Source: Pantoea endophytica
GTDB taxonomy: Bacteria; Pseudomonadota; Gammaproteobacteria; Enterobacterales; Enterobacteriaceae
DNA length: 64,000 nt
Assembly (NCBI RefSeq): GCF_002858935.1
Contig: NZ_PJRT01000009.1
Location: 310,001-374,000, forward strand
Direction: 5' to 3'
The notes below the pieces were generated by a model. It was not told the origin of the DNA, searched no databases, and worked only from the letters and a program-made list of their open reading frames with translations. The position numbers and the translations under genes are program-made. This document shows, one piece after another, positions 1 to 64,000 of the stretch (positions are counted from its first letter, which is position 1; each line of letters opens with the position of its first letter).

Positions 1-104
1 TGAGCAGTCAGCAGAGCAACCTGAACTTCAGTTGAACCGCTGTCGTTGGTACCACGACCGTATTTAGCAACGATCTCTGCTTTAGCTTCTACGCTTAGAG
101 ACAT
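1..104 (-). CDS. rpsO: Ribosomal protein S15, N-terminal part (cut by window edge)
   Basis: Reading the minus strand from the ATG at 102-104 gives [16 protein letters not shown] and onward, the conserved N-terminus of 30S protein S15, a primary 16S rRNA binder that organises the platform of the small subunit. About 34 residues are visible and the rest lies left of the window. A GGAG-like ribosome site lies just upstream at about 110-118. It follows truB, as in other enterobacteria. The family is known to repress its own translation through a leader pseudoknot; I did not verify that structure here. Confidence 0.95.
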
Positions 105-237
105 AATAAACTCCGTTGGATAATGAATGTATGGGTGCCGATCTCTAATTCAGCAGCCCGCTTTTAAAGCCGCGCCATTCTACTCTTCGCCTGATAGCAA
201 CGCAAATGCGCCGTTAGGTCAAATGCGAGAGGCTTGA

Positions 238-1182
238 TTACGCAGGAAATTCTACCACCAGACGACGCGGCGCCACGCGTCCATCGTCGGCGATTTCGGC
301 CATACCAATGAATTTTTGCTCATCACCTTCCGTCACGCGCACCAATCCCTGTTCCGGCGCATCCGCCACCTGAACCGGCATACCTTGTTTGAAATAAGCC
401 GCCACCGTAGGCAGCAAATTCACCATCGGGAACTCTTCTGCCGGACTATCCATCGGCAGCAATAACGCATCGAGCGCACTGTAATCCGGCGTTTCCGCCA
501 TGTTGACGGTGGCCGCCACTTCCTGCAGCTGCTCCAGCGTCACCATTCTTTCGATCGGATAACGCGCCACCTGCAGACGACGCAGCATGATAACGTGCGC
601 ACCGCAGCCAAGCCGTTCACCGAGATCGTCGATGATAGTGCGGATGTAAGTGCCTTTAGAGACGTGAATCTCCAGCTCCAGTTCATCACCTTCCCAGCGA
701 ATAAACTGCAGCTCAAACACTTTGATCGGGCGCGCTTCACGCGGCACAGTTATGCCTTCACGTGCGTACTCGTATAGCTTGCGTCCCTGATACTTCAGCG
801 CGGAGAACATGGTCGGCACCTGCATGGTGTCGCCACGAAAATAGTCCAGCGCTGCATTCAGTGCCGCCTGATCAAAAGTAATTGCACGCGTCTCAACAAT
901 ATTACCGTCGGCATCAGACGTATCGGTGCGTTCACCCAGGCGAGCAATGACGCGATAACGCTTGTCCGAATCGAGCAGATACTGCGAAAACTTGGTGGCT
1001 TCGCCGAGGCAAATCGGCAGCATGCCGGTCGCCAGGGGATCGAGGGCGCCGGTGTGGCCCGCTTTGTTCGCGTTGAACAGACGTTTTACTTTCTGCAGCA
1101 CATCATTAGAAGATGCGCCTTGGTGCTTATCCAGCAGAAACACACCGTGGACGTCGCGACCGCGACGACGAGGACGACTCAT
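238..1182 (-). CDS. truB: tRNA pseudouridine-55 synthase TruB
   Basis: 314 residues, the usual family length. TruB converts U55 in the T-loop of all elongator tRNAs to pseudouridine and also acts as a tRNA chaperone in the cytoplasm. The catalytic aspartate is Asp48 in the motif [15 protein letters not shown]-like C-terminal domain follows from about residue 250. The start codon at 1180-1182 shares one base with the rbfA stop (TAATG), so translation is probably coupled. The gene belongs to the rimP-nusA-infB-rbfA-truB-rpsO unit. No anomalies seen. Confidence 0.97.
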
Positions 1183-1589
1183 TAGTCCTCCTTGTCATCT
1201 TCCGCCGGGCTATCGCCACGACGCTCAACATCGCTCTTAATAACGTTGCTGACCAGGTTCGACATGCGCATACCTTCGATCAGCGAGTTGTCGTAGAAGA
1301 AGGTTAGCTCCGGCACGATGCGCAGGCGCATCGCTTTACCTACCAGCGTGCGGATATAGCCAGAGGCTTCTTTCAGCGCCTTCAGGCCGTTTTGCACTGC
1401 TTCTTCATCTTTATCATTCAAAAAGGTCACAAACACCTTGGCATAGGCAAGATCGCGCGACACTTCGACGCCCGAAACCGTCACCATCATACCGAGACGT
1501 GGATCTTTAATTTCGCGCTGCAGGATAATTGCGATCTCTTTCTGCAACTCCTGAGAAACGCGCTGTTGGCGGCCAAATTCTTTTGCCAT
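1182..1589 (-). CDS. rbfA: 30S ribosome-binding factor RbfA
   Basis: The reading frame opens at 1604, but the conserved N-terminus [16 protein letters not shown] begins at 1589, giving 135 residues, which matches the family. RbfA is a small KH-fold protein that binds immature 30S subunits near 16S helix 1, aids maturation and is a cold-shock adaptation factor. It sits between infB and truB, overlapping the truB start by one base. The C-terminal tail is acidic ([10 protein letters not shown]), as in relatives. Confidence 0.96.
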
Positions 1590-1611
1590 TATTCTTTCTC
1601 CCAAATAATTC

Positions 1612-1630
1612 GGGAGGCCAGAGGCCTCCC
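1612..1630 (-). other. Intercistronic hairpin between infB and rbfA
   Basis: An 8-bp GC-rich perfect stem (GGGAGGCC / GGCCTCCC) with a 3-base loop lies between the infB stop and the rbfA start. No U-tract follows in the minus direction, so it looks like an mRNA stability or processing element and not a terminator. Function is inferred only. Confidence 0.5.
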
Positions 1631-1654
1631 AAATTGCAACACATCAAATGATGA

Positions 1655-4345
1655 TCAATCGATGGTGCGTTTAATTTCAATCACTTCGAACACTTCGATC
1701 ATATCGCCAACGCGAACGTCGTTATAGTTCTTCACGCCAATACCACATTCCATGCCGTTACGAACTTCGTTAACGTCATCTTTGAAGCGACGCAGTGATT
1801 CCAGTTCGCCTTCATAGATAACCACGTTGTCACGCAGTACACGGATTGGGTTGTGACGTTTGATGATACCTTCAGTGACCATACAGCCCGCGATGGCACC
1901 AAACTTCGGTGATTTGAACACGTCACGTACCGCAGCCAGACCGATAATCTGCTGTTTGAACTCTGGAGCCAGCATACCGCTCATCGCAGCTTTCACTTCG
2001 TCGATCAGATTATAGATGACGGAGTAATAACGCAGGTCAACGTTTTCAGCGTCAATCACGCGGCGAGCAGATGCATCAGCACGCACGTTGAAGCCGAGAA
2101 TGATGGCGTTGGATGCTGCAGCCAGCGTGGCGTCGGTTTCGGTGATACCACCCACGCCTGAACCGATAATGCGTACTTTCACTTCGTCGGTAGAGAGTTT
2201 GAGCAGCGAATCAGAGATGGCTTCAACAGAACCCTGTACGTCAGATTTCAGCACGATGTTCAGCTCAGACACTTCGCCTTCAGTCATGTTGGCGAACATG
2301 TTCTCCAACTTAGACTTCTGCTGACGCGCCAGCTTAACTTCGCGGAATTTGCCCTGACGATACAGTGCAACTTCACGCGCTTTCTTCTCATCACGTACTA
2401 CAGTCGCTTCATCACCCGCAGCCGGCACACCGGACAGACCGAGGATTTCGACTGGAATGGATGGACCCGCTTCCAGTACTTCACGACCCAGTTCGTCACG
2501 CATCGCACGTACACGGCCATATTCGAAGCCGCACAGTACGATATCGCCTTTATTCAGCGTTCCTTCACGTACCAGCACGGTAGCAACCGGGCCACGACCT
2601 TTGTCGAGGAACGATTCAATCACTACGCCGCTGGCCATACCTTCACGGATAGCAGACAGTTCCAGAACTTCAGCTTGCAGCAGAATCGCATTCAGCAGGT
2701 CGTCGATACCGGTACCGGCTTTCGCAGAGACGTTAACGAACATGTTCTCACCGCCCCACTCTTCCGGAAGAATTCCGTATTGGGTCAGTTCGTTCTTAAC
2801 GCGGTCTGGATCAGCATCTGGCTTATCAATTTTGTTAACCGCAACAACCACTGGCACACCGGCTGCTTTCGCATGCTGGATAGCTTCAACGGTCTGAGGC
2901 ATCACGCCATCGTCAGCAGCCACAACCAGGATAACGATATCCGTGGCCTGCGCACCACGAGCACGCATTGCGGTAAACGCGGCGTGTCCAGGGGTATCGA
3001 GGAAGGTGATCATACCGTTGTCAGTTTCAACGTGGTAAGCACCAATATGCTGGGTAATACCGCCCGCTTCGCCTGATGCCACTTTCGTTGAACGAATGTA
3101 GTCAAGCAGCGAGGTTTTACCGTGGTCAACATGACCCATGATGGTGACGACTGGCGCACGGCTTTCCTGCGCAGCATCGGTGTCACGATCGTCCATTACC
3201 GCTTCTTCCAGCTCATTCTCACGGCGCAGGATCACTTTGTGACCCATCTCTTCCGCAACCATCTGAGCGGTTTCTTGATCGATAACCTGGTTGATGGTCG
3301 CCATGGCGCCCATCTTCATCATCGCTTTAACGACCAGAGAACCTTTGATCGCCATTTTGTTAGCCAGTTCAGCAACGGTGATGGTTTCACCGATTACAAC
3401 ATCGCGGTTAACCGCCTGAGCTGGCTTGTTAAAGCCCTGCTGCAGGGTGCTTGGCTTACGATGCTTACCGCCTTTGCCGCCACGCACCTGAGCACGCGCT
3501 TCTTCGCGATCGGTTTTAGCTTCAGAGTGCTTGTTGCCTTTCTTAACCGGACGAGCCGCTTTGGTGGTGCGGGCACGTGCACGGCCAGCTTCTACCTGGC
3601 GATCGTTCTCGTCTTCTGCCTGGCGGGCGTGAGTAGAGGTAGTGACGTGATAATCGCCTTTATCCTCTTCTTCAGGTTTTGCCCATTCAGCGCCTTTCTC
3701 TTCAGCCAGGCGGCGGGCTTCTTCAGCCACGCGGCGCGCATCTTCTTCCAGCTTACGGCGTGCTTCTTCTTCTGCTTTACGTTTCAGTTCGGCAGCTTCT
3801 GCTTCACGACGGGCTTTATCAGATTGCGCAGCCTTGGCTACTACATCGGTAGGTTGATTAGTCAATTTCTCTTTTTCCGCTGCTTCACGTTTAGCCTTGT
3901 CAGCGGCTTCGCGCTTGGCTTTGTCTTCGGCTTCACGTTGCGCTTTCTGTTCAGCTTCGCGACGGGCTTGTTCTTCCGCCTCGCGACGCGCCTGCTCTTC
4001 CGCTTCACGCTGCGCCTCGGCTTCCGCTTCTGCCTGAGCTTGCTCAGACTCTGCATCGCCTTTCACGTATGTGCGCTTTTTGCGGACTTCGATTTGTACC
4101 GACTTACTTTTACCCCCGGTGACGGGAATATTCAAGGTGCTGCGCGTCTTGCGCTGCAAAGTCAGCTTGCTTGAACCGGTCTGACCGTGCTCACGATTCA
4201 GGTGAGACAGTAAGGTTTCTTTCTCTTGCTGGGATACCGCATCGTTTTCAGACTTACGAATCCCTGCATCAGCAAATTGCTGTACCAGGCGATCGACCGG
4301 GGTCTGAATTTCGGCGGCCAGCGATTTTACGGTTACATCTGTCAT
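1655..4345 (-). CDS. infB: Translation initiation factor IF-2
   Basis: 896 residues, close to the E. coli length of 890. IF-2 is the GTPase that brings fMet-tRNA to the 30S subunit and promotes subunit joining. The N-terminal IF2N module ([13 protein letters not shown]) is followed by a long low-complexity Ala/Glu/Arg/Lys-rich coiled-coil linker (about residues 95-230), a second IF2N-like region, then the G domain with P-loop GHVDHGKT near residue 404, the switch II motif DTPGHAAF and the NKID motif. C-terminal domains C1 and C2 follow. It lies 17 bases downstream of nusA in the same transcript. Internal starts giving shorter IF-2 forms are known in the family; I did not assign them. Confidence 0.98.
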
Positions 4346-4362
4346 GCTGTTCCTTCCTGTTA

Positions 4363-5850
4363 TTACGCGTCATCGCCGAACCAGCAGATATTACGTGCAG
4401 CCATAATCAGCGCACCGGCTTTCTCGTCATCCAGCCCTTCAATATCTGTCAGATCGTCAACACCTTGCTCAGCGAGATCTTCCAGCGTGCAAACGCCTTT
4501 CGACGCCAGGCGATACGCCAGCGCACGATCCAAGCCCTCAAGATTCAGAAGATCCTCAGCGGGCTCCTGATTACCAAGGCTCTCTTCTTTCGCTAATGCC
4601 AGGGTGGTTAACGCATTTTTTGCTCGTTCACGCAGGGCTTCAATGGTCTCTTCATCGAGGCCGTCGATTTCCAGCAGCTCGTTGATTGGCACATAAGCCA
4701 ATTCTTCCAGCGAAGAGAAGCCCTCTTCCACCAGAATGGTGGCGAACTCTTCGTCGATGTCGAGATGTTTGGTGAACATATCGATCGCTGCATGGGCTTC
4801 AGCTTGGTGCTTAGCCTGCAGATCATCGACGGTCATCACGTTTAGTTCCCAACCGCTCAGTTGGGAAGCCAGACGCACGTTTTGGCCGTTACGGCCGATC
4901 GCCTGAGCCAGATTGCCGGCTTCAACAGCGATATCCATGGTGTGATTATCTTCATCCACCACAATTGACGCCACATCGGCTGGCGCCATAGCGTTGATAA
5001 CGAACTGCGCCGGGTTGTCGTCCCACAGCACAATGTCGATACGCTCGCCACCCAGCTCGCTCGAAACCGCCTGGACACGCGCACCGCGCATACCGACGCA
5101 AGCGCCCACTGGATCAATACGTTTATCGTTGGTCTTCACCGCGATTTTGGCGCGTGAACCCGGATCGCGCGCTGCCGCTTTGATCTCGATAACTTCTTCG
5201 CCAATTTCTGGCACCTCAATGCGGAACAACTCGATCAGCATTTCTGGTTTAGAACGGGTGACGAACAGCTGCGCGCCACGCGCTTCAGGGCGAACGGCAT
5301 ACAGCACACCGCGGATACGGTCACCTGGACGGAAGTTTTCACGCGGCAGCATGTCTTCACGCAAAATCACCGCTTCAGCATTGCTGCCGAGGTCCAGTGA
5401 AATGTTGTCACGGTTCACTTTCTTCACCACGCCGGTGATGATTTCGCCTTCGTGCTGACGGAACTGATCAACCACCATTGCGCGCTCAGCTTCACGTACT
5501 TTTTGTACGATAACCTGCTTAGCAGTTTGGGTGGTGATACGGTCGAAGGTGACAGATTCAATCTGATCTTCGACAAATTCGCCCAGATTGAACGCTTCGT
5601 CTTCATAACGGGCTGCATCCAGCGTGATCTCGCGAGTCGGCTGCGTGACTTCTTCTACAATCTGCCAGCGACGAAAGGTGTCGAAATCGCCGCTGCGGCG
5701 ATCGATGCTGACACGCACTTCGATCTCTTGCTCATACTTCTTTTTGGTCGCAGTGGCCAAAGCGCTCTCCAGCGCTTCGAAGATTTTCTCACGCGGCAGG
5801 GCTTTTTCGTTAGAAACGGCTTCTACTACAGCTAAGATCTCTTTGTTCAT
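4363..5850 (-). CDS. nusA: Transcription termination/antitermination factor NusA
   Basis: 495 residues when started at the conserved [12 protein letters not shown] (5850), the exact E. coli length; the open frame extends five codons further. NusA binds RNA polymerase through its N-terminal domain, then has S1, KH1 and KH2 RNA-binding domains, and two acidic helix-hairpin-helix AR repeats at the C-terminus that contact the alpha subunit CTD and lambda N. Both AR repeats are visible (about 360-420 and 435-490). It lies 24 bases after rimP and 17 bases before infB, the standard operon. Confidence 0.98.
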
Positions 5851-5874
5851 CCTGGTTAGCCTCAATCCGGACTT

Positions 5875-6333
5875 TTAAAAGTGGGGGACCAGGTTCGCTT
5901 TCTGAATGTTGCTCAGCGCGAACACTTCATCGTTACCCTCAACGGTCACCGTGATCATCTCGCCTTCAACAGACTTGATGATACCCTGCCATTTACGGCG
6001 GTTTTGTACGGCCATGCGTAGTACCAGGCTCACCTCGTCACCGACAAAACGTGCATAGTGTTCAGCAGTGAAAAGAGGACGTTCGAGACCCGGCGAGGAA
6101 ACTTCAAGGTTGTAAGCCACGGTAATTGGATCTTCCACATCCATTACTGCGCTAACCTGGTGGCTAACATCGGCGCAATCATCAACATTGATACCCTCTT
6201 CACTATCAATATAGATGCGCAGGGTTGATGTGCGACCACGAATAAACTCAATACCGACTAATTCGTAGCCAAGCGCTTCTACTGGAGCAGAGATCAACTC
6301 TGTCAATTTTTGCTCTAATGTGGACAAGCCCAC
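5875..6333 (-). CDS. rimP: Ribosome maturation factor RimP
   Basis: 152 residues from a GTG start at 6331-6333 ([14 protein letters not shown]), matching the known N-terminus of the E. coli protein. The open frame runs up to 6483, but the upstream part crosses a terminator and has no similarity. RimP is needed for 30S assembly, acting before S12/S19 incorporation. Family motifs [19 protein letters not shown] and SSPGLERPL are present. It is the first protein gene of the nusA-infB operon, directly behind the tRNA-fMet gene and its terminator. Confidence 0.95.
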
Positions 6334-6386
6334 CCCCAAGACATAAAAAAAGGGCCTATAGCCCAGTGTTTCGATTTCCTGATAAC

Positions 6387-6414
6387 AAAAAACCCCGAAT
6401 ATTCGGGGCTTTTT
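6387..6414 (-). terminator. Rho-independent terminator after the tRNA genes
   Basis: A perfect 8-bp stem CCCCGAAT/ATTCGGGG at 6393-6408 is flanked by A6 on its left and T5 on its right. In the minus direction the hairpin is followed by a U-run, so it ends or attenuates transcription coming from the tRNA-fMet gene before rimP. The T-tract on the other side makes it potentially bidirectional. Confidence 0.8.
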
Positions 6415-6539
6415 GTGACTGGACCCTGTACGCCGCATAGCGGCTTCGGAGCACAATCCAAAAGAATTTTTTTCAAAAATCACTGAGATTGCGTCCGTCG
6501 ATGCATACAGTATATTTGAAAAAGAACTCTAAGGGAAAG

Positions 6540-6616
<77 letters not shown>

Positions 6617-6675
6617 TCCGAAAACGTGGCGAATAATACGCCGACCTTGCAAAAAATGCAAGTTAAACTGAGATT

Positions 6676-6762
6676 TGGTACCGAGGACGGGACTTGAACC
6701 CGTAAGCCCTTTCGAGCACTACCACCTCAAGGTAGCGTGTCTACCAATTTCACCACCTCGGT
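6676..6762 (-). tRNA. leuU: tRNA-Leu (anticodon GAG)
   Basis: An 87-nt class II tRNA on the minus strand with encoded CCA, acceptor ACCGAGG/CCTCGGT, anticodon GAG in the loop CTTGAGG, and a long variable arm around GTGCTCGAAAGGGC. It follows secG, as leuU does in E. coli. In E. coli argG separates leuU from metY; here the two tRNAs are only about 60 bases apart. Confidence 0.96.
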
Positions 6763-6811
6763 ACATCACTAGACTGCGACGTTGTTTTATCGCACTACAG
6801 CGTTGACGATC

Positions 6812-7147
6812 TTAATGCGGGATATCATTGCCCGGTGTTGCCGGTTTAGCTGGCTGAGTCTGCTGTTCAGACTGCGCCGGCGCAGTGAGGTTATCCCACT
6901 CGCTACCTTTGGCTGTTTTATTACTGTTCAGGTTACCCAGAACCAGGCTGATGATGAAGAACAGCGTAGCCAGTACCGCGGTCATACGAGTCATAAAGTT
7001 GCCAGACCCATTTGAACCAAACAGCGTACCAGAAGCGCCTGCACCGAATGAGGCTCCCATATCAGCGCCTTTGCCTTGCTGCAGCATGATCAAACCCACG
7101 AGGCCAATCGCTACAATAAGGAAAACAACTAACAGAGCTTCGTACAT
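6812..7147 (-). CDS. secG: Preprotein translocase subunit SecG
   Basis: 111 residues from the conserved start MYEALLVVFLIVAIG (7147); two extra codons lie upstream. SecG is the small inner-membrane subunit of SecYEG that assists the SecA cycle. Two transmembrane helices are evident (about 2-20 and 52-72) with the conserved loop GADMGASFGAGASGTLFG between them, followed by a Gln/Pro-rich cytoplasmic tail. It lies upstream of tRNA-Leu, the normal arrangement. Confidence 0.96.
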   Translation of the reverse strand: MYEALLVVFLIVAIGLVGLIMLQQGKGADMGASFGAGASGTLFGSNGSGNFMTRMTAVLATLFFIISLVLGNLNSNKTAKGSEWDNLTAPAQSEQQTQPAKPATPGNDIPH

Positions 7148-7326
7148 AATCAACCTGTTTCCTTGCGCGTATCTGCACAGTTAAAGCTTCAACCAATATC
7201 GATGGGGAGTCTCGTCATCACCCATCAGAAGCGGGTGTGAATACTAACCAAAGGCACATACCTCTGCAAGTGCAATTTTCACCATCGCTTTCGATTGCGG
7301 AAAAAAGCACCATCCCGGTGATTTTG

Positions 7327-7356
7327 CAGGCGGAAAGTTTAAAAACTCCCCGCCTG
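7327..7356 (-). other. Hairpin downstream of glmM
   Basis: An inverted repeat (CAGGCGG / CCGCCTG) with additional AGTTT/AAACT pairing inside it lies 6 bases after the glmM stop. There is no clear U-tract in the minus direction, so it may be a weak terminator or a 3'-end stabiliser between glmM and secG. Confidence 0.35.
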
Positions 7357-7361
7357 AAAAC

Positions 7362-8696
7362 TTACACCGCTTTTACTGCATCCGCGATTTTATGCGCCAG
7401 CGCACTGACCTGCGCCTCATCTTCACCTTCCACCATCACACGAATCAGGGGTTCAGTGCCGGATTTGCGCAGCAACACACGACCGCGTCCCGCCAGCGTT
7501 TTTTCAGCTTCCGCAGTGACAGCTTTCACGCTTTCGCTTTCCAGCGGATCGTGCTCGCCAGCGAAGCGCACATTGACCAAAATCTGTGGCAGCATTTTCA
7601 TGCCGCTGCACAGGTCATGTAGCGTCATATGGTTACGTACGATTGCAGTAAGCACTTGCAAACTTGCCACGATGCCGTCGCCGGTAGTGGTTTTGTCCAG
7701 CAGAATGACGTGACCGGAGTTTTCCGCTCCTAGACGCCAGCCCTTCTCCTGCATTTTTTCCAGCACATAGCGGTCGCCCACTTTCGCACGGGTAAACGGA
7801 ATACCCAGCTGTTTCAGCGCCAGTTCCAGACCCATGTTGCTCATTAACGTGCCCACCACGCCACCGCGCAGCTGGCCCTGACGCAGCCCTTCACGCGCAA
7901 TGATGTAGAGAATTTGATCGCCATCGACTTTGTGACCTAAATGGTCAACCATCATGATGCGGTCGCCATCACCGTCGTACGCCAGTCCGAGATCGGCCTT
8001 CTCTTCCAATACGCGATGCTGCAGCAAACGCAAATCGGTCGCACCGCAATCTTTGTTGATGTTCATGCCATCCGGCTGCACGCCGATAGCAATCACATTC
8101 GCACCCAGCTCGCGCAGCACGTTAGGCGCAATGTGATACGTCGCGCCATTCGCGCAATCAACCACAATCTTCAGCCCATTCAGGCTCAGCTCGCTTGGGA
8201 AAGTCCCTTTGCAGAACTCGATGTAACGACCAGCAGCATCGACAATGCGACTGGCGCGGCCCAGTTCAGCCGACTCCACGCAGGTGATCGGCTTTTCCAT
8301 CTCCAGTTCGATGGCTTCTTCAACTTCGTCCGGCAGCTTGGTACCTTCAGCCGAGAAGAATTTAATGCCATTGTCGTCAAAGGGATTGTGAGAAGCTGAA
8401 ATCACAATGCCCGCTTCCGCGCGGAAAGTACGGGTCAGATATGCAATTGCAGGGGTCGGCATCGGGCCGGTGAAAGCCGCCGACAATCCCGCCGCCGCCA
8501 GACCCGCTTCCAGTGCCGATTCCAGCATATAGCCTGAAATACGCGTATCTTTACCAATCAATACTTTGCGTGACCCCTGGCGCGCCAGCACCTTACCGGC
8601 CGCCCAGCCCAATTTGAGGACAAAATCAGGGGTAATCGGTGCTTCACCGACTTTGCCGCGAATCCCATCTGTACCGAAATATTTACGATTACTCAT
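7362..8696 (-). CDS. glmM: Phosphoglucosamine mutase GlmM
   Basis: 444 residues, family length. It interconverts glucosamine-6-phosphate and glucosamine-1-phosphate, feeding UDP-GlcNAc synthesis for peptidoglycan and LPS. The phosphoserine is Ser102 in [10 protein letters not shown]; the metal-binding loop DGDGDR is near residues 240-245; and the phosphate-binding loop [12 protein letters not shown] is near the C-terminus. Four bases separate it from folP upstream, the conserved folP-glmM pair. Confidence 0.97.
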
Positions 8697-8699
8697 GCT

Positions 8700-9533
8700 T
8701 TATCCTTTTGCTCTCCGTGTCGCTTCGACGACGCGCATCGCTTCGACAGTCTCTTTCACATCATGTACGCGAATAATTTGCGCCCCTTGCATGGCGGCAA
8801 TCACCGCACAGCTGAGGCTTCCGGTCAGACGCTGGGCCGGACCGACATTTAGCAACTGCCCAACCATCGACTTGCGTGACATTCCTACCAACAGCGGTAA
8901 GCCGTAGTGGTGGAAATGGCTGAGGTTGGCCAGCAGTTCATAGTTGTGGCTGAGATTCTTACCGAAACCGAAGCCAGGATCGAGCATCAGATTATCTTTT
9001 TTGATGCCGGCGGCTTCACATCGCGCAATCTGTGCAGCGAAGTAAGCGTCCACTTCGCTCACGATGTGGCTATATTCCGGTGCCTGCTGCATGGTGCGCG
9101 GTTCTCCTTGCATATGCATCAGACACACCGGCAAGCCTGTTTCTGCCGCCGCCGCCAGCGCGCCCGGTTCGGACAAAGAACGAATGTCATTGATAATGTG
9201 AGCACCCACTCGCGCCGCTTCACGGATCACTTCTGGCTTGGAAGTATCGACCGAAATCCACACCTCAAAACGCTGCGCGATGGCTTCCACCACCGGAATA
9301 ACGCGTGCCAGCTCCTCTTCCACGCTAACTTCATCAGCGCCCGGACGCGTTGATTCACCGCCCACATCAATAATGGTGGCACCGGCATTCACCATTTCAT
9401 TGGTGTGCGTCAGCGCATCGACCAGCGTGTTGTGACTTCCACCATCAGAGAAAGAGTCCGGCGTGACATTCAAAATACCCATCACATGGGGAAAAGAGAG
9501 ATCGAGATGGGAATCACGGGCGAACAACTTCAT
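8700..9533 (-). CDS. folP: Dihydropteroate synthase FolP
   Basis: 277 residues, slightly shorter at the C-terminus than E. coli (282). It condenses 6-hydroxymethyl-dihydropterin pyrophosphate with p-aminobenzoate in folate synthesis and is the sulfonamide target. TIM-barrel motifs are intact: MGILNVTPDSFSDGG, DVGGESTRPGA, DPGFGFGKN and GMSRKS. It lies between ftsH and glmM, separated from ftsH by a terminator. Conserved sulfonamide-site loops look wild type. Confidence 0.97.
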   Translation of the reverse strand: MKLFARDSHLDLSFPHVMGILNVTPDSFSDGGSHNTLVDALTHTNEMVNAGATIIDVGGESTRPGADEVSVEEELARVIPVVEAIAQRFEVWISVDTSKPEVIREAARVGAHIINDIRSLSEPGALAAAAETGLPVCLMHMQGEPRTMQQAPEYSHIVSEVDAYFAAQIARCEAAGIKKDNLMLDPGFGFGKNLSHNYELLANLSHFHHYGLPLLVGMSRKSMVGQLLNVGPAQRLTGSLSCAVIAAMQGAQIIRVHDVKETVEAMRVVEATRRAKG

Positions 9534-9573
9534 GGCGAGAATCTCCTTGAGGAATCACTGAATCGCGGAATGT

Positions 9574-9599
9574 AAAAAACCCCGGACTGGCCGGGGTTT
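9574..9599 (-). terminator. Rho-independent terminator after ftsH
   Basis: Stem AAACCCCGG/CCGGGGTTT with a 5-base loop (9577-9599). On the minus strand it is followed by a U-run from the A-tract at 9574-9579. It separates the rlmE-ftsH transcript from folP-glmM. Confidence 0.85.
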
Positions 9600-9663
9600 G
9601 CATTGTAACAAGTATTGCGGGAGGGAGAACTGGCGGTGAGCAACGCATCCCGCCAGAATGCCA

Positions 9664-11580
9664 TCACATGATCTTGTCTGAACCCGGCGTTTTCGGGTCA
9701 TCAACAGGACGTGGAGCCTGCGTAGAGTCGCCGTTACCCACAGCAACTTTCGCCTCTTCCCAACCTGCTGGTGGACGCACTTCGCGACGTGCCATCAGAT
9801 CGCTGATCTGCGGTGCATCGATGGTCTCATACTTCATCAGCGCGTCTTTCATCGCGTGAAGGATGTCCATGTTTTCATTCAGAATACGGCGTGCACGCTG
9901 GTAGTTGGTATCGATAAGGTGTTTAACTTCCTGATCGATAATGCGCGCCGTTTCATCTGACATGTGTTTTGCTTTCGCCACTGAGCGACCGAGGAATACT
10001 TCGCCCTCTTCTTCAGCGTAAAGCAATGGACCCAGCTTCTCAGAGAAGCCCCACTGCGTAACCATGTTGCGTGCTACGCTGGTCGCCATTTTGATGTCAG
10101 ATGAAGCACCGGTAGAAACATAGTCCGGACCATAAATGATCTCTTCCGCCAGACGTCCGCCGTAAGCCACAGAAATACGGCTTTCCAGCTTCTGACGGTT
10201 GGCGCTGATCTCATCGCCTACTGGCAAGAAGAAAGCCACACCCAGAGCACGACCACGCGGAATGATGGTGACCTTGTGCACCGGATCGTAACCCGGAACC
10301 AGCGTACCCACGATCGCGTGACCCGCTTCATGATAAGCCGTCGATTCTTTCTGCTCTTCGGTCATCACCATGGAGCGACGTTCCGCACCCATCATGATTT
10401 TGTCTTTGGCTTTTTCAAACTCAACCATCGAAACAACACGCTTGTTGCCGCGAGCAGCAAACAGCGCAGCTTCGTTGACCAGGTTAGCCAAATCCGCACC
10501 GGAGAAACCAGGCGTACCACGTGCGATAACTGATGGATCCATATCGGTTGCCAGCGGCACACGACGCATATGGACTTTGAGAATCTGCTCACGACCACGC
10601 ACGTCTGGCAGACCCACCACAACCTGACGGTCGAAGCGGCCTGGACGCAGCAGCGCCGGGTCAAGTACGTCTGGACGGTTAGTTGCCGCGATAACGATGA
10701 TGCCTTCATTACCTTCAAAGCCATCCATCTCAACCAGCATCTGATTCAGCGTTTGTTCACGTTCATCGTGACCACCGCCTAAACCGGCGCCACGCTGACG
10801 GCCAACCGCATCGATTTCATCGATAAAGATGATGCACGGTGCCGCTTTCTTCGCTTGTTCGAACATGTCACGCACACGAGATGCACCGACACCGACAAAC
10901 ATTTCCACGAAGTCAGAACCGGAAATGGTAAAGAACGGGACTTTGGCTTCACCAGCAATCGCTTTCGCCAGTAACGTTTTACCGGTACCCGGAGGGCCGA
11001 CCATCAGAACGCCTTTCGGAATTTTACCGCCCAGCTTCTGGAAACGGCTCGGCTCACGCAGATACTCAACCAGCTCACCAACTTCTTCTTTGGCCTCATC
11101 ACAACCGGCCACGTCAGCAAAAGTGGTTTTGATCTGATCTTCGGTCAGCATGCGGGCTTTGCTCTTGCCGAAGGACATCGCGCCCTTGCCGCCGCCGCCC
11201 TGCATCTGACGCATAAAGAAGATCCACACGCCAATTAGCAGCAGCATTGGGAACCATGAGATGAAGATGGAAGCCAGCAGGCTTGGTTCTTCAGGCGGTT
11301 CGCCAACGACTTTGACGTTTTTGGTCAACAGGTTATCGAGTAACTTAGGATCGTTGACGGGGATATAGGTGGTGTATTTATTGCTGTCTTTTTTGACAAC
11401 GTTAATCTCACGCCCGTTAATTCGTGCCTCGCGGACCTGATCTTGGTTCACTTCCGATAGGAAAGTTGAATAATCAACCCTACGGCCATTCGACTCGCTG
11501 GGCCCAAAGCTCTGGAATACAGACATCAGCACGACCGCGATGACTAACCAGAGAATCAGGTTTTTCGCCATGTCACTCAA
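9664..11580 (-). CDS. ftsH: ATP-dependent zinc metalloprotease FtsH
   Basis: 638 residues. This membrane-anchored AAA+ protease degrades LpxC, sigma-32, SecY and other proteins. Two N-terminal transmembrane helices (about 7-24 and 99-120) flank a periplasmic domain. The AAA module has Walker A GPPGTGKT (about 195), Walker B IIFIDEID and an SRH region. The protease domain has HEAGH (about 417). The start at 11580 is a TTG with a well spaced GAGG; an ATG three codons on (11571) is the alternative. The Pro-rich C-terminal tail diverges from E. coli. It follows rlmE, as usual. Confidence 0.97.
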
Positions 11581-11746
11581 GGGATTAACCTCATATTACA
11601 ACGATGTTAACAGACAGCGTAGGGTACTATAGATCCTTCATACCTGGAATCGCAGTGCGGATGATTTTGCTTGTTTACCCTGAAACTCAGAATTACACAT
11701 CAGAGTAAACGCATTGGTCGTCTTGCTTTGATTCCGGCAATTCGGG

Positions 11747-12376
11747 CTAAAGTTTGCGCCCCGTCGCCACAATGTACACTTCGCGCGAACGTAATCGCGA
11801 AGCGTCCGGCTTACGAATTTTTACTTTCGTAAACAGGGAGCGAATTTCCCGCAGGTATTCATCGAAGCCATCTCCCTGAAACACTTTCACGACAAAACTG
11901 CCGCCTGGGGCCAGGATATCCCGACACATTTCCAGCGCCAATTCTACCAAATACATCGAACGTGGAATATCAACCGCAGGTGTACCGCTCATGTTGGGTG
12001 CCATATCAGACATCACCACCTGCACCTTTTGGTCGCCAACGCGCTCCAGTAAGGCGTTAAGTACCGCCTCATCACGAAAGTCGCCCTGCAAAAAATCAAC
12101 GCCGACAATCGGATCCATTGGTAACAGATCGCAGGCGATGATACGACCACTTGATCCGATAAGCTGAACCACATATTGCGACCAGCCGCCGGGTGCCGCA
12201 CCGAGATCAACAACCGTCATCCCGGGTTTGAAAATCTTGTCACCCTGCTGAATTTCTTCAAGTTTAAACCAGGCACGCGAACGTAACCCTTTTTTCTGTG
12301 CCTGCAGCACATATTTATCGCTAAAGTGTTCCTGTAGCCAGCGACTGGAACTGGCCGAACGCTTTTTACCCGTCAT
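11747..12376 (-). CDS. rlmE: 23S rRNA 2'-O-ribose U2552 methyltransferase RlmE
   Basis: 209 residues from [18 protein letters not shown] (12376), exactly the E. coli length; the open frame extends 39 codons upstream through the promoter. It methylates the ribose of U2552 in the peptidyl-transferase A loop, a late 50S assembly step. The SAM motif [13 protein letters not shown] (about residues 60-72) and the catalytic K-D-K-E type residues in DMAPNMSG and VVKVFQG are present. It is a heat-shock gene in E. coli, and a sigma-32-like promoter lies upstream here. Confidence 0.96.
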
Positions 12377-12452
12377 AATTTTTCCAATTAAATCGTCATC
12401 GTAGCGATAAATCAGCACGCAATGGTCGCGTTGATTTGGCGATATACCCGAG

Positions 12453-12479
12453 ATGGCGGTAGAATGAACCGTTTTCAAT
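12453..12479 (-). promoter_or_regulatory. Sigma-32-like heat-shock promoter of rlmE-ftsH
   Basis: On the minus strand ATTGAAA and CGCCAT stand 14 bases apart. These resemble the sigma-32 elements CTTGAAA and CCCCAT (6 of 7 and 5 of 6 matches). The -10-like hexamer lies about 80 bases before the rlmE start. rlmE-ftsH is known to be heat-shock controlled in E. coli; use of this particular site is inference. Confidence 0.55.
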
Positions 12480-12501
12480 CCCTGAGTAAGCAAAAAATAC
12501 G

Positions 12502-12795
12502 ATGAATCTGAGTACCAAACAAAAACAGCACCTGAAAGGCCTTGCCCATCCGCTTAAGCCGGTTGTCATGCTGGGCGGAAATGGCCTGACCGAAGGCGTG
12601 CTTGCCGAAATCGAACTGGCGCTCGAGCATCACGAATTGATCAAGGTAAAAATTGCCTCGGAAGATCGTGAAACTAAGCAGCTGATCGTGGACGCTATCG
12701 TGCGTGAAACTAAAGCAGGCAACGTACAGGTAATCGGCAACACGCTGGTGCTGTATCGCCCTGCCAAAGAGCGTAAAATTACTCTTCCGCGTTAA
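12502..12795 (+). CDS. yhbY: Ribosome assembly RNA-binding protein YhbY (CRS1-YhbY/CRM domain)
   Basis: 97 residues, the E. coli length. It is a single CRM domain with the GxxG-like loop ([16 protein letters not shown], about residues 24-39), associated with pre-50S particles. It is divergent from rlmE, with about 125 bases between the starts, and ends before a bidirectional terminator facing greA. Its exact assembly step is not settled in the literature I know. Confidence 0.95.
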
Positions 12796-12850
12796 TCATG
12801 CCTTTAAAGGCGGCGACGGGCAAAGAAAGTGCCACGCTCCTGCATGTGAT

Positions 12851-12874
12851 AAAAGGCCGCAATGCGGCCTTTTT
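12851..12874. terminator. Bidirectional terminator between yhbY and greA
   Basis: Stem AAAAGGCCGC/GCGGCCTTTT with loop AAT. A-runs and T-runs on the two sides allow it to serve the convergent yhbY and greA transcripts. Confidence 0.85.
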
Positions 12875-12921
12875 CCTTTCTTTACAAAATGCAGCGACAT
12901 ATTGCAAAGCGTAGCAATATC

Positions 12922-13398
12922 TTAAAGGTATTCCACCTTCAGGACTTCATATTCCACATCCCCGCCTGGGGTTTTCACAATCGCGACATCGTCGGCTGAT
13001 TTTCCAACCAATCCACGCGCCATCGGCGAATTCACTGAAATCAGGTTCTGCTTGAAGTCAGCTTCATCGTCACCCACGATGCGATAGGTGAACTCTTCTT
13101 CCGTATCCACATTGAGGATGGTCACGGTAGCGCCAAAAATTACGCGACCGGTTTTCGGCATGGCAGTCACATCAATGACTTGCGCATTGGAAAGCTTGGC
13201 TTCAATCTCCTGAATACGCCCCTCGCAGAAACCCTGTTCTTCGCGAGCCGCATGATATTCGGCATTCTCTTTCAAATCGCCGTGCTCACGGGCCGTGGCG
13301 ATGGAGGCGATGATGCGCGGACGCTTCACAGTTTTCAGTTCGTTCAGCTCTTCGCGCAGCTTCTCAGCGCCTTTCAACGTCATCGGAATCTGATTCAT
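12922..13398 (-). CDS. greA: Transcription elongation factor GreA
   Basis: 158 residues, exactly the family length. GreA enters the RNA polymerase secondary channel and stimulates cleavage of backtracked transcripts. The N-terminal coiled coil (about 1-75) carries the acidic tip in [17 protein letters not shown] (Asp41 and Glu44 equivalents), and the C-terminal FKBP-like domain includes [22 protein letters not shown]. The leader upstream contains a strong palindromic terminator (13493-13528), as in E. coli where it yields GraL RNAs. Confidence 0.97.
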
Positions 13399-13492
13399 TT
13401 TGGCTCCTCGTCATCTATCCTGGTTAACGGCGTCATCCTGACCGGTGACAGCAGAAAATAGCTTCTGCAGCGCGTTACCTCTTTTCACAAGC

Positions 13493-13528
13493 AAAAGAAG
13501 CCTGACCCGGAAAGCTTTCCGGGTCAGG
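13493..13528 (-). terminator. greA leader attenuator, GraL-like
   Basis: A perfect 28-base palindrome (14 bp, CCTGACCCGGAAAG and its complement, 13501-13528) is followed on the minus strand by CTTCTTTT. It stands about 100 bases before the greA start codon, so transcription into greA must pass it. In E. coli the greA leader carries an intrinsic terminator that gives the small RNAs called GraL; the position matches. It may also act on the plus strand, where TTCGGTTTT follows. Confidence 0.7.
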
Positions 13529-13644
13529 TTCGGTTTTGCATTTTGATACGTATTTTACCCCAGAGTTCCCTGTGGGTCATCGTTTACTTTGCACCGTCCG
13601 GGGACGTAGTATTGACGCCCTCACCCGTCAGTTACCGCGAGATT

Positions 13645-15078
13645 ATGCGATTTTCACGACTTGTTACCGGATTAACCTGTGCGTTTATGCTGCAGGCACA
13701 AGCAGCTCCCGTTGAAGAATACATGCAGTATTTGCCAGACGGCGCAAACCTGGCGCTGATGGTACAAAAAGTGGGCGCATCCACCCCGATAATCGATTAT
13801 CACGGCAAACAGATGGCGTTACCGGCCAGCACCATGAAAGTGGTGACAGCGCTGGCGGCTTTATTAGAGCTCGGGCCCGATTTTCGTTTCCAGACCAACA
13901 TGGAAACCAAAGGTGCGGTCAATGATGGCACCCTGAATGGCGATTTAGTGGCACGATTTGGCGGCGATCCTACGCTGAGCCGCCAGGATCTGCGCAACAT
14001 GGTCACGGCGCTGAAAAAGCAGGGCATCACCCATATTAAGGGCAATCTGGTGATCGACACCTCGGTGTTCGCCAGCCACGATATGGCGCCAGGCTGGCCG
14101 TGGAACGATTTGACGCAGTGCTTCAGTGCGCCACCGGCAGCGGCCATCGTCGATAAAAACTGTTTCTCAGTATCGCTGTATAGCGCCAATACGCCGGGCG
14201 AAAACGCCTTTGTGCGTATCGCCTCCTATTATCCGGCCCACATGTTCAGTCAGGTGCGCACCATTGGCCGCAACAGCGGTGACGGACAATATTGCGAGCT
14301 GGATGTGGTGCCAGGCGAGCTCAATCGTTACACCTTAACCGGCTGCATGCGTCAACGTTCAGAGCCGCTACCGCTGGCCTTTGCCGTGCAGGATGGTGCT
14401 GCGTGGGCCGGTGAGATACTTAAAGCCGAGCTGCGCGCCGCCGATATTGATTACAGCGGTCATCTGGTTCGCCAGGCGCAAGTGACGTCGCCGGGTACCG
14501 TGTTGGCTTCAACGCAATCAGCGCCGCTGCACACGCTGCTGCACACTATGCTGAAGAAGTCGGACAACATGATTGCCGACACCGTGTTCCGCACCATCGG
14601 CCATCATTACTTCAATGTGCCGGGCACCTTCCGCGCGGGTTCAGATGCGGTACGTCGCATTCTGCGCGAAAAAGCCGGGGTCGATCTGGGCAACAGCATT
14701 CAGGTTGATGGTTCCGGACTGTCGCGTCATGACCTGATCGCGCCAGAGACCATGATGCAAGTGCTGCAATACATTGCGAAAAATGATTCGACGCTGAATT
14801 ACATTTCGATGCTGCCGCTGGCCGGTTACGACGGCACGCTGCAATATCGCGGCGGTCTGCATGAAGCAGGCCTGGATGGCAAAGTCTCGGCGAAAACCGG
14901 TTCGCTGCAGGGCGTCTATAATCTGGCAGGATTCATCACCACCTCCAGCGGCGCGCGCGTCGCCTTTGTCCAGTTCCTGTCCGGTTACGCGGTACCGCCG
15001 GAAAATCAGAAAACGCGCCGCATTCCGCTGGTACGTTTTGAGAGCCGCCTCTATACGGATATCAACAAGAACAACTGA
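13645..15078 (+). CDS. dacB: D-alanyl-D-alanine carboxypeptidase/endopeptidase PBP4 (DacB)
   Basis: 477 residues from MRFSRLVTGL (13645), identical in length to E. coli; the frame opens 34 codons earlier without similarity. The periplasmic enzyme trims and cleaves peptidoglycan cross-links. A signal peptide is cut near residue 20 (AQA-AP). Penicillin-binding motifs are SxxK at Ser62-Lys65 (STMK), SDN in KKSDNMIAD, and KTG in SAKTGSLQG. Its stop overlaps the pmrA start by one base, so it is cotranscribed with the two-component genes. Confidence 0.97.
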   Translation: MRFSRLVTGLTCAFMLQAQAAPVEEYMQYLPDGANLALMVQKVGASTPIIDYHGKQMALPASTMKVVTALAALLELGPDFRFQTNMETKGAVNDGTLNGDLVARFGGDPTLSRQDLRNMVTALKKQGITHIKGNLVIDTSVFASHDMAPGWPWNDLTQCFSAPPAAAIVDKNCFSVSLYSANTPGENAFVRIASYYPAHMFSQVRTIGRNSGDGQYCELDVVPGELNRYTLTGCMRQRSEPLPLAFAVQDGAAWAGEILKAELRAADIDYSGHLVRQAQVTSPGTVLASTQSAPLHTLLHTMLKKSDNMIADTVFRTIGHHYFNVPGTFRAGSDAVRRILREKAGVDLGNSIQVDGSGLSRHDLIAPETMMQVLQYIAKNDSTLNYISMLPLAGYDGTLQYRGGLHEAGLDGKVSAKTGSLQGVYNLAGFITTSSGARVAFVQFLSGYAVPPENQKTRRIPLVRFESRLYTDINKNN

Positions 15079-15740
15079 TGAAACTGCTAATCGTTGAAGA
15101 TGATGCGCTGTTGCAATCGGGCCTTGCGCAGGCGTTAAGCTCGCAAGGCTACGCCATCGACTGCGCCAGTACCGCCGCAGAGAGCAACGCGCTGCTGCGT
15201 AGCGGTCAGTACAGCCTGATCGTGCTCGATCTCGGCTTGCCGGATCGCGATGGCGCATCACTGCTGCGACAATGGCGACGTGACGGCATTGCGGTGCCGG
15301 TACTGATCCTCACGGCGCGCGATGCGCTGGAGGATCGCGTTGATGGTCTGGATGCCGGCGCTGACGATTATCTGGTGAAGCCGTTTGCGTTGGTTGAACT
15401 GCAGGCACGCGTGCGGGCGCTGATCCGCCGTTATCAGGGCCACAGCGACAACCTGCTGCAACAGGGCGATCTGACGCTCAATCTCAGTTCACAACAGGTT
15501 TTGCTTGAAGATCAGCCGCTGGAGATCACGCCCAAAGAGTTCGCACTGCTCACCCGCTTACTGATGCGCGTGGGGCAAAACGTACACCGCGAAACGCTGC
15601 AACAGGATCTCTACAGCTGGAATGACGATCCCGGCTCCAACACTCTCGAAGTTCACATCCACAATTTGCGTCGCAAGCTCGGAAAAGATCGCATCAAAAC
15701 CGTGCGCGGCGTCGGTTACCGTCTGGAAATCCGCGAATGA
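15078..15740 (+). CDS. pmrA: PmrA/BasR-type response regulator
   Basis: 220 residues. The receiver domain has acidic pocket Glu7-Asp8-Asp9, phosphorylation site Asp51 in IVLDLGLPD and Lys in YLVKPF. The OmpR-type winged helix ends in NTLEVHIHNLRRKLG and TVRGVGYRL. It is closest, by memory, to BasR/PmrA, which controls lipid A modification genes in response to iron and mild acid. It overlaps dacB by one base and pmrB by four. A QseB-like relative is the main alternative; the partner kinase argues for PmrA. Confidence 0.88.
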   Translation: MKLLIVEDDALLQSGLAQALSSQGYAIDCASTAAESNALLRSGQYSLIVLDLGLPDRDGASLLRQWRRDGIAVPVLILTARDALEDRVDGLDAGADDYLVKPFALVELQARVRALIRRYQGHSDNLLQQGDLTLNLSSQQVLLEDQPLEITPKEFALLTRLLMRVGQNVHRETLQQDLYSWNDDPGSNTLEVHIHNLRRKLGKDRIKTVRGVGYRLEIRE

Positions 15741-16798
15741 ACAGCATGCGTCAGCGGTTATTGATTATGCTGGCGCTGATTCTCCTCACCTGTCAGGTGA
15801 TGAGCGCCATCTGGCTGTGGCATGAAAGCCGCGAGCAGATCAGTTTTTTAGTCAACGAAACGCTCTCTGCGCAGGCGCGTAACGATCGGGTAGAAAACGA
15901 GATCCGTGAAGCCATTGCCTCGTTGCTGCTGCCTTCCTTAGTCATGGTCGCCCTCACCTTGCTGCTGTCGTTTTGGGCGATTAACTGGATTATTCGTCCG
16001 CTGAAATCGCTGCAGGACAGCCTTGCGCATCGTTCAGCGGATAATCTGACACCGTTGCCGATCTACTCCGAAATGGATGAGATCGTGGCGGTAACCACCT
16101 CGATCAACCAACTGTTTTCACGCCTTGATCACACGTTGCAGCAGGAACGCCTGTTCACTGCCGATGCGGCGCACGAGCTGCGCACGCCGCTGGCCGGATT
16201 GCGCCTGCATCTCGAGCTGCTCCACCAGCAGAACGTGCCGCAGAGCGAGATGCTAATTGAACGTATCGATCAGTTGATGCACACCGTGGAACAGCTGTTG
16301 ATGTTATCGCGCGCCGGGCAAGCGCTGGCGGGCGGTCACTATCAGCAGTTGCAGTGGCAACAGGACATCATGCAGCCGCTGGAGCCAGAAATGACCGAGC
16401 TGTATCAACAGCGTCAGCAAATCCTGCACTGGCCGCAGAACGACGATGTGCCGCAGCAAGGTGAAGCGGTACTGCTGCGCCTGATGCTGCGCAATCTGCT
16501 GGAAAACGCCTCGCGCTACAGCCCGGAAGGCAGCGAAGTCGCGGTGAAGATGCAGCAGGACCAGCAGCAGGTGATCATTGAAGTGTGGGATCAAGGCCCG
16601 GGTATTGAAGCCGCCGCCGCGGAAGAACTGACGCAGGCGTTTCGTCGTCGCGATCAGCGTTATGGCGGCAGCGGTTTGGGTTTGAATATCGTGCTGCGCA
16701 TCGTGCAGATGCATCGCGGCAGGCTGGAGCTGGTGAACCGTGAAGATCGCAGCGGGCTGATTGCCCGCTGCTATTTACCGCATCAACTGATTGGCTAA
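15737..16798 (+). CDS. pmrB: PmrB/BasS-type sensor histidine kinase
   Basis: 353 residues. Two transmembrane helices (about 8-28 and 62-84) enclose a short periplasmic loop of about 33 residues. That loop includes an ExxE motif (Glu55-Glu58), the kind of motif known to bind ferric iron in Salmonella PmrB, and the strongly conserved segment WLWHES before it. A HAMP linker, H-box with His146 (ADAAHELRTPLAG), N-box RNLLENASRYSP and G-boxes DQGPG and GGSGLGLNI follow. It ends six bases before the convergent fepA stop. Confidence 0.9.
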   Translation: MNSMRQRLLIMLALILLTCQVMSAIWLWHESREQISFLVNETLSAQARNDRVENEIREAIASLLLPSLVMVALTLLLSFWAINWIIRPLKSLQDSLAHRSADNLTPLPIYSEMDEIVAVTTSINQLFSRLDHTLQQERLFTADAAHELRTPLAGLRLHLELLHQQNVPQSEMLIERIDQLMHTVEQLLMLSRAGQALAGGHYQQLQWQQDIMQPLEPEMTELYQQRQQILHWPQNDDVPQQGEAVLLRLMLRNLLENASRYSPEGSEVAVKMQQDQQQVIIEVWDQGPGIEAAAAEELTQAFRRRDQRYGGSGLGLNIVLRIVQMHRGRLELVNREDRSGLIARCYLPHQLIG

Positions 16799-16804
16799 GC
16801 GCCG

Positions 16805-19075
16805 TTAGAAGTGGGTATTCAGGCTCATAAAGTAAGTACGACCAGATTCGTTGTAGGTATTCGCACCCGCTCCATACAGATAAGAGTTGGTGTTGGCGTT
16901 ACCGGTGGTTTGCGCATTACCTTCGCGATAGTGACGTTTATCGAACAGGTTATCGATGCCCACCGTGACGCTGGCATACTTGTTGATATCGTAGGTACCG
17001 CTCATACCGATAATTGAGTAAGGACTCACTTTATCCGTTGCGCTGCCGGTCGAAAGATTCCCTTTGTAATCATACTTCTTCGGCGTCTGCGTGCCGTACC
17101 AGGTCAGCGTGGTTTGCAGCGACAGATCCTGCGTCGCCTGCCAGCTCAGCGTCGAATTCAGCGTGTATTCCGGAATCACCGATAAACGATCGCCGGTCTC
17201 TTTGTTCTTACTCTGCAGCATATAGGTGAAGTTGTTATTCCACATCACGCTGTCGGAGAACGGCACGTTGACGGTGCCTTCCAGCCCTTCCACCACCGCT
17301 TTCGGTACGTTTTCCCACTTATAAATATCTGTGGTGCCATTGGATGCTTTGCTCACAGGCGAGTAACCGGCTTCGATCTTGTTGCGATAATCGTTGCGGA
17401 ACCAGGTTAAACCGGCCTGATAACCTTCGTGTTTCCACTCCAGACCAATCTCTTTGTTGATGCTGTTTTCCGCTTTCAGGTCGCTGTTACCCTGCAGATA
17501 ACAGGCGCCGGTGCTGGCCGCACAACCCTGACCGTTGCTGTACAACAAGTAGTTCGGGTTGGTCTGATACAGGCTCGGCGCTTTATAGGCGCGACCAATC
17601 CCCATCTTCAGCGTGAAGTCATCGCCCAAACCTTGTGACAGGTTGAGCGACGGGCTCCAGTTATTGCCAACAATCGAGTGATGATCAAAACGCAGGCTTG
17701 GCGTCAGCATGGTGCTGTCGGTCAGCTCCATGTTGTCTTCCGCAAACAGCGAGAAAATCTCTGCCTGGGAATACGGGCTGCGACCGCTGTTATCGATGCC
17801 CGGCACCGCACCGTAGCTCGCCGCCTGCGTGTTGGAAGAGCCATCTTTCATGCGCTGCTGGTTCCATTCGGTACCCAGCGTCGCCGTTTGGTTAAACAGC
17901 AGCTCAAACGGAATGCTGACTTCGCTATGCAGCAGCACGTCATCCAGCTGAATGGTGTTGAAACCGCTGTTAGAGAAGATGCCTTCGGTGCCGCCGGCCA
18001 AACCTTCATTGATGCGCGAGTTGCGGGTTTTCTCGTAGCGCGCGTAGGTATTGGTGCTGACGCCGTTGTCCCATGCGCCGGTCCATTTTAATGAGACGTT
18101 CTGGCGATACAGGCGGTTAGTTTCATCACCGTACAGGCTTTTCACCAGCGCGCTGGTGTTGGTGTTCTGCGTATCACCCGCATACAGGTTGCCCTGACGG
18201 CTGTAACCGGCCTGCAGCTCCAGCGTCTGCATCGGTGCAAACGCCCAGCTCAGCAAGGCATTGATATCTTTATTAACCGAACCTTCACGACCCGCCGGAT
18301 AGCTGCCCGCATAGCTGCCGGTGCGCGCCGCCGCATGCCCTTCGTTGATGTCATAGGCATCGGCCTGGGTTTTGGCTAAACCACCGTACAAACGGAAGTT
18401 GAAATCATCGCCCAGCGGCCCTTCCAGACTGAAGTTAGTGCGCTTAGTGGCGCCTTCCGCTTTATGTTCCGGCACGTTGTAATAGGTGTTCCAGGAACCG
18501 TGCCACTGCTGATCGGTCTGTTTTTTGGTGATGATATTCACCACACCGCCCGCCGCGCCGTTACCGTAACGCACCGCCGCCGGTCCGCGAATCACGTCGA
18601 TGTGATCGATCATCTCCGGCGGCACCCAGTTGGTGTCGCCACGCGTATCACGCTCGCCACGCCAGCCAAGGCGCACCGAGTTGCGGCTGGTGATCGGCAT
18701 GCCGTCCACCATGATCAGGGTGTTTTCCGGGCCCATACCGCGAATGTCGATCTGGCGATTGTTGCCGCGCTGGCCGCTGGTGGAGTTGCCGGTCAGGTTA
18801 ACGCCGGGCATGGTACGGATAATTTCAGACACATCACGCGCAGGCGGATGTTTTTTGATTTCGTCGGCAGTAATGGTTGAGACGCCCGGCGCTTGCAGGT
18901 TCTGCTGCTGCGCGGTGACCATCAAGGTGCCGCCGTCCATTGATTGTGCGTCAGTCGTGCTGGCTGAGGTTTTGCTGGAGGAAGTCTCTGCTGCCCAGGC
19001 GCCGCTGGAAAGCAGTGAGGCGCTGAGCCCCATTTCAATCAGAATGGCTAACGATAACCGTGAGTAATTTTTCAT
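16805..19075 (-). CDS. fepA: TonB-dependent ferric enterobactin receptor FepA
   Basis: 756 residues from MKNYSRLSLAILIEM (19075), which has an AGGAA-type ribosome site; an upstream in-frame start at 19177 is unlikely. The signal peptide is cut near AWA-AE. The plug domain carries the TonB box region (GTLMVTAQQQNLQAPG) and hallmark segments such as TMPGVNLTGNST, QIDIRGMGPENTL and RGDTNWVPPEMIDHIDV. A 22-strand barrel follows, ending in the terminal Phe of NTHF needed for BAM insertion. The plug closely matches FepA. Divergent from fes across a Fur-like site. IroN/PfeA are less likely relatives. Confidence 0.95.
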   Translation of the reverse strand: MKNYSRLSLAILIEMGLSASLLSSGAWAAETSSSKTSASTTDAQSMDGGTLMVTAQQQNLQAPGVSTITADEIKKHPPARDVSEIIRTMPGVNLTGNSTSGQRGNNRQIDIRGMGPENTLIMVDGMPITSRNSVRLGWRGERDTRGDTNWVPPEMIDHIDVIRGPAAVRYGNGAAGGVVNIITKKQTDQQWHGSWNTYYNVPEHKAEGATKRTNFSLEGPLGDDFNFRLYGGLAKTQADAYDINEGHAAARTGSYAGSYPAGREGSVNKDINALLSWAFAPMQTLELQAGYSRQGNLYAGDTQNTNTSALVKSLYGDETNRLYRQNVSLKWTGAWDNGVSTNTYARYEKTRNSRINEGLAGGTEGIFSNSGFNTIQLDDVLLHSEVSIPFELLFNQTATLGTEWNQQRMKDGSSNTQAASYGAVPGIDNSGRSPYSQAEIFSLFAEDNMELTDSTMLTPSLRFDHHSIVGNNWSPSLNLSQGLGDDFTLKMGIGRAYKAPSLYQTNPNYLLYSNGQGCAASTGACYLQGNSDLKAENSINKEIGLEWKHEGYQAGLTWFRNDYRNKIEAGYSPVSKASNGTTDIYKWENVPKAVVEGLEGTVNVPFSDSVMWNNNFTYMLQSKNKETGDRLSVIPEYTLNSTLSWQATQDLSLQTTLTWYGTQTPKKYDYKGNLSTGSATDKVSPYSIIGMSGTYDINKYASVTVGIDNLFDKRHYREGNAQTTGNANTNSYLYGAGANTYNESGRTYFMSLNTHF

Positions 19076-19263
19076 TTTATACGTTCCTGGATGGCCAGCA
19101 AAAAGCCGTTGGATGCTTAACTGGCGAGCCGGTGAGAAGATCCCTGTCCATATCGCGCCCAGTTCCAGACCCTTCAAACCATCCGTAGCGCAACCTTACC
19201 GAACGGTAAGCCTCTGGCGGAACAGGCGTGCTCATTTTTGAGCGCAGTCACCCTATTGCAAAT

Positions 19264-19282
19264 GCAAATTATTATCAATAGT
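19264..19282. promoter_or_regulatory. Fur-box-like site between fepA and fes
   Basis: The 19-base stretch starting GCAAATTATTATCAAT matches 12 of 19 positions of the Fur consensus GATAATGATAATCATTATC. It lies in the divergent fepA/fes intergenic region, where E. coli also has Fur control. It is the weakest of the three boxes in this cluster. Confidence 0.55.
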
Positions 19283-19334
19283 ATTATTCATCAGGCTTAT
19301 GTAAATCTCCGCGTAAACACCGACTGGCAGCCCT

Positions 19335-20564
19335 ATGACCTGGCGAAATGATGTAACCGGCAGTGCGGCCTGGTGGCAGGCGCAACAATCCCAAGGCATT
19401 CCCCGCATTGAGTTAGCAGACGATGGCCAATGTCAGGTCACCTTCTTCTGGCGTGACCCGCAAGGCGACGAGACGCAATCGTCGACCCAGCGCGTGTGGA
19501 TTAACATTACCGGCGTGACCGATCACCACCAGCGCCGCCCGCCGCAGTCGTTAATGCGTGTGGCGGGCACCAACGTCTGGTATTGGCAGACCTCGCTGCC
19601 CGCCAACTGGCGCGGCAGTTACTGTTTGATGCCCGATGAACAGGCCACGGACTTCACTGGCGTTGCCGACATGTCCACGCTGCGCAACTGGTGGCGCGAC
19701 AAATTCCCGACGGCGCAGGCCGATCCTTTGAACAGCTTACGTGGCTGGTCCGGTGGTCGCGGCATGGGCGTCTCGCCGCTGCATCTGCCTCACGCGCCCG
19801 ATCAACAGCTGTGGCAAGCGGTGGATAACGGCACAGCGCCAACCATTGAACTGCAACAGCAACAATGGGATAGCGCGCTATTAGGCAACAGCCGCAAGGT
19901 GTGGATTTACACCACCGGCGGAGCCAATCCCGCACAGCGTCCGCTGGCCATCATGCTTGACGGGCAATTCTGGGCGCACAGCATGCCGATTGCCGGACCG
20001 CTGCAGCAGCTCACTGATGCCGGTTCTTTGCCGCCAGCGGTGTATCTGTTTATCGACATCATTGACCGCGAACACCGCAGCCGCGAGCTGCCGTGTAACG
20101 CGCAGTTTTGGCAAGCCATTCAGCAAGAACTGTTACCGCAAGTTGCACAATCAACGCCTTATCGCCAGCAGGCGGACAGTACCATCGTCGCCGGACAAAG
20201 CTTTGGCGGCCTGGCGTCGGTGTTTGCCGCGCTGCACTGGCCGGAAATCTTTGGCAACGCGCTCAGCTTATCGGGCTCCTTCTGGTGGCCGGAACGCGGC
20301 AATCCGCACGGCTGGCTGCTGCAGGCGCTGGATAACGGTCTTGCACCGCGTCAACCGCTGCGTTTCTGGCTCGAAGCGGGCAAGCGCGAAGGCTTGATTC
20401 TGCAAGCTAATCAACAACTTCAACAGCAGCTTAGCGCTGCCGGCTATCAGGTGAATTACCTGCCGGTGGAAGGTGGCCATGACGCGCTCTGTTGGCGCGG
20501 CGGCCTGCTGAATGGCCTGCAAGCGCTGTGGAGCAAACCGGAGCATCCATGTCCGAATCCCTGA
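19335..20564 (+). CDS. fes: Enterobactin esterase Fes
   Basis: 409 residues. This cytoplasmic alpha/beta-hydrolase cleaves the trilactone of ferric enterobactin so that iron can be released. An N-terminal Fes domain (WRDPQG, ITGVTDHH, RAGT-like region to about 130) precedes the hydrolase with nucleophile Ser289 in AGQSFGG, and the histidine in EGGHDALCWRGGL near the end. It overlaps entF by 16 bases; E. coli has ybdZ (MbtH-like) between these genes and it is missing here. A Fur-like site lies upstream. Confidence 0.94.
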   Translation: MTWRNDVTGSAAWWQAQQSQGIPRIELADDGQCQVTFFWRDPQGDETQSSTQRVWINITGVTDHHQRRPPQSLMRVAGTNVWYWQTSLPANWRGSYCLMPDEQATDFTGVADMSTLRNWWRDKFPTAQADPLNSLRGWSGGRGMGVSPLHLPHAPDQQLWQAVDNGTAPTIELQQQQWDSALLGNSRKVWIYTTGGANPAQRPLAIMLDGQFWAHSMPIAGPLQQLTDAGSLPPAVYLFIDIIDREHRSRELPCNAQFWQAIQQELLPQVAQSTPYRQQADSTIVAGQSFGGLASVFAALHWPEIFGNALSLSGSFWWPERGNPHGWLLQALDNGLAPRQPLRFWLEAGKREGLILQANQQLQQQLSAAGYQVNYLPVEGGHDALCWRGGLLNGLQALWSKPEHPCPNP

Positions 20565-23500
20565 TGAATAAGCCTATGACCGACCAACAAACCTTGCCGT
20601 TAGTCGCGGCACAGCCCGGCATCTGGATTGCCGATCAGCTGTCACCTCACCACAATGCTTACGCGGTGGCGCATTTTGTCGAACTGCGCGGTGAGATTGA
20701 TAGCGCCCTGTTGGCGCAGGCGATCGTTGCGGGCATGCAGGAAGCCGATACGCTGAATATGGCCTTTGGTGAGGTGGAAGGCGAAGCCTTGCAGTGGCCG
20801 CAGCCACACGCCTTTAGCCTGCCGCAGATTGTCGATTTGCGCGCGGAGGCCGATGCACCCGCCAAAGCGCGCGCGCTGATGCGTGACGATATGAATGGCG
20901 ATCTGCGTGTATTGAGCGGCGCAAAGCTGTGGCATCACCGCCTGTTCCGTCTCGACGATCAGCATTGGTTTTGGTATCAGCGCTATCATCATTTGGTGGT
21001 GGATGGCTTCAGCTTTACCGCGCTGACGCGCCGCATCGCCAATCTATACAGCGCGGCTGTACGCCAGCAAGCCGCTGAACCGACGCCGTTTATTCCGTTT
21101 AGCGAAGTGGTGGACGAGTATCAGCGCTACCGCGAATCCTCCTCTTTTGCGCGTGACAGCCAGTTCTGGCGCGAAAAAGGGGCGGCGCTGCCCTCACCGG
21201 CTTCGCTCTCGCCGCTGCCGCTCGCCGGTCAACACGCCAGCACCGATCTGCTGCGCCACAGCGTTACGCTGGATCGCAGCACCTTCCAGAGGCTGGTGCA
21301 GCAGCATCCGCACGCCAGCGCGGCCGATCTCGCCTTTGCGCTGGTGGCGCTGTGGCTGGCGCGTCTCAGCGGGCAAAACGACTTTGCCGCTGGCTTCATC
21401 TTTATGCGCCGCATCGGCTCGGCTGCTTTGTGCGCCACCGGTCCGGTAATCAACGTATTGCCGATGGCAATCCATTACGATCCCGCGCAGCCGATCGGCG
21501 CGCTCGCCGCCCAGCTGGCGGGCGAAGTGAAAAAGATGCGTCGTCATCAACGCTATGACGCCGAACAGGTGCAGCGCGATCTCGGCCGCCTCGGCGATGG
21601 CGATCCGCTGTACGGTCCAGTGATCAACCTGAAGATGTTTGATTACCAGCTCGATTTCGCTGGCGTGGAAGGCATCACCCATCAACTGGCGTCCGGGCCG
21701 GTGCGCGATCTGGAGATCGCCATTTACATCAGCGAGCACGGTGAACTGACGCTGGAGCTGCTGGCCAATGCCGAACGCTACAGCGAACAAACTTTGCAGC
21801 GTCATGCCAGCCGCTTTGCCCTGCTGCTCGATCAGCTGGCGCAACAGCCGCAGCAGCCGTGCGGCGAACTCGATCTGCTCACTGCCGAAGAGCATGCGCA
21901 GATTGCCGCGATCAACCAAACCGCCTATCCGCTGCCAGCAGAAACGCTGGCGTCACTGTTAGCGCAGCAGGCGGCACGCACCCCCGATGCACCGGCGCTA
22001 GCCGATGCGCAGCATCAGCTTAGCTATCGCGCGATGCAACAGCAGGTGTTTGCGCTGGCCGCCGATCTCAGCGCCGCCGGCGTGCAGCGTGGCGATATTG
22101 TCGCCGTGGCGCTGCCGCGTTCAGTGCAGCTATCCCTGGCGCTACAGGCGATTGTTTCGCTCGGCGCTGCCTATTTGCCGCTCGATACAGGTTATCCGGA
22201 TGACCGCTTACAGCTGATGCTGGAAGACGCCGCGCCAAAAACGCTGATCACCTGCGCAGCGCTCAGCGCGCGCTTCAGCGCCATCGCGTCGGTCAATCAG
22301 CTGCATTTTGATGTGCTGTATCACAATGCCCATGCACCGCAGCCGGCCAGCGCGCCGACGCCGCAGGATGGCGCCTATATCATTTACACCTCAGGTTCGA
22401 CCGGTCGCCCTAAAGGCGTGCTGGTGGGGCATGAAGCCATCGTCAATCGCCTGTTGTGGATGCAGGATCGCTATCCGCTGCAAGCCGATGACGTGGTGCT
22501 GCAAAAAACGCCGAGCAGCTTCGACGTTTCGGTGTGGGAATTCTTCTGGCCGCTGCTGGTCGGTGCGCAGTTGGTGATGGCACCGCCAGAAGCCCATCGC
22601 GACCCGGAAGCGCTGCAGCAGCTGTTTGCCCGCTACCAAGTCACCACCACGCATTTCGTCCCCTCAATGCTGGCGGCCTTTGTCGCGGCGCTGGATGATC
22701 AACCGGCAATTGCCTGCTGCGCCAGCCTGCGTAACGTGTTCTGCAGCGGTGAAGCGCTGCCGACGGATTTATCGCGCGAGTGGGAAAAACTGACGCGCGT
22801 GCCGCTGCACAATCTGTATGGCCCAACCGAAGCGGCGGTGGATGTCAGCTGGTATCCGGCGTTTGGTGCTGCCCTGGCCGCCGTCGAAGGTGCCAGCGTG
22901 CCGATTGGTTTCCCTGTGTGGAATACCGGCCTGCGCATCCTTGATGCCCGCATGCAGCCGGTGCCGCCGGGCGTGGCGGGCGATCTCTACTTAACCGGCG
23001 TGCAGCTGGCGCATGGCTATCTCGGCCGTCCCGATCTCACCGCCAGCCGCTTTATCGCCGATCCTTTCATGCCCGGCGAGCGCATGTATCTCACCGGCGA
23101 CGTGGCGCGCTGGCTGGATAACGGCGCGGTGGAATATCTCGGTCGCAGCGATGATCAGCTGAAAATTCGCGGTCAGCGTATCGAACTAAATGAGATCGAT
23201 CATGTGCTCAGCGCGCAGCCCGGCATTGAGCAGGCGGTCACAAACGCGGTGGTGCTTGGCGGCACGGCAGCGCAAGGTGATGCGCGTCAGCTGGTCGGCT
23301 ACGTGATTGCCGGGCAGCCGGTTGATCGCGACGCGCTGCGTCAGGCGCTGGCGCAACGCTTGCCCGCGCATATGGTGCCGGTAGCCATTGTGCAGCTCGA
23401 TGCCTTCCCGCTCAGCAGCAATGGCAAGCTGGATCGCAAAGCGCTGCCGTTGCCCGCATCCGCCAGCGCCCACACGGGACGGGCACCGCACGCTGGGCTG

Positions 23501-24460
23501 GAAACCACGCTGGCAAACGCTTTCTGTCAGCTGCTGGCGCGCGAGGAAATCAGCGCGCAGGATGACTTTTTCGCCCTCGGCGGCCATTCGCTGCTGGCGA
23601 TGCGCTTGGCGGCGCAGCTGCGCCGTGAGCTGCAACAGCCGGTGTCGGTGGGACAAATCATGGTGGCCTCCACGGTGGAGAAGCTGGCAACGCTGCTCAG
23701 TGATACGCAATCCCATCAGCAAGCCGGTTTCGAAGCGGTGCTGCCGCTGCGTCAGGGCAACGGACCAACGCTGTTCTGCTTCCATCCGGCGTCAGGGTTT
23801 GCCTGGCAATTCAGCATCCTGCAGCGTTATCTCGATGCGCGCTGGTCGCTGGTCGGCATTCAGTCGCCGGATATCAGTAGCCCGCTGAACCAAAGCGCGC
23901 ATCTGGATGACGTGTGCGACGCCCATCTGCAAACCCTGCGCGACGTGCAGCCGCACGGACCTTACTATTTCCTCGGCTATTCGCTTGGCGGCACCCTGGC
24001 GCAAGGCATTGCGGCCCGGCTGGAAGCAGCCGGTGAAGAGGTGGCGTTCCTCGGCCTGCTGGATACCTGGCCACCAGAAACGCAAAACTGGGATGAGAAA
24101 CGCGGCGAGAACGTGCTGGATCCGGCGGTGCTGGAAGAGGTGAACCGCGAGCGCGAGCAGTTTATCGCCGCGCAGCGCCATCAGGCCGGTGAAGAGATGC
24201 GTGCGATGTTCGATACCATCGAGGCCAACTACGCCAGTTCGGTGCGCCTGCTGGCAACCGCACGCAGCGCGCGTTTCAACGGTCGCGCCACGCTGTTCCT
24301 CGCCGAACAGACGCAGCAGCCAGGACAAGATGCGCGCCGCGCCTGGGCGCCGTATATCGGTGAACTGGAAGTGTGGCCGATGGATTGCGCCCACGTGGAG
24401 ATCATTTCACCGCAGATGTTTGAACAGATTGGGCCGTTGTTGCAGCGGTTGTTGCAATAG
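20549..24460 (+). CDS. entF: Enterobactin non-ribosomal peptide synthetase EntF
   Basis: 1303 residues. EntF activates serine, joins it to dihydroxybenzoate from EntB and cyclises the trimer. Domain order: condensation (about 12-430, HHLVVDG), adenylation (about 450-960, YTSGSTGRPKG and NLYGPTEAAVDVSW), carrier protein with phosphopantetheine Ser1014 (GGHSLLAM), and thioesterase with Ser1145 (GYSLGG). The start at 20549 has GGAG five bases before it; ATGs at 20564 (overlapping the fes stop, TGATG) and 20576 (best alignment to E. coli) are alternatives. Its activating MbtH partner is not in this locus. Confidence 0.96.
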   Translation: MSESLMNKPMTDQQTLPLVAAQPGIWIADQLSPHHNAYAVAHFVELRGEIDSALLAQAIVAGMQEADTLNMAFGEVEGEALQWPQPHAFSLPQIVDLRAEADAPAKARALMRDDMNGDLRVLSGAKLWHHRLFRLDDQHWFWYQRYHHLVVDGFSFTALTRRIANLYSAAVRQQAAEPTPFIPFSEVVDEYQRYRESSSFARDSQFWREKGAALPSPASLSPLPLAGQHASTDLLRHSVTLDRSTFQRLVQQHPHASAADLAFALVALWLARLSGQNDFAAGFIFMRRIGSAALCATGPVINVLPMAIHYDPAQPIGALAAQLAGEVKKMRRHQRYDAEQVQRDLGRLGDGDPLYGPVINLKMFDYQLDFAGVEGITHQLASGPVRDLEIAIYISEHGELTLELLANAERYSEQTLQRHASRFALLLDQLAQQPQQPCGELDLLTAEEHAQIAAINQTAYPLPAETLASLLAQQAARTPDAPALADAQHQLSYRAMQQQVFALAADLSAAGVQRGDIVAVALPRSVQLSLALQAIVSLGAAYLPLDTGYPDDRLQLMLEDAAPKTLITCAALSARFSAIASVNQLHFDVLYHNAHAPQPASAPTPQDGAYIIYTSGSTGRPKGVLVGHEAIVNRLLWMQDRYPLQADDVVLQKTPSSFDVSVWEFFWPLLVGAQLVMAPPEAHRDPEALQQLFARYQVTTTHFVPSMLAAFVAALDDQPAIACCASLRNVFCSGEALPTDLSREWEKLTRVPLHNLYGPTEAAVDVSWYPAFGAALAAVEGASVPIGFPVWNTGLRILDARMQPVPPGVAGDLYLTGVQLAHGYLGRPDLTASRFIADPFMPGERMYLTGDVARWLDNGAVEYLGRSDDQLKIRGQRIELNEIDHVLSAQPGIEQAVTNAVVLGGTAAQGDARQLVGYVIAGQPVDRDALRQALAQRLPAHMVPVAIVQLDAFPLSSNGKLDRKALPLPASASAHTGRAPHAGLETTLANAFCQLLAREEISAQDDFFALGGHSLLAMRLAAQLRRELQQPVSVGQIMVASTVEKLATLLSDTQSHQQAGFEAVLPLRQGNGPTLFCFHPASGFAWQFSILQRYLDARWSLVGIQSPDISSPLNQSAHLDDVCDAHLQTLRDVQPHGPYYFLGYSLGGTLAQGIAARLEAAGEEVAFLGLLDTWPPETQNWDEKRGENVLDPAVLEEVNREREQFIAAQRHQAGEEMRAMFDTIEANYASSVRLLATARSARFNGRATLFLAEQTQQPGQDARRAWAPYIGELEVWPMDCAHVEIISPQMFEQIGPLLQRLLQ

Positions 24461-24476
24461 CGATCTTTCCCTCACC

Positions 24477-24504
24477 CTAACCCTCTCCCGCAAGCGGGAG
24501 AGGG
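24477..24504 (+). repeat. REP-like palindrome, copy 1
   Basis: An 11-bp perfect stem CCCTCTCCCGC with loop AA (24481-24504) is preceded by TTCCCTCACCCTAA. It is part of a family of GC-rich extragenic palindromes with CCCTCACCC-type flanks seen widely in gammaproteobacteria. It sits in the gap between the convergent entF and fepC ends. Confidence 0.7.
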
Positions 24505-24578
24505 AACAATCAGGAGCCGCTGGCGGGAGAGGGAATGTTTAGGTGTGGTAAGGGGGTAACATACAAGCTGGGTCGGCC

Positions 24579-24614
24579 CCTTCTCCCGCAAGCGGGAGAA
24601 GGCTGGGATGAGGG
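24579..24614 (-). repeat. REP-like palindrome, copy 2, inverted
   Basis: The stem CCTTCTCCCGC with loop AA (24579-24602) is followed by CTGGGATGAGGG, the reverse complement of the CCCTCA-type flank of copy 1. The two copies therefore face each other like a BIME pair. A third partial arm, GGCGGGAGAGGG, lies at about 24522-24533. It probably serves as the joint 3' end of entF and fepC transcripts. Confidence 0.7.
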
Positions 24615-24634
24615 CCCGCGCGCACCGTGTTTAA

Positions 24635-25432
24635 TTATCCCCCGCGCCCCAGCGGCACAATCATTGGCGTATGCGCCACCGGATCGTCCACAATCACGCA
24701 GCGCAAGCCATACACCTGCTCGATCAACGCGGGCGTCACAATCTCCGACGGCTTCCCTTCGGCGACAATCCTGCCGTCACGCATCGCAATCAAATGCGTG
24801 GCATAGCGACAAGCGTGATTAAGATCGTGCAGCACCACCACCAGCGTTCGCCCATGCTGTTGATTCAGCTCCTGCATCAATTCCAGCAGCTCAATTTGAT
24901 GGGTGATATCCAGCCAGGTGGTCGGTTCATCCAGCAGCAGCAGCGGCGTTTCCTGCGCCAGCACCATGGCAATCCACACGCGCTGACGCTGACCGCCCGA
25001 TAACGTATCCACCGACTGCTGGGCCAAATCGGCCACGCCGGTGGCGCGCATCGCGTTCTGCACCGCCACTTCATCTTCCGCACGCCAGCGTCCAAACAGC
25101 GCCTGATGCGGATAACGTCCGCGCGCCACCAGCTCGGTGACGCTGATGCCCGCCGGCGCGTTGGAACTTTGCGGCAGCAAACCCAAACTCCTCGCCACTT
25201 CTTTGGTGGGATAGCTGGCAATGGCCGCGCCATCCAGCAACACCTCACCTTTTAACGGCGTATGCAAGCGACTCAACGTGCGCAGCAGCGTCGATTTTCC
25301 GCAGGCGTTAGGGCCGATAATCACCGTCAGCTCACCTTGCGGAATCGTCACTGACAGATTCTCTGCCACCACCTTTTTGTCATAGCCCAGCGTCAGGCTA
25401 TCGCCGCGCAGACGTGAAGGGATATCGGTCAT
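24635..25432 (-). CDS. fepC: Ferric enterobactin ABC transporter ATPase FepC
   Basis: 265 residues from MTDIPSRLRGDSLTLGY (25432), whose ATG overlaps the fepG stop (ATGA); the open frame runs 47 codons further without similarity. It powers inner-membrane import of ferric enterobactin. Walker A is GPNACGKST, with Ala where E. coli has Gly, a tolerated position in many ABC proteins. Signature LSGGQRQR, Walker B LLLLDEPTTWLD and the H-loop LHDLNHA are intact. Confidence 0.95.
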   Translation of the reverse strand: MTDIPSRLRGDSLTLGYDKKVVAENLSVTIPQGELTVIIGPNACGKSTLLRTLSRLHTPLKGEVLLDGAAIASYPTKEVARSLGLLPQSSNAPAGISVTELVARGRYPHQALFGRWRAEDEVAVQNAMRATGVADLAQQSVDTLSGGQRQRVWIAMVLAQETPLLLLDEPTTWLDITHQIELLELMQELNQQHGRTLVVVLHDLNHACRYATHLIAMRDGRIVAEGKPSEIVTPALIEQVYGLRCVIVDDPVAHTPMIVPLGRGG

Positions 25433-26412
25433 TGGCGTCGCGCCTCCCGCACCAGTAAAGCAATCAGATAAAGTCCACCGAGAATGACGGTTATCACGCC
25501 AACCGGTAATTGATATGGCAGGAACAGATGCTGTGCGGCGAAGTCTGCAGCAATCAATAACAGCGCACCGCACAGCGCCGCCAGCGGCAAGGCACCTTTA
25601 ACGCCGCCGCCAAGACGACGGGCAATCTGCGGCGCCAGCAGCGCGACAAACGAAATCGGCCCGACCAGCGCGGTTGACGCCGCCGTGAGCACCACGCCAA
25701 TCAGCATCAGCCACATGCGGCTGCGCTCCACCGGCACGCCAAGCGCGCAGGCGGTATCGTCGCCCATCTCTAGCAAACGCATCCGCCGCGCCAGCAGCGC
25801 CATCAACAGTAACGCCAGCAGCAGCACCGCAATCACTGGCGGCGTTTTTGCCCAGGTAATGCCGTTGAGCGATCCGGCGCTCCACAAGCCCGCACTCAGC
25901 GCCGACTCCAGCGAGGCGCTGATAATCAGCCAGGAATTCAACGCCATCAGCAGCGCGCGCACGCTGATGCCGACGATAATCAGGCGGAAGGTCTCTACGC
26001 CGTTGCGCCAGGCAAACAGATAGACCAGCGCCGCCGTGGCGATGCCGCCAATCAACGCTGCGCCGGTCATCGCCGTGACGCTTTGATTAAATAGCACCAG
26101 CGCCACCAGCACGCCGCTGTAAGCGCCGGTGTTGAAACCGAGAATGTCCGGGCTGCCAAGCGGATTACGCAGCAGCGACTGGAAAATCGCGCCGCTGATG
26201 CCTAACGCCGCACCAATCAGCAGCGCCATTAGCACGCGCGGCAAGCGCCATTCCAGCACGATCAGTTTGACGTTGCTGGCGCCCTGCCCGAGCAGAATTT
26301 GCCAGATTTGATCACTGCTGATCTGCAATGCACCGCGCGTCATCGCCAGATAAGCCAGCAGAGCGCAGGCGCACAGCAGCCAAAGCGTATGTAACCCGAC
26401 ACGACGCGTCAT
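25429..26412 (-). CDS. fepG: Ferric enterobactin permease FepG
   Basis: 327 residues of a FecCD/BtuC-type permease with about nine to ten transmembrane helices. The conserved family segments WRLPRVLMALLIGAALG, GAIFQSLLRNPLGSPDILG and VGPISFVALLAPQIAR are present. It overlaps fepD upstream and fepC downstream by ATGA junctions, so the three are translationally coupled. It was assigned FepG and not FepD by gene order and segment similarity. Confidence 0.94.
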   Translation of the reverse strand: MTRRVGLHTLWLLCACALLAYLAMTRGALQISSDQIWQILLGQGASNVKLIVLEWRLPRVLMALLIGAALGISGAIFQSLLRNPLGSPDILGFNTGAYSGVLVALVLFNQSVTAMTGAALIGGIATAALVYLFAWRNGVETFRLIIVGISVRALLMALNSWLIISASLESALSAGLWSAGSLNGITWAKTPPVIAVLLLALLLMALLARRMRLLEMGDDTACALGVPVERSRMWLMLIGVVLTAASTALVGPISFVALLAPQIARRLGGGVKGALPLAALCGALLLIAADFAAQHLFLPYQLPVGVITVILGGLYLIALLVREARRQ

Positions 26413-27398
26413 AGTGCACCCCGGCCCAATTTACGGCGCACCAGCACAATCAGCATCGGCGCACCGAGCATCGCCGTGACGATGGAAACCCGCAGCTCAC
26501 CCGCCACCAGCAGGCGGCCAAGGATATCGGCGGCGAGCAGCAAAATCGGCGTGATCAGCGCGGTCGCAGGCAGCATCCAGCGGTGATCGTTGCCCACCAG
26601 CCAGCGGGCAAAGTGCGGCGTCATTAAACCGACAAAGGCAATCGGGCCCACCGCCGCGGTGGCTGCGCCGCACAGCAGCGCAATCGCCAGCAGGCCCAGC
26701 AGTTGGGTGCGCGCCACCCGCGTGCCGAGCGCGGTCGCCATGTCGCCGCCCATACTCAAACTGTTCAGCGCCTGCGATAGCGCAATGGCGACCACACTGC
26801 CGAGCAGCACCGCCGGGAACAGCGTGCGCAGCGTAGTGAAATTGCGAATATCCAGCGAGCCGCTGTGCCAGAAGCGCAGATGATCGTAAATATCGGGATT
26901 GAGCAGCGACAGGCCAGAGGTTAATCCTTCCAGCACCGCGCCCAGCGCCACGCCGGCCAGCGTCAGACGCACCGGATTGACGCGTCCGCCGCCAATCGCG
27001 CCGGTCATCGCCACCAGCACGGACGCCAGCAGCGCGCCGCCAAAGGCGAAGCCGAGCCAATCCACCGGCGAGTCAGCACCGAACAGCGCAATGCCAATTA
27101 CCACCGCGAAACCTGCTCCGGCGTTGACGCCAAGAATGCCGGGATCGGCCAGCGGATTGCGCGTCAGGCTCTGCATCAACGCACCAGCGAGGCCGAGCGC
27201 CACGCCCGCCAGCAAACCGGCCAGCGTACGCGGCAGGCGCGCATCACGCACAATGACGCACTCCGCGCTGTGACAGGAGGTGGTAAGCGAATGATAAACA
27301 TCGGGAAGCGGTATTGATTTTGCCCCCAGCATTAAGCTGAGCGCAATGAGGAGCAAGAGCAGAATCCCTGAGCCTGCTAATGCACGAATCTGGCGCAT
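26409..27398 (-). CDS. fepD: Ferric enterobactin permease FepD
   Basis: 329 residues of a FecCD-family permease with about ten transmembrane helices. Motifs RLPRTLAGLLAGVALGLAG, MQSLTRNPLADPGILGVNAG and VGPIAFVGLMTPHFAR are visible. It pairs with FepG to form the channel that takes ferric enterobactin from FepB. It is first in fepDGC, divergent from entS with a strong Fur-like site between them. Confidence 0.94.
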   Translation of the reverse strand: MRQIRALAGSGILLLLLIALSLMLGAKSIPLPDVYHSLTTSCHSAECVIVRDARLPRTLAGLLAGVALGLAGALMQSLTRNPLADPGILGVNAGAGFAVVIGIALFGADSPVDWLGFAFGGALLASVLVAMTGAIGGGRVNPVRLTLAGVALGAVLEGLTSGLSLLNPDIYDHLRFWHSGSLDIRNFTTLRTLFPAVLLGSVVAIALSQALNSLSMGGDMATALGTRVARTQLLGLLAIALLCGAATAAVGPIAFVGLMTPHFARWLVGNDHRWMLPATALITPILLLAADILGRLLVAGELRVSIVTAMLGAPMLIVLVRRKLGRGAL

Positions 27399-27448
27399 AG
27401 CGTTCTAAACCTTCACTGTTCAACGTCGTCGCATGCGCGATGTAACTT

Positions 27449-27467
27449 GATAATGGTTATCGTTATT
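27449..27467. promoter_or_regulatory. Fur-box-like site between fepD and entS
   Basis: GATAATGGTTATCGTTATT matches the 19-base Fur consensus at 15 positions. It lies 51 bases upstream of fepD and 73 bases upstream of entS, where one Fur dimer pair could repress both divergent transcripts. E. coli has a comparable shared site. Confidence 0.75.
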
Positions 27468-27539
27468 ACTCGCGTTTAGCTATGTTACCATGACTCGCCT
27501 CGCGGACGATGAGGAAAATTGGTGCAATAAGGCGAACAC

Positions 27540-28790
27540 ATGAACAAATCTTCCCACTTTATCGATCTCTCGCTGCTGAAAACCCATCCGGCTTTTCGCG
27601 CGGTGTTTATCGCGCGTTTTATCTCGATTGTCGCGCTCGGCATGCTCGCCGTGGCGGTGCCGGTGCAGATTCAGCACATGACCCATTCACCGCTGCTGGT
27701 GGGATTAGCGGTGACACTGGCCGCTGCGGGCATGTTTATCGGCCTGCTCACCGGCGGCGTTTTGGCGGATCGCCATGAACGCAAAAAGCTGATTTTGTTT
27801 GCCCGATCCACCTGCGGCTTAGGTTTTATCGCGCTGGCCATTAACGCCGCGCTGCCAGAACCCTCTCTGATCGCGGTTTATCTGCTGGGTTTCTGGGATG
27901 GTTTTTTCGGCGCGATTGGCGTCACCGCGCTGCTGGCGGCGACGCCCGCGCTGGTCGGTAGGGAAAACATTATGCAGGCGGGCGCTATCACCATGTTGAC
28001 GGTGCGCTTCGGCTCCATTTTATCGCCGGCGATTGCTGGTCTGGTGATTGCTCACGGCGGCGTGACGTGGAACTACGCACTCGCTGCCTTTGGCACCTTA
28101 CTTACCGTGTTAACGCTGCTGAAATTGCCCACTTTGCCGCCGCCGCCACAACCGCGTGAACATCCGCTGAAATCCCTCGCCGCTGGCGTGCAGTTTCTTT
28201 TCGCCAGCCCGATTGTCGGCATGGTGGCGCTGATTGGCGCATTAGTCACGCTGGCCAGCGCGGTGCGCGTGCTCTATCCGTCGCTCGCGCCGCATTGGTC
28301 TGTGAGCGCTGACCAGCTTGGCCTGATGTATGCCGCCGTGCCGCTCGGCGCAGCTATCGGCGCGTTCACCAGCGGTAAACTGAAACACGCCGCGCGTCCC
28401 GGACAGCTGGTGCTCGGCAGTGCGATTGCAGCATTTGTCGCGCTGGGTTTGTTTAGCCTGATGCCGAACCTGCCGCTGGCGTTAGCCGGTTTAGTCGCTT
28501 TCGGTTACTTCAGCGCCATCAACAGCCTGGTGCAGTACGCGATGATTCAGGCATTAACGCCAGATCATCTGTTAGGCCGCATCAACGGCTTGTGGACCGC
28601 GCAGAACGTGACCGGCGATGCGATTGGTGCGGCGGTGATTGGTGCGATGGGTTCATGGTTGCTGCCACCGCAGGCCGCCGCGGTATTTGGCTTTACGGCG
28701 GCGCTGCTCGGCATCGTGATGTGGTGGGTGATGGGCCGTTTACGTCGTTACCATCCGCCAGCACCGGAGCTGACGGAACAGGCATCATGA
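27540..28790 (+). CDS. entS: Enterobactin exporter EntS (major facilitator)
   Basis: 416 residues with about 12 transmembrane helices. EntS exports enterobactin from cytoplasm to periplasm; TolC completes the route. The N-terminus [27 protein letters not shown] and the loop [11 protein letters not shown] between helices 2 and 3 match the family. It overlaps the 3' end of convergent fepB by six bases. Divergent from fepD over a Fur-like site. Confidence 0.94.
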
Positions 28791-29750
28791 TTTAACGAAC
28801 AGCTTCTCCAGACGCGCCAGCAGATTGCTGGCGCTGTAGTAATCAAGGCGGAAGGAATCGACGCCCAGCTCGTAAACCTGCTTGCCCTGCACCGCCGCGT
28901 TTTGTGCAAGGAACGGATTGTTCAGCACCGATTGCGTGGTTTTATCGTCAGCGGCGAACAGCAGGAAGGTTTTACCGGTCAGGCCGCTGGCAACGTTTTC
29001 GCCCGACAGCTGAATGATGTCTTTGCGCTGTCCCATGCTGTGTCCCTGCTCAACCGTCGCCGGTGGCGTTGCCAGGGTGAAGCCAAGTTGTTCCAGCAGC
29101 TTGCCCTGCGCCGAAGCCGCGGTCCACACATTGACTGCGCGTCCGCCGCCGTTCCATACCATGGCGGAGACCGGCTGCGGTGGCAGCGTGATGGCTTTTT
29201 TCAGCGCCGCTTCACGATCGTCGAAAGCTTTAATGCGCTGCGCCGCCTGCGCTTCATGCCCGGTCGCCTGGCCTAACTGCGTGACGACATCCTGCCAGCT
29301 TTTGTCGTCGTAATTGACCACCAGCGTCGGTGCAATAGCCGAAAACTGTTCGGCGAGCTTGATGGCAGAATCGTTGCCGGTGGCGCTGACGATAATCAGA
29401 TCCGGCGCTTGCGCGGCAACCGCTTCGGCATTCGGTTCACCGATGTACAGACGTTGAAGATGTTGCTTTTTGGCAACATCGCTCCACTGGCGGAAGAAAC
29501 CCTGATCGTCGGCCAGGCGACTGTTCGGCGCAGTTGCGCCGGAAGCAATCACCGGCGCATCAATGGCCAGCAGCGATCCGGTCAGCGTGACGCTGGTCGA
29601 GACAATGCGCTGCGGCGCGTGATTGAGCGTAATCGCTCTGTTGGCACCCTGAACGGTGCGCGGCCAACCCTGTTCGGCATGAGCGACGCTGGTGAAAATC
29701 TGGAAAATACCTATAAGGGCTGCAATGCCCCAAAAACCGCATTTATTCAT
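28785..29750 (-). CDS. fepB: Periplasmic ferric enterobactin-binding protein FepB
   Basis: 321 residues from [16 protein letters not shown] (29750), which gives a standard signal peptide cut near AHA-EQ; an ATG eight codons upstream (29774) is the alternative. FepB carries ferric enterobactin from FepA to FepDG. Conserved blocks [41 protein letters not shown] and FRLDYYSA are nearly those of E. coli. Divergent from entC over a strong Fur-like box, convergent with entS. Confidence 0.94.
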
Positions 29751-29878
29751 AAGTTTTGGTCCACTTTTTAGCATATTGCCCTGCTGAGCGTCAGCGCCTG
29801 ATTACGGCTAAACGCAGCTGAAATCCCGCGAATGGATTGACACTTTTGCCCAATCGACGTAGGTTACAGGCCCATAAT

Positions 29879-29897
29879 AAAAATGATAATCATTCTT
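29879..29897. promoter_or_regulatory. Fur-box-like site between fepB and entC
   Basis: AAAAATGATAATCATTCTT matches the Fur consensus at 15 of 19 positions, including the unbroken core ATGATAATCATT. It lies about 30 bases before the entC start and about 130 before fepB, as expected for iron-repressed divergent promoters. Confidence 0.8.
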
Positions 29898-29926
29898 AAT
29901 AATCTTATCATTTATAGGTGAAAATT

Positions 29927-31108
29927 ATGGTGGAATCTTCCACGTTTGAAAATGCCTGGCTGAAGGATTATTCCGCGCTAAGCCGTGGTTTCCTCTTTAC
30001 CTCGCCGTGGCGTAGTTTGGCAACGCAAGGATGCTATACCACCGTTACCGCGCCGGTAGATGACGCCGCGTCGCTGGACGGTGATTTCCAACAACAGTTA
30101 CGTCAGCATTTTGCCGCGGCGAAAAAACAGGGCATCGACAATCCGATTCTGGTCGGGGCGATCCCGTTTGACGTCAGCCAGCCCGCCGCGCTGTTTATTC
30201 CTGAATCCTATCAGACGTTTAATCGCGCTGACCTGCAAAACGCGTTGCCGGAAAACGTCAGCGATCTGCCGCAGGTGCGACGTCGCACCGCAGTGCCGGA
30301 TCACGATGTGTTTACCACGATGGTGGCAGATGCGGTGGCGGCCACGCAGCGCGGCGATCTGGATAAAGTGGTGCTGTCGCGTCTGATGGATATCGTTACC
30401 GAACAGCCGGTTGATACCGCAGCGCTGATGCAGCGCGTGATTGCGCAGAACCCCAACAGCTACCATTTCCATCTGCCGCTGCCGCAAGGCGGTGCGCTGA
30501 TTGGTGCCAGTCCGGAGCTGATGCTGCGCAAACAGGGGCGCGATTTTAGCTCTTGTCCGCTGGCGGGCTCAGCGCGGCGCAATCACGACGATGCCCAGCA
30601 GGATCGTGCCGCTGGCGATAAGCTGATGGATTCCGGCAAAGATCGTCATGAGCACAAACTGGTGACCGACGCGATGCGCGACACCTTGCAGCCGCGCAGC
30701 CGTTTGCTGTCGGTGCCGACCATTCCGTCGCTGATTACCACCGCCACGCTGTGGCATCTCGCCACGCAAATCGACGGCGAAGTGCAGGATGAGCGCGAAA
30801 ATGCGCTGTCGCTGGCCTGCCTGCTGCACCCGACGCCTGCGTTGAGCGGTTTCCCCCATCAGCGCGCGCAGCAGCTTATTCAGCAGCTGGAACCTTTTGA
30901 TCGCCAACTGTTTGGCGGCATCGTCGGCTGGTGCGATAGCCAGGGCAATGGCGAATGGGTGGTCACCATCCGCTGCGGCACCGTGCATGGCACGCGGGTG
31001 CGCCTGTTTGCCGGTGCGGGCATCGTGGCCGACTCCCAACCCGAATCAGAATGGCGTGAAACCGGCGTGAAGCTGGACACCATGTTGCGCGCCTTTGGAC
31101 TGCAATAA
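29927..31108 (+). CDS. entC: Isochorismate synthase EntC
   Basis: 393 residues from the ATG at 29927, which has AGGTGA five bases upstream; a GTG at 29918 is an in-frame alternative. It converts chorismate to isochorismate, the first dedicated step of dihydroxybenzoate synthesis. The chorismate-binding fold is evident with [12 protein letters not shown] [27 protein letters not shown], the [10 protein letters not shown] block and [20 protein letters not shown] near the metal site. First of entCEBAH, starting 10 bases before entE. Confidence 0.95.
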
Positions 31109-31118
31109 AGGAAAGAAC

Positions 31119-32735
31119 ATGAGCATTCCCTATACTCGCTGGCCGGACGACCTGGCTGCGCGCTATCGCGAAAAAGGTTACTGGCTGGATGTGCCGATGA
31201 CCGACATTCTGGCGCGTCATCAGCATAATGATGCCATCGCGGTGATTGATGGCGATCGCCAGATCAGCTATCGCGAAATGGACGTGCTGAGCAGCAACCT
31301 GGCCGCCGCGCTGCAGCGTCGTGGCCTGCAAAATGGCGATACTGCGCTGGTGCAGCTTGGCAACGTGGCCGATTTTTATGTCACGGTATTTGCGCTGTTT
31401 AAGCTCGGCGTAGCGTCAGTATTTGCGCTGTTCAGCCATCAGCGCACCGAACTAAGCGCCTATGCGGCGCAGATCGAACCTAAACTGCTGATTGCCGATC
31501 GCACTCACACGCTGTTTGCTGATGATAGCTTTATCAACGCGCTGTGCGCCGCGCAGCCTTCGCTGCAGCAGGTGATTCTGCGTAATGACAACCAGCCGGA
31601 AAATACGCTGGAAGCGCTGATGGCGGAAGCCGCGGGTGATTACCTCGCCACACCAACCGCCGCTGATGAAGTGGCGTTTTTCCAGCTCTCCGGCGGCAGC
31701 ACCGGCACGCCGAAGCTGATTCCGCGCACCCACAACGACTATTACTACAGCATTCGCGCCAGTGATGAGATTTGTCAGGTGACCGCCGATACGCGTTATC
31801 TCAACGCCCTGCCCGCGCCGCATAACTTTGCCATGAGCTCCCCGGGTTCGCTCGGTGTGTTTTATGCCGGTGGTCAGGTGATTCTGGCTGCCGATCCCAG
31901 CGCCACGCTCTGCTTCCCGCTGATTGAGAAGCATCAGGTCACCGATACCGGTTTGGTGCCGCCGGCGGTGAGTTTGTGGCTACAGGCGATTCAGGAATGG
32001 GGCAGTAATAAACAGCTGGCTTCGCTGCAGCGCATTCAGGTGGGTGGCGCCAAGCTGGGCGAAACCCTCGCGGCACGTATTCAGCGTGAAATTGGCTGTC
32101 AGCTGCAGCAGGTTTTCGGCATGGCCGAAGGTCTGGTGAACTACACGCGCTTTGGCGACGATGAGAACATCATTCTCACCACGCAAGGCCGCCCGATCTC
32201 TGAAGATGACGAAGTGTGGGTCGCTGACGAGCACGGCAACGCGCTGCCAACCGGCACCATCGGTCGCCTGATGACGCGCGGCCCCTACACCTTCCGTGGC
32301 TACTACAAGAGCCCGGAACATAACGCCGCCAGCTTCGACGCCAACGGGTTTTACTGTTCGGGCGATCTGATTGAGATCGACGCGCAGGGCTACATCACCG
32401 TGCAAGGGCGCGAAAAGGATCAGATCAATCGCGGTGGCGAGAAGATCGCCGCGGAAGAGATCGAAAATCTGTTGCAACGCCATCCGGATGTGATCCACGC
32501 CGCGCTGGTGTCGATGAACGACGAATTGATGGGTGAAAAGAGCTGCGCCTTTATCGTTGCCAGCCAACCGATCAAAGCAGTGGCGTTGCGTCGTCACCTG
32601 CGAGAACTGGGCGTGGCCGAGTTCAAATTACCTGACCGTATTACCTGCGTCGATGCCCTGCCGCTGACGCCTGTCGGCAAGGTGGATAAAAAACGTTTAC
32701 GCCAACAGCTTGCCGACCAACAAGCGCAAGCCTGA
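31119..32735 (+). CDS. entE: 2,3-dihydroxybenzoate-AMP ligase EntE
   Basis: 538 residues from ATG at 31119 with AAGGAAAG ribosome site; the frame opens eight codons earlier inside entC. It adenylates 2,3-dihydroxybenzoate and loads it on the EntB carrier domain. ANL-family motifs are [18 protein letters not shown] (P-loop, about 190-207), [12 protein letters not shown] and the C-terminal-lobe catalytic lysine in [12 protein letters not shown]. Lies 10 bases after entC and 18 before entB. Confidence 0.95.
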
Positions 32736-32753
32736 CCTGTTCCGGAGATTGTA

Positions 32754-33608
32754 ATGGCTATTCCAAAACTGAACGCTTACGCGCTGCCCGCAGCGACTGA
32801 ACTGCCTACCAACAAAGTGAAGTGGGCGCTTGAGCCTCAGCGTGCCGCGCTGCTGATTCACGATATGCAGGCTTACTTCCTTAATTTCTGGGGCGAAAAC
32901 AGCCCGCTGGTTAATCAGGTGGTGGAAAACATCGCTCGTCTGCGTGCTTACTGCAAAGCGCAGGGCATACCGGTGTTCTATACCGCTCAGCCGAACGAAC
33001 AGAGCGATGCCGATCGCGCACTCCTCAACGACATGTGGGGGCCGGGCCTGAACAAACATCCGGATCAGCAGAAGATCGTTGATGCGCTGGCACCGGATCA
33101 GGACGACCAGGTGCTGACCAAATGGCGTTACAGCGCCTTCGTGCGCTCACCGCTGGAATCGATCCTGCAGGAGATGGGCCGCGATCAGCTAATCATCACC
33201 GGCGTGTACGCGCACATCGGTTGCCTGACCACCGCGACTGACGCCTTTATGCGTAATATCCAGCCATTTATGGTGGCGGATGCGCTGGCCGACTTCACGC
33301 GCGAAGAGCACATGATGGCGCTGACTTACACCGCAGGTCGCAGCGGTAAAGTAGTGATGACCGCCGACCTGATGCCGCTGCCGTTGAGCAAAGACGATCT
33401 GCGTGCGCTGATTCTGCCGCTGCTGGAAGATGACGATGTACCTGCAGATGACGAGAACCTGATCGATTACGGTCTGGATTCAGTACGCGTGATGGCGCTG
33501 GCGGCGCGCTGGCGTCAGGTGCACAGCGACATCGATTTCGTCAGTCTGGCAAAAAATCCGACCATCGATGGCTGGTGGGCGCTGTTATCAAGGGCGCCAG
33601 CTAAATGA
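32754..33608 (+). CDS. entB: Isochorismatase/aryl carrier protein EntB
   Basis: 284 residues. The N-terminal isochorismatase domain (about 1-205; [14 protein letters not shown] with the catalytic Asp, and [17 protein letters not shown] with the nucleophile-region cysteine) makes dihydro-dihydroxybenzoate. The C-terminal aryl carrier domain has phosphopantetheine site Ser243 in [10 protein letters not shown]. It needs a phosphopantetheinyl transferase; entD is not in the window. Its stop overlaps the entA start (ATGA). Confidence 0.95.
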
Positions 33609-34363
33609 GTGCAACTTTCGATTTCAGTGGAAAAATCGTCTGGGTAACCGGCGCAGGCAAAGGGATTGGTTACCACACCGCGCTGAGCTTCCATCAGGCG
33701 GGCGCGCAGGTTATCGGCTTCGATCTGCGTTTCGAACAGGCCGACTATCCTTTCACCACGCAGGTGCTGGATGTGGCGAACGCCGCCGAGGTGAAAGCGG
33801 TTTGTCAGCGTTTGCTGGCAGATCAGCCGCGTCTCGATGTGCTGGTGAACGGTGCCGGCATCCTGCGTATTGGCAGCACCGATGAACTGTCGTTCGACGA
33901 TTGGCAGGCGTGTCTGGCGGTGAATGCCGGCGGCGCGTTCAACCTGTTTCAGCAAACCTTGCCGGTGTTTCGCCAGCAGCGTGCGGGTGCGATTGTGACT
34001 ATCGCCTCTAATGCGGCACATGCGCCGCGCCTTGGTATGTCCGCTTATGGCGCTTCCAAAGCGGCGTTGCGCAGCTTGTGTCTGACCGTGGGTTTAGAGA
34101 TGGCGCCTTACGGCGTGCGCTGCAATATCGTTTCTCCGGGTTCCACCGATACCGATATGCAACGCAGCCTGTGGCATACGCCAGAAGCCGAGCAGGAGAT
34201 GATCAATGGTTTCCCGGATCAGTACAAGCTGGGGATCCCGCTGCGTAAGATCGCTAAACCGCAGGAGATCGTTGCTAACGTGATGTTCCTCGCGTCGGAT
34301 CTTGCCAGCCACGTGGTGCTGCAGGATATTGTGGTCGACGGTGGCGCAACGCTGGGATCCTAA
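33605..34363 (+). CDS. entA: 2,3-dihydro-2,3-dihydroxybenzoate dehydrogenase EntA
   Basis: 252 residues of the classical short-chain dehydrogenase fold. NAD site is TGAGKGIGYHTA (about 14-26); the active-site pair is Tyr148 and Lys152 (YGASK); NGAG motif is at about 83. It completes dihydroxybenzoate synthesis. Four-base overlap with entB and three-base spacing to entH show tight operon coupling. Confidence 0.95.
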   Translation: MSATFDFSGKIVWVTGAGKGIGYHTALSFHQAGAQVIGFDLRFEQADYPFTTQVLDVANAAEVKAVCQRLLADQPRLDVLVNGAGILRIGSTDELSFDDWQACLAVNAGGAFNLFQQTLPVFRQQRAGAIVTIASNAAHAPRLGMSAYGASKAALRSLCLTVGLEMAPYGVRCNIVSPGSTDTDMQRSLWHTPEAEQEMINGFPDQYKLGIPLRKIAKPQEIVANVMFLASDLASHVVLQDIVVDGGATLGS

Positions 34364-34366
34364 GTT

Positions 34367-34783
34367 ATGGCAATCTGGAAACGTTCGGTCGATGTTGAAA
34401 CGTTGAATAAGATGGGTGAAAACTCGCTGGTGGCACACGTTGGCATTGTGTTTACCACCATCGGTGAAGATTATCTCGAAGCCACCATGCCGGTGGATGC
34501 CCGCACGCATCAGCCGTTTGGCCTGCTGCACGGCGGCGCTTCTGTGGTGCTGGCGGAGTCGATGGGATCGATTGCCGGTTATCTCAGCATCGAAGAAGGT
34601 AAAAGCGTGGTGGGGATTGAGGTGAGCGCCAGCCACCATCGTGCAGTAAGCAGCGGTGAAGTGCGCGGTATTTGCCGCCCGTTACACCTTGGTGCGCGTA
34701 ATCAAAGCTGGCAGATTGAGATTCGTAACGCCCGCGACCAACTGTGCTGCACCTCGAGATTGACGGTGGCGGTGCTGGGTTAA
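34367..34783 (+). CDS. entH: Proofreading thioesterase EntH (hotdog fold)
   Basis: 138 residues of the 4HBT/hotdog family. The active-site segment [21 protein letters not shown] (about residues 46-66) contains the expected His and Glu. EntH removes wrongly loaded aryl groups from the EntB carrier domain. Last gene of entCEBAH, followed directly by a strong terminator. Confidence 0.94.
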
Positions 34784-34788
34784 GACAT

Positions 34789-34817
34789 AAAAAAAGCGGC
34801 CTTCGGGCCGCTTTTTT
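34789..34817. terminator. Bidirectional terminator between entH and obgE
   Basis: Stem GCGGCC with TTCG tetraloop and GGCCGC (34796-34811), flanked by A7 and T6. It closes both the ent operon and the convergent obgE transcript and marks the right border of the enterobactin block. Confidence 0.92.
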
Positions 34818-34823
34818 GTACGA

Positions 34824-36011
<1,188 letters not shown>

Positions 36012-36177
36012 TCACGCTGTCGTTCACGGCAGCTTGCAGGCCGCAAACGGGTCCGCCAGGGTCTTCTGCGCTGACCGACGGCGGATAATACAAGACTGGC
36101 AAAGCCAGGAGTACATAAATTGTACAACAACTGTGCTAAAGCGTAACTGTTATCCAGCAAGCTCAGTAGCAGAATGT

Positions 36178-36203
36178 AAAAAGCCCCGCAAAGCTGCGGG
36201 GCC
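36178..36203 (-). terminator. Terminator after rpmA
   Basis: Stem GCCCCGCA/TGCGGGGC with a 4-base loop (36183-36202), followed on the minus strand by a U5 run from AAAAA at 36178-36182. It ends the rplU-rpmA transcript before obgE, so obgE needs its own promoter in the 36000-36177 stretch, where I see no other gene. Confidence 0.85.
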
Positions 36204-36248
36204 TTTCATTCGTGTATTCAGACGTTAGACGTCTGCAGCACGACAACC

Positions 36249-36509
<261 letters not shown>

Positions 36510-36521
36510 TCAGATCTCCTC

Positions 36522-36833
36522 TTACGCGCCGATCACAGTGATTTTCACATCTGTGAACCACTGACGGTGACCAGCTTGCTTACGGTAGTGTTTACGACGA
36601 CGAAACTTAACGATTTTAATTTTCTCGCCACGACCGTGAGCAACAACTTCTGCCTTGATCACACCGCCTGAAACCAGTGGCGCGCCGATTTTCACGTCTT
36701 CGCCATTTGCGATCATCAGAACCTGGTCAAACTCAATGGTTTCACCGGTTGCGATGTCCAGCTTTTCCAGGCGAACGGTCTGACCTTCGCTTACTCGGTG
36801 TTGTTTACCACCACTTTGGAAAACCGCGTACAT
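36522..36833 (-). CDS. rplU: Ribosomal protein L21
   Basis: 103 residues from [18 protein letters not shown] (36833), the exact E. coli length. The open frame continues 59 codons upstream with no similarity. L21 binds 23S rRNA in the 50S subunit. Divergent from ispB with about 250 bases between starts. Confidence 0.98.
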
Positions 36834-37085
36834 ATAAAACTCCGCTTCTGCGCGTGCCTTTCTATTCATCAGGCGGCGCGATAAATATTCACAATAGGGC
36901 GCGAATTCTACGCAATACTCCAGCAGAAGACAAGAGCACTTTGCACTCTCTTGCAGAAAAAAAGCGCAAGGCGAATGCAAACGTTTCGCAACCCGATTTT
37001 TCAAGTACAATCAGTAACAGATTACCTGAACTCACGCTGTGTAAAGCGCTTACCATGCAAAAAACGAGTAAAGCTGAAAAGACGA

Positions 37086-38057
37086 ATGAACTTAGAACAG
37101 ATTAATGAATTAACCGCGCAGGACATGGCGGCCGTCAACCAGACCATCCTCGAGCAGCTGAATTCAGAAGTCTCACTGATTAACCAGTTGGGCTATTACA
37201 TCATCAGCGGCGGGGGCAAACGCATCCGTCCGATGATCGCTGTGCTGTCGGCACGCGCGCTGAATTATCAGGGATCGTTGCACATCACTAATGCGGCGCT
37301 GATCGAATTTATCCATACGGCGACGCTGCTGCACGATGATGTGGTGGATGAATCCGATATGCGCCGTGGCAAAGCCACCGCTAACGCCGCGTTCGGTAAT
37401 GCGGCAAGCGTGCTGGTGGGCGATTTTATCTATACGCGCTCATTCCAGATGATGACCAGCATGGGATCCTTAAAGATCCTTGCGCTGATGTCGGAAGCGG
37501 TCAACGTGATCGCCGAAGGAGAAGTGCTGCAGTTAATGAACTGCAACGATCCCGATATCACTGAAGAGAGCTACATGCGGGTGATCTACAGCAAAACCGC
37601 TCGCCTGTTCGAAGCTGCTTCGCAAGCGTCGGCGATTTTAGCTGAGGCGACGCCCGCGCAGGAAAAGGCGTTACAGGATTATGGTCGCTACCTTGGCACC
37701 GCTTTCCAGTTAATTGATGATTTGCTGGATTACAGCGCAGATGGTGAAACGCTGGGCAAAAATACCGGTGATGACCTGAGCGAAGGTAAACCGACGCTGC
37801 CATTGCTGCACGCGATGCACAACGGAACGCTTGAGCAGGCGCAGATGATCCGTAAAGCCATTGAAGAAGGTAACGGTCGTCATCTGCTGGAACCGGTGCT
37901 GGCAGCGATGCAACAGACTGGCTCGCTGGAGTGGACGCGCAAACGCGCTGAAGAAGAGGCAGATAAAGCCATCGCAGCACTGCAGGTATTACCCGAAAGC
38001 CCGTGGCGCAGCGCCCTCGAAGCGCTGGCGCACATGTCAGTACAGCGCGATTTCTGA
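37086..38057 (+). CDS. ispB: Octaprenyl diphosphate synthase IspB
   Basis: 323 residues from MNLEQINELTAQDM (37086), same length as E. coli. The long-chain trans-prenyl synthase makes the quinone side chain. Both Asp-rich motifs are present, DDVVDESD (about 84-91) and DDLLDY (about 211-216), with GGGKRIRP near residue 43. The frame opens earlier at 36951 but without similarity. Confidence 0.96.
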   Translation: MNLEQINELTAQDMAAVNQTILEQLNSEVSLINQLGYYIISGGGKRIRPMIAVLSARALNYQGSLHITNAALIEFIHTATLLHDDVVDESDMRRGKATANAAFGNAASVLVGDFIYTRSFQMMTSMGSLKILALMSEAVNVIAEGEVLQLMNCNDPDITEESYMRVIYSKTARLFEAASQASAILAEATPAQEKALQDYGRYLGTAFQLIDDLLDYSADGETLGKNTGDDLSEGKPTLPLLHAMHNGTLEQAQMIRKAIEEGNGRHLLEPVLAAMQQTGSLEWTRKRAEEEADKAIAALQVLPESPWRSALEALAHMSVQRDF

Positions 38058-38061
38058 TTTC

Positions 38062-38090
38062 AACGGGGCCTTCTCTGGCCCCGTTTCCTT
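38062..38090 (+). terminator. Terminator after ispB
   Basis: Stem AACGGGGCC/GGCCCCGTT with loop TTCTCT (38062-38085), followed by TTCCTT. The U-tract is imperfect but the hairpin begins five bases after the stop codon. Confidence 0.7.
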
Positions 38091-38293
38091 CCTCACTCTT
38101 CTCCCTTTTTACTTACATCTCTTGCATCGCTTTTGCGAAAAGCGACGCAGTTTCGTGCGCCGGCCAAACATTTACTGGAAAATTACGGGAAACATTTGCT
38201 ATAAAAACGCGGGTTTTTTCCAGATATCTCTGCCACGGGAGCGCCTTTTTACAGCGGAGATGAAGTAATAACACGGACATGGAGAAGAGAGTT

Positions 38294-38575
38294 ATGTACA
38301 CAAGGAAAGCGGATTGGCACCCGGCAGATATCATTGCTGCATTACGTAAGAAAGGCACATCACTGGCAGCGCTGTCACGCGAATCAGGGCTCAGCTCCTC
38401 AACGCTGGCCAATGCGCTGTCGCGTCCCTGGCCCAAAGGTGAGTGGCTAATCGCCAATGCGATCAAGGTTCATCCGGCAGACATCTGGCCAAGCCGATAT
38501 TACGATCCTGTTACCGGCCAGTTATTGGATCGCAAGAAGTGCATACGATCGCCGAAGGATCGTAAAAAGATCTGA
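38294..38575 (+). CDS. sfsB: Ner-like DNA-binding transcriptional regulator SfsB (Nlp)
   Basis: 93 residues from the ATG at 38294, which has GGAGAAG upstream and fits the family length of 92; an ATG at 38279 gives five more residues but has no ribosome site. The winged helix-turn-helix Nlp domain is clear: DWHPADIIAALRKKGTS, SGLSSSTLANALSRPWPKGE and PADIWPSRY. Relatives resemble phage Mu Ner and affect maltose and other sugar genes in E. coli. Its position between ispB and murA is conserved. Confidence 0.93.
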   Translation: MYTRKADWHPADIIAALRKKGTSLAALSRESGLSSSTLANALSRPWPKGEWLIANAIKVHPADIWPSRYYDPVTGQLLDRKKCIRSPKDRKKI

Positions 38576-38589
38576 CTGTAATACCAATG

Positions 38590-38627
38590 AAAAAAAACCA
38601 GCCGCGTTGCCGTGACTGGTTTTTTTG
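38590..38627. terminator. Bidirectional terminator between sfsB and murA
   Basis: Stem AAAACCAG/CTGGTTTT with a second CGCG/CGTG helix inside, flanked by long A and T tracts. It serves the convergent sfsB and murA transcripts. Confidence 0.85.
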
Positions 38628-38643
38628 ATCTACGAAGCAGAAA

Positions 38644-39918
<1,275 letters not shown>

Positions 39919-39949
39919 TTATCTATCAATAAAACAACCGGTGAGGCAC

Positions 39950-40207
39950 TTAGAAACCGTTGAGTTTACGGTCGCGCGCCCACTCGGCTGGGGTATAAGT
40001 TTTGATGGAAACCGCATGAATACGGTTATCCGCAATATATTCCATCAGCGGCGCGTACACAGCCTGCTGCTTCTTCACGCGGCTCAGTTCGCCGAACATT
40101 TCGCCCACCGCGATGACCTGAAAATGGCTGCCATCGTTGCTGAGTACGTGTACTTCTTCTAATGCCAGCGCCTGCATCAGCACGGCCTGAACTTCACTAT
40201 TTTCCAT
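39950..40207 (-). CDS. ibaG: BolA-family protein IbaG (YrbA)
   Basis: 85 residues. The BolA/IbaG fold includes the conserved His in the segment [14 protein letters not shown] and the loop [35 protein letters not shown] helix region. BolA proteins bind monothiol glutaredoxin [2Fe-2S] clusters. Its position between mlaB and murA is conserved; a terminator precedes it. Confidence 0.93.
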
Positions 40208-40276
40208 CGCTCGTTACTTCGCTTAATAATAATAAGGCAGACATCTTAGAGGAAAGCGTCTGACTCTTAAATACGC

Positions 40277-40303
40277 AAAAGCCCCTGAAAAAATCAGGGG
40301 CTT
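40277..40303 (-). terminator. Terminator after mlaB
   Basis: Stem GCCCCTGA/TCAGGGGC with an A5 loop (40281-40301), followed on the minus strand by a short U-tract. It ends the mlaFEDCB transcript. Confidence 0.8.
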
Positions 40304-40321
40304 AGCATCGACATCATTTGA

Positions 40322-40627
40322 TCAGGCGATTTTTTCCGCAGAAACAATAATCTGCTGCAGGTTATACAGCGTGATCAGTGACTGGAGTTTATCGGAGATC
40401 CCAGAGAAAAGTGGTGCGCTGCCTTGAGCACGCGCAATTTCACGCAGATGCACCAATAGCGCTAAACCCGCTGAATCCACCCTTTCCAGCCCGGCGACAT
40501 CAATGGTGGTGATATCAGCCACCGCAGTGTCACGTTCCTGCCACAAGGTCAGCAAAGTATCACGATCTAATTTGCCGCTTAAGGCCAGCGTGCTGGCAGT
40601 GCGCTGCCAGCTTAACGGTTCACTCAT
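40322..40627 (-). CDS. mlaB: Phospholipid transport STAS protein MlaB
   Basis: 101 residues forming a single STAS domain; the conserved segment ERVDSAGLALLVHL holds the loop that contacts MlaF. MlaB stabilises and activates the MlaFE ABC complex that moves phospholipids between the two membranes to keep outer-membrane asymmetry. Its start overlaps the mlaC stop by one base. Confidence 0.93.
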   Translation of the reverse strand: MSEPLSWQRTASTLALSGKLDRDTLLTLWQERDTAVADITTIDVAGLERVDSAGLALLVHLREIARAQGSAPLFSGISDKLQSLITLYNLQQIIVSAEKIA

Positions 40628-41265
40628 TATTGCTTTTTATCCAGGGTGATCGGCTGTGCGGCATAGGTTTTCAGCTGAGCCGTCAAGCCATCAATGCCTT
40701 TGGTACGCAGCAGATCGCCCCACTCATTCTGTTTCGTGGTGATCATGCTGATGCCCTCGGCCACCATATCATACGCCTGCCAGTTGCCAGTTTGGCTGTT
40801 CTTACGCCACTGGAAATCGAGACGCACAGGCGGACGCCCATTAGGATCGATGATGGTGACGCGAATCGCCACGATATTGGCATCGCCAATCGGCTGCTCC
40901 GGCTGAATCTGGTAGGTTTGACCGTTGTACAGCGCCAGCGCCTGGCCGTAAGCCTGTGCCAGATAATCACCGAACGCGGCAAAGTAGGCATCACGTTGCG
41001 CCGGTGTCGCATCGCGATAATAGCGACCAAGAACCAACGCACCGGCATATTTTATCTGTACGTACGGCATCAGTTCCTGACGTACCACTTCGCGTAGATA
41101 GTTCGGATCCTGCTTAATCTTCGGCTGTTCGTTTTTCAGGCGGGTGAAGGTCTTTTCCGCCGCTTCGTTCATCAGCTTGTAAGGATTAGTTTGATCCGCT
41201 GCGGCGTTGGCTGCCAGCGGTGCGATTGCCAACAGGGCAATCATCAGTAAACGTTTAAACATCAT
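40627..41265 (-). CDS. mlaC: Periplasmic phospholipid carrier MlaC
   Basis: 212 residues (211 if the second Met at 41262 is used, the E. coli form). A signal peptide is cut near ANA-AA, followed by [17 protein letters not shown]. MlaC ferries phospholipid between the MlaA-porin complex and MlaFEDB. Conserved segments [16 protein letters not shown] and [17 protein letters not shown] are nearly E. coli-like. Confidence 0.95.
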
Positions 41266-41280
41266 GTTTTACCTCGTAGG

Positions 41281-41817
41281 TTATTCCGTTGTTGCAGGTG
41301 CTGCCGGTGCACTCTGCGCACCCTGTGATTTATCGTCAGATTTGTTATCGCCGCTTTTATAGAGGAATTGACCGATCAGGTCTTCCAGCACCAGCGCCGA
41401 CTTGGTGTCACGCAGCGTGCCGCCATCTTTCAGCATAGAAGAGCCAAGCTCGGGATCGTCAAAACCTAAATTCAGCGCCAGGAACTGCTCACCGAGCAGG
41501 CCTTGAGTGCGGATGGCTAATGAGCTGGTGTCGGGAATCTTATTAGCGTATTTATCGCTAATATCCATGGTCACACGCGGTGAGAGGGTTTTCTCATCCA
41601 GCGCAATATCTGACACCCGGCCAATCAACACGCCGCCAATTTTCACCGGAGAACTGACTTTCAGTCCGCCGATATTATCGAAGGTGGCATACATCTTCCA
41701 CGTTGGTTCGGTGCCGATAGTTTTGAGATCGGCAACGCGCAGGCCGAGGAATAACAGCGCCAGCAGCGCAGCCAGCATGAAGACGCCAACCCAGATTTCG
41801 TTTTTCTTGCTTTGCAT
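41281..41817 (-). CDS. mlaD: MCE-domain phospholipid transport protein MlaD
   Basis: 178 residues from MQSKKNEIWVGVFMLA (41817). One transmembrane helix (about 7-27) anchors an MCE domain (YATFDNIGGLKVSSPVKIGGVLIGRV) that forms a hexameric ring on MlaE. The C-terminal tail after the DLIGQFLY helix is low-complexity and differs from E. coli in sequence and length, as expected. Starts 4 bases after mlaE. Confidence 0.95.
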   Translation of the reverse strand: MQSKKNEIWVGVFMLAALLALLFLGLRVADLKTIGTEPTWKMYATFDNIGGLKVSSPVKIGGVLIGRVSDIALDEKTLSPRVTMDISDKYANKIPDTSSLAIRTQGLLGEQFLALNLGFDDPELGSSMLKDGGTLRDTKSALVLEDLIGQFLYKSGDNKSDDKSQGAQSAPAAPATTE

Positions 41818-41821
41818 TGCA

Positions 41822-42604
41822 TCAATTCCCAAACATCAGTGCTGTCAGCACAAAATCCAAACCGAGTACCGCCAGTGAAGCATGCACCACGGTACGCGTT
41901 GTCGCACGACTGATCCCTTCCGAGGTCGGGATGGCATCATAGCCATTAAAGAGCGCAATCCAGGTTACCGTGACGGCAAAGACTGCGCTTTTGATCATGC
42001 AGTTAACGACATCAGTGCGGAAATCTACCGCGTTCTGCATCGCCGACCAGAAGAAACCGGGATCGATCCCTTTCCAGCTCACGCCAACCAGCGCGCCACC
42101 GGCAATACCAACGGCGGTAAAGATCAACGCCAGCAACGGCATGCTGATAAATCCGGCCCAGAAACGCGGTGATACCACGCGACGTAGCGGATCGACGGCC
42201 ATCATCTCCATGCTGGAGAGCTGTTCGGTGGCTTTCATCAGCCCGATTTCAGCGGTTAACGCTGAACCCGCACGGCCTGCAAACAGCAACGCCGTGACGA
42301 CCGGACCGAGCTCACGCAGCAGCGAGAGCGCCACCAGCATGCCAAGGCTGGTTTCCGCATTGTAAGTGGTGAGCACCAGATAGCCTTGCAGCCCCAGCAC
42401 CATGCCAATAAACAAGCCAGATACCACGATGATCAGTAACGATAACACGCCCACGCTATACAGCTGTTTCACCAGCAGCGGCGCATGGCGACGAAACGCC
42501 GGCTTACCGACTAACGCATGAAATAACATGAGGCCTGCGCGGCCAAAAGCGGCACAGGTATTGATTCCCTGACGTCCAAATGACGCTAGCGCCTGTAACA
42601 ACAT
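41822..42604 (-). CDS. mlaE: Phospholipid ABC transporter permease MlaE
   Basis: 260 residues, the E. coli length, with about five to six transmembrane helices. The MlaE/YrbE signature [23 protein letters not shown] contacts the ATPase. Follows mlaF by four bases. Confidence 0.96.
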
Positions 42605-42608
42605 CAGT

Positions 42609-43424
42609 TTACGTTCTCCCTGAGCGGGTCAAGTCGCTGAGATAATCGCCAGCGGCAAAGCGGAAAGGCACCGGACCATCCGCATGACCCTCGATAAACT
42701 GGCGCACACGCGGATCGGGATTTTCCCGCAGTTCCGGCGCGCTACCCTGAGCAATGATTTTTTGTCCGGCAACAATATAGGCATGATCGGCAATGCTCAA
42801 GACCTCAGGCACATCGTGTGAAACCACGATGCAGGTCAGGCCCAGAGCATGATTCAGTTCATCAATTAACTTCACCAGCACGCCCATGGTAATTGGATCC
42901 TGGCCGACAAAAGGCTCATCGAACATGATCAGTTCGGGTTCCAGCGCGATAGCACGCGCCAGCGCCGCACGGCGGGCCATACCGCCAGAAAGTTCAGCAG
43001 GCATTAGTTTAGCGGCTCCACGCAAACCCACCGCTTCCAGCTTCATCAATACGGTGCTGTGCAACAGCTCTGGCGGCAGCTGCGTATGTTCACGCAACGG
43101 CCAGGCAACGTTTTCATACACGTTGAGATCGGTAAACAGCGCGCCGGACTGAAACAGCATGCTCATTTTTTTACGCGCTTCGTACAATTTGGTGCGGGAA
43201 AGCGTCGGGATATTTTGATCGCGGAACCAAATCTCGCCTTTATCGGGCTGTAATTGCCCACCGATCAGACGCAATAATGTGGTTTTGCCAATTCCGGACG
43301 GGCCCATAATCGCGGTGACTTTACCGGCAGGTACCGTTAACGAGATGTCGTCGAAGATAGTACGATCTCCGCGCGTGAAACTGACGCCACGAACCTCAAC
43401 CAGATTCGTTTGCTGCTGGATCAT
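42609..43424 (-). CDS. mlaF: Phospholipid ABC transporter ATPase MlaF
   Basis: 271 residues from [16 protein letters not shown] (43424) with an AGAGGTAA ribosome site; the frame opens 11 codons earlier. Walker A is GPSGIGKTT, signature ELSGGMARR, Walker [13 protein letters not shown] and H-loop SHDV. First gene of the mla operon, divergent from yrbG; the 227-base gap between them must hold both promoters. Confidence 0.96.
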
Positions 43425-43651
43425 CTTTACCTCTTTATGCGGATCGGGCGCTATCAAAGCTGTGGATGGTAGCCTGGTAGCCTCGAATGCACGATAGTTT
43501 TACAGAAACTTACCCACTTAGTGTGGCGAAAACGGCCTTAAAATTTACTTTTGCCTCTCAGACAGTCAAAATCAGCGCCTGTTAGTGCGTGCAGAATGTT
43601 TTTACCCGTCGGACAAGGTTCGCCGACACCTCCATCCATCAAGGATTTTTA

Positions 43652-44635
43652 ATGTTCGTAGCCTCTGCCTTGCTGTTTATCGGATTGATTTTACTGGTTT
43701 ACGGTGCCGACCGTTTGGTATTTAGCGCCGCGATCCTCTGTCGATCCTTTGGCATCCCACCGCTGATCATTGGTATGACGGTGGTAAGCATTGGCACATC
43801 ATTACCGGAATTGATCGTCTCGTTTTCGGCCGCACAGCATGGGCAGATGGATTTAGCGGTTGGCACCGCGTTGGGCTCGAACATCACCAATATTCTATTA
43901 ATTCTGGGCGGCGCGGCACTGCTCCACCCATTGACAGTACACTCCAATCTGATTCGGCGCGAATTGCCATTAATGCTGCTAGTCTCACTGCTCAGCGGCA
44001 TCATGCTGTTTGATAACTATTTAAGTCGACTCGACGGCATCGCGTTACTGCTGATTGCATTGGGTTATCTGCTGGTGGTGATTCGCATTGCTCGTCGTGC
44101 TGAACGCGATAACAACGACACGCTAACCCGCGAACAGCTGGCGGAGCTGCCGCGCGATGAGGCAGGCAATACCGTGGCCTTTCTGTGGCTGGCGGTTGCA
44201 CTGATTATTTTGCCGATGTCGACGCGTATGGTGATCGACAACGCTACCGTCTTTGCCGACTACTTTGGTGTGAGCGAACTGGTGATGGGCCTGACGCTGA
44301 TCGCCGTCGGCACCAGTTTGCCCGAACTGGCCACCGTGGTGGCTGGCGCGCTGAAAGGTGAGGACGATATCGCGATCGGTAACCTGATCGGCGCCAATAT
44401 TTTCAATCTGGCGATTGTTCTCGGCCTGCCGGCGCTGATTCATCCCGGCAGCGTTGATGCGCATGCCTTCGCACGTGATTACTGGGTGATGCTGGCAGTG
44501 AGCGTACTGTTCGCCCTGCTCTGCCTGCTGCGCAAACGCCGTATTGGTCGTATCGCAGGCACACTATTATTAGGTGGTTTTATCGCGTGGGTGCTGTGGC
44601 TATGGCTGAGCCCCATGCTTATCACAAGCTATTAA
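43652..44635 (+). CDS. yrbG: Calcium/sodium antiporter-family membrane protein YrbG
   Basis: 327 residues from MFVASALLFIGLILL (43652), preceded by AAGGA at the right distance; the frame opens 21 codons earlier. Two NCX repeats in opposite topology are visible, each with a conserved ion-site motif: GMTVVSIGTSLPEL (about 43-56) and GLTLIAVGTSLPELAT. About ten transmembrane helices. Substrate in enterobacteria is not established. First gene of the kdsD-kdsC-lptCAB group by position. Confidence 0.92.
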   Translation: MFVASALLFIGLILLVYGADRLVFSAAILCRSFGIPPLIIGMTVVSIGTSLPELIVSFSAAQHGQMDLAVGTALGSNITNILLILGGAALLHPLTVHSNLIRRELPLMLLVSLLSGIMLFDNYLSRLDGIALLLIALGYLLVVIRIARRAERDNNDTLTREQLAELPRDEAGNTVAFLWLAVALIILPMSTRMVIDNATVFADYFGVSELVMGLTLIAVGTSLPELATVVAGALKGEDDIAIGNLIGANIFNLAIVLGLPALIHPGSVDAHAFARDYWVMLAVSVLFALLCLLRKRRIGRIAGTLLLGGFIAWVLWLWLSPMLITSY

Positions 44636-44648
44636 GGACGGACTGACC

Positions 44649-45629
44649 ATGTCACATCAGCAACCGGATTTCGATTTTCAGCAAGCAGGCAAAGCGGTGC
44701 TGCGCATCGAACGCGAAGGGCTGGAGCAGCTTGATCAATATATCAATGATGATTTCGATCGCGCCTGCGCGATGATCTTTGCCTGCCGCGGCAAAGTGGT
44801 GGTGATGGGCATGGGCAAATCCGGGCATATCGGTAAAAAAATGGCCGCGACTTTTGCCAGCACCGGTACACCTTCGTTCTTTGTGCATCCCGGCGAAGCC
44901 AGCCACGGCGATCTCGGCATGGTCAGCACCAATGATGTGGTGATCGCGATTTCTAACAGCGGTGAATCCGGAGAAATCCTTGCGTTGGTGCCGGTGTTAA
45001 AGCGCCAGAAAGTGCAGCTGATTTGTATCACCGGTCGTCCAGATAGTGCGATGGGCCGCGCTGCGGATGTGCATCTGTGTGTGAAAGTGCCGCAGGAAGC
45101 TTGTCCGCTCGGCCTGGCACCAACCACCAGCACCACCGCGACTTTAGTGATGGGCGATGCGCTGGCCGTGGCGTTGCTGGAAGCACGCGGATTTACCCAG
45201 GAAGATTTTGCGCTGTCGCATCCCGGCGGTGCGCTGGGCCGCAAACTGCTGCTACACGTTAGCGATATCATGCACAGCGGCGATGAGATCCCGCACGTAA
45301 GCCGTGATGCGTCGATGCGGGATGCGCTGCTGGAAATTACCCGTAAGAATCTCGGTTTGACGGTCATCGTCGATGACCTAATGAAAATCGAAGGCATCTT
45401 CACCGATGGTGACTTGCGTCGCGTGTTTGATATGGGCATCGATTTCCAGAAAGCCACCATTCAGGAAGTGATGACCAGCGGCGGCATTCGCGTGCGCCCC
45501 AATATGCTGGCCGTTGACGCCCTTAATTTGATGCAAAACAAAAACATCACCGCCCTGCTGGTGGCCGATGACGATCGCCTGCTCGGTGTGGTACATATGC
45601 ATGACATGCTGCGCGCTGGCGTGGTCTAA
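44649..45629 (+). CDS. kdsD: D-arabinose 5-phosphate isomerase KdsD
   Basis: 326 residues. The SIS domain (about 40-180; MGMGKSGHIGKKMAATFASTG and ISNSGESGE) is followed by two CBS domains (about 205-320). It converts ribulose 5-phosphate to arabinose 5-phosphate, the precursor of Kdo in LPS. Histidines HPGEASHGD and ALSHPGGALGRK of the active site are present. Starts 13 bases after yrbG. Confidence 0.96.
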   Translation: MSHQQPDFDFQQAGKAVLRIEREGLEQLDQYINDDFDRACAMIFACRGKVVVMGMGKSGHIGKKMAATFASTGTPSFFVHPGEASHGDLGMVSTNDVVIAISNSGESGEILALVPVLKRQKVQLICITGRPDSAMGRAADVHLCVKVPQEACPLGLAPTTSTTATLVMGDALAVALLEARGFTQEDFALSHPGGALGRKLLLHVSDIMHSGDEIPHVSRDASMRDALLEITRKNLGLTVIVDDLMKIEGIFTDGDLRRVFDMGIDFQKATIQEVMTSGGIRVRPNMLAVDALNLMQNKNITALLVADDDRLLGVVHMHDMLRAGVV

Positions 45630-45641
45630 CAGGAAGAAATA

Positions 45642-46208
45642 ATGAGTGCTGAAACGGCGATGGTCGAGACTTGCTACGGTCCGGTGAGCGCGGACGTCAT
45701 GGCGCGTGCTGCGAAGATTCGCCTGCTGATTTGTGACGTCGATGGCGTGATGTCCGATGGCGTCATTTATATGGGCAACAGCGGTGAAGAGCTGAAAGCT
45801 TTTAACGTGCGTGATGGTTATGGCGTGCGTTGCCTGCTGACCTCCGGCGTCGAAGTGGCTATTATTACCGGCCGCAAAGCAAAACTGCTGGAAGATCGCT
45901 GTAAGACGCTCGGCATTACGCATCTTTACCAGGGACAATCGGATAAGCTTTTGGCCTGGCGGGAACTCCTGGATAAACTGTCATTAACGGCCGATCAGGT
46001 CGCCTACATTGGCGATGACCTGATCGACTGGCCGGTAATGGCGCAGGCGGGTTTGAGCGTTGCCGTTGCTGATGCTCACCCGATTTTACTGCCGCGCGCG
46101 CATTATGTGACCCGCATTGCTGGTGGCCGCGGTGCGGTACGTGAGTTGTGCGATCTGATTTTGATGGCGCAGAACAAATTTGAGGATGCCAAAGGGCAAT
46201 CAATATGA
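45642..46208 (+). CDS. kdsC: 3-deoxy-D-manno-octulosonate 8-phosphate phosphatase KdsC
   Basis: 188 residues, E. coli length. The HAD fold has the nucleophile motif DVDGVMSDG (about 33-41), Thr in IITGRK and GDDLIDWPVM metal motif. It removes phosphate from Kdo-8-phosphate. Its stop overlaps the lptC start by four bases. Confidence 0.96.
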   Translation: MSAETAMVETCYGPVSADVMARAAKIRLLICDVDGVMSDGVIYMGNSGEELKAFNVRDGYGVRCLLTSGVEVAIITGRKAKLLEDRCKTLGITHLYQGQSDKLLAWRELLDKLSLTADQVAYIGDDLIDWPVMAQAGLSVAVADAHPILLPRAHYVTRIAGGRGAVRELCDLILMAQNKFEDAKGQSI

Positions 46209-46777
46209 GTAAGAGCAGGCGTTGGATGACGCTGATCCTGGCCTTGATCGCCTTAGTGCTGATCGGCTGGAATCTCACCAACCAGGATGACGACAGAACG
46301 CCGGTGGCAACCAACGATCAAGCGCCAACCTACACCAGCGAGAAATCGAACACGGTGGTGTATAACCCCACAGGCGCGCTGGGCTATAAGCTGGTCTCCG
46401 ATAAAGTGACCTACTTTGCTGCCGATGAGATAAGTTGGTTCGATAATCCGGTGATGACCACCTATGACGTTAATAAAGTGGCGACATGGTCGGTACGCGC
46501 CGATAAGGCAAAGCTGACCAAAGATCGTATGCTTTATCTTTACGGCAACGTTGTTGTCAATTCTTTGACTCAGGATTCACAGCTTGAGCGCATCCTTACC
46601 GATAACGCTCAGGTTAATTTGGTCACCCAGGATGTGACATCTGACGATCAAGTCACCCTTTTTGGCCGCAGTTTTAATTCCACTGGCATGAAAATGCGCG
46701 GCAATTTACGGACGAAACATGCTGAGCTGCTTGAAAAGGTCAAAACTTCCTATGAAATTCAAAATGAACAAAAATAG
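46205..46777 (+). CDS. lptC: LPS export protein LptC
   Basis: 190 residues: one N-terminal transmembrane helix (about 7-25) and a periplasmic beta-jellyroll. It takes LPS from LptB2FG and passes it to LptA. Four-base overlap with kdsC and 26-base overlap with lptA. Conserved segments YKLVSDKVTYFAADEISWFDNP are present. Confidence 0.94.
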   Translation: MSKSRRWMTLILALIALVLIGWNLTNQDDDRTPVATNDQAPTYTSEKSNTVVYNPTGALGYKLVSDKVTYFAADEISWFDNPVMTTYDVNKVATWSVRADKAKLTKDRMLYLYGNVVVNSLTQDSQLERILTDNAQVNLVTQDVTSDDQVTLFGRSFNSTGMKMRGNLRTKHAELLEKVKTSYEIQNEQK

Positions 46778-47306
46778 CCTTAAGTTATTGCTGGTGAGTA
46801 CGCTGCTGGCAACGAGCCTGCCTGCGCTGGCATTAACCGGCGACTCAGACAAACCGGTAAATATCGACTCCGTTAACCAGGCGCTGGATCTGCAGGGCAA
46901 CGTTGCGACCTTTACCGGCAACGTAATTGTGACGCAGGGTTCCATCAAGATTACCGCCGATAAAGTGGTGGTCACTCGTCCGGGCGGCGATAGCAAAAAA
47001 ACCATTGTTGATGCTTACGGCACGCCAGCCACCTTCTATCAGATGCAGGATAACGGTAAGCCGGTGCAAGGCCACGCCAGTAAACTGCACTATGAATTGG
47101 CGAACGATTTTGTTGAGCTGACCGGCAATGCCTTCATCCAGCAGCAGGACAGCAACATCAAAGGCGACCGCATCACTTACCTGGTGAAAGAGCAGAAGAT
47201 GCAGGCGTTCAGCCAGGGCGACAGCAAGCGCGTGACTACCGTTCTGGTACCGTCGCAGCTGCAGGACAAAAACGGTTCGTCCGCGAGCCCTAAAAAGAGT
47301 AACTGA
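46752..47306 (+). CDS. lptA: LPS periplasmic bridge protein LptA
   Basis: 184 residues from [16 protein letters not shown] (46752), the form aligning with E. coli; earlier in-frame starts lie deep inside lptC. The signal peptide is cut near ALA-LTGD. The jellyroll carries [35 protein letters not shown] and [20 protein letters not shown]. LptA oligomers bridge the periplasm for LPS. Overlaps the end of lptC. Confidence 0.95.
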
Positions 47307-47311
47307 TTGCT

Positions 47312-48037
47312 ATGGCTACACTAATCGCTGAAAACCTGGCGAAAGCCTACAAAGGCCGCCGCGTGGTGGAAGATGTTAGCCTGCAGGTAAAATCCGGCGA
47401 GATTGTCGGCCTGCTGGGCCCAAACGGTGCCGGTAAAACCACCACCTTCTACATGGTGGTGGGCATTGTGCCGCGCGATGCCGGCCGCATCGTGATTGAT
47501 GATGAAGACATCAGCATTCTGCCGCTGCATGCGCGCGCCCGTCGCGGCATCGGCTATCTGCCGCAGGAAGCTTCGATCTTCCGTCGCCTGAGCGTGTACG
47601 ACAACCTGATGGCTGTGCTGCAGATCCGTGATGATTTAACCGAAGAACAGCGTCAGGATCGGGCCAACGAGCTGATGGAAGAGTTCCATATTGGCCATCT
47701 GCGCGACAGCATGGGCCAGGCGCTGTCGGGTGGTGAACGCCGTCGTGTGGAAATTGCCCGCGCGCTGGCGGCTAATCCGAAATTCATCCTGCTGGACGAA
47801 CCTTTTGCTGGTGTTGACCCGATCTCGGTTATCGACATCAAGAAAATCATCGAGCATCTGCGTGACAGCGGCCTTGGCGTGCTGATTACCGACCACAACG
47901 TGCGTGAAACCCTCGCGGTGTGTGAACGCGCTTATATCGTCAGCCAGGGACATTTAATTGCCCATGGCACGCCTGATGAAATTCTTGTAGATGAGCAGGT
48001 TAAGCGTGTTTATTTGGGCGAAGAGTTCAGACTCTGA
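47312..48037 (+). CDS. lptB: LPS export ABC ATPase LptB
   Basis: 241 residues, E. coli length. Walker [10 protein letters not shown] (about 38-46), signature [15 protein letters not shown], Walker [13 protein letters not shown] and H-loop TDHNVRET are intact. It drives LPS extraction with LptFG. Five bases after lptA and 48 before rpoN, the conserved lpt-rpoN junction. Confidence 0.97.
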
Positions 48038-48085
48038 TAAGGTGTTGTAACACCCTACGTTTGCTTAGGAAATTCTTACCGAATT

Positions 48086-49525
48086 ATGAAGCAAGGTTTG
48101 CAACTCAGGCTCAGCCAACAGCTGGCGATGACTCCACAGTTGCAGCAAGCCATTCGCTTGCTGCAACTCTCTACGCTTGAACTCCAGCAAGAACTGCAAC
48201 TGGCGCTGGAAAGCAATCCGCTGCTTGAACAAACCGAACTGCACGAAGAAGTTGACGCACGTGAATTTCAGGATCAGGAAAGTGATTCGTTAGACACGCG
48301 CGAAGCGCTTGAACAGAAAGATATGCCTGAAGAGCTTCCGCTCGACGCTACCTGGGACGAAATCTACACCGCAGGCACACCATCAGGCACCGGCACCGAT
48401 TACCAGGATGACGAACTGCCGATCTACCAAGGCGAAACCACCCAATCGCTGCAGGATTACCTGATGTGGCAGGTTGAGTTAACGCCGTTCACTGATACTG
48501 ATCGCGCGATTGCCACGTCAATTGTTGATGCCATTGATGACACCGGCTATCTCACCGTCAGCTTACAAGACATTTATGACAGTATTGGTGATGAAGAGTT
48601 GGCGCTGGAAGAAGTCGAAGCCGTGCTCAAGCGCGTGCAGCGTTTCGATCCGATTGGCGTCGGTGCACGTGATTTGCGTGATTGCCTGTTAGTCCAGCTG
48701 TCGCAATATGCTGCCGACACGCCCATGCTGGCGGAAGCGCGTCTGATTGTTAGCGAACATCTCGATCTGCTGGCCAACCATGATTTCCGCAGCCTGATGC
48801 GTGTAACCCGTCTGAAGGAAGAGGTGCTGAAAGAGGCGATGCTGCTGATTCAGTCACTCGATCCGCGCCCAGGCCAGTCGATCAATACCAGCGAACCGGA
48901 ATATGTCATTCCCGATGTTCTGGTGCGCAAAATCAGCAAGCGCTGGACGGTTGAACTCAATTCCGACAGCATGCCGCGCCTGAAAATCAATCAGCAGTAC
49001 GCGGCGATGGGCGGAGCTGGCCGTAATGAAAGCGATAACCAGTTTATTCGCAGCAACTTACAGGAAGCCAAGTGGCTGATTAAGAGCCTGGAGAGCCGCA
49101 ACGACACGCTGCTGAAAGTGACACGCTGTATCGTTGAACAGCAGCAGGCGTTTTTTGAGCAGGGTGAGGAGTACATGCGTCCGATGGTGTTGGCGGATAT
49201 CGCTCAAGCTGTTGATATGCATGAATCCACCATTTCCCGCGTGACCACGCAAAAGTATTTACACAGCCCGCGTGGCATCTTTGAACTGAAGTATTTTTTC
49301 TCCAGTCACGTCAACACCGAAGGCGGCGGCGAAGCCTCTTCCACGGCGATTCGTGCATTAGTGAAAAAATTAATCTCGGCGGAAAACCCCGCAAAACCCT
49401 TGAGCGACAGCAAACTGACCTCCATGTTATCCGAACAGGGCATCATGGTTGCGCGACGTACGGTTGCTAAATATCGCGAGTCTTTATCTATACCGCCATC
49501 AAACCAGCGCAAGCAATTGGTTTGA
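48086..49525 (+). CDS. rpoN: RNA polymerase sigma-54 factor RpoN
   Basis: 479 residues. Region I, the activator-contacting Gln/Leu-rich segment (about 1-50; [20 protein letters not shown]), an acidic region II (about 55-110), core-binding region III, helix-turn-helix and the RpoN box [10 protein letters not shown] near the C-terminus are all visible. It directs transcription of nitrogen and other activator-dependent genes. Followed by hpf, ptsN, rapZ and npr, the standard group. Confidence 0.97.
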
Positions 49526-49546
49526 CCGAACGAAGAAGGAAGACCT

Positions 49547-49834
49547 ATGCAGCTAAACCTTACCGGACTTAATGTTGAAATTACCGAACCTCTGCGTGAA
49601 TTTGTAAATACCAAATTTGCCAAACTGGAACACTATTTTGATCGTATCAATCAGGTTTATATTGTTCTGAAGGTAGAGAAGGTGACGCAGGTTGCGGATG
49701 CAACACTGCACGTTAACGGCGGAGAGCTGCACGCCACATCGGAAGCGGAAGACATGTACGCGGCCATCGACGGGTTAATCGATAAACTTTCCCGTCAGCT
49801 GACCAAACACAAAGACAAACTGAAAAAACACTAA
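49547..49834 (+). CDS. hpf: Short ribosome hibernation-promoting factor HPF
   Basis: 95 residues, the short-form length. HPF binds the 30S decoding region and promotes 100S dimers in stationary phase together with RMF. The N-terminus MQLNLTGLNVEITEPLREFV and basic C-terminal helix RQLTKHKDKLKKH are characteristic. 21 bases after rpoN; followed by a terminator. Confidence 0.95.
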   Translation: MQLNLTGLNVEITEPLREFVNTKFAKLEHYFDRINQVYIVLKVEKVTQVADATLHVNGGELHATSEAEDMYAAIDGLIDKLSRQLTKHKDKLKKH

Positions 49835-49882
49835 CCTTCACGCTTGCAGAGTGCTGACTGATTCGGCACTTAGAGCATAAAT

Positions 49883-49907
49883 GGGGCGGAACTTACCGCC
49901 CCGTTTT
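49883..49907 (+). terminator. Terminator after hpf
   Basis: Stem GGGGCGG/CCGCCCC with a 6-base loop, followed by GTTTTG. It separates rpoN-hpf from ptsN-rapZ-npr, perhaps only partly. Confidence 0.75.
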
Positions 49908-49991
49908 GTCATCTGCGCAAGCGCCAGCGGGTGAACGGTAATGAAATCAATTGCCTGAAACTCGCGGCTATGTGAACTCGCAAGTGAAACG

Positions 49992-50477
49992 ATGATGAAC
50001 AACGATCTAACACTGGAATTGAGCTCGGTCCTATCACTGGACTGTACCCGTAGCGGCGTACACTGCCAGAGTAAAAAACGCGCGCTGGAGATTATCAGCG
50101 AGCTGGCAGCGAAGCAGCTCAATCTGCCGCACCAGACGCTTTTCGAAGCCATCCTGACCCGCGAACGCATGGGCAGTACCGGTATTGGTAACGGCATCGC
50201 CATTCCACATGGCAAGCTGGAAGAGGACACCTTACGCGCTGTCGGCGTGTTTATTAGCCTCGATCAGCCTATCGCTTTTGATGCGGTAGATAATCAGCCG
50301 GTTGACCTGCTGTTTGCCCTGCTGGTACCCGCGGACCAGTGTAAAACCCACTTACACACGCTTTCGCTGGTTGCCAAACGCCTCGCAGATAAAACCGTCT
50401 GTCGTCGTTTGCGCGCGGCACAGAGCGACCAAGAGCTCTACGCCATTATCACAGAAGCTCAGGAAGCACACTCTTAA
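49992..50477 (+). CDS. ptsN: Nitrogen PTS enzyme IIA (PtsN)
   Basis: 161 residues. The phosphorylation site is His73 in GIGNGIAIPHGKLEEDTLRAVG, the EIIA-Ntr signature. It receives phosphate from EI-Ntr through NPr and regulates potassium uptake and other targets. Two adjacent Met codons open the gene; the first was chosen. 52 bases before rapZ. Confidence 0.96.
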   Translation: MMNNDLTLELSSVLSLDCTRSGVHCQSKKRALEIISELAAKQLNLPHQTLFEAILTRERMGSTGIGNGIAIPHGKLEEDTLRAVGVFISLDQPIAFDAVDNQPVDLLFALLVPADQCKTHLHTLSLVAKRLADKTVCRRLRAAQSDQELYAIITEAQEAHS

Positions 50478-50529
50478 GCGAGATACACTTTTACCGGCGT
50501 ATTCGCCGGTTTAAAACGGGAGAAATGTG

Positions 50530-51384
50530 ATGGTGCTGATGATCGTTAGCGGTCGGTCAGGCTCAGGAAAATCAGTCGCGCTGCGTGCCCTCGAAGATAT
50601 GGGCTTTTACTGTGTCGACAACTTGCCGGTAGTCCTGCTACCGGAGCTGGCGAATACCTTAACCGAACGCAATATTTCTGCGGCAGTCAGCATTGATGTG
50701 CGTAACATGCCGGAATCACCGGAAGTCTTTGAAGCGGCGCTCAACAATCTGCCCGATGCCTTTTCGCCGCAGCTGCTGTTTCTTGATACCGATCGCAACA
50801 CGTTGATTCGCCGCTACAGCGATACGCGTCGCCTGCATCCGCTCTCCAGCAAAAACTTGTCGCTGGAGAGTGCTATCGATGAAGAGAACGATCTGCTGGA
50901 GCCACTGCGCTCACGCGCCGATCTGATTATCGATACGTCTGAGATGTCGGTTCATGAGCTGGCGGAGATGCTGCGTACCCGCCTGTTAGGCAAGCGTGAG
51001 CGTGAACTGACCATGGTGTTTGAGTCATTCGGCTTCAAACACGGCATTCCGATCGACGCCGATTATGTCTTCGATGTGCGCTTCCTGCCAAACCCGCACT
51101 GGGATCCTAAGCTGCGTCCGATGACCGGCCTGGATCGTCCGGTGGCCGCCTTCCTCGATCGTCACACCGAAGTGCACAACTTTATCTATCAAACGCGCAG
51201 CTATCTGGAACTGTGGCTGCCGATGCTGGAAACCAATAACCGTAGCTATCTCACCGTCGCCATTGGCTGTACCGGCGGTAAGCATCGTTCGGTGTATATC
51301 GCGGAACAACTGGCGGATTATTTCCGTTCACGCGGTAAAAACGTGCAGTCTCGTCATCGCACTCTGGAAAAACGCAAATCATGA
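50530..51384 (+). CDS. rapZ: RNase adapter protein RapZ
   Basis: 284 residues from ATG at 50530, with GGGAG seven bases upstream; a GTG one codon earlier is also in frame. Walker A GRSGSGKS (about 8-15) and the C-terminal sugar-binding and basic tail ([15 protein letters not shown]) match E. coli. RapZ brings the small RNA GlmZ to RNase E and senses glucosamine-6-phosphate. Overlaps npr by four bases. Confidence 0.96.
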
Positions 51385-51653
51385 CCGTGAAGCAAACCGT
51401 TGAGATTCGTAACAAGCTGGGCATGCACGCGCGCCCAGCGATGAAGCTGTTCGAGCTGGTGCAGAGTTTTGATGCTGAAGTGTTGCTGCGTAACGAATCG
51501 GGCACCGAAGCTGAAGCCAGCAGCGTGATTGCGTTGCTGATGCTCGACTCAGCGAAAGGCGGTCATATTGAAATCGAAGCCAGCGGCCCGCAGGAAGAGC
51601 AGGCGCTGGCAGCGGTCATCGAACTGTTTGAAGCGGGCTTTGACGAAGATTAA
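51381..51653 (+). CDS. npr: Nitrogen PTS phosphocarrier NPr (PtsO)
   Basis: 90 residues, HPr fold. Phosphorylation site is His16 in [15 protein letters not shown]; the regulatory Ser region is [14 protein letters not shown]. Transfers phosphate from EI-Ntr to PtsN. Ends five bases before the convergent mtgA stop with no terminator between. Confidence 0.95.
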
Positions 51654-51658
51654 GCCTT

Positions 51659-52381
51659 TCAATGCAGCTTGTAGCGATTCAGGAAACCCTCGCCGCCTAA
51701 CTGGCGCATCTGCCGCATAATCCACTGCTGGCGCTGTCGCGTGTAGCCTGAAGGCGCATCGGCACGGAAGCGGATCGGATTGGGTAGAACCGCCGCCAGT
51801 AACGCGGCTTCAGACATCGTCAGGCGGCTGGCGGGTTTATGCAAATAGCGCTGTGAGGCCTCTTCCACGCCAAATACGCCATCGCCAAATTCTGCAATAT
51901 TGAGATAAACCGTCAGGATGCGCCGCTTGGTCCACACGGTTTCGATTCCCACCGTGAGTCCTGCTTCCAGCCCTTTACGCACCCAGCTGCGGCCATCCCA
52001 TAGAAACAGGTTTTTCGCCGTCTGCTGAGACAAGGTTGAAGCTCCGCGCATGCGTTCATTGCCATCGTTATCCAGCACTGATTGAATGGCATCAACATCA
52101 AAGCCCCAATGCTCGGGAAACTTTTGATCTTCAGAAGCGATAACCGCTAAAGCCATCCACGGCGAGATCTCGTCCATGCCGACCCAATCCGAGTGCGCCA
52201 CATAATCAAAACGCCCTGTAAACCAGGCACCGATTTGCCGCTCCATCATTACCGCCGAGAACGGTACCGGTAAAAAAGCAAACAGCAGAATGCCCGCTAA
52301 CCAGATGCCGAGCCAGGCCAGCAGCACTTTAGCAATCAGTACTTTAATACGTTTTCCCAGCGTCCCTTTACTCTTGCTCAT
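51659..52381 (-). CDS. mtgA: Monofunctional peptidoglycan glycosyltransferase MtgA
   Basis: 240 residues. One N-terminal transmembrane helix (about 13-37) precedes a GT51 domain with the catalytic-Glu motif [14 protein letters not shown] and [16 protein letters not shown]. It polymerises lipid II glycan strands without a transpeptidase domain. E. coli has elbB upstream of mtgA; here the upstream region has no gene. Confidence 0.95.
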
Positions 52382-53147
52382 GCAATTTTCTCTTACCTGT
52401 TCCCTGTATTAATCAATCACCCAAGTCACAATAGCTAATACCAACGATTAACCACTAAATTTTATCCTCTGATTGGCAAAAACGTCAGTGAAATTGTTGC
52501 CTGCGCAATCAACGTTCCTCTATTAGAGCCAATCACATCAAGCACTTCCGCCAAAAAGGAATCGGTTCCATGATGTTAAATGCACCAGGCGCTGCGTGCA
52601 TGAACACTTAACTGAATGTGATATCGCTCACGCAAAAGCTTTCATGAAGCTTAACTATAATTTTTTATGATGTTCGAACTTGTTCATTGATTACAGAGAC
52701 CAATCTGAAAAATGCGACCAAATCTGTCTGATCCTGCCTGCATTCAGCCTCAATGATGGTAAAGCGATTTACCGCACAATTGGTTTACATCATTCAATAA
52801 ACTATAAACTGGAACTTTCCGTTTAAGGTTTCCAAAACGTTTTGGATAAGCCGTCAGAAAACCTTACTTTATTCATCAATATCAGCACGTTAATCTAACT
52901 TAACTTCAATTTTTTGTCAGAATCACATTTTCCATGCTCGTGTCAGGCTTTTCCTGCTAACGACTGAAGCAAAACCAGGCAAAAAGCAGAACAATTGGTC
53001 AAAAAAGGTGCAATATGGCAAAGAAATTAATTCCTTGCTTGACTGTGTCAGCAAATTAATGTTTTCTGTATTTAATCGCTGCTCAACATCACACAATTTA
53101 ATGAATCTTGTCGCAGGCATTGGCGAATTTGTTAAGGTGATTTGGAA
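52382..53147. other. Gene-free AT-rich stretch where elbB is expected
   Basis: About 770 bases between mtgA and the ArcZ RNA. It is clearly more AT-rich than its neighbours and I find no open frame with recognisable similarity; the one frame over 60 codons (52923-53120, minus) looks random. In E. coli elbB lies here. No repeat, insertion sequence or tRNA was seen. It must hold the mtgA and arcZ promoters. Confidence 0.6.
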
Positions 53148-53267
53148 GCGTTAACCAATACCGAATTGCTGCTTTCTTATTCGATTTCTAATAATAGCAG
53201 CAATGCCCATTTCCCTGGTGTTGGCGCAGTATTCGCGCACCCCAGTTTCGACTGGGGTCATTTTTTT
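53148..53267 (+). ncRNA. arcZ: ArcZ small regulatory RNA (RyhA/SraH)
   Basis: The 3' part from 53209, beginning ATTTCCCTGGTGTTGGC and continuing GCAGTATTCGCGCACCCC, matches from memory the processed, Hfq-bound seed region of E. coli ArcZ. The terminator has stem ACCCCAGT/ACTGGGGT with TTCG loop (53239-53258) and T7. The RNA is opposite arcB, as in E. coli, and its terminator overlaps the arcB stop. ArcZ activates rpoS translation and represses flhDC, and in Erwinia affects virulence. The 5' end is set only by the usual length of about 120 nt. Confidence 0.9.
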
Positions 53268-55612
53268 CTAACGTCCTGTAATTTTTCCCGCTCCGCTACC
53301 CATTCACGTAACACGTTCACGTCTTTCAGCCACTCTTGTTTTAACTCATCGACCCACTCTTGCACGTTGTCCCACCACGCTGGCAATTCCGGCGACTGAA
53401 TCTGCTTCGCCAACTGCTGTATATGCAGTAAGCCAACCGAACCTGCCGCACCTTTGATCTTGTGCCCTTCTTCAGCAATGCCTTTTTGATCGCGCGCCAT
53501 CATGTTGGAATCCAGCACCTCGAGATAGCCCGGCATCATCTGCTCAAACATGGTCAGGCTTTGGGTAATCAATCCAGGGCCAACCAGTTCAATGTATTGC
53601 TCCAGCATCGCCACATCTAGCAGCGTGCGCGACTGCGCGTCTGATGATTCGGTGGCGATCTCTTCCAGCTCCGGCTGATAATCCCAGAACTTCTTGATCA
53701 CCGCCGTAAGCGCTGGCACAGCAAGCGGTTTGCTCAACACATCATCCATGCCGGCATCGAGATACTCTTTTTTGTCTTTCAGCACATTGGCGGTCAATGC
53801 CACCAGCGGCGGCAGCGCCACATCTGCGTGACGCTGATGGATGGCACGTGACACGTCGAGGCCCGTCATATCCGGAAGCTGAATATCGAGCAGCACCAGA
53901 TCGAACTCCTGCGGATCAAACATCGCCAGCGCGTCCGTACCGGTCATCGCGACTTCGACGCTGCAACCCAGCTTCTCCAGTACCGAACGCGCAACAATCA
54001 CGTTGAGTTCAATATCTTCCACCAGTAATACGTGCAGCGCCGGCAACGGCATACTGTCATCCAGATTGTCGTCTTCCACTTCCTCAGCGACGCGTGGCGC
54101 GTTGATCTCCACGGTGAAGCAGGAACCCTGCCCCGCGACGCTACTCACGCTGATATCGCCGCCCATCGCTTGGGCTAAACGACGCGAGACCGCTAAACCG
54201 ATGCCGGTGCCCGTTGCCGGCTTGCCGCCGTGCTGATCTTTCACCTGGTAATACATGGCGAAGATCTTATCCTGCTCTTCCTGCGGAATGCCCATGCCGG
54301 AATCCTGCACTTCAAAGTGCAGCGTTTCATCCTGACGATAGGCAACGCGCACCACAATCTCGCCCTGCTGAGTAAATTTCACGGCATTGCCGATCAGGTT
54401 CCACAGAATCTGACGCAGACGCGTGCCATCCGCCGAAATTTTATGGGGCAGCGGCAGCTCCGGCGCCATGACAAATTTCAGCCCTTTTGGCTGCGCCAGC
54501 AGACCGGAGAGGTTTTCCAGATCGGCGAGGAAACCGGTGAAATCCAGCGGCTGATTATCCAGCTGCACTTTGCGGCGTTCGATTTTGTCCACTTCAATTA
54601 CATCATTGAAGATGTTGCCCAGCGTGATGGCCGACACGTGGATGGTTTTGAGGTACTTCAGCTGCTCCTGATTGAGATCGGTATCCAGCAGGATGCGGCT
54701 CAGTCCGACGATGCCATTCAGCGGCGTACGCAGCTCATGGCTGATAGTCGAAATAAAGGTAGTCTTCTCACGGCTGGCGTTCTCCAGCGCGTCCTGATAG
54801 CGCTTACGCTCGGTAATGTCGCGGCCAAAGCCCATCAGGCCACTGCGTTTTCCGACACGGTCGTAATAGGGCACTTTACGGATTTCGAAACAGGCTTTGC
54901 GCCCGTCGGGATATTGCAGCCACTGTTCGTAGGTTAGCGACACATTGTGGCGGAACACCTTCTCATCGGTTTCCAGCACTTTGGTGGCGGCTTCATCATC
55001 ATAGATATCGCGTGGTGTCAGGCCAATCAGCTGCTTTTCACTCATGCCGGTTAGCAGTTCCATGGCGCGATTACAGCCGGAGAACTGCTTATCAATGTTG
55101 CGGTAGAACACCAAATCCGGTGACGCATCAAGGAAGGAGCGCAGGAAGGAGGATTGCTGTTCCAGCTCAATTTGCGCCTGCTCGCGTCGTGCCATCTCTT
55201 CGCGCAGCTTATCCATCACCTGCTCGCGCGCCTGCTCGGCTTTAATACGGTCGTTAATTTCCTGATTAAGCTGGGTGATGGTCTCTTTCATCTGCTGGTT
55301 CAGCTCGAGATCGCGCGTACGCATCTCTTCCAGCTTATCCACCAGTTTCGACAGGCGCTGGCGCGACTCTTCCAGCTGATCGACCACCACTGAGAGGAAA
55401 TAGACGGCCCAGGGCGTAATCAACAGACCGAAGAAGATGGAGCGGACGACGTCGATGCTCTCCACATGCCCACGCAATACCATGGTGACGGCCATCTGTA
55501 CCACCATCGCCAGCACCACCAGCGCTGAGGCTAACAGCAGCGAAAAGCGTACCAGGCCGAGTTTGACCATCAAATCAACGTAGTACTGCGCTAAAAGACG
55601 AATCTGTTTCAT
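53258..55612 (-). CDS. arcB: Aerobic respiration control hybrid sensor kinase ArcB
   Basis: 784 residues from MKQIRLLAQYYVDLMVKLG (55612); the frame opens ten codons earlier. Two transmembrane helices (about 23-77), a leucine-zipper coiled coil, a PAS domain with both redox-switch cysteines (FSGCNRAME and GRKACFEI, Cys180 and Cys241 equivalents), H-box STISHELRTPLNG, ATPase, receiver with LVLLDIQLPDMTG, and HPt with EEGHKIKGAAGS. It senses quinone redox state and phosphorylates ArcA. Its 3' end overlaps the ArcZ terminator. Confidence 0.97.
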   Translation of the reverse strand: MKQIRLLAQYYVDLMVKLGLVRFSLLLASALVVLAMVVQMAVTMVLRGHVESIDVVRSIFFGLLITPWAVYFLSVVVDQLEESRQRLSKLVDKLEEMRTRDLELNQQMKETITQLNQEINDRIKAEQAREQVMDKLREEMARREQAQIELEQQSSFLRSFLDASPDLVFYRNIDKQFSGCNRAMELLTGMSEKQLIGLTPRDIYDDEAATKVLETDEKVFRHNVSLTYEQWLQYPDGRKACFEIRKVPYYDRVGKRSGLMGFGRDITERKRYQDALENASREKTTFISTISHELRTPLNGIVGLSRILLDTDLNQEQLKYLKTIHVSAITLGNIFNDVIEVDKIERRKVQLDNQPLDFTGFLADLENLSGLLAQPKGLKFVMAPELPLPHKISADGTRLRQILWNLIGNAVKFTQQGEIVVRVAYRQDETLHFEVQDSGMGIPQEEQDKIFAMYYQVKDQHGGKPATGTGIGLAVSRRLAQAMGGDISVSSVAGQGSCFTVEINAPRVAEEVEDDNLDDSMPLPALHVLLVEDIELNVIVARSVLEKLGCSVEVAMTGTDALAMFDPQEFDLVLLDIQLPDMTGLDVSRAIHQRHADVALPPLVALTANVLKDKKEYLDAGMDDVLSKPLAVPALTAVIKKFWDYQPELEEIATESSDAQSRTLLDVAMLEQYIELVGPGLITQSLTMFEQMMPGYLEVLDSNMMARDQKGIAEEGHKIKGAAGSVGLLHIQQLAKQIQSPELPAWWDNVQEWVDELKQEWLKDVNVLREWVAEREKLQDVRKK

Positions 55613-56010
55613 TACGAGCTCCCTGAACGAAATCTGGCTCATGATAGCGTAATTATCGCTGCGCTGCCCCGCTTCACCCGGCCATATCGCGCAGGTTATG
55701 CCCTGTAATGGTGCATCGCAGCGTGATTTCGCCGACGTTCCCTTCTATATGCGCAAAGCGCTTGACTAATTCTGCCAACTGAATAATCTGGAGGGCCGCG
55801 CTTTTGCGAACCTTTCCTCAACATCCGGTGCTAATCAGCACCCTGGCAGCCATTCATCCTGATGGTTGCACCTCTTTATTGCATACCCATTCAATTTAAA
55901 TGACTTTCTACGCATGCTTTGCGTGATTAATTTTACTAATGGCAGCGCCATTTTGATTCAAATATGACGCCATAAGAAAAACAGATACATGCTGTGTATC
56001 AACTGCCCCT

Positions 56011-56029
56011 AACAGCATTAAATGCTGTT
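56011..56029. repeat. Perfect inverted repeat upstream of the gltB-like promoter
   Basis: AACAGCATT and AATGCTGTT are separated by one base. No U-tract follows, so an operator is more likely than a terminator. The binding protein is unknown. Confidence 0.5.
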
Positions 56030-56076
56030 ATAACCCTTTCTGCCAGCATTGTTTGGATATTAGAGGGCTGGGTCAC

Positions 56077-56092
56077 AGTGAGACGGCTCACA
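56077..56092. promoter_or_regulatory. CRP-like binding site
   Basis: AGTGA-GACGGC-TCACA matches nine of ten half-site bases of the CRP consensus TGTGA-N6-TCACA. Its centre is about 35 bases before TTGACA, which would put it near -70 if that is the -35 element, a class I position. E. coli gltBD is known to be influenced by CRP and Lrp. Confidence 0.6.
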
Positions 56093-56337
56093 CTTCCTGG
56101 GGGAATGCGCAGCGGGATATTGACATAAATTTACGCAATAAATTCTTATTAATCATTTAATTAAGTGACAAGAAAGCCTATTACCCGCATCAAAGCTGGC
56201 TATTTGACCTGAGTTCGCTTTCCCGATAAGTTGGAATTCCACTGGAAGCTTTCCTGGTGGGCCTGTGTCTCGGCATATCTATGCAGCAAGAAGCCTCCCT
56301 CTGGATGCAAGCTATCTCCCGAAAGAGACCGGAATAA

Positions 56338-56410
56338 AAAGAGCAGCTCATTAAGGACGTGACAACAGTGTCTTGAGAGCCCTTGCTCGGTGCTGCGACG
56401 CCTGCTCTTT
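56338..56410. other. Candidate structured leader segment of the gltB-like gene
   Basis: AAAGAGCAG (56338-56346) can pair with CTGCTCTTT (56402-56410), closing a 55-base interior that itself has short complementary arms (GCTCA/TGAG, GAGC/GCTC). Read on the minus strand the same stem is followed by TTATT, so an antisense terminator is an alternative reading. Structure was judged by eye only. Confidence 0.35.
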
Positions 56411-56514
56411 ACTGAGCGGCACAAGAATTGATACCGCCGCGCTGGCTTACATTGTCACGCTGCGGTACACGAAATAATGCAGGTAATGTCAAAAGAAGTT
56501 TAAGGAGACTCTCA

Positions 56515-59500
56515 ATGTCCACGCAAAAACCGAATCCCTATGGTTTGTATGACCCATCAGCTGGCAGTGACAGCTGTGGTGTAGGTTTCATTACCCGTAA
56601 GGACGGCGAGCAGACTCATGAGATTCTGCGGATGGCCCATAGCGCGCTGTGCACGGTTCCGCACCGAGGCGGCATGTCTGCCGAAGGCGTGGGCGATGGC
56701 GCGGGTGTGAACGTCGATCTCTCCCTGAACTTCTTCCGCAAGGTCACCGGTCTGGCGCTGGAAGCCGGCCGTTTTGGCGTCGGTAACTTCTTTGTACCAA
56801 AAGACGCAGAGCTGCGTGCAAATGCTGAGCGTCTGGTTGAAGAAACGCTGGCGGCGCATAACTTCCCGGTATTAGTGAAACGCGATATGCCGCTGGACGG
56901 CAGCGTGACGCGCCCGGCCGCCCTGCAATTCCAGCTGCCGATTGTGCAGTGGATTTTTGCCGCGCCGCAGGAAGTGACTGAACAACTCGAATTCGAGCGC
57001 CAGATTTATCGCGCGCTGCTGGATATCGAAGCGCGCGCCTTTACCGAAAGCGAATTCGGCGGCCTCTATCCGCTGTCGCTCTCTTCGCGCACGCAGGTAT
57101 TTAAAGCGCGTCTGAACTCCAACGAAGTGATTCCTTACTTCAAAGATTTGACCGATGCCGATCATCAGGTGCGCGGGCTGTTCTTCCACACCCGTTTCTC
57201 GACCAACACCGATCCGCATACCACCATGGCGCAGCCATTCCGCTTAATGGCGCACAACGGCGAGCTGAACACCGATCGTAAAAACCGCATTGCCGAAGCG
57301 GCACTGATGCTGGCGCGCGGTAAAAAAATCGTGCGTCCAAAAGGTCAGTCCGACAGTTCGCGTCTCGACCAGAGCATCCATAGCCGTTTGATGGAAGATA
57401 ACCTCGATCTGATCAACGCAGTAGTTTCGATGATGCCGCCAGCGTGGGAGAACGATACCTCGCTCTCGAACGAAGTGCGCGCCATGCTCGAGTACTTCTC
57501 TTTATATGAAGAGAAGAACGATGGCCCAGCTGCGCTTATCTTCGGTAACGGTGAAGTGATCGGCGCGCGACTTGACCGCCTCGGTCTGCGTCCGCTGCGT
57601 TCCGTTGAAACCGCGGAGTACATCGGAGCGATGTCTGAAGCGGGCCAGATCGCCTTCCCACCGGAAAGCGTGCTGCGTCGTGGCCGTATCGAAGCGGGCG
57701 GCATGCTCTATTACGATCACAAAGAGAAACGCTCTTACACCACGGTTGAAGCGCTGGAAAAACTGGCCGCTGAAAAAGATTATCTGTCACTCCTGAGCAA
57801 AGCGCGTATCGATCTCGCCGACCTGCCAGAAATTCAGGCAGAGCAGCTCGGCTCGCCGCTGCGTTATCGTGGTGACCTCAAAACCTATCAACGTTTTGTC
57901 GCCTACTACTACAACCAGGAAAGCTTCAAATTCATGATGGATCCGATGCTGCAAACCGGCGCTGAGAAGATCTCAGCCATGGGTTACGGCAACGCCATCA
58001 ACGGCCTGTCTGACCACGAAGGCGGCATGGCGCACTACTTCTCACAACGATTTGCCCAGGTTACCAACCCGCCGCTCGACTCCATTCGTGAAGCGGACGG
58101 CATGACGCTGCGTGTGGCGCTGGGTGCGAAGCCGCATCTCGGCCGCAGCAAAGGTCAGCAAATCATTGTTCCGACGCCAATCCTGACGCACCTCGACATG
58201 CTGCGCCTGCGCGAGCAAACCGTCGCTCCTTATGCGCGTTTCGAGATGCTGTATGAGCCGGTGGTCGGCAAAGATATCGTCAGCCGTGCGGCCAACGCCA
58301 ACGCGCTGGAAAAAGCCATTGATGACTTAGCCCAGCAGGTAGTGGATTTCGCACGCCAGCAAGGCGGCATCGCGGTGATCACCGATCGTCATATCTCTTC
58401 AACTCACGCATCAATCCCGATGCTGCTGATGGTGTCGGCGATCAACCAACGTCTGGTGCAGGAAGGTCTGCGTCTGGATGTTTCGCTGGTGGTCGAAAGT
58501 GGTCAAAGCATCTCTTCACACCATATCGCGGCGACGCTGGGCTTCGGTGCTTCTGCCGTTTACCCACTCGGCGTGCAGATGCGTGCGGAAGAGAAATTCG
58601 GTGAAGGCGAAGAAGGCAATAAAGCCTTTAAACGCTATGCCAAAGCAGCCGAAAAAGCGCTGATGAAAACCATGGGTAAAGTCGGCCTGTGTACCGTTGA
58701 GAGCTACAGCTGCGGCGAGTTCTTCGAGCCGAACTTCCTGAATACCGACGATCCGGTATTGAAAAAGTATTTCCCGAATATCAAAACGCCGGTTGGCGGC
58801 GCGGGCTTCCCGGCGATCGCCCAGATGGCGGTAGACTGGCATCAAAGCGCATTAAAAATTCAGGGCGAAGCGGAAGTGCCGTTGCTCGGCCTGTTCAAAG
58901 AGCGTGCTGAAGGCGCGGGCCACTCATACGGCACCATCGCGGTGCGTACCTTCATTGATATGACGGAACAACCGATTCGCTTTGCTAACAAAGAGCGCGA
59001 AGAGGACAACTTTATTCGTTTGATGACGCTGGCCAAACTGGATAATGCGTTCAACATCAAAGCGGAAGCCTTTAAAGACAGCAGCTTCGAGCGCATCCCA
59101 AATGATGTGATCGACAGCTTTGCCATCACGCCAGATTATCGTCAGTTCTCCAGCCTGATGCATGCCGAGCGTAAACGCCGTCCTGCGGCGCTACGTGACA
59201 TCCTTGCGCTGCCGTGCGATCTGACCCACGTGGACAGCGAAGCCGAATTCGGCCGCAAACTGGGCCGCTACTCGCTGGTGAACAACGGCTTCGCTACGCG
59301 TGGCCTGAAATGTGAAGCAGTGAACGGCAGCCTGAACCAGTTCGAGCTGCGTCTGATCGATGCAATTGCTGGCCTGAAACCAGAAAGCGAGCGCCTGGAA
59401 GCGCTGGCACGGGCACTGAAAACCCGTTTCACCGACGATATCGAAAGCAGCAACGTAGCGGATGGCGTGCTGCACATCACCGCTTACGGCAAAGCAGCCG

Positions 59501-62046
59501 ATTATCTGTCGCTGATCTTCACCGCGCTGCCATCGCTGCCGCTGGAAGAGATTCAGCCAGCCCACGAAATCACGCGTACCTTTGCTTCCGGTGCGATGAG
59601 CCACGGTGCGTTGGTTGCGCCGGCGCACGAAGCTGTCGCGCACGGTACTAACATGGTTGGCGGCATGAGTAACTGTGGTGAAGGTGGCGAGCACTATTCT
59701 CGTCACGGCACCATCCGCGCGTCACGTATCAAGCAGTTGGCATCCGGGCGTTTCGGCGTGTGGGCGGCTTATCTTGCTGATCCAATGCTGGAAGAGCTGG
59801 AGATCAAAATCGGTCAGGGCGCGAAGCCCGGTGAAGGCGGCCAGCTGCCGGCACCAAAAGTGACCGTTGAGATTGCCGCAGCGCGTGGCGGTACGCCGGG
59901 CGTTGAGCTGGTTTCACCGCCGCCGCACCACGACACTTACTCCATCGAGGATTTGGCGCAGCTGATCCACGACTGTAAAGCCGCGCGCGTGCGTGTCATC
60001 GTCAAACTGGTTTCATCTGAAGGTATCGGCACCATCGCCGTCGGCGTGGCGAAAGCCGGCGCGGATGTCATTAACGTCGCAGGTAACACCGGCGGCACCG
60101 GCGCAGCGTCCGTTACCAGCCTGAAATATACCGGCCGCGTCGCGGAAATCGGCATCGCTGAAGTGCATCAGGCGCTGTGTGCCAACGGCCTGCGCGACAA
60201 AGTGCAGCTGCGCTGCTCCGGCGCGCAGCAAACCGGCAGCGATGTGATCAAATCTGCCCTGCTCGGCGGCGATAGCTTCGAGTTCGGCACCACCGCGCTG
60301 ATGATGCTGAAATGCGTGATGGCGAAAAACTGTAACGTCAAATGCCCGGCCGGTTTAACCACCAACGCCGAAGCCTTTGATGGTGATCCGCGTCAGCTGG
60401 CGCAGTACTTCATCAACGTGGCGCAGGAAGTGCGTGAGTTCCTCGCCCGCCTCGGTCTGCGTTCTCTGCGTGAAGCGCGTGGCCGTTCGGATCTGCTGCA
60501 CTTGATGGATCACCCGCTGGAAGTCGGCAAACTGGATCTGCGTGCGATGTTGACCGTGGTGCCAGAGCAGAAAATTGCCAAGCCGGTGTATCTGGAAAAA
60601 GACTTTGAGCTGGATGATGGCTGGGTCAGCGAGCTGAAAACGCAGCTGGTTGGCGCGGCAAGCCGTGAAATCGCGCTGGGCGCGGGCATCACGCTGAACA
60701 ACCGTAACAAAAGCGTCGGTGGTCAGCTGGCGATCGATATCGAACGCATGCTGAACCATGAACTCTCGACAGAGCAGCTGGCTGCATTGCCAGCGGTGCT
60801 GAAAGACGATCGCGGTCGTCACTATCTGGCGCCAGCCACCGTGCTGATTAACACCAGCGGTTCTGCCGGCCAGTCGTTCGGCGCGTTCTGCAACGACGGC
60901 ATGCAGATGAAGCATTACGGCACCTGTAACGACGGTGTCGGCAAAGGCCAGTGCGGCGGCGAGTTGGTGGTGATGTCACCAGGCGGCGGCGCACAGGATA
61001 GCGATGGCAACGTGTTGATCGGTAACTTCGCGCTGTTTGGCGCCACCGGCGGCCGTCTGTTCGTTCAGGGCCAGGCGGGTGACCGCTTCGCCGTGCGTAA
61101 CTCCGGCGCAACCGCGGTAGTGGAAGGCGTTGGTGACTTCTGCTGCGAATACATGACCAACGGCGCCATCCTCAACCTTGGCACCTTTGGTAAAGGCTTT
61201 GGCAACGGCATGAGCGGCGGTTTCGCTTACCAGTACGATCCGTATGGATCGCTGGCAGCCCACGCAGCAGGTGATTCGGTGCTGTTTGGCTCTATCGCCG
61301 ATGAAGATGAAATGGCGCAGGTGCACAAACAAGCGGTGCTGACCATGCTGAACTGGCATCTGGAAGCAACCCAATCGCCACGCGCGGCCTGGCTGCTGGA
61401 TAACTGGGAAACCGAGTGCCACCACTTTGTTTATGTGATGCCGCGTTCACTGCTGCTGTATCAGGATGGCACCGAGATCCTGAAAGCCAAATCACGTAAA
61501 GACCTGCTTGAAGAGCTGTCAACCTCGCTGGCTGCGCATCAGGTTGCGAAGTTCAAATCAGCGTGGCGTGACGGTAAAACCATTGCCAACGGCGCAGTTC
61601 CGGCTTATGGCGCGACCGATACGCTGGAGATGTTTGTTCTGCTGAACAATTACACCGTTCTCAGCCTCGCGCAGCAGCTGGCGCTGGGCAAGCTGCCGAA
61701 AGGCACGGCGGTGGAAGATCCAGCAGTAGAAAAAGCGGTACGTAATCTTCTGATGACCGAAGATTTCACGCTCATCAGCAAGCTGCAACGTCATGCACGC
61801 TCGGCGATTGAGAGTTACAGCGATGACGAGCTGGCAAGCCTGATCGCCGCGAAACGAATGTCAGATTACAAAGCGGCATTAACGCAGCGCAACATTCGCT
61901 CGATGGACAGCCTGGCGACTTACGGCTGGATCATCTATCAGGATGCCTGCAACCGTGAAGTGCTTGGTCATCTACCTGATTTTGAAGAGCTGTTTGCGCG
62001 TGCTGCCTTGCCAGAAATCGCTGCTGCGGTCGGGAAACTTTCCTGA
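56515..62046 (+). CDS. Long divergent glutamate synthase large-subunit-like protein
   Basis: 1843 residues from the ATG at 56515, which has AAGGAGA seven bases upstream; the frame extends 29 codons further without a ribosome site. Layout: N-terminal glutamine amidotransferase with nucleophile Cys21 (DSCGVGF, as in GltB after propeptide removal), a central domain with QRFAQVTNPPLDSIRE, an FMN synthase domain from about 1026 with GAKPGEGGQLP (1102-1112) and PPPHHD (1135-1140), cysteines 1267, 1273 and 1277, and a GXGXG domain ending near 1580. GltB is about 1490 residues. Differences: C-x5-C-x3-C cluster spacing, NTGGTG and SGAQQTG for the usual HDGGTG and DGGLRTG, and a 260-residue tail. It is followed by a CysJ-like gene, not gltD. 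A glutamate-forming role is likely but unproved. Confidence 0.85.
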   Translation: MSTQKPNPYGLYDPSAGSDSCGVGFITRKDGEQTHEILRMAHSALCTVPHRGGMSAEGVGDGAGVNVDLSLNFFRKVTGLALEAGRFGVGNFFVPKDAELRANAERLVEETLAAHNFPVLVKRDMPLDGSVTRPAALQFQLPIVQWIFAAPQEVTEQLEFERQIYRALLDIEARAFTESEFGGLYPLSLSSRTQVFKARLNSNEVIPYFKDLTDADHQVRGLFFHTRFSTNTDPHTTMAQPFRLMAHNGELNTDRKNRIAEAALMLARGKKIVRPKGQSDSSRLDQSIHSRLMEDNLDLINAVVSMMPPAWENDTSLSNEVRAMLEYFSLYEEKNDGPAALIFGNGEVIGARLDRLGLRPLRSVETAEYIGAMSEAGQIAFPPESVLRRGRIEAGGMLYYDHKEKRSYTTVEALEKLAAEKDYLSLLSKARIDLADLPEIQAEQLGSPLRYRGDLKTYQRFVAYYYNQESFKFMMDPMLQTGAEKISAMGYGNAINGLSDHEGGMAHYFSQRFAQVTNPPLDSIREADGMTLRVALGAKPHLGRSKGQQIIVPTPILTHLDMLRLREQTVAPYARFEMLYEPVVGKDIVSRAANANALEKAIDDLAQQVVDFARQQGGIAVITDRHISSTHASIPMLLMVSAINQRLVQEGLRLDVSLVVESGQSISSHHIAATLGFGASAVYPLGVQMRAEEKFGEGEEGNKAFKRYAKAAEKALMKTMGKVGLCTVESYSCGEFFEPNFLNTDDPVLKKYFPNIKTPVGGAGFPAIAQMAVDWHQSALKIQGEAEVPLLGLFKERAEGAGHSYGTIAVRTFIDMTEQPIRFANKEREEDNFIRLMTLAKLDNAFNIKAEAFKDSSFERIPNDVIDSFAITPDYRQFSSLMHAERKRRPAALRDILALPCDLTHVDSEAEFGRKLGRYSLVNNGFATRGLKCEAVNGSLNQFELRLIDAIAGLKPESERLEALARALKTRFTDDIESSNVADGVLHITAYGKAADYLSLIFTALPSLPLEEIQPAHEITRTFASGAMSHGALVAPAHEAVAHGTNMVGGMSNCGEGGEHYSRHGTIRASRIKQLASGRFGVWAAYLADPMLEELEIKIGQGAKPGEGGQLPAPKVTVEIAAARGGTPGVELVSPPPHHDTYSIEDLAQLIHDCKAARVRVIVKLVSSEGIGTIAVGVAKAGADVINVAGNTGGTGAASVTSLKYTGRVAEIGIAEVHQALCANGLRDKVQLRCSGAQQTGSDVIKSALLGGDSFEFGTTALMMLKCVMAKNCNVKCPAGLTTNAEAFDGDPRQLAQYFINVAQEVREFLARLGLRSLREARGRSDLLHLMDHPLEVGKLDLRAMLTVVPEQKIAKPVYLEKDFELDDGWVSELKTQLVGAASREIALGAGITLNNRNKSVGGQLAIDIERMLNHELSTEQLAALPAVLKDDRGRHYLAPATVLINTSGSAGQSFGAFCNDGMQMKHYGTCNDGVGKGQCGGELVVMSPGGGAQDSDGNVLIGNFALFGATGGRLFVQGQAGDRFAVRNSGATAVVEGVGDFCCEYMTNGAILNLGTFGKGFGNGMSGGFAYQYDPYGSLAAHAAGDSVLFGSIADEDEMAQVHKQAVLTMLNWHLEATQSPRAAWLLDNWETECHHFVYVMPRSLLLYQDGTEILKAKSRKDLLEELSTSLAAHQVAKFKSAWRDGKTIANGAVPAYGATDTLEMFVLLNNYTVLSLAQQLALGKLPKGTAVEDPAVEKAVRNLLMTEDFTLISKLQRHARSAIESYSDDELASLIAAKRMSDYKAALTQRNIRSMDSLATYGWIIYQDACNREVLGHLPDFEELFARAALPEIAAAVGKLS

Positions 62047-62088
62047 TTACAGCGCCAATGAACAAGTGTAATTTTGACCTCTCCCTCA

Positions 62089-62137
62089 ATACTTCATGGT
62101 GCAGAAAGGCGGCAAACGCCTCTGCAACCTGAAGTAT
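62089..62137 (+). repeat. Intercistronic palindrome between the gltB-like and cysJ-like genes
   Basis: ATACTTCA pairs with TGAAGTAT, and inside it GGT-GCAGA-GGCG pairs with CGCC-TCTGC-ACC around a GCAAA loop, so nearly all 49 bases fold into one hairpin. Ends of the type CTGCAACCTGAAGTAT recall a family of dispersed extragenic palindromes in enterobacteria. No U-tract follows, so a role in mRNA stability or gene ratio is more likely than full termination. Confidence 0.6.
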
Positions 62138-62175
62138 GACAGGGATAAAATTTTGAACAGGATTGAGCCTTACCG

Positions 62176-63930
62176 ATGAAAATTCCTTACATTCCTGAAG
62201 ATGCACCGTTTAACGGTGAGCAGAAATACTGGCTGGCGGGCTTCCTCGCTGGCCTCCATTCGCGCCTGCTGGTATTAGAAGACAAGCAGAGCGCACCGGC
62301 TGCAGGTGCCAGCACCAATACGCAGCTGCACATCCTGTTCGGTTCACAGACCGGCAACGCTGAAGCGCTGTCGCAAACGGCCGCTAAAGCCGCACGCGCC
62401 AAAGGTTTGGTGCCGGTGGTTCAAGCGCTGGGCGAAGTGGATCTGGATGTGTTCGCTACCATGCGTCACGTGCTGATCGTCACCTCGACCTACGGCGAAG
62501 GCGAAATGCCGGACAACGCCCAGCTGTTCTGGAACGCGATTTCAGCCAGCACCGCGCCGCGTCTGGAGCAGATGCACTTTGCGGTATTGGCGATTGGCGA
62601 CACCGGCTACGACGGTTTCTGCCAGGCAGGTAAATTCATCGATATGCGTCTTGAGCAGCTCGGTGCAAAACGCGTCGCCGATCGTATCGACTGCGATATC
62701 GACTTCGAAGAGCCATCCAGCGCGTGGATTGGTACGGCGATGCCGCAATTCGCCGCCAGTGCAGGCAGCAGCGGTACAGCATTAGAAAGCGCGCCAGAAG
62801 CGCCGGTCATTCCGGGCAGCAATAAGCAAAACCCATATGCGGCTGCGTTGGTGACTAACAAGCGTCTTTCGGCAGAAGAGTCGGCGAAAGATATTCGTCA
62901 CTTCGAGTTTGATCTCACCGACAGCGGTTTGAAATATGAAGCGGGCGATGCGCTGGGTGTGATCCCGGTGAATGACGCAGCACTGGTTTCACTGCTGCTG
63001 ACTCAGCTGAAAGCAGATTACGAAACGCCAGTTCCCAGCTTTGATCGCAACCTCGGCGATCTGCTGACTTATCAGTTCGAAATTTCCGAGCCATCACGCA
63101 AACTGATTGAGTGGGTTGGCCAGCACACCACCAACCAGGAACTGCGTCACGTCCTGCAGCACGACGATAAAGATACCCTTGCCGTTTGGCTGTGGGGCAA
63201 AGACACGCTGGATCTGCTGCAGCTCGAGTTGACGCGAAGCCTGTCGGTGCCGGAATTCGTTGCCATGCTGCGTCCGTTACAGCATCGCGCTTACTCCATC
63301 TCGTCGAGCTCGAAAGCCCACCCAAATCAGGTACATCTGACCATTGCTTCCGTGCGCTATCACAGCAGCGGCCGCGAGCGTAAAGGCGTGTGCTCAACTT
63401 ATCTGGCTGAACGTGTACGTCGCGGCGAAAAGCCGGCGATCTTCATCTCACCAAACAAAGCGTTCCGTGTACCGTCAAACGGCAATGCGCCGCTGATCAT
63501 GGTTGGGCCAGGCACCGGTATCGCACCGTTCCGCGCCTTCCTGCAGGAACGTCAGGCAACGGGCGCAGAAGGTAAAAACTGGTTGTTCTTCGGTGACCAG
63601 CATCAGGCACACGATTACATCTACGAAGAAGAGTTGCAGGCATGGCAGGAGAAAGGTCTGCTGACTAATCTGGATCTGGCCTTCTCGCGCGATCAGGAAG
63701 AGAAGATTTACGTGCAGAACCGCATGCTGGAGAAAGGCGCTGAGCTTTACGCCTGGCTGCAGGATGGCGCTTACTTCTACGTGTGTGGCGACGCATCTCG
63801 CATGGCAAAAGACGTTGATGCGGCGCTGTATGAAGTGGTTCGTCAGTTCGGTGGCTTGTCCAGCGAGCGCGCGGCGGCTTACGTTGATCAGCTGAAGAAA
63901 GATAAACGCTACCTGCGCGACGTCTACTAA
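62176..63930 (+). CDS. CysJ-like NADPH diflavin reductase
   Basis: 584 residues. After a CysJ-like N-terminal segment (GEQKYWLAGFLAGL, about 14-27) comes a flavodoxin FMN domain (FGSQTGNAE, STYGEGEMPDN, GDTGYDGFC), then an FAD domain with RAYS at 371-374 and KGVCSTYL, and an NADPH domain with GPGTGIAPFRAF from 444, FSRDQEEKIYVQ, YVCGDASRMAKDV and terminal RDVY. It is 129 bases downstream of the gltB-like gene on the same strand. cysI and cysH, the usual partners of CysJ, are not adjacent. Inferred role: electron supply from NADPH to the GltB-like protein in place of GltD. A displaced sulfite reductase subunit is the alternative. Confidence 0.85.
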   Translation: MKIPYIPEDAPFNGEQKYWLAGFLAGLHSRLLVLEDKQSAPAAGASTNTQLHILFGSQTGNAEALSQTAAKAARAKGLVPVVQALGEVDLDVFATMRHVLIVTSTYGEGEMPDNAQLFWNAISASTAPRLEQMHFAVLAIGDTGYDGFCQAGKFIDMRLEQLGAKRVADRIDCDIDFEEPSSAWIGTAMPQFAASAGSSGTALESAPEAPVIPGSNKQNPYAAALVTNKRLSAEESAKDIRHFEFDLTDSGLKYEAGDALGVIPVNDAALVSLLLTQLKADYETPVPSFDRNLGDLLTYQFEISEPSRKLIEWVGQHTTNQELRHVLQHDDKDTLAVWLWGKDTLDLLQLELTRSLSVPEFVAMLRPLQHRAYSISSSSKAHPNQVHLTIASVRYHSSGRERKGVCSTYLAERVRRGEKPAIFISPNKAFRVPSNGNAPLIMVGPGTGIAPFRAFLQERQATGAEGKNWLFFGDQHQAHDYIYEEELQAWQEKGLLTNLDLAFSRDQEEKIYVQNRMLEKGAELYAWLQDGAYFYVCGDASRMAKDVDAALYEVVRQFGGLSSERAAAYVDQLKKDKRYLRDVY

Positions 63931-63943
63931 GACGCGCAGGCAT

Positions 63944-63974
63944 AAAAAAAACGGGCCAATCGGCCCGTTTTTTA
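63944..63974. terminator. Bidirectional terminator between the cysJ-like gene and sspB
   Basis: Stem ACGGGCC/GGCCCGT with loop AATC (63951-63968), flanked by A8 and T7. It closes the cysJ-like transcript and, on the minus strand, the sspB transcript. Confidence 0.92.
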
Positions 63975-63983
63975 TTGCACGTT

Positions 63984-64000
63984 TTACTTCACCACACGCA
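63984..64000 (-). CDS. sspB: ClpXP specificity factor SspB, last codons (cut by window edge)
   Basis: On the minus strand the last codons read (L)RVVK-stop, with the stop at 63984-63986. LRVVK is the C-terminal ClpX-binding tail of SspB, which delivers ssrA-tagged proteins. In enterobacteria sspA-sspB lies on this side of the gltBD region, on the opposite strand. Only five codons support the call. Confidence 0.65.

Follow-up and report, generated by a model that had tools for sequence, protein, structure and literature searches.

A long GltB-like protein and an adjoining CysJ-type diflavin reductase in Pantoea endophytica: a probable NADPH-dependent glutamate synthase without GltD

Glutamate synthase holds a core place in nitrogen assimilation, and the reductase of its bacterial NADPH-dependent form, GltD, carries FAD and two [4Fe-4S] clusters. 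In Pantoea endophytica (a window of 64,000 nucleotides of contig NZ_PJRT01000009.1 was analysed) a gene for a GltB-like large subunit is followed by one for a CysJ-like reductase, and the donor module has seemingly been swapped for a flavin-only protein. What do these two genes encode together? Judged from sequence and genome comparison, they very probably specify one NADPH-dependent glutamate synthase, in which a CysJ-type diflavin protein would replace GltD as the reductase subunit.

The two genes and their products

The arrangement described in the initial annotation, an 1843-residue GltB-like protein followed on the same strand by a complete diflavin reductase, was borne out by the open reading frames and Pfam domains (Table 1). 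The long gltB frame can also be read from a TTG (56428-62046, +), and an AAGGAG is found 5' of the ATG start. The two genes are 129 bp apart, and the terminator listing contains no terminator-like site on the plus strand in this gap. Among the neighbouring genes no gltD, cysI or cysH adjoins the pair, again as first described; sspB, sspA, rpsI and rplM (named by eye, mostly beyond the window) lie downstream on the opposite strand instead.

Table 1. Features of the locus (positions in the window)
Feature	Position	Strand	Remarks
arcB, divergent neighbour marking the gltBD slot of E. coli	53258..55642	-	
Long GltB-like glutamate synthase large subunit	56515..62046	+	1843 aa from ATG 56515
Class II glutamine amidotransferase domain	56575..57783	+	Pfam PF00310; nucleophile Cys21 (ATG numbering), AHNGELNT motif
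Glutamate synthase central domain	57892..58728	+	Pfam PF04898
Inserted region, residues 900-1000 (101 aa)	59212..59514	+	absent from three canonical GltB
FMN/synthase domain	59485..60459	+	Pfam PF01645
Fe-S cluster motif C1267-X5-C1273-X3-C1277	60313..60345	+	one residue shorter than canonical C-X5-C-X4-C
GXGXG C-terminal beta-helix domain	60796..61311	+	Pfam PF01493
C-terminal extension of ~170 aa, from about residue 1674	61534..62043	+	helical in model; absent from canonical GltB
CysJ-like NADPH diflavin reductase	62176..63930	+	584 aa; ORF call and Pfam
Reductase, flavodoxin domain	~62332-62703	+	
Reductase, FAD domain	~62821-63402	+	
Reductase, NADPH domain	~63499-63816	+	
Terminator-like stem-loop, GC-rich, with T run, 3' of the reductase gene	63952..63973	+	read by eye; absent from terminator listing

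In the long GltB the domains GATase_2, Glu_syn_central, Glu_synthase and GXGXG follow each other in this order, all well above the Pfam cut-offs, and the score with the NF008730 equivalog model is just over the cut-off (1057.2 versus 1047 bits). An alignment of 81 rows has the nucleophile Cys, HNGE, GEGGE, QGAKPGEGGQ, GGTGA and three cluster cysteines invariant, gaps aside; Cys21 is present in all 78 rows that have a residue at this position, the other 3 having a gap, and GEGGE and QGAKPGEGGQ in 81/81. The cluster and HNGE motifs are also found in two divergent members. Domain order, nucleophile and the motifs of the FMN/2-oxoglutarate site are thereby those of a glutamate synthase large subunit of the GltB type. 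The canonical C-X5-C-X4-C cluster motif is absent, although its three cysteines are present; their spacing is X5-X3 in 81/81 rows and two further members, and the long GltB is therefore a variant rather than a standard member of this type. The type of the cluster itself is one that we infer. At the aligned place in the synthase domain there is no ferredoxin-loop insertion, as judged by the insertion of the Synechocystis enzyme that we take to be this loop. The alpha/beta model of the 900-1000 insert gave no significant PDB match, and the model of half the protein is weak, with a mean pLDDT of 68.2 and values below 50 in parts of the synthase core.

The reductase of the window contains Flavodoxin_1, FAD_binding_1 and NAD_binding_1, well above Pfam cut-offs, and thus combines on a single chain the flavodoxin, FAD and NADPH domains typical of diflavin reductases. 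It does not belong with CysJ proper, as it reaches about 613 bits with the cysJ model TIGR01931 (cut-off 668.15), has no adjoining cysI, and falls in another clade: the partner reductases form one clade (99/97), and true CysJ proteins another (99/99). By pattern match, the NADPH-type motif is found in 80/80 partner reductases and a strict FMN-binding-loop pattern in only 52/80; in the window protein the flavodoxin domain is confirmed by Pfam.

Conservation of the pair and its genomic background

The initial annotation proposed a search for long gltB genes with an adjoining cysJ-like gene and for absence of gltD, and named missing conservation in relatives as counter-evidence. The pairing held throughout, being found in all 80 kept loci (intergenic gap -4 to 189 bp), in 6/6 carriers from an even draw of 398 genomes across phyla, two of which share just 57% and 49% identity along the available stretch, and in the five plasmids examined of nine. 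As it is present in 80/80 related loci, the two-gene arrangement is not due to chance. It is also a dedicated one, with the distances of long GltB and reductase strongly correlated (r=0.96; 0/2000 permutations as high). Upstream lies arcB in 42/42 Erwiniaceae-type loci, as for gltBD of E. coli. HemS-like neighbours and DtxR-like boxes occur near the pair in some lineages only.

Each of the 8 Erwiniaceae genomes searched, the source genome included, has one GltB and no GltD, and in these the pair occupies the gltBD slot and is the sole glutamate synthase found. GltD exceeds the cut-off in 21 of 33 carriers of the long pair, 20 of which also have a canonical-type GltB match of at least 477 bits, the other one having fragments at contig ends. 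One carrier (G053) has both systems next to each other, gltB-gltD and the long pair, in the same orientation. Pseudoclavibacter also carries both, and Methylobacillus rhizosphaerae, which is non-pathogenic, has the long pair and no gltBD.

A genome-wide profile search of the source genome gave one full Glu_synthase domain only, so there is no other GltB, and the best scores with the GltD models were 25.8 bits (TIGR01318) and 44 bits (TIGR01317). The normal gltBD pair elsewhere that would have spoken against the initial annotation is therefore lacking, and with it the GltD (FAD and two [4Fe-4S] clusters) that defines the NADPH-dependent GltBD enzyme. The same applies to a cysI/cysH locus without its own cysJ: a separate true CysJ (898.5 bits; cut-off 668.15) is encoded 5' of a CysI-type gene on another contig, and the GltB-linked copy is therefore not an orphan sulfite-reductase subunit.

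Proposed electron route and alternative explanations

We propose that NADPH would reduce the FAD of the reductase, which would pass electrons to the FMN of its own flavodoxin domain; from this FMN they would move one at a time to the long GltB, whose Fe-S cluster would take them up and then reduce the FMN of the synthase site. The amidotransferase domain would free ammonia from glutamine, the ammonia would add to 2-oxoglutarate, and the resulting imine would be reduced to glutamate in the synthase site. Such a route would bypass the two [4Fe-4S] clusters of GltD altogether. It presupposes docking of the two proteins, in which the 900-1000 insert or the C-terminal extension may serve.

Genetic support comes from P. 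ananatis, for which a 2025 paper, in its available part, reports that a gltB knockout is a glutamate auxotroph, the reductase being unnamed there. The gene concerned is presumably that of the long GltB, and a polar effect on the reductase gene may have contributed to the phenotype. The report favours the earlier assignment as a glutamate synthase acting in vivo.

The long GltB could instead be fed by free ferredoxin or flavodoxin, or by a shared NADPH-flavodoxin reductase, with the adjoining diflavin reductase serving something else. The ferredoxin-dependent enzymes show that a GltB-like protein can function without a bound reductase, and a Rhodococcus locus (L069) has a gene for free flavodoxin after the pair. 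We nevertheless regard this as quite unlikely, since the reductase adjoins the large subunit in every kept locus and forms a clade of its own, and since the insertion of the Synechocystis enzyme that we take to be the ferredoxin loop is absent.

Many carriers keep canonical gltBD, and the role of the pair could therefore differ there. The pair might then be a related amidotransferase-oxidoreductase with a substrate other than 2-oxoglutarate, as the 21 carriers with GltD, 20 of them with canonical-type GltB, and the tandem arrangement in one of them would allow. This appears very improbable, given that the catalytic and FMN-site motifs are unchanged, that the Erwiniaceae searched offer no candidate besides the long pair, and that glutamate prototrophy of P. 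ananatis reportedly depends on gltB. Finally, the reductase could be a second, ordinary flavoprotein of sulfite reductase placed there by chance, as its database name "sulfite reductase subunit alpha" and its score with the cysJ model might suggest. This is hardly credible in view of that score lying below the cut-off, the presence elsewhere in the genome of a true CysJ next to a CysI-type gene, the separate clade and the conserved pairing with GltB.

Beyond the assignment as an NADPH-dependent glutamate synthase, a bolder and weaker reading can be put forward tentatively. The available part of a review classes glutamate synthases by what feeds them electrons: GltD, ferredoxin or, in eukaryotes, the fused form. 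The long GltB with its dedicated diflavin reductase might constitute a fourth electron-input class, which would make do with about 3 iron atoms per protomer in place of 11 and would have passed from phylum to phylum as a compact cassette. Where gltBD is kept the pair might serve as an isoform that spares iron, accompanied in some lineages by a HemS-like gene and control of the DtxR type, while in Erwiniaceae it might have displaced gltBD as the only, essential enzyme. Canonical gltBD is reported to be lowered under iron limitation in Caulobacter (PMC3751524, available part), and likewise in B. subtilis, as cited in the accessible text of PMC9938188.

For Pantoea, a genus that comprises plant-associated and industrial bacteria and in which gltB is reportedly needed for glutamate making, and for its relatives, the findings point to a hitherto undescribed means of driving a key reaction in nitrogen assimilation. 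If true, this would account for glutamate making without GltD, would correct the database names ("glutamate synthase-related protein" for one product, besides that of the reductase), and would offer a two-protein system for probing what in the large subunit selects the donor.

Comparison with known systems

CysJ-type modules outside sulfite reductase are also found as part of ORFs of ~1400 aa, which we take to be nitrate reductase-type fusions; these parts form a separate clade (100/99) and lie within a longer frame rather than in a separate gene. With CysJ of assimilatory sulfite reductase (PDB 6efv, 1ddg) the partner reductase shares the order of flavodoxin, FAD and NADPH domains, the NADPH-type motif and a Tyr at or near the C-terminus, but it is only about 40% identical to E. 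coli CysJ, differs in clade and neighbour, and scores below the family cut-off. Like the ferredoxin-dependent enzyme (Synechocystis, PDB 1ofd), the long GltB is a large subunit without GltD, and the flavodoxin-type FMN domain would be the analogue of ferredoxin; unlike it, the pair has its own adjoining NADPH reductase gene and no ferredoxin-loop insertion. From GltBD (E. coli, Azospirillum; PDB 6s6s, 2vdc) the pair differs in having a diflavin protein in place of the FAD/[4Fe-4S] protein GltD, in a large subunit that is 34-38% identical to three canonical GltB and exceeds the E. coli one by 357 aa, and in the X5-X3 cluster spacing, whereas it shares the domain order and catalytic motifs of the large subunit, NADPH as the probable donor, an adjoining reductase gene, and the same chromosomal slot as in E. 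coli.

The gene pair and its genome

The two genes described in the initial annotation, a GltB-like large subunit followed by a CysJ-like diflavin reductase, agree with our analysis in reading frames, coordinates and domains (see table). A domain search identified all four glutamate synthase large-subunit domains in the 1843-residue protein (long GltB), which scores narrowly over the cut-off of the NCBI GltB model (1057.2 against 1047 bits). The reductase scores under the cut-off of the cysJ model (613 against 668.15 bits) and over that of PRK06214, 'sulfite reductase subunit alpha' (479.7 against 432 bits); its nearest PDB sequences, in a sequence search, are CysJ and cytochrome P450 reductases.

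Coordinates of the gene pair and of associated features (window positions unless a locus, L, is named)
Feature	Position	Basis or locus
Long GltB, 1843 aa from ATG	56515-62046	ORF; start preceded by AAGGAG
Diflavin reductase, 584 aa	62176-63930	ORF; flavodoxin, FAD and NADPH domains
HemS/ChuX-domain or homologous genes adjoining the pair	L063:15500-16489; L068:15268-16284; L079:15367-16320; L087:15326-16405	
HemS/ChuX-domain or homologous genes adjoining the pair	L156:10483-11292; L155:10277-11191; L078:6948-7838	
DtxR/IdeR-like box	~-57 from long gltB start	L156 (Tsukamurella)
DtxR/IdeR-like box	~-143 from long gltB start	L087, L088, L092, L097 (Pseudoclavibacter)

The supposition that no normal gltBD pair lies elsewhere in this genome (G000; 5.11 Mb, 31 contigs, 100% complete), which its nearest relatives place among the Erwiniaceae as Pantoea-like, is borne out, as a genome profile search identified a single full Glu_synthase domain and no GltD (best scores 25.8 bits with TIGR01318, cut-off 482.95, and 44 bits with TIGR01317, cut-off 447.7). 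One glutamate dehydrogenase-type gene is present. Nor does the reductase fill in for a missing cysJ: a separate CysJ (898.5 bits) is encoded on contig C8, where the next gene on that strand is of sulfite reductase type, and the GltB-adjacent reductase is therefore a second, distinct diflavin protein.

Conservation of the pair and its relation to gltBD

The expected co-occurrence of long gltB with an adjacent CysJ-like gene was found across genomes. A species-genome scan matched 187 stretches, 181 of which encode relatives; in the best 80 of these 181 the reductase gene always lies 3' of long gltB on the same strand (80/80), at a distance of -4 to 189 bp (start codons as chosen by script), with a 4-bp overlap in seven loci (L063, L069, L072, L087, L088, L092, L097) and short large-subunit frames in three (L042, L047, L094). 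These 80 loci include Pantoea, Erwinia, Mixta, Winslowiella, Lampropedia, Corticibacter, Comamonas, Methylobacillus, several Rhizobiales, Labrenzia- and Cohaesibacter-type MAGs, a Cellvibrionales MAG, Rhodococcus, Pseudoclavibacter and a Verrucomicrobiales MAG. Since they are the best-scoring matches, an even phylum draw of 398 genomes was added, in which a model of the C-terminal extension (the last ~170 residues, absent from canonical GltB) matched six, three of them from the window's genus; all six have the reductase downstream. Two of the six are divergent, matching at 57% and 49% over the part compared, and at 54% and 50% when most of the protein is included. The extension also occurs in nine plasmid records, and the pair in all five inspected (recognised by annotation, except L159 by tblastn). 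In a family draw, 7 of 246 genomes have the extension.

The K. vulgare plasmid pKvSKV1 (L155), typed as conjugative, carries the pair and, a few genes further downstream, genes for a siderophore receptor and a binding protein. The locus in a record titled Enterobacter ludwigii EnVs2 (L020) is of Erwiniaceae type (99% to the window protein); the title is probably wrong.

In a reductase tree of 65 rows, the 37 GltB-linked reductases (one gene entered twice, as L108 and L139) form one side of one branch (bootstrap 99, SH-aLRT 97), 17 true CysJ a second group (99/99), and seven CysJ-like parts of ~1400-residue frames a third (100/99); of the remaining four rows, two sit on very long branches. Distances between large subunits correlate with those between partner reductases (r = 0.96, n = 34; as high in 0 of 2000 permutations), which matches co-inheritance as a unit and is by itself no proof of contact between the proteins.

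GltD exceeds the TIGR01317 cut-off in 21 of 33 carrier genomes. The other twelve are eight Erwiniaceae (G000-G007), Methylobacillus rhizosphaerae and three MAGs (Cohaesibacter, an incomplete Cellvibrionales and Verrucomicrobiales); a GltB of canonical size is present in the Verrucomicrobiales MAG, and only long GltB in the other eleven. As this cut-off is strict, being passed by just 4 of 14 control genomes, raw scores were relied on, and these are at most 44 bits in all twelve. Among ten further genomes (extension shown in nine, G299 included on its score; G129 apparently the same genome as G003, with identical match coordinates), GltD exceeds the cut-off in G053, G745 has a sub-threshold match of 354.8 bits that may be GltD, and eight have nothing above 44 bits. 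In G053, which is of the window's order, gltB-gltD and the long pair adjoin on one strand (L107:5171-19045). An even order draw of 295 genomes gave Glu_syn_central matches in 238; the four of the window's genus have best scores of 1e-75 to 1e-76, and all others except the 60%-complete G159 (4.0e-59) reach 2.6e-92 or better, which means a canonical-type GltB. This draw cannot separate genomes with both types.

The gene order in E. coli is mtgA-elbB-arcB-yhcC-gltB-gltD. In all 42 Erwiniaceae-type loci (L020 and L067 counted by sequence, not title) arcB starts off in the opposite direction from the long pair, ~0.8-1.2 kb upstream of it. The E. coli neighbours of arcB are elbB and yhcC; window positions 52382-53257 and 55643-56514 contain no ORF of either size. 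A candidate ArcZ sRNA at 53148-53252 scores 63.7 bits, slightly below the Rfam gathering score of 66.

P. ananatis AJ13355 is described as having no close homologues of E. coli GOGAT, its gltB sharing 64% identity with the large subunit of Agrobacterium and the gltB knockout causing glutamate auxotrophy (PMC12364357, citing Hara et al. 2012); the term gltD is absent from the main text of that paper. We infer that the inactivated gene encodes long GltB, because a P. ananatis genome (G003, L030) has only this form.

Possible iron-related neighbours and regulatory boxes

Provided that the cluster remains [3Fe-4S], replacement of GltD would lower the iron requirement of each protomer from 11 to ~3 atoms. 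Iron limitation is reported to repress canonical GltBD in Caulobacter (PMC3751524) and likewise in B. subtilis (cited in PMC9938188). Azorhizobium, a Hyphomicrobium MAG, Methylopila, Pseudoclavibacter, Tsukamurella, Ectorhizobium (a weak match) and Ketogulonicigenium (recognised by homology only) have a HemS/ChuX-type gene immediately 3' of the pair, and a Verrucomicrobiales MAG has a more distant one 5' of it. This gene is possibly a third part of the module, seen in several unrelated lineages. DtxR-type boxes precede the pair in four Pseudoclavibacter loci (4-5 mismatches of 19; 0-1 of 500 shuffles) and in Tsukamurella (4 mismatches of 19; 0/500); canonical gltB of three Pseudoclavibacter show 6-7 mismatches (1-2, 16-21 and 23-28 of 300 shuffles).

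An iron-sparing role is graded as a lead. Against it, in Rhodococcus the long pair scans no differently from its own canonical gltB, boxes at alphaproteobacterial loci are weak at best, three Erwiniaceae loci scanned have none, and the HemS-like neighbour is missing at most of 87 pair loci searched (a model from seven such genes matches 10, seeds included, and none of three canonical-only loci). In Rhodococcus opacus the gene immediately 3' of the pair encodes a free flavodoxin (L069:15270-15716).

The large subunit and a possible electron path

Long GltB is 34-38% identical to three canonical GltB proteins, relative to which its extra residues lie mainly at 820-873, 900-1000 and 1674-1843. 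The 101-residue insert 900-1000 is modelled as an alpha/beta unit (pLDDT at least 87 in nine of eleven ten-residue blocks, 70-72 in two) with no significant match in a PDB comparison; the C-terminal part is modelled as helical (most blocks at 76-90, falling to 54 in places). The insertion that we take to be the ferredoxin loop of the Synechocystis enzyme is absent from long GltB in the alignment. Cluster cysteines are spaced C-X5-C-X3-C in all 81 aligned long GltB rows and two divergent members, whereas E. coli, PDB 7mfm, Azospirillum and Synechocystis have C-X5-C-X4-C. The shorter spacing would fit an altered electron entry at the putative Fe-S cluster.

The pair is best read as a glutamate synthase served by a dedicated diflavin reductase, in our judgement a highly probable reading. 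The glutamate synthase section of a 2021 review contains no such class, and novelty is judged within that section and open-licence full-text papers. For GltBD, the review gives the path NADPH to FAD to two [4Fe-4S] clusters, all on GltD, then [3Fe-4S] and FMN; in the long pair, going by what is known of these families, the two [4Fe-4S] clusters of GltD would be replaced by FMN in the flavodoxin domain.
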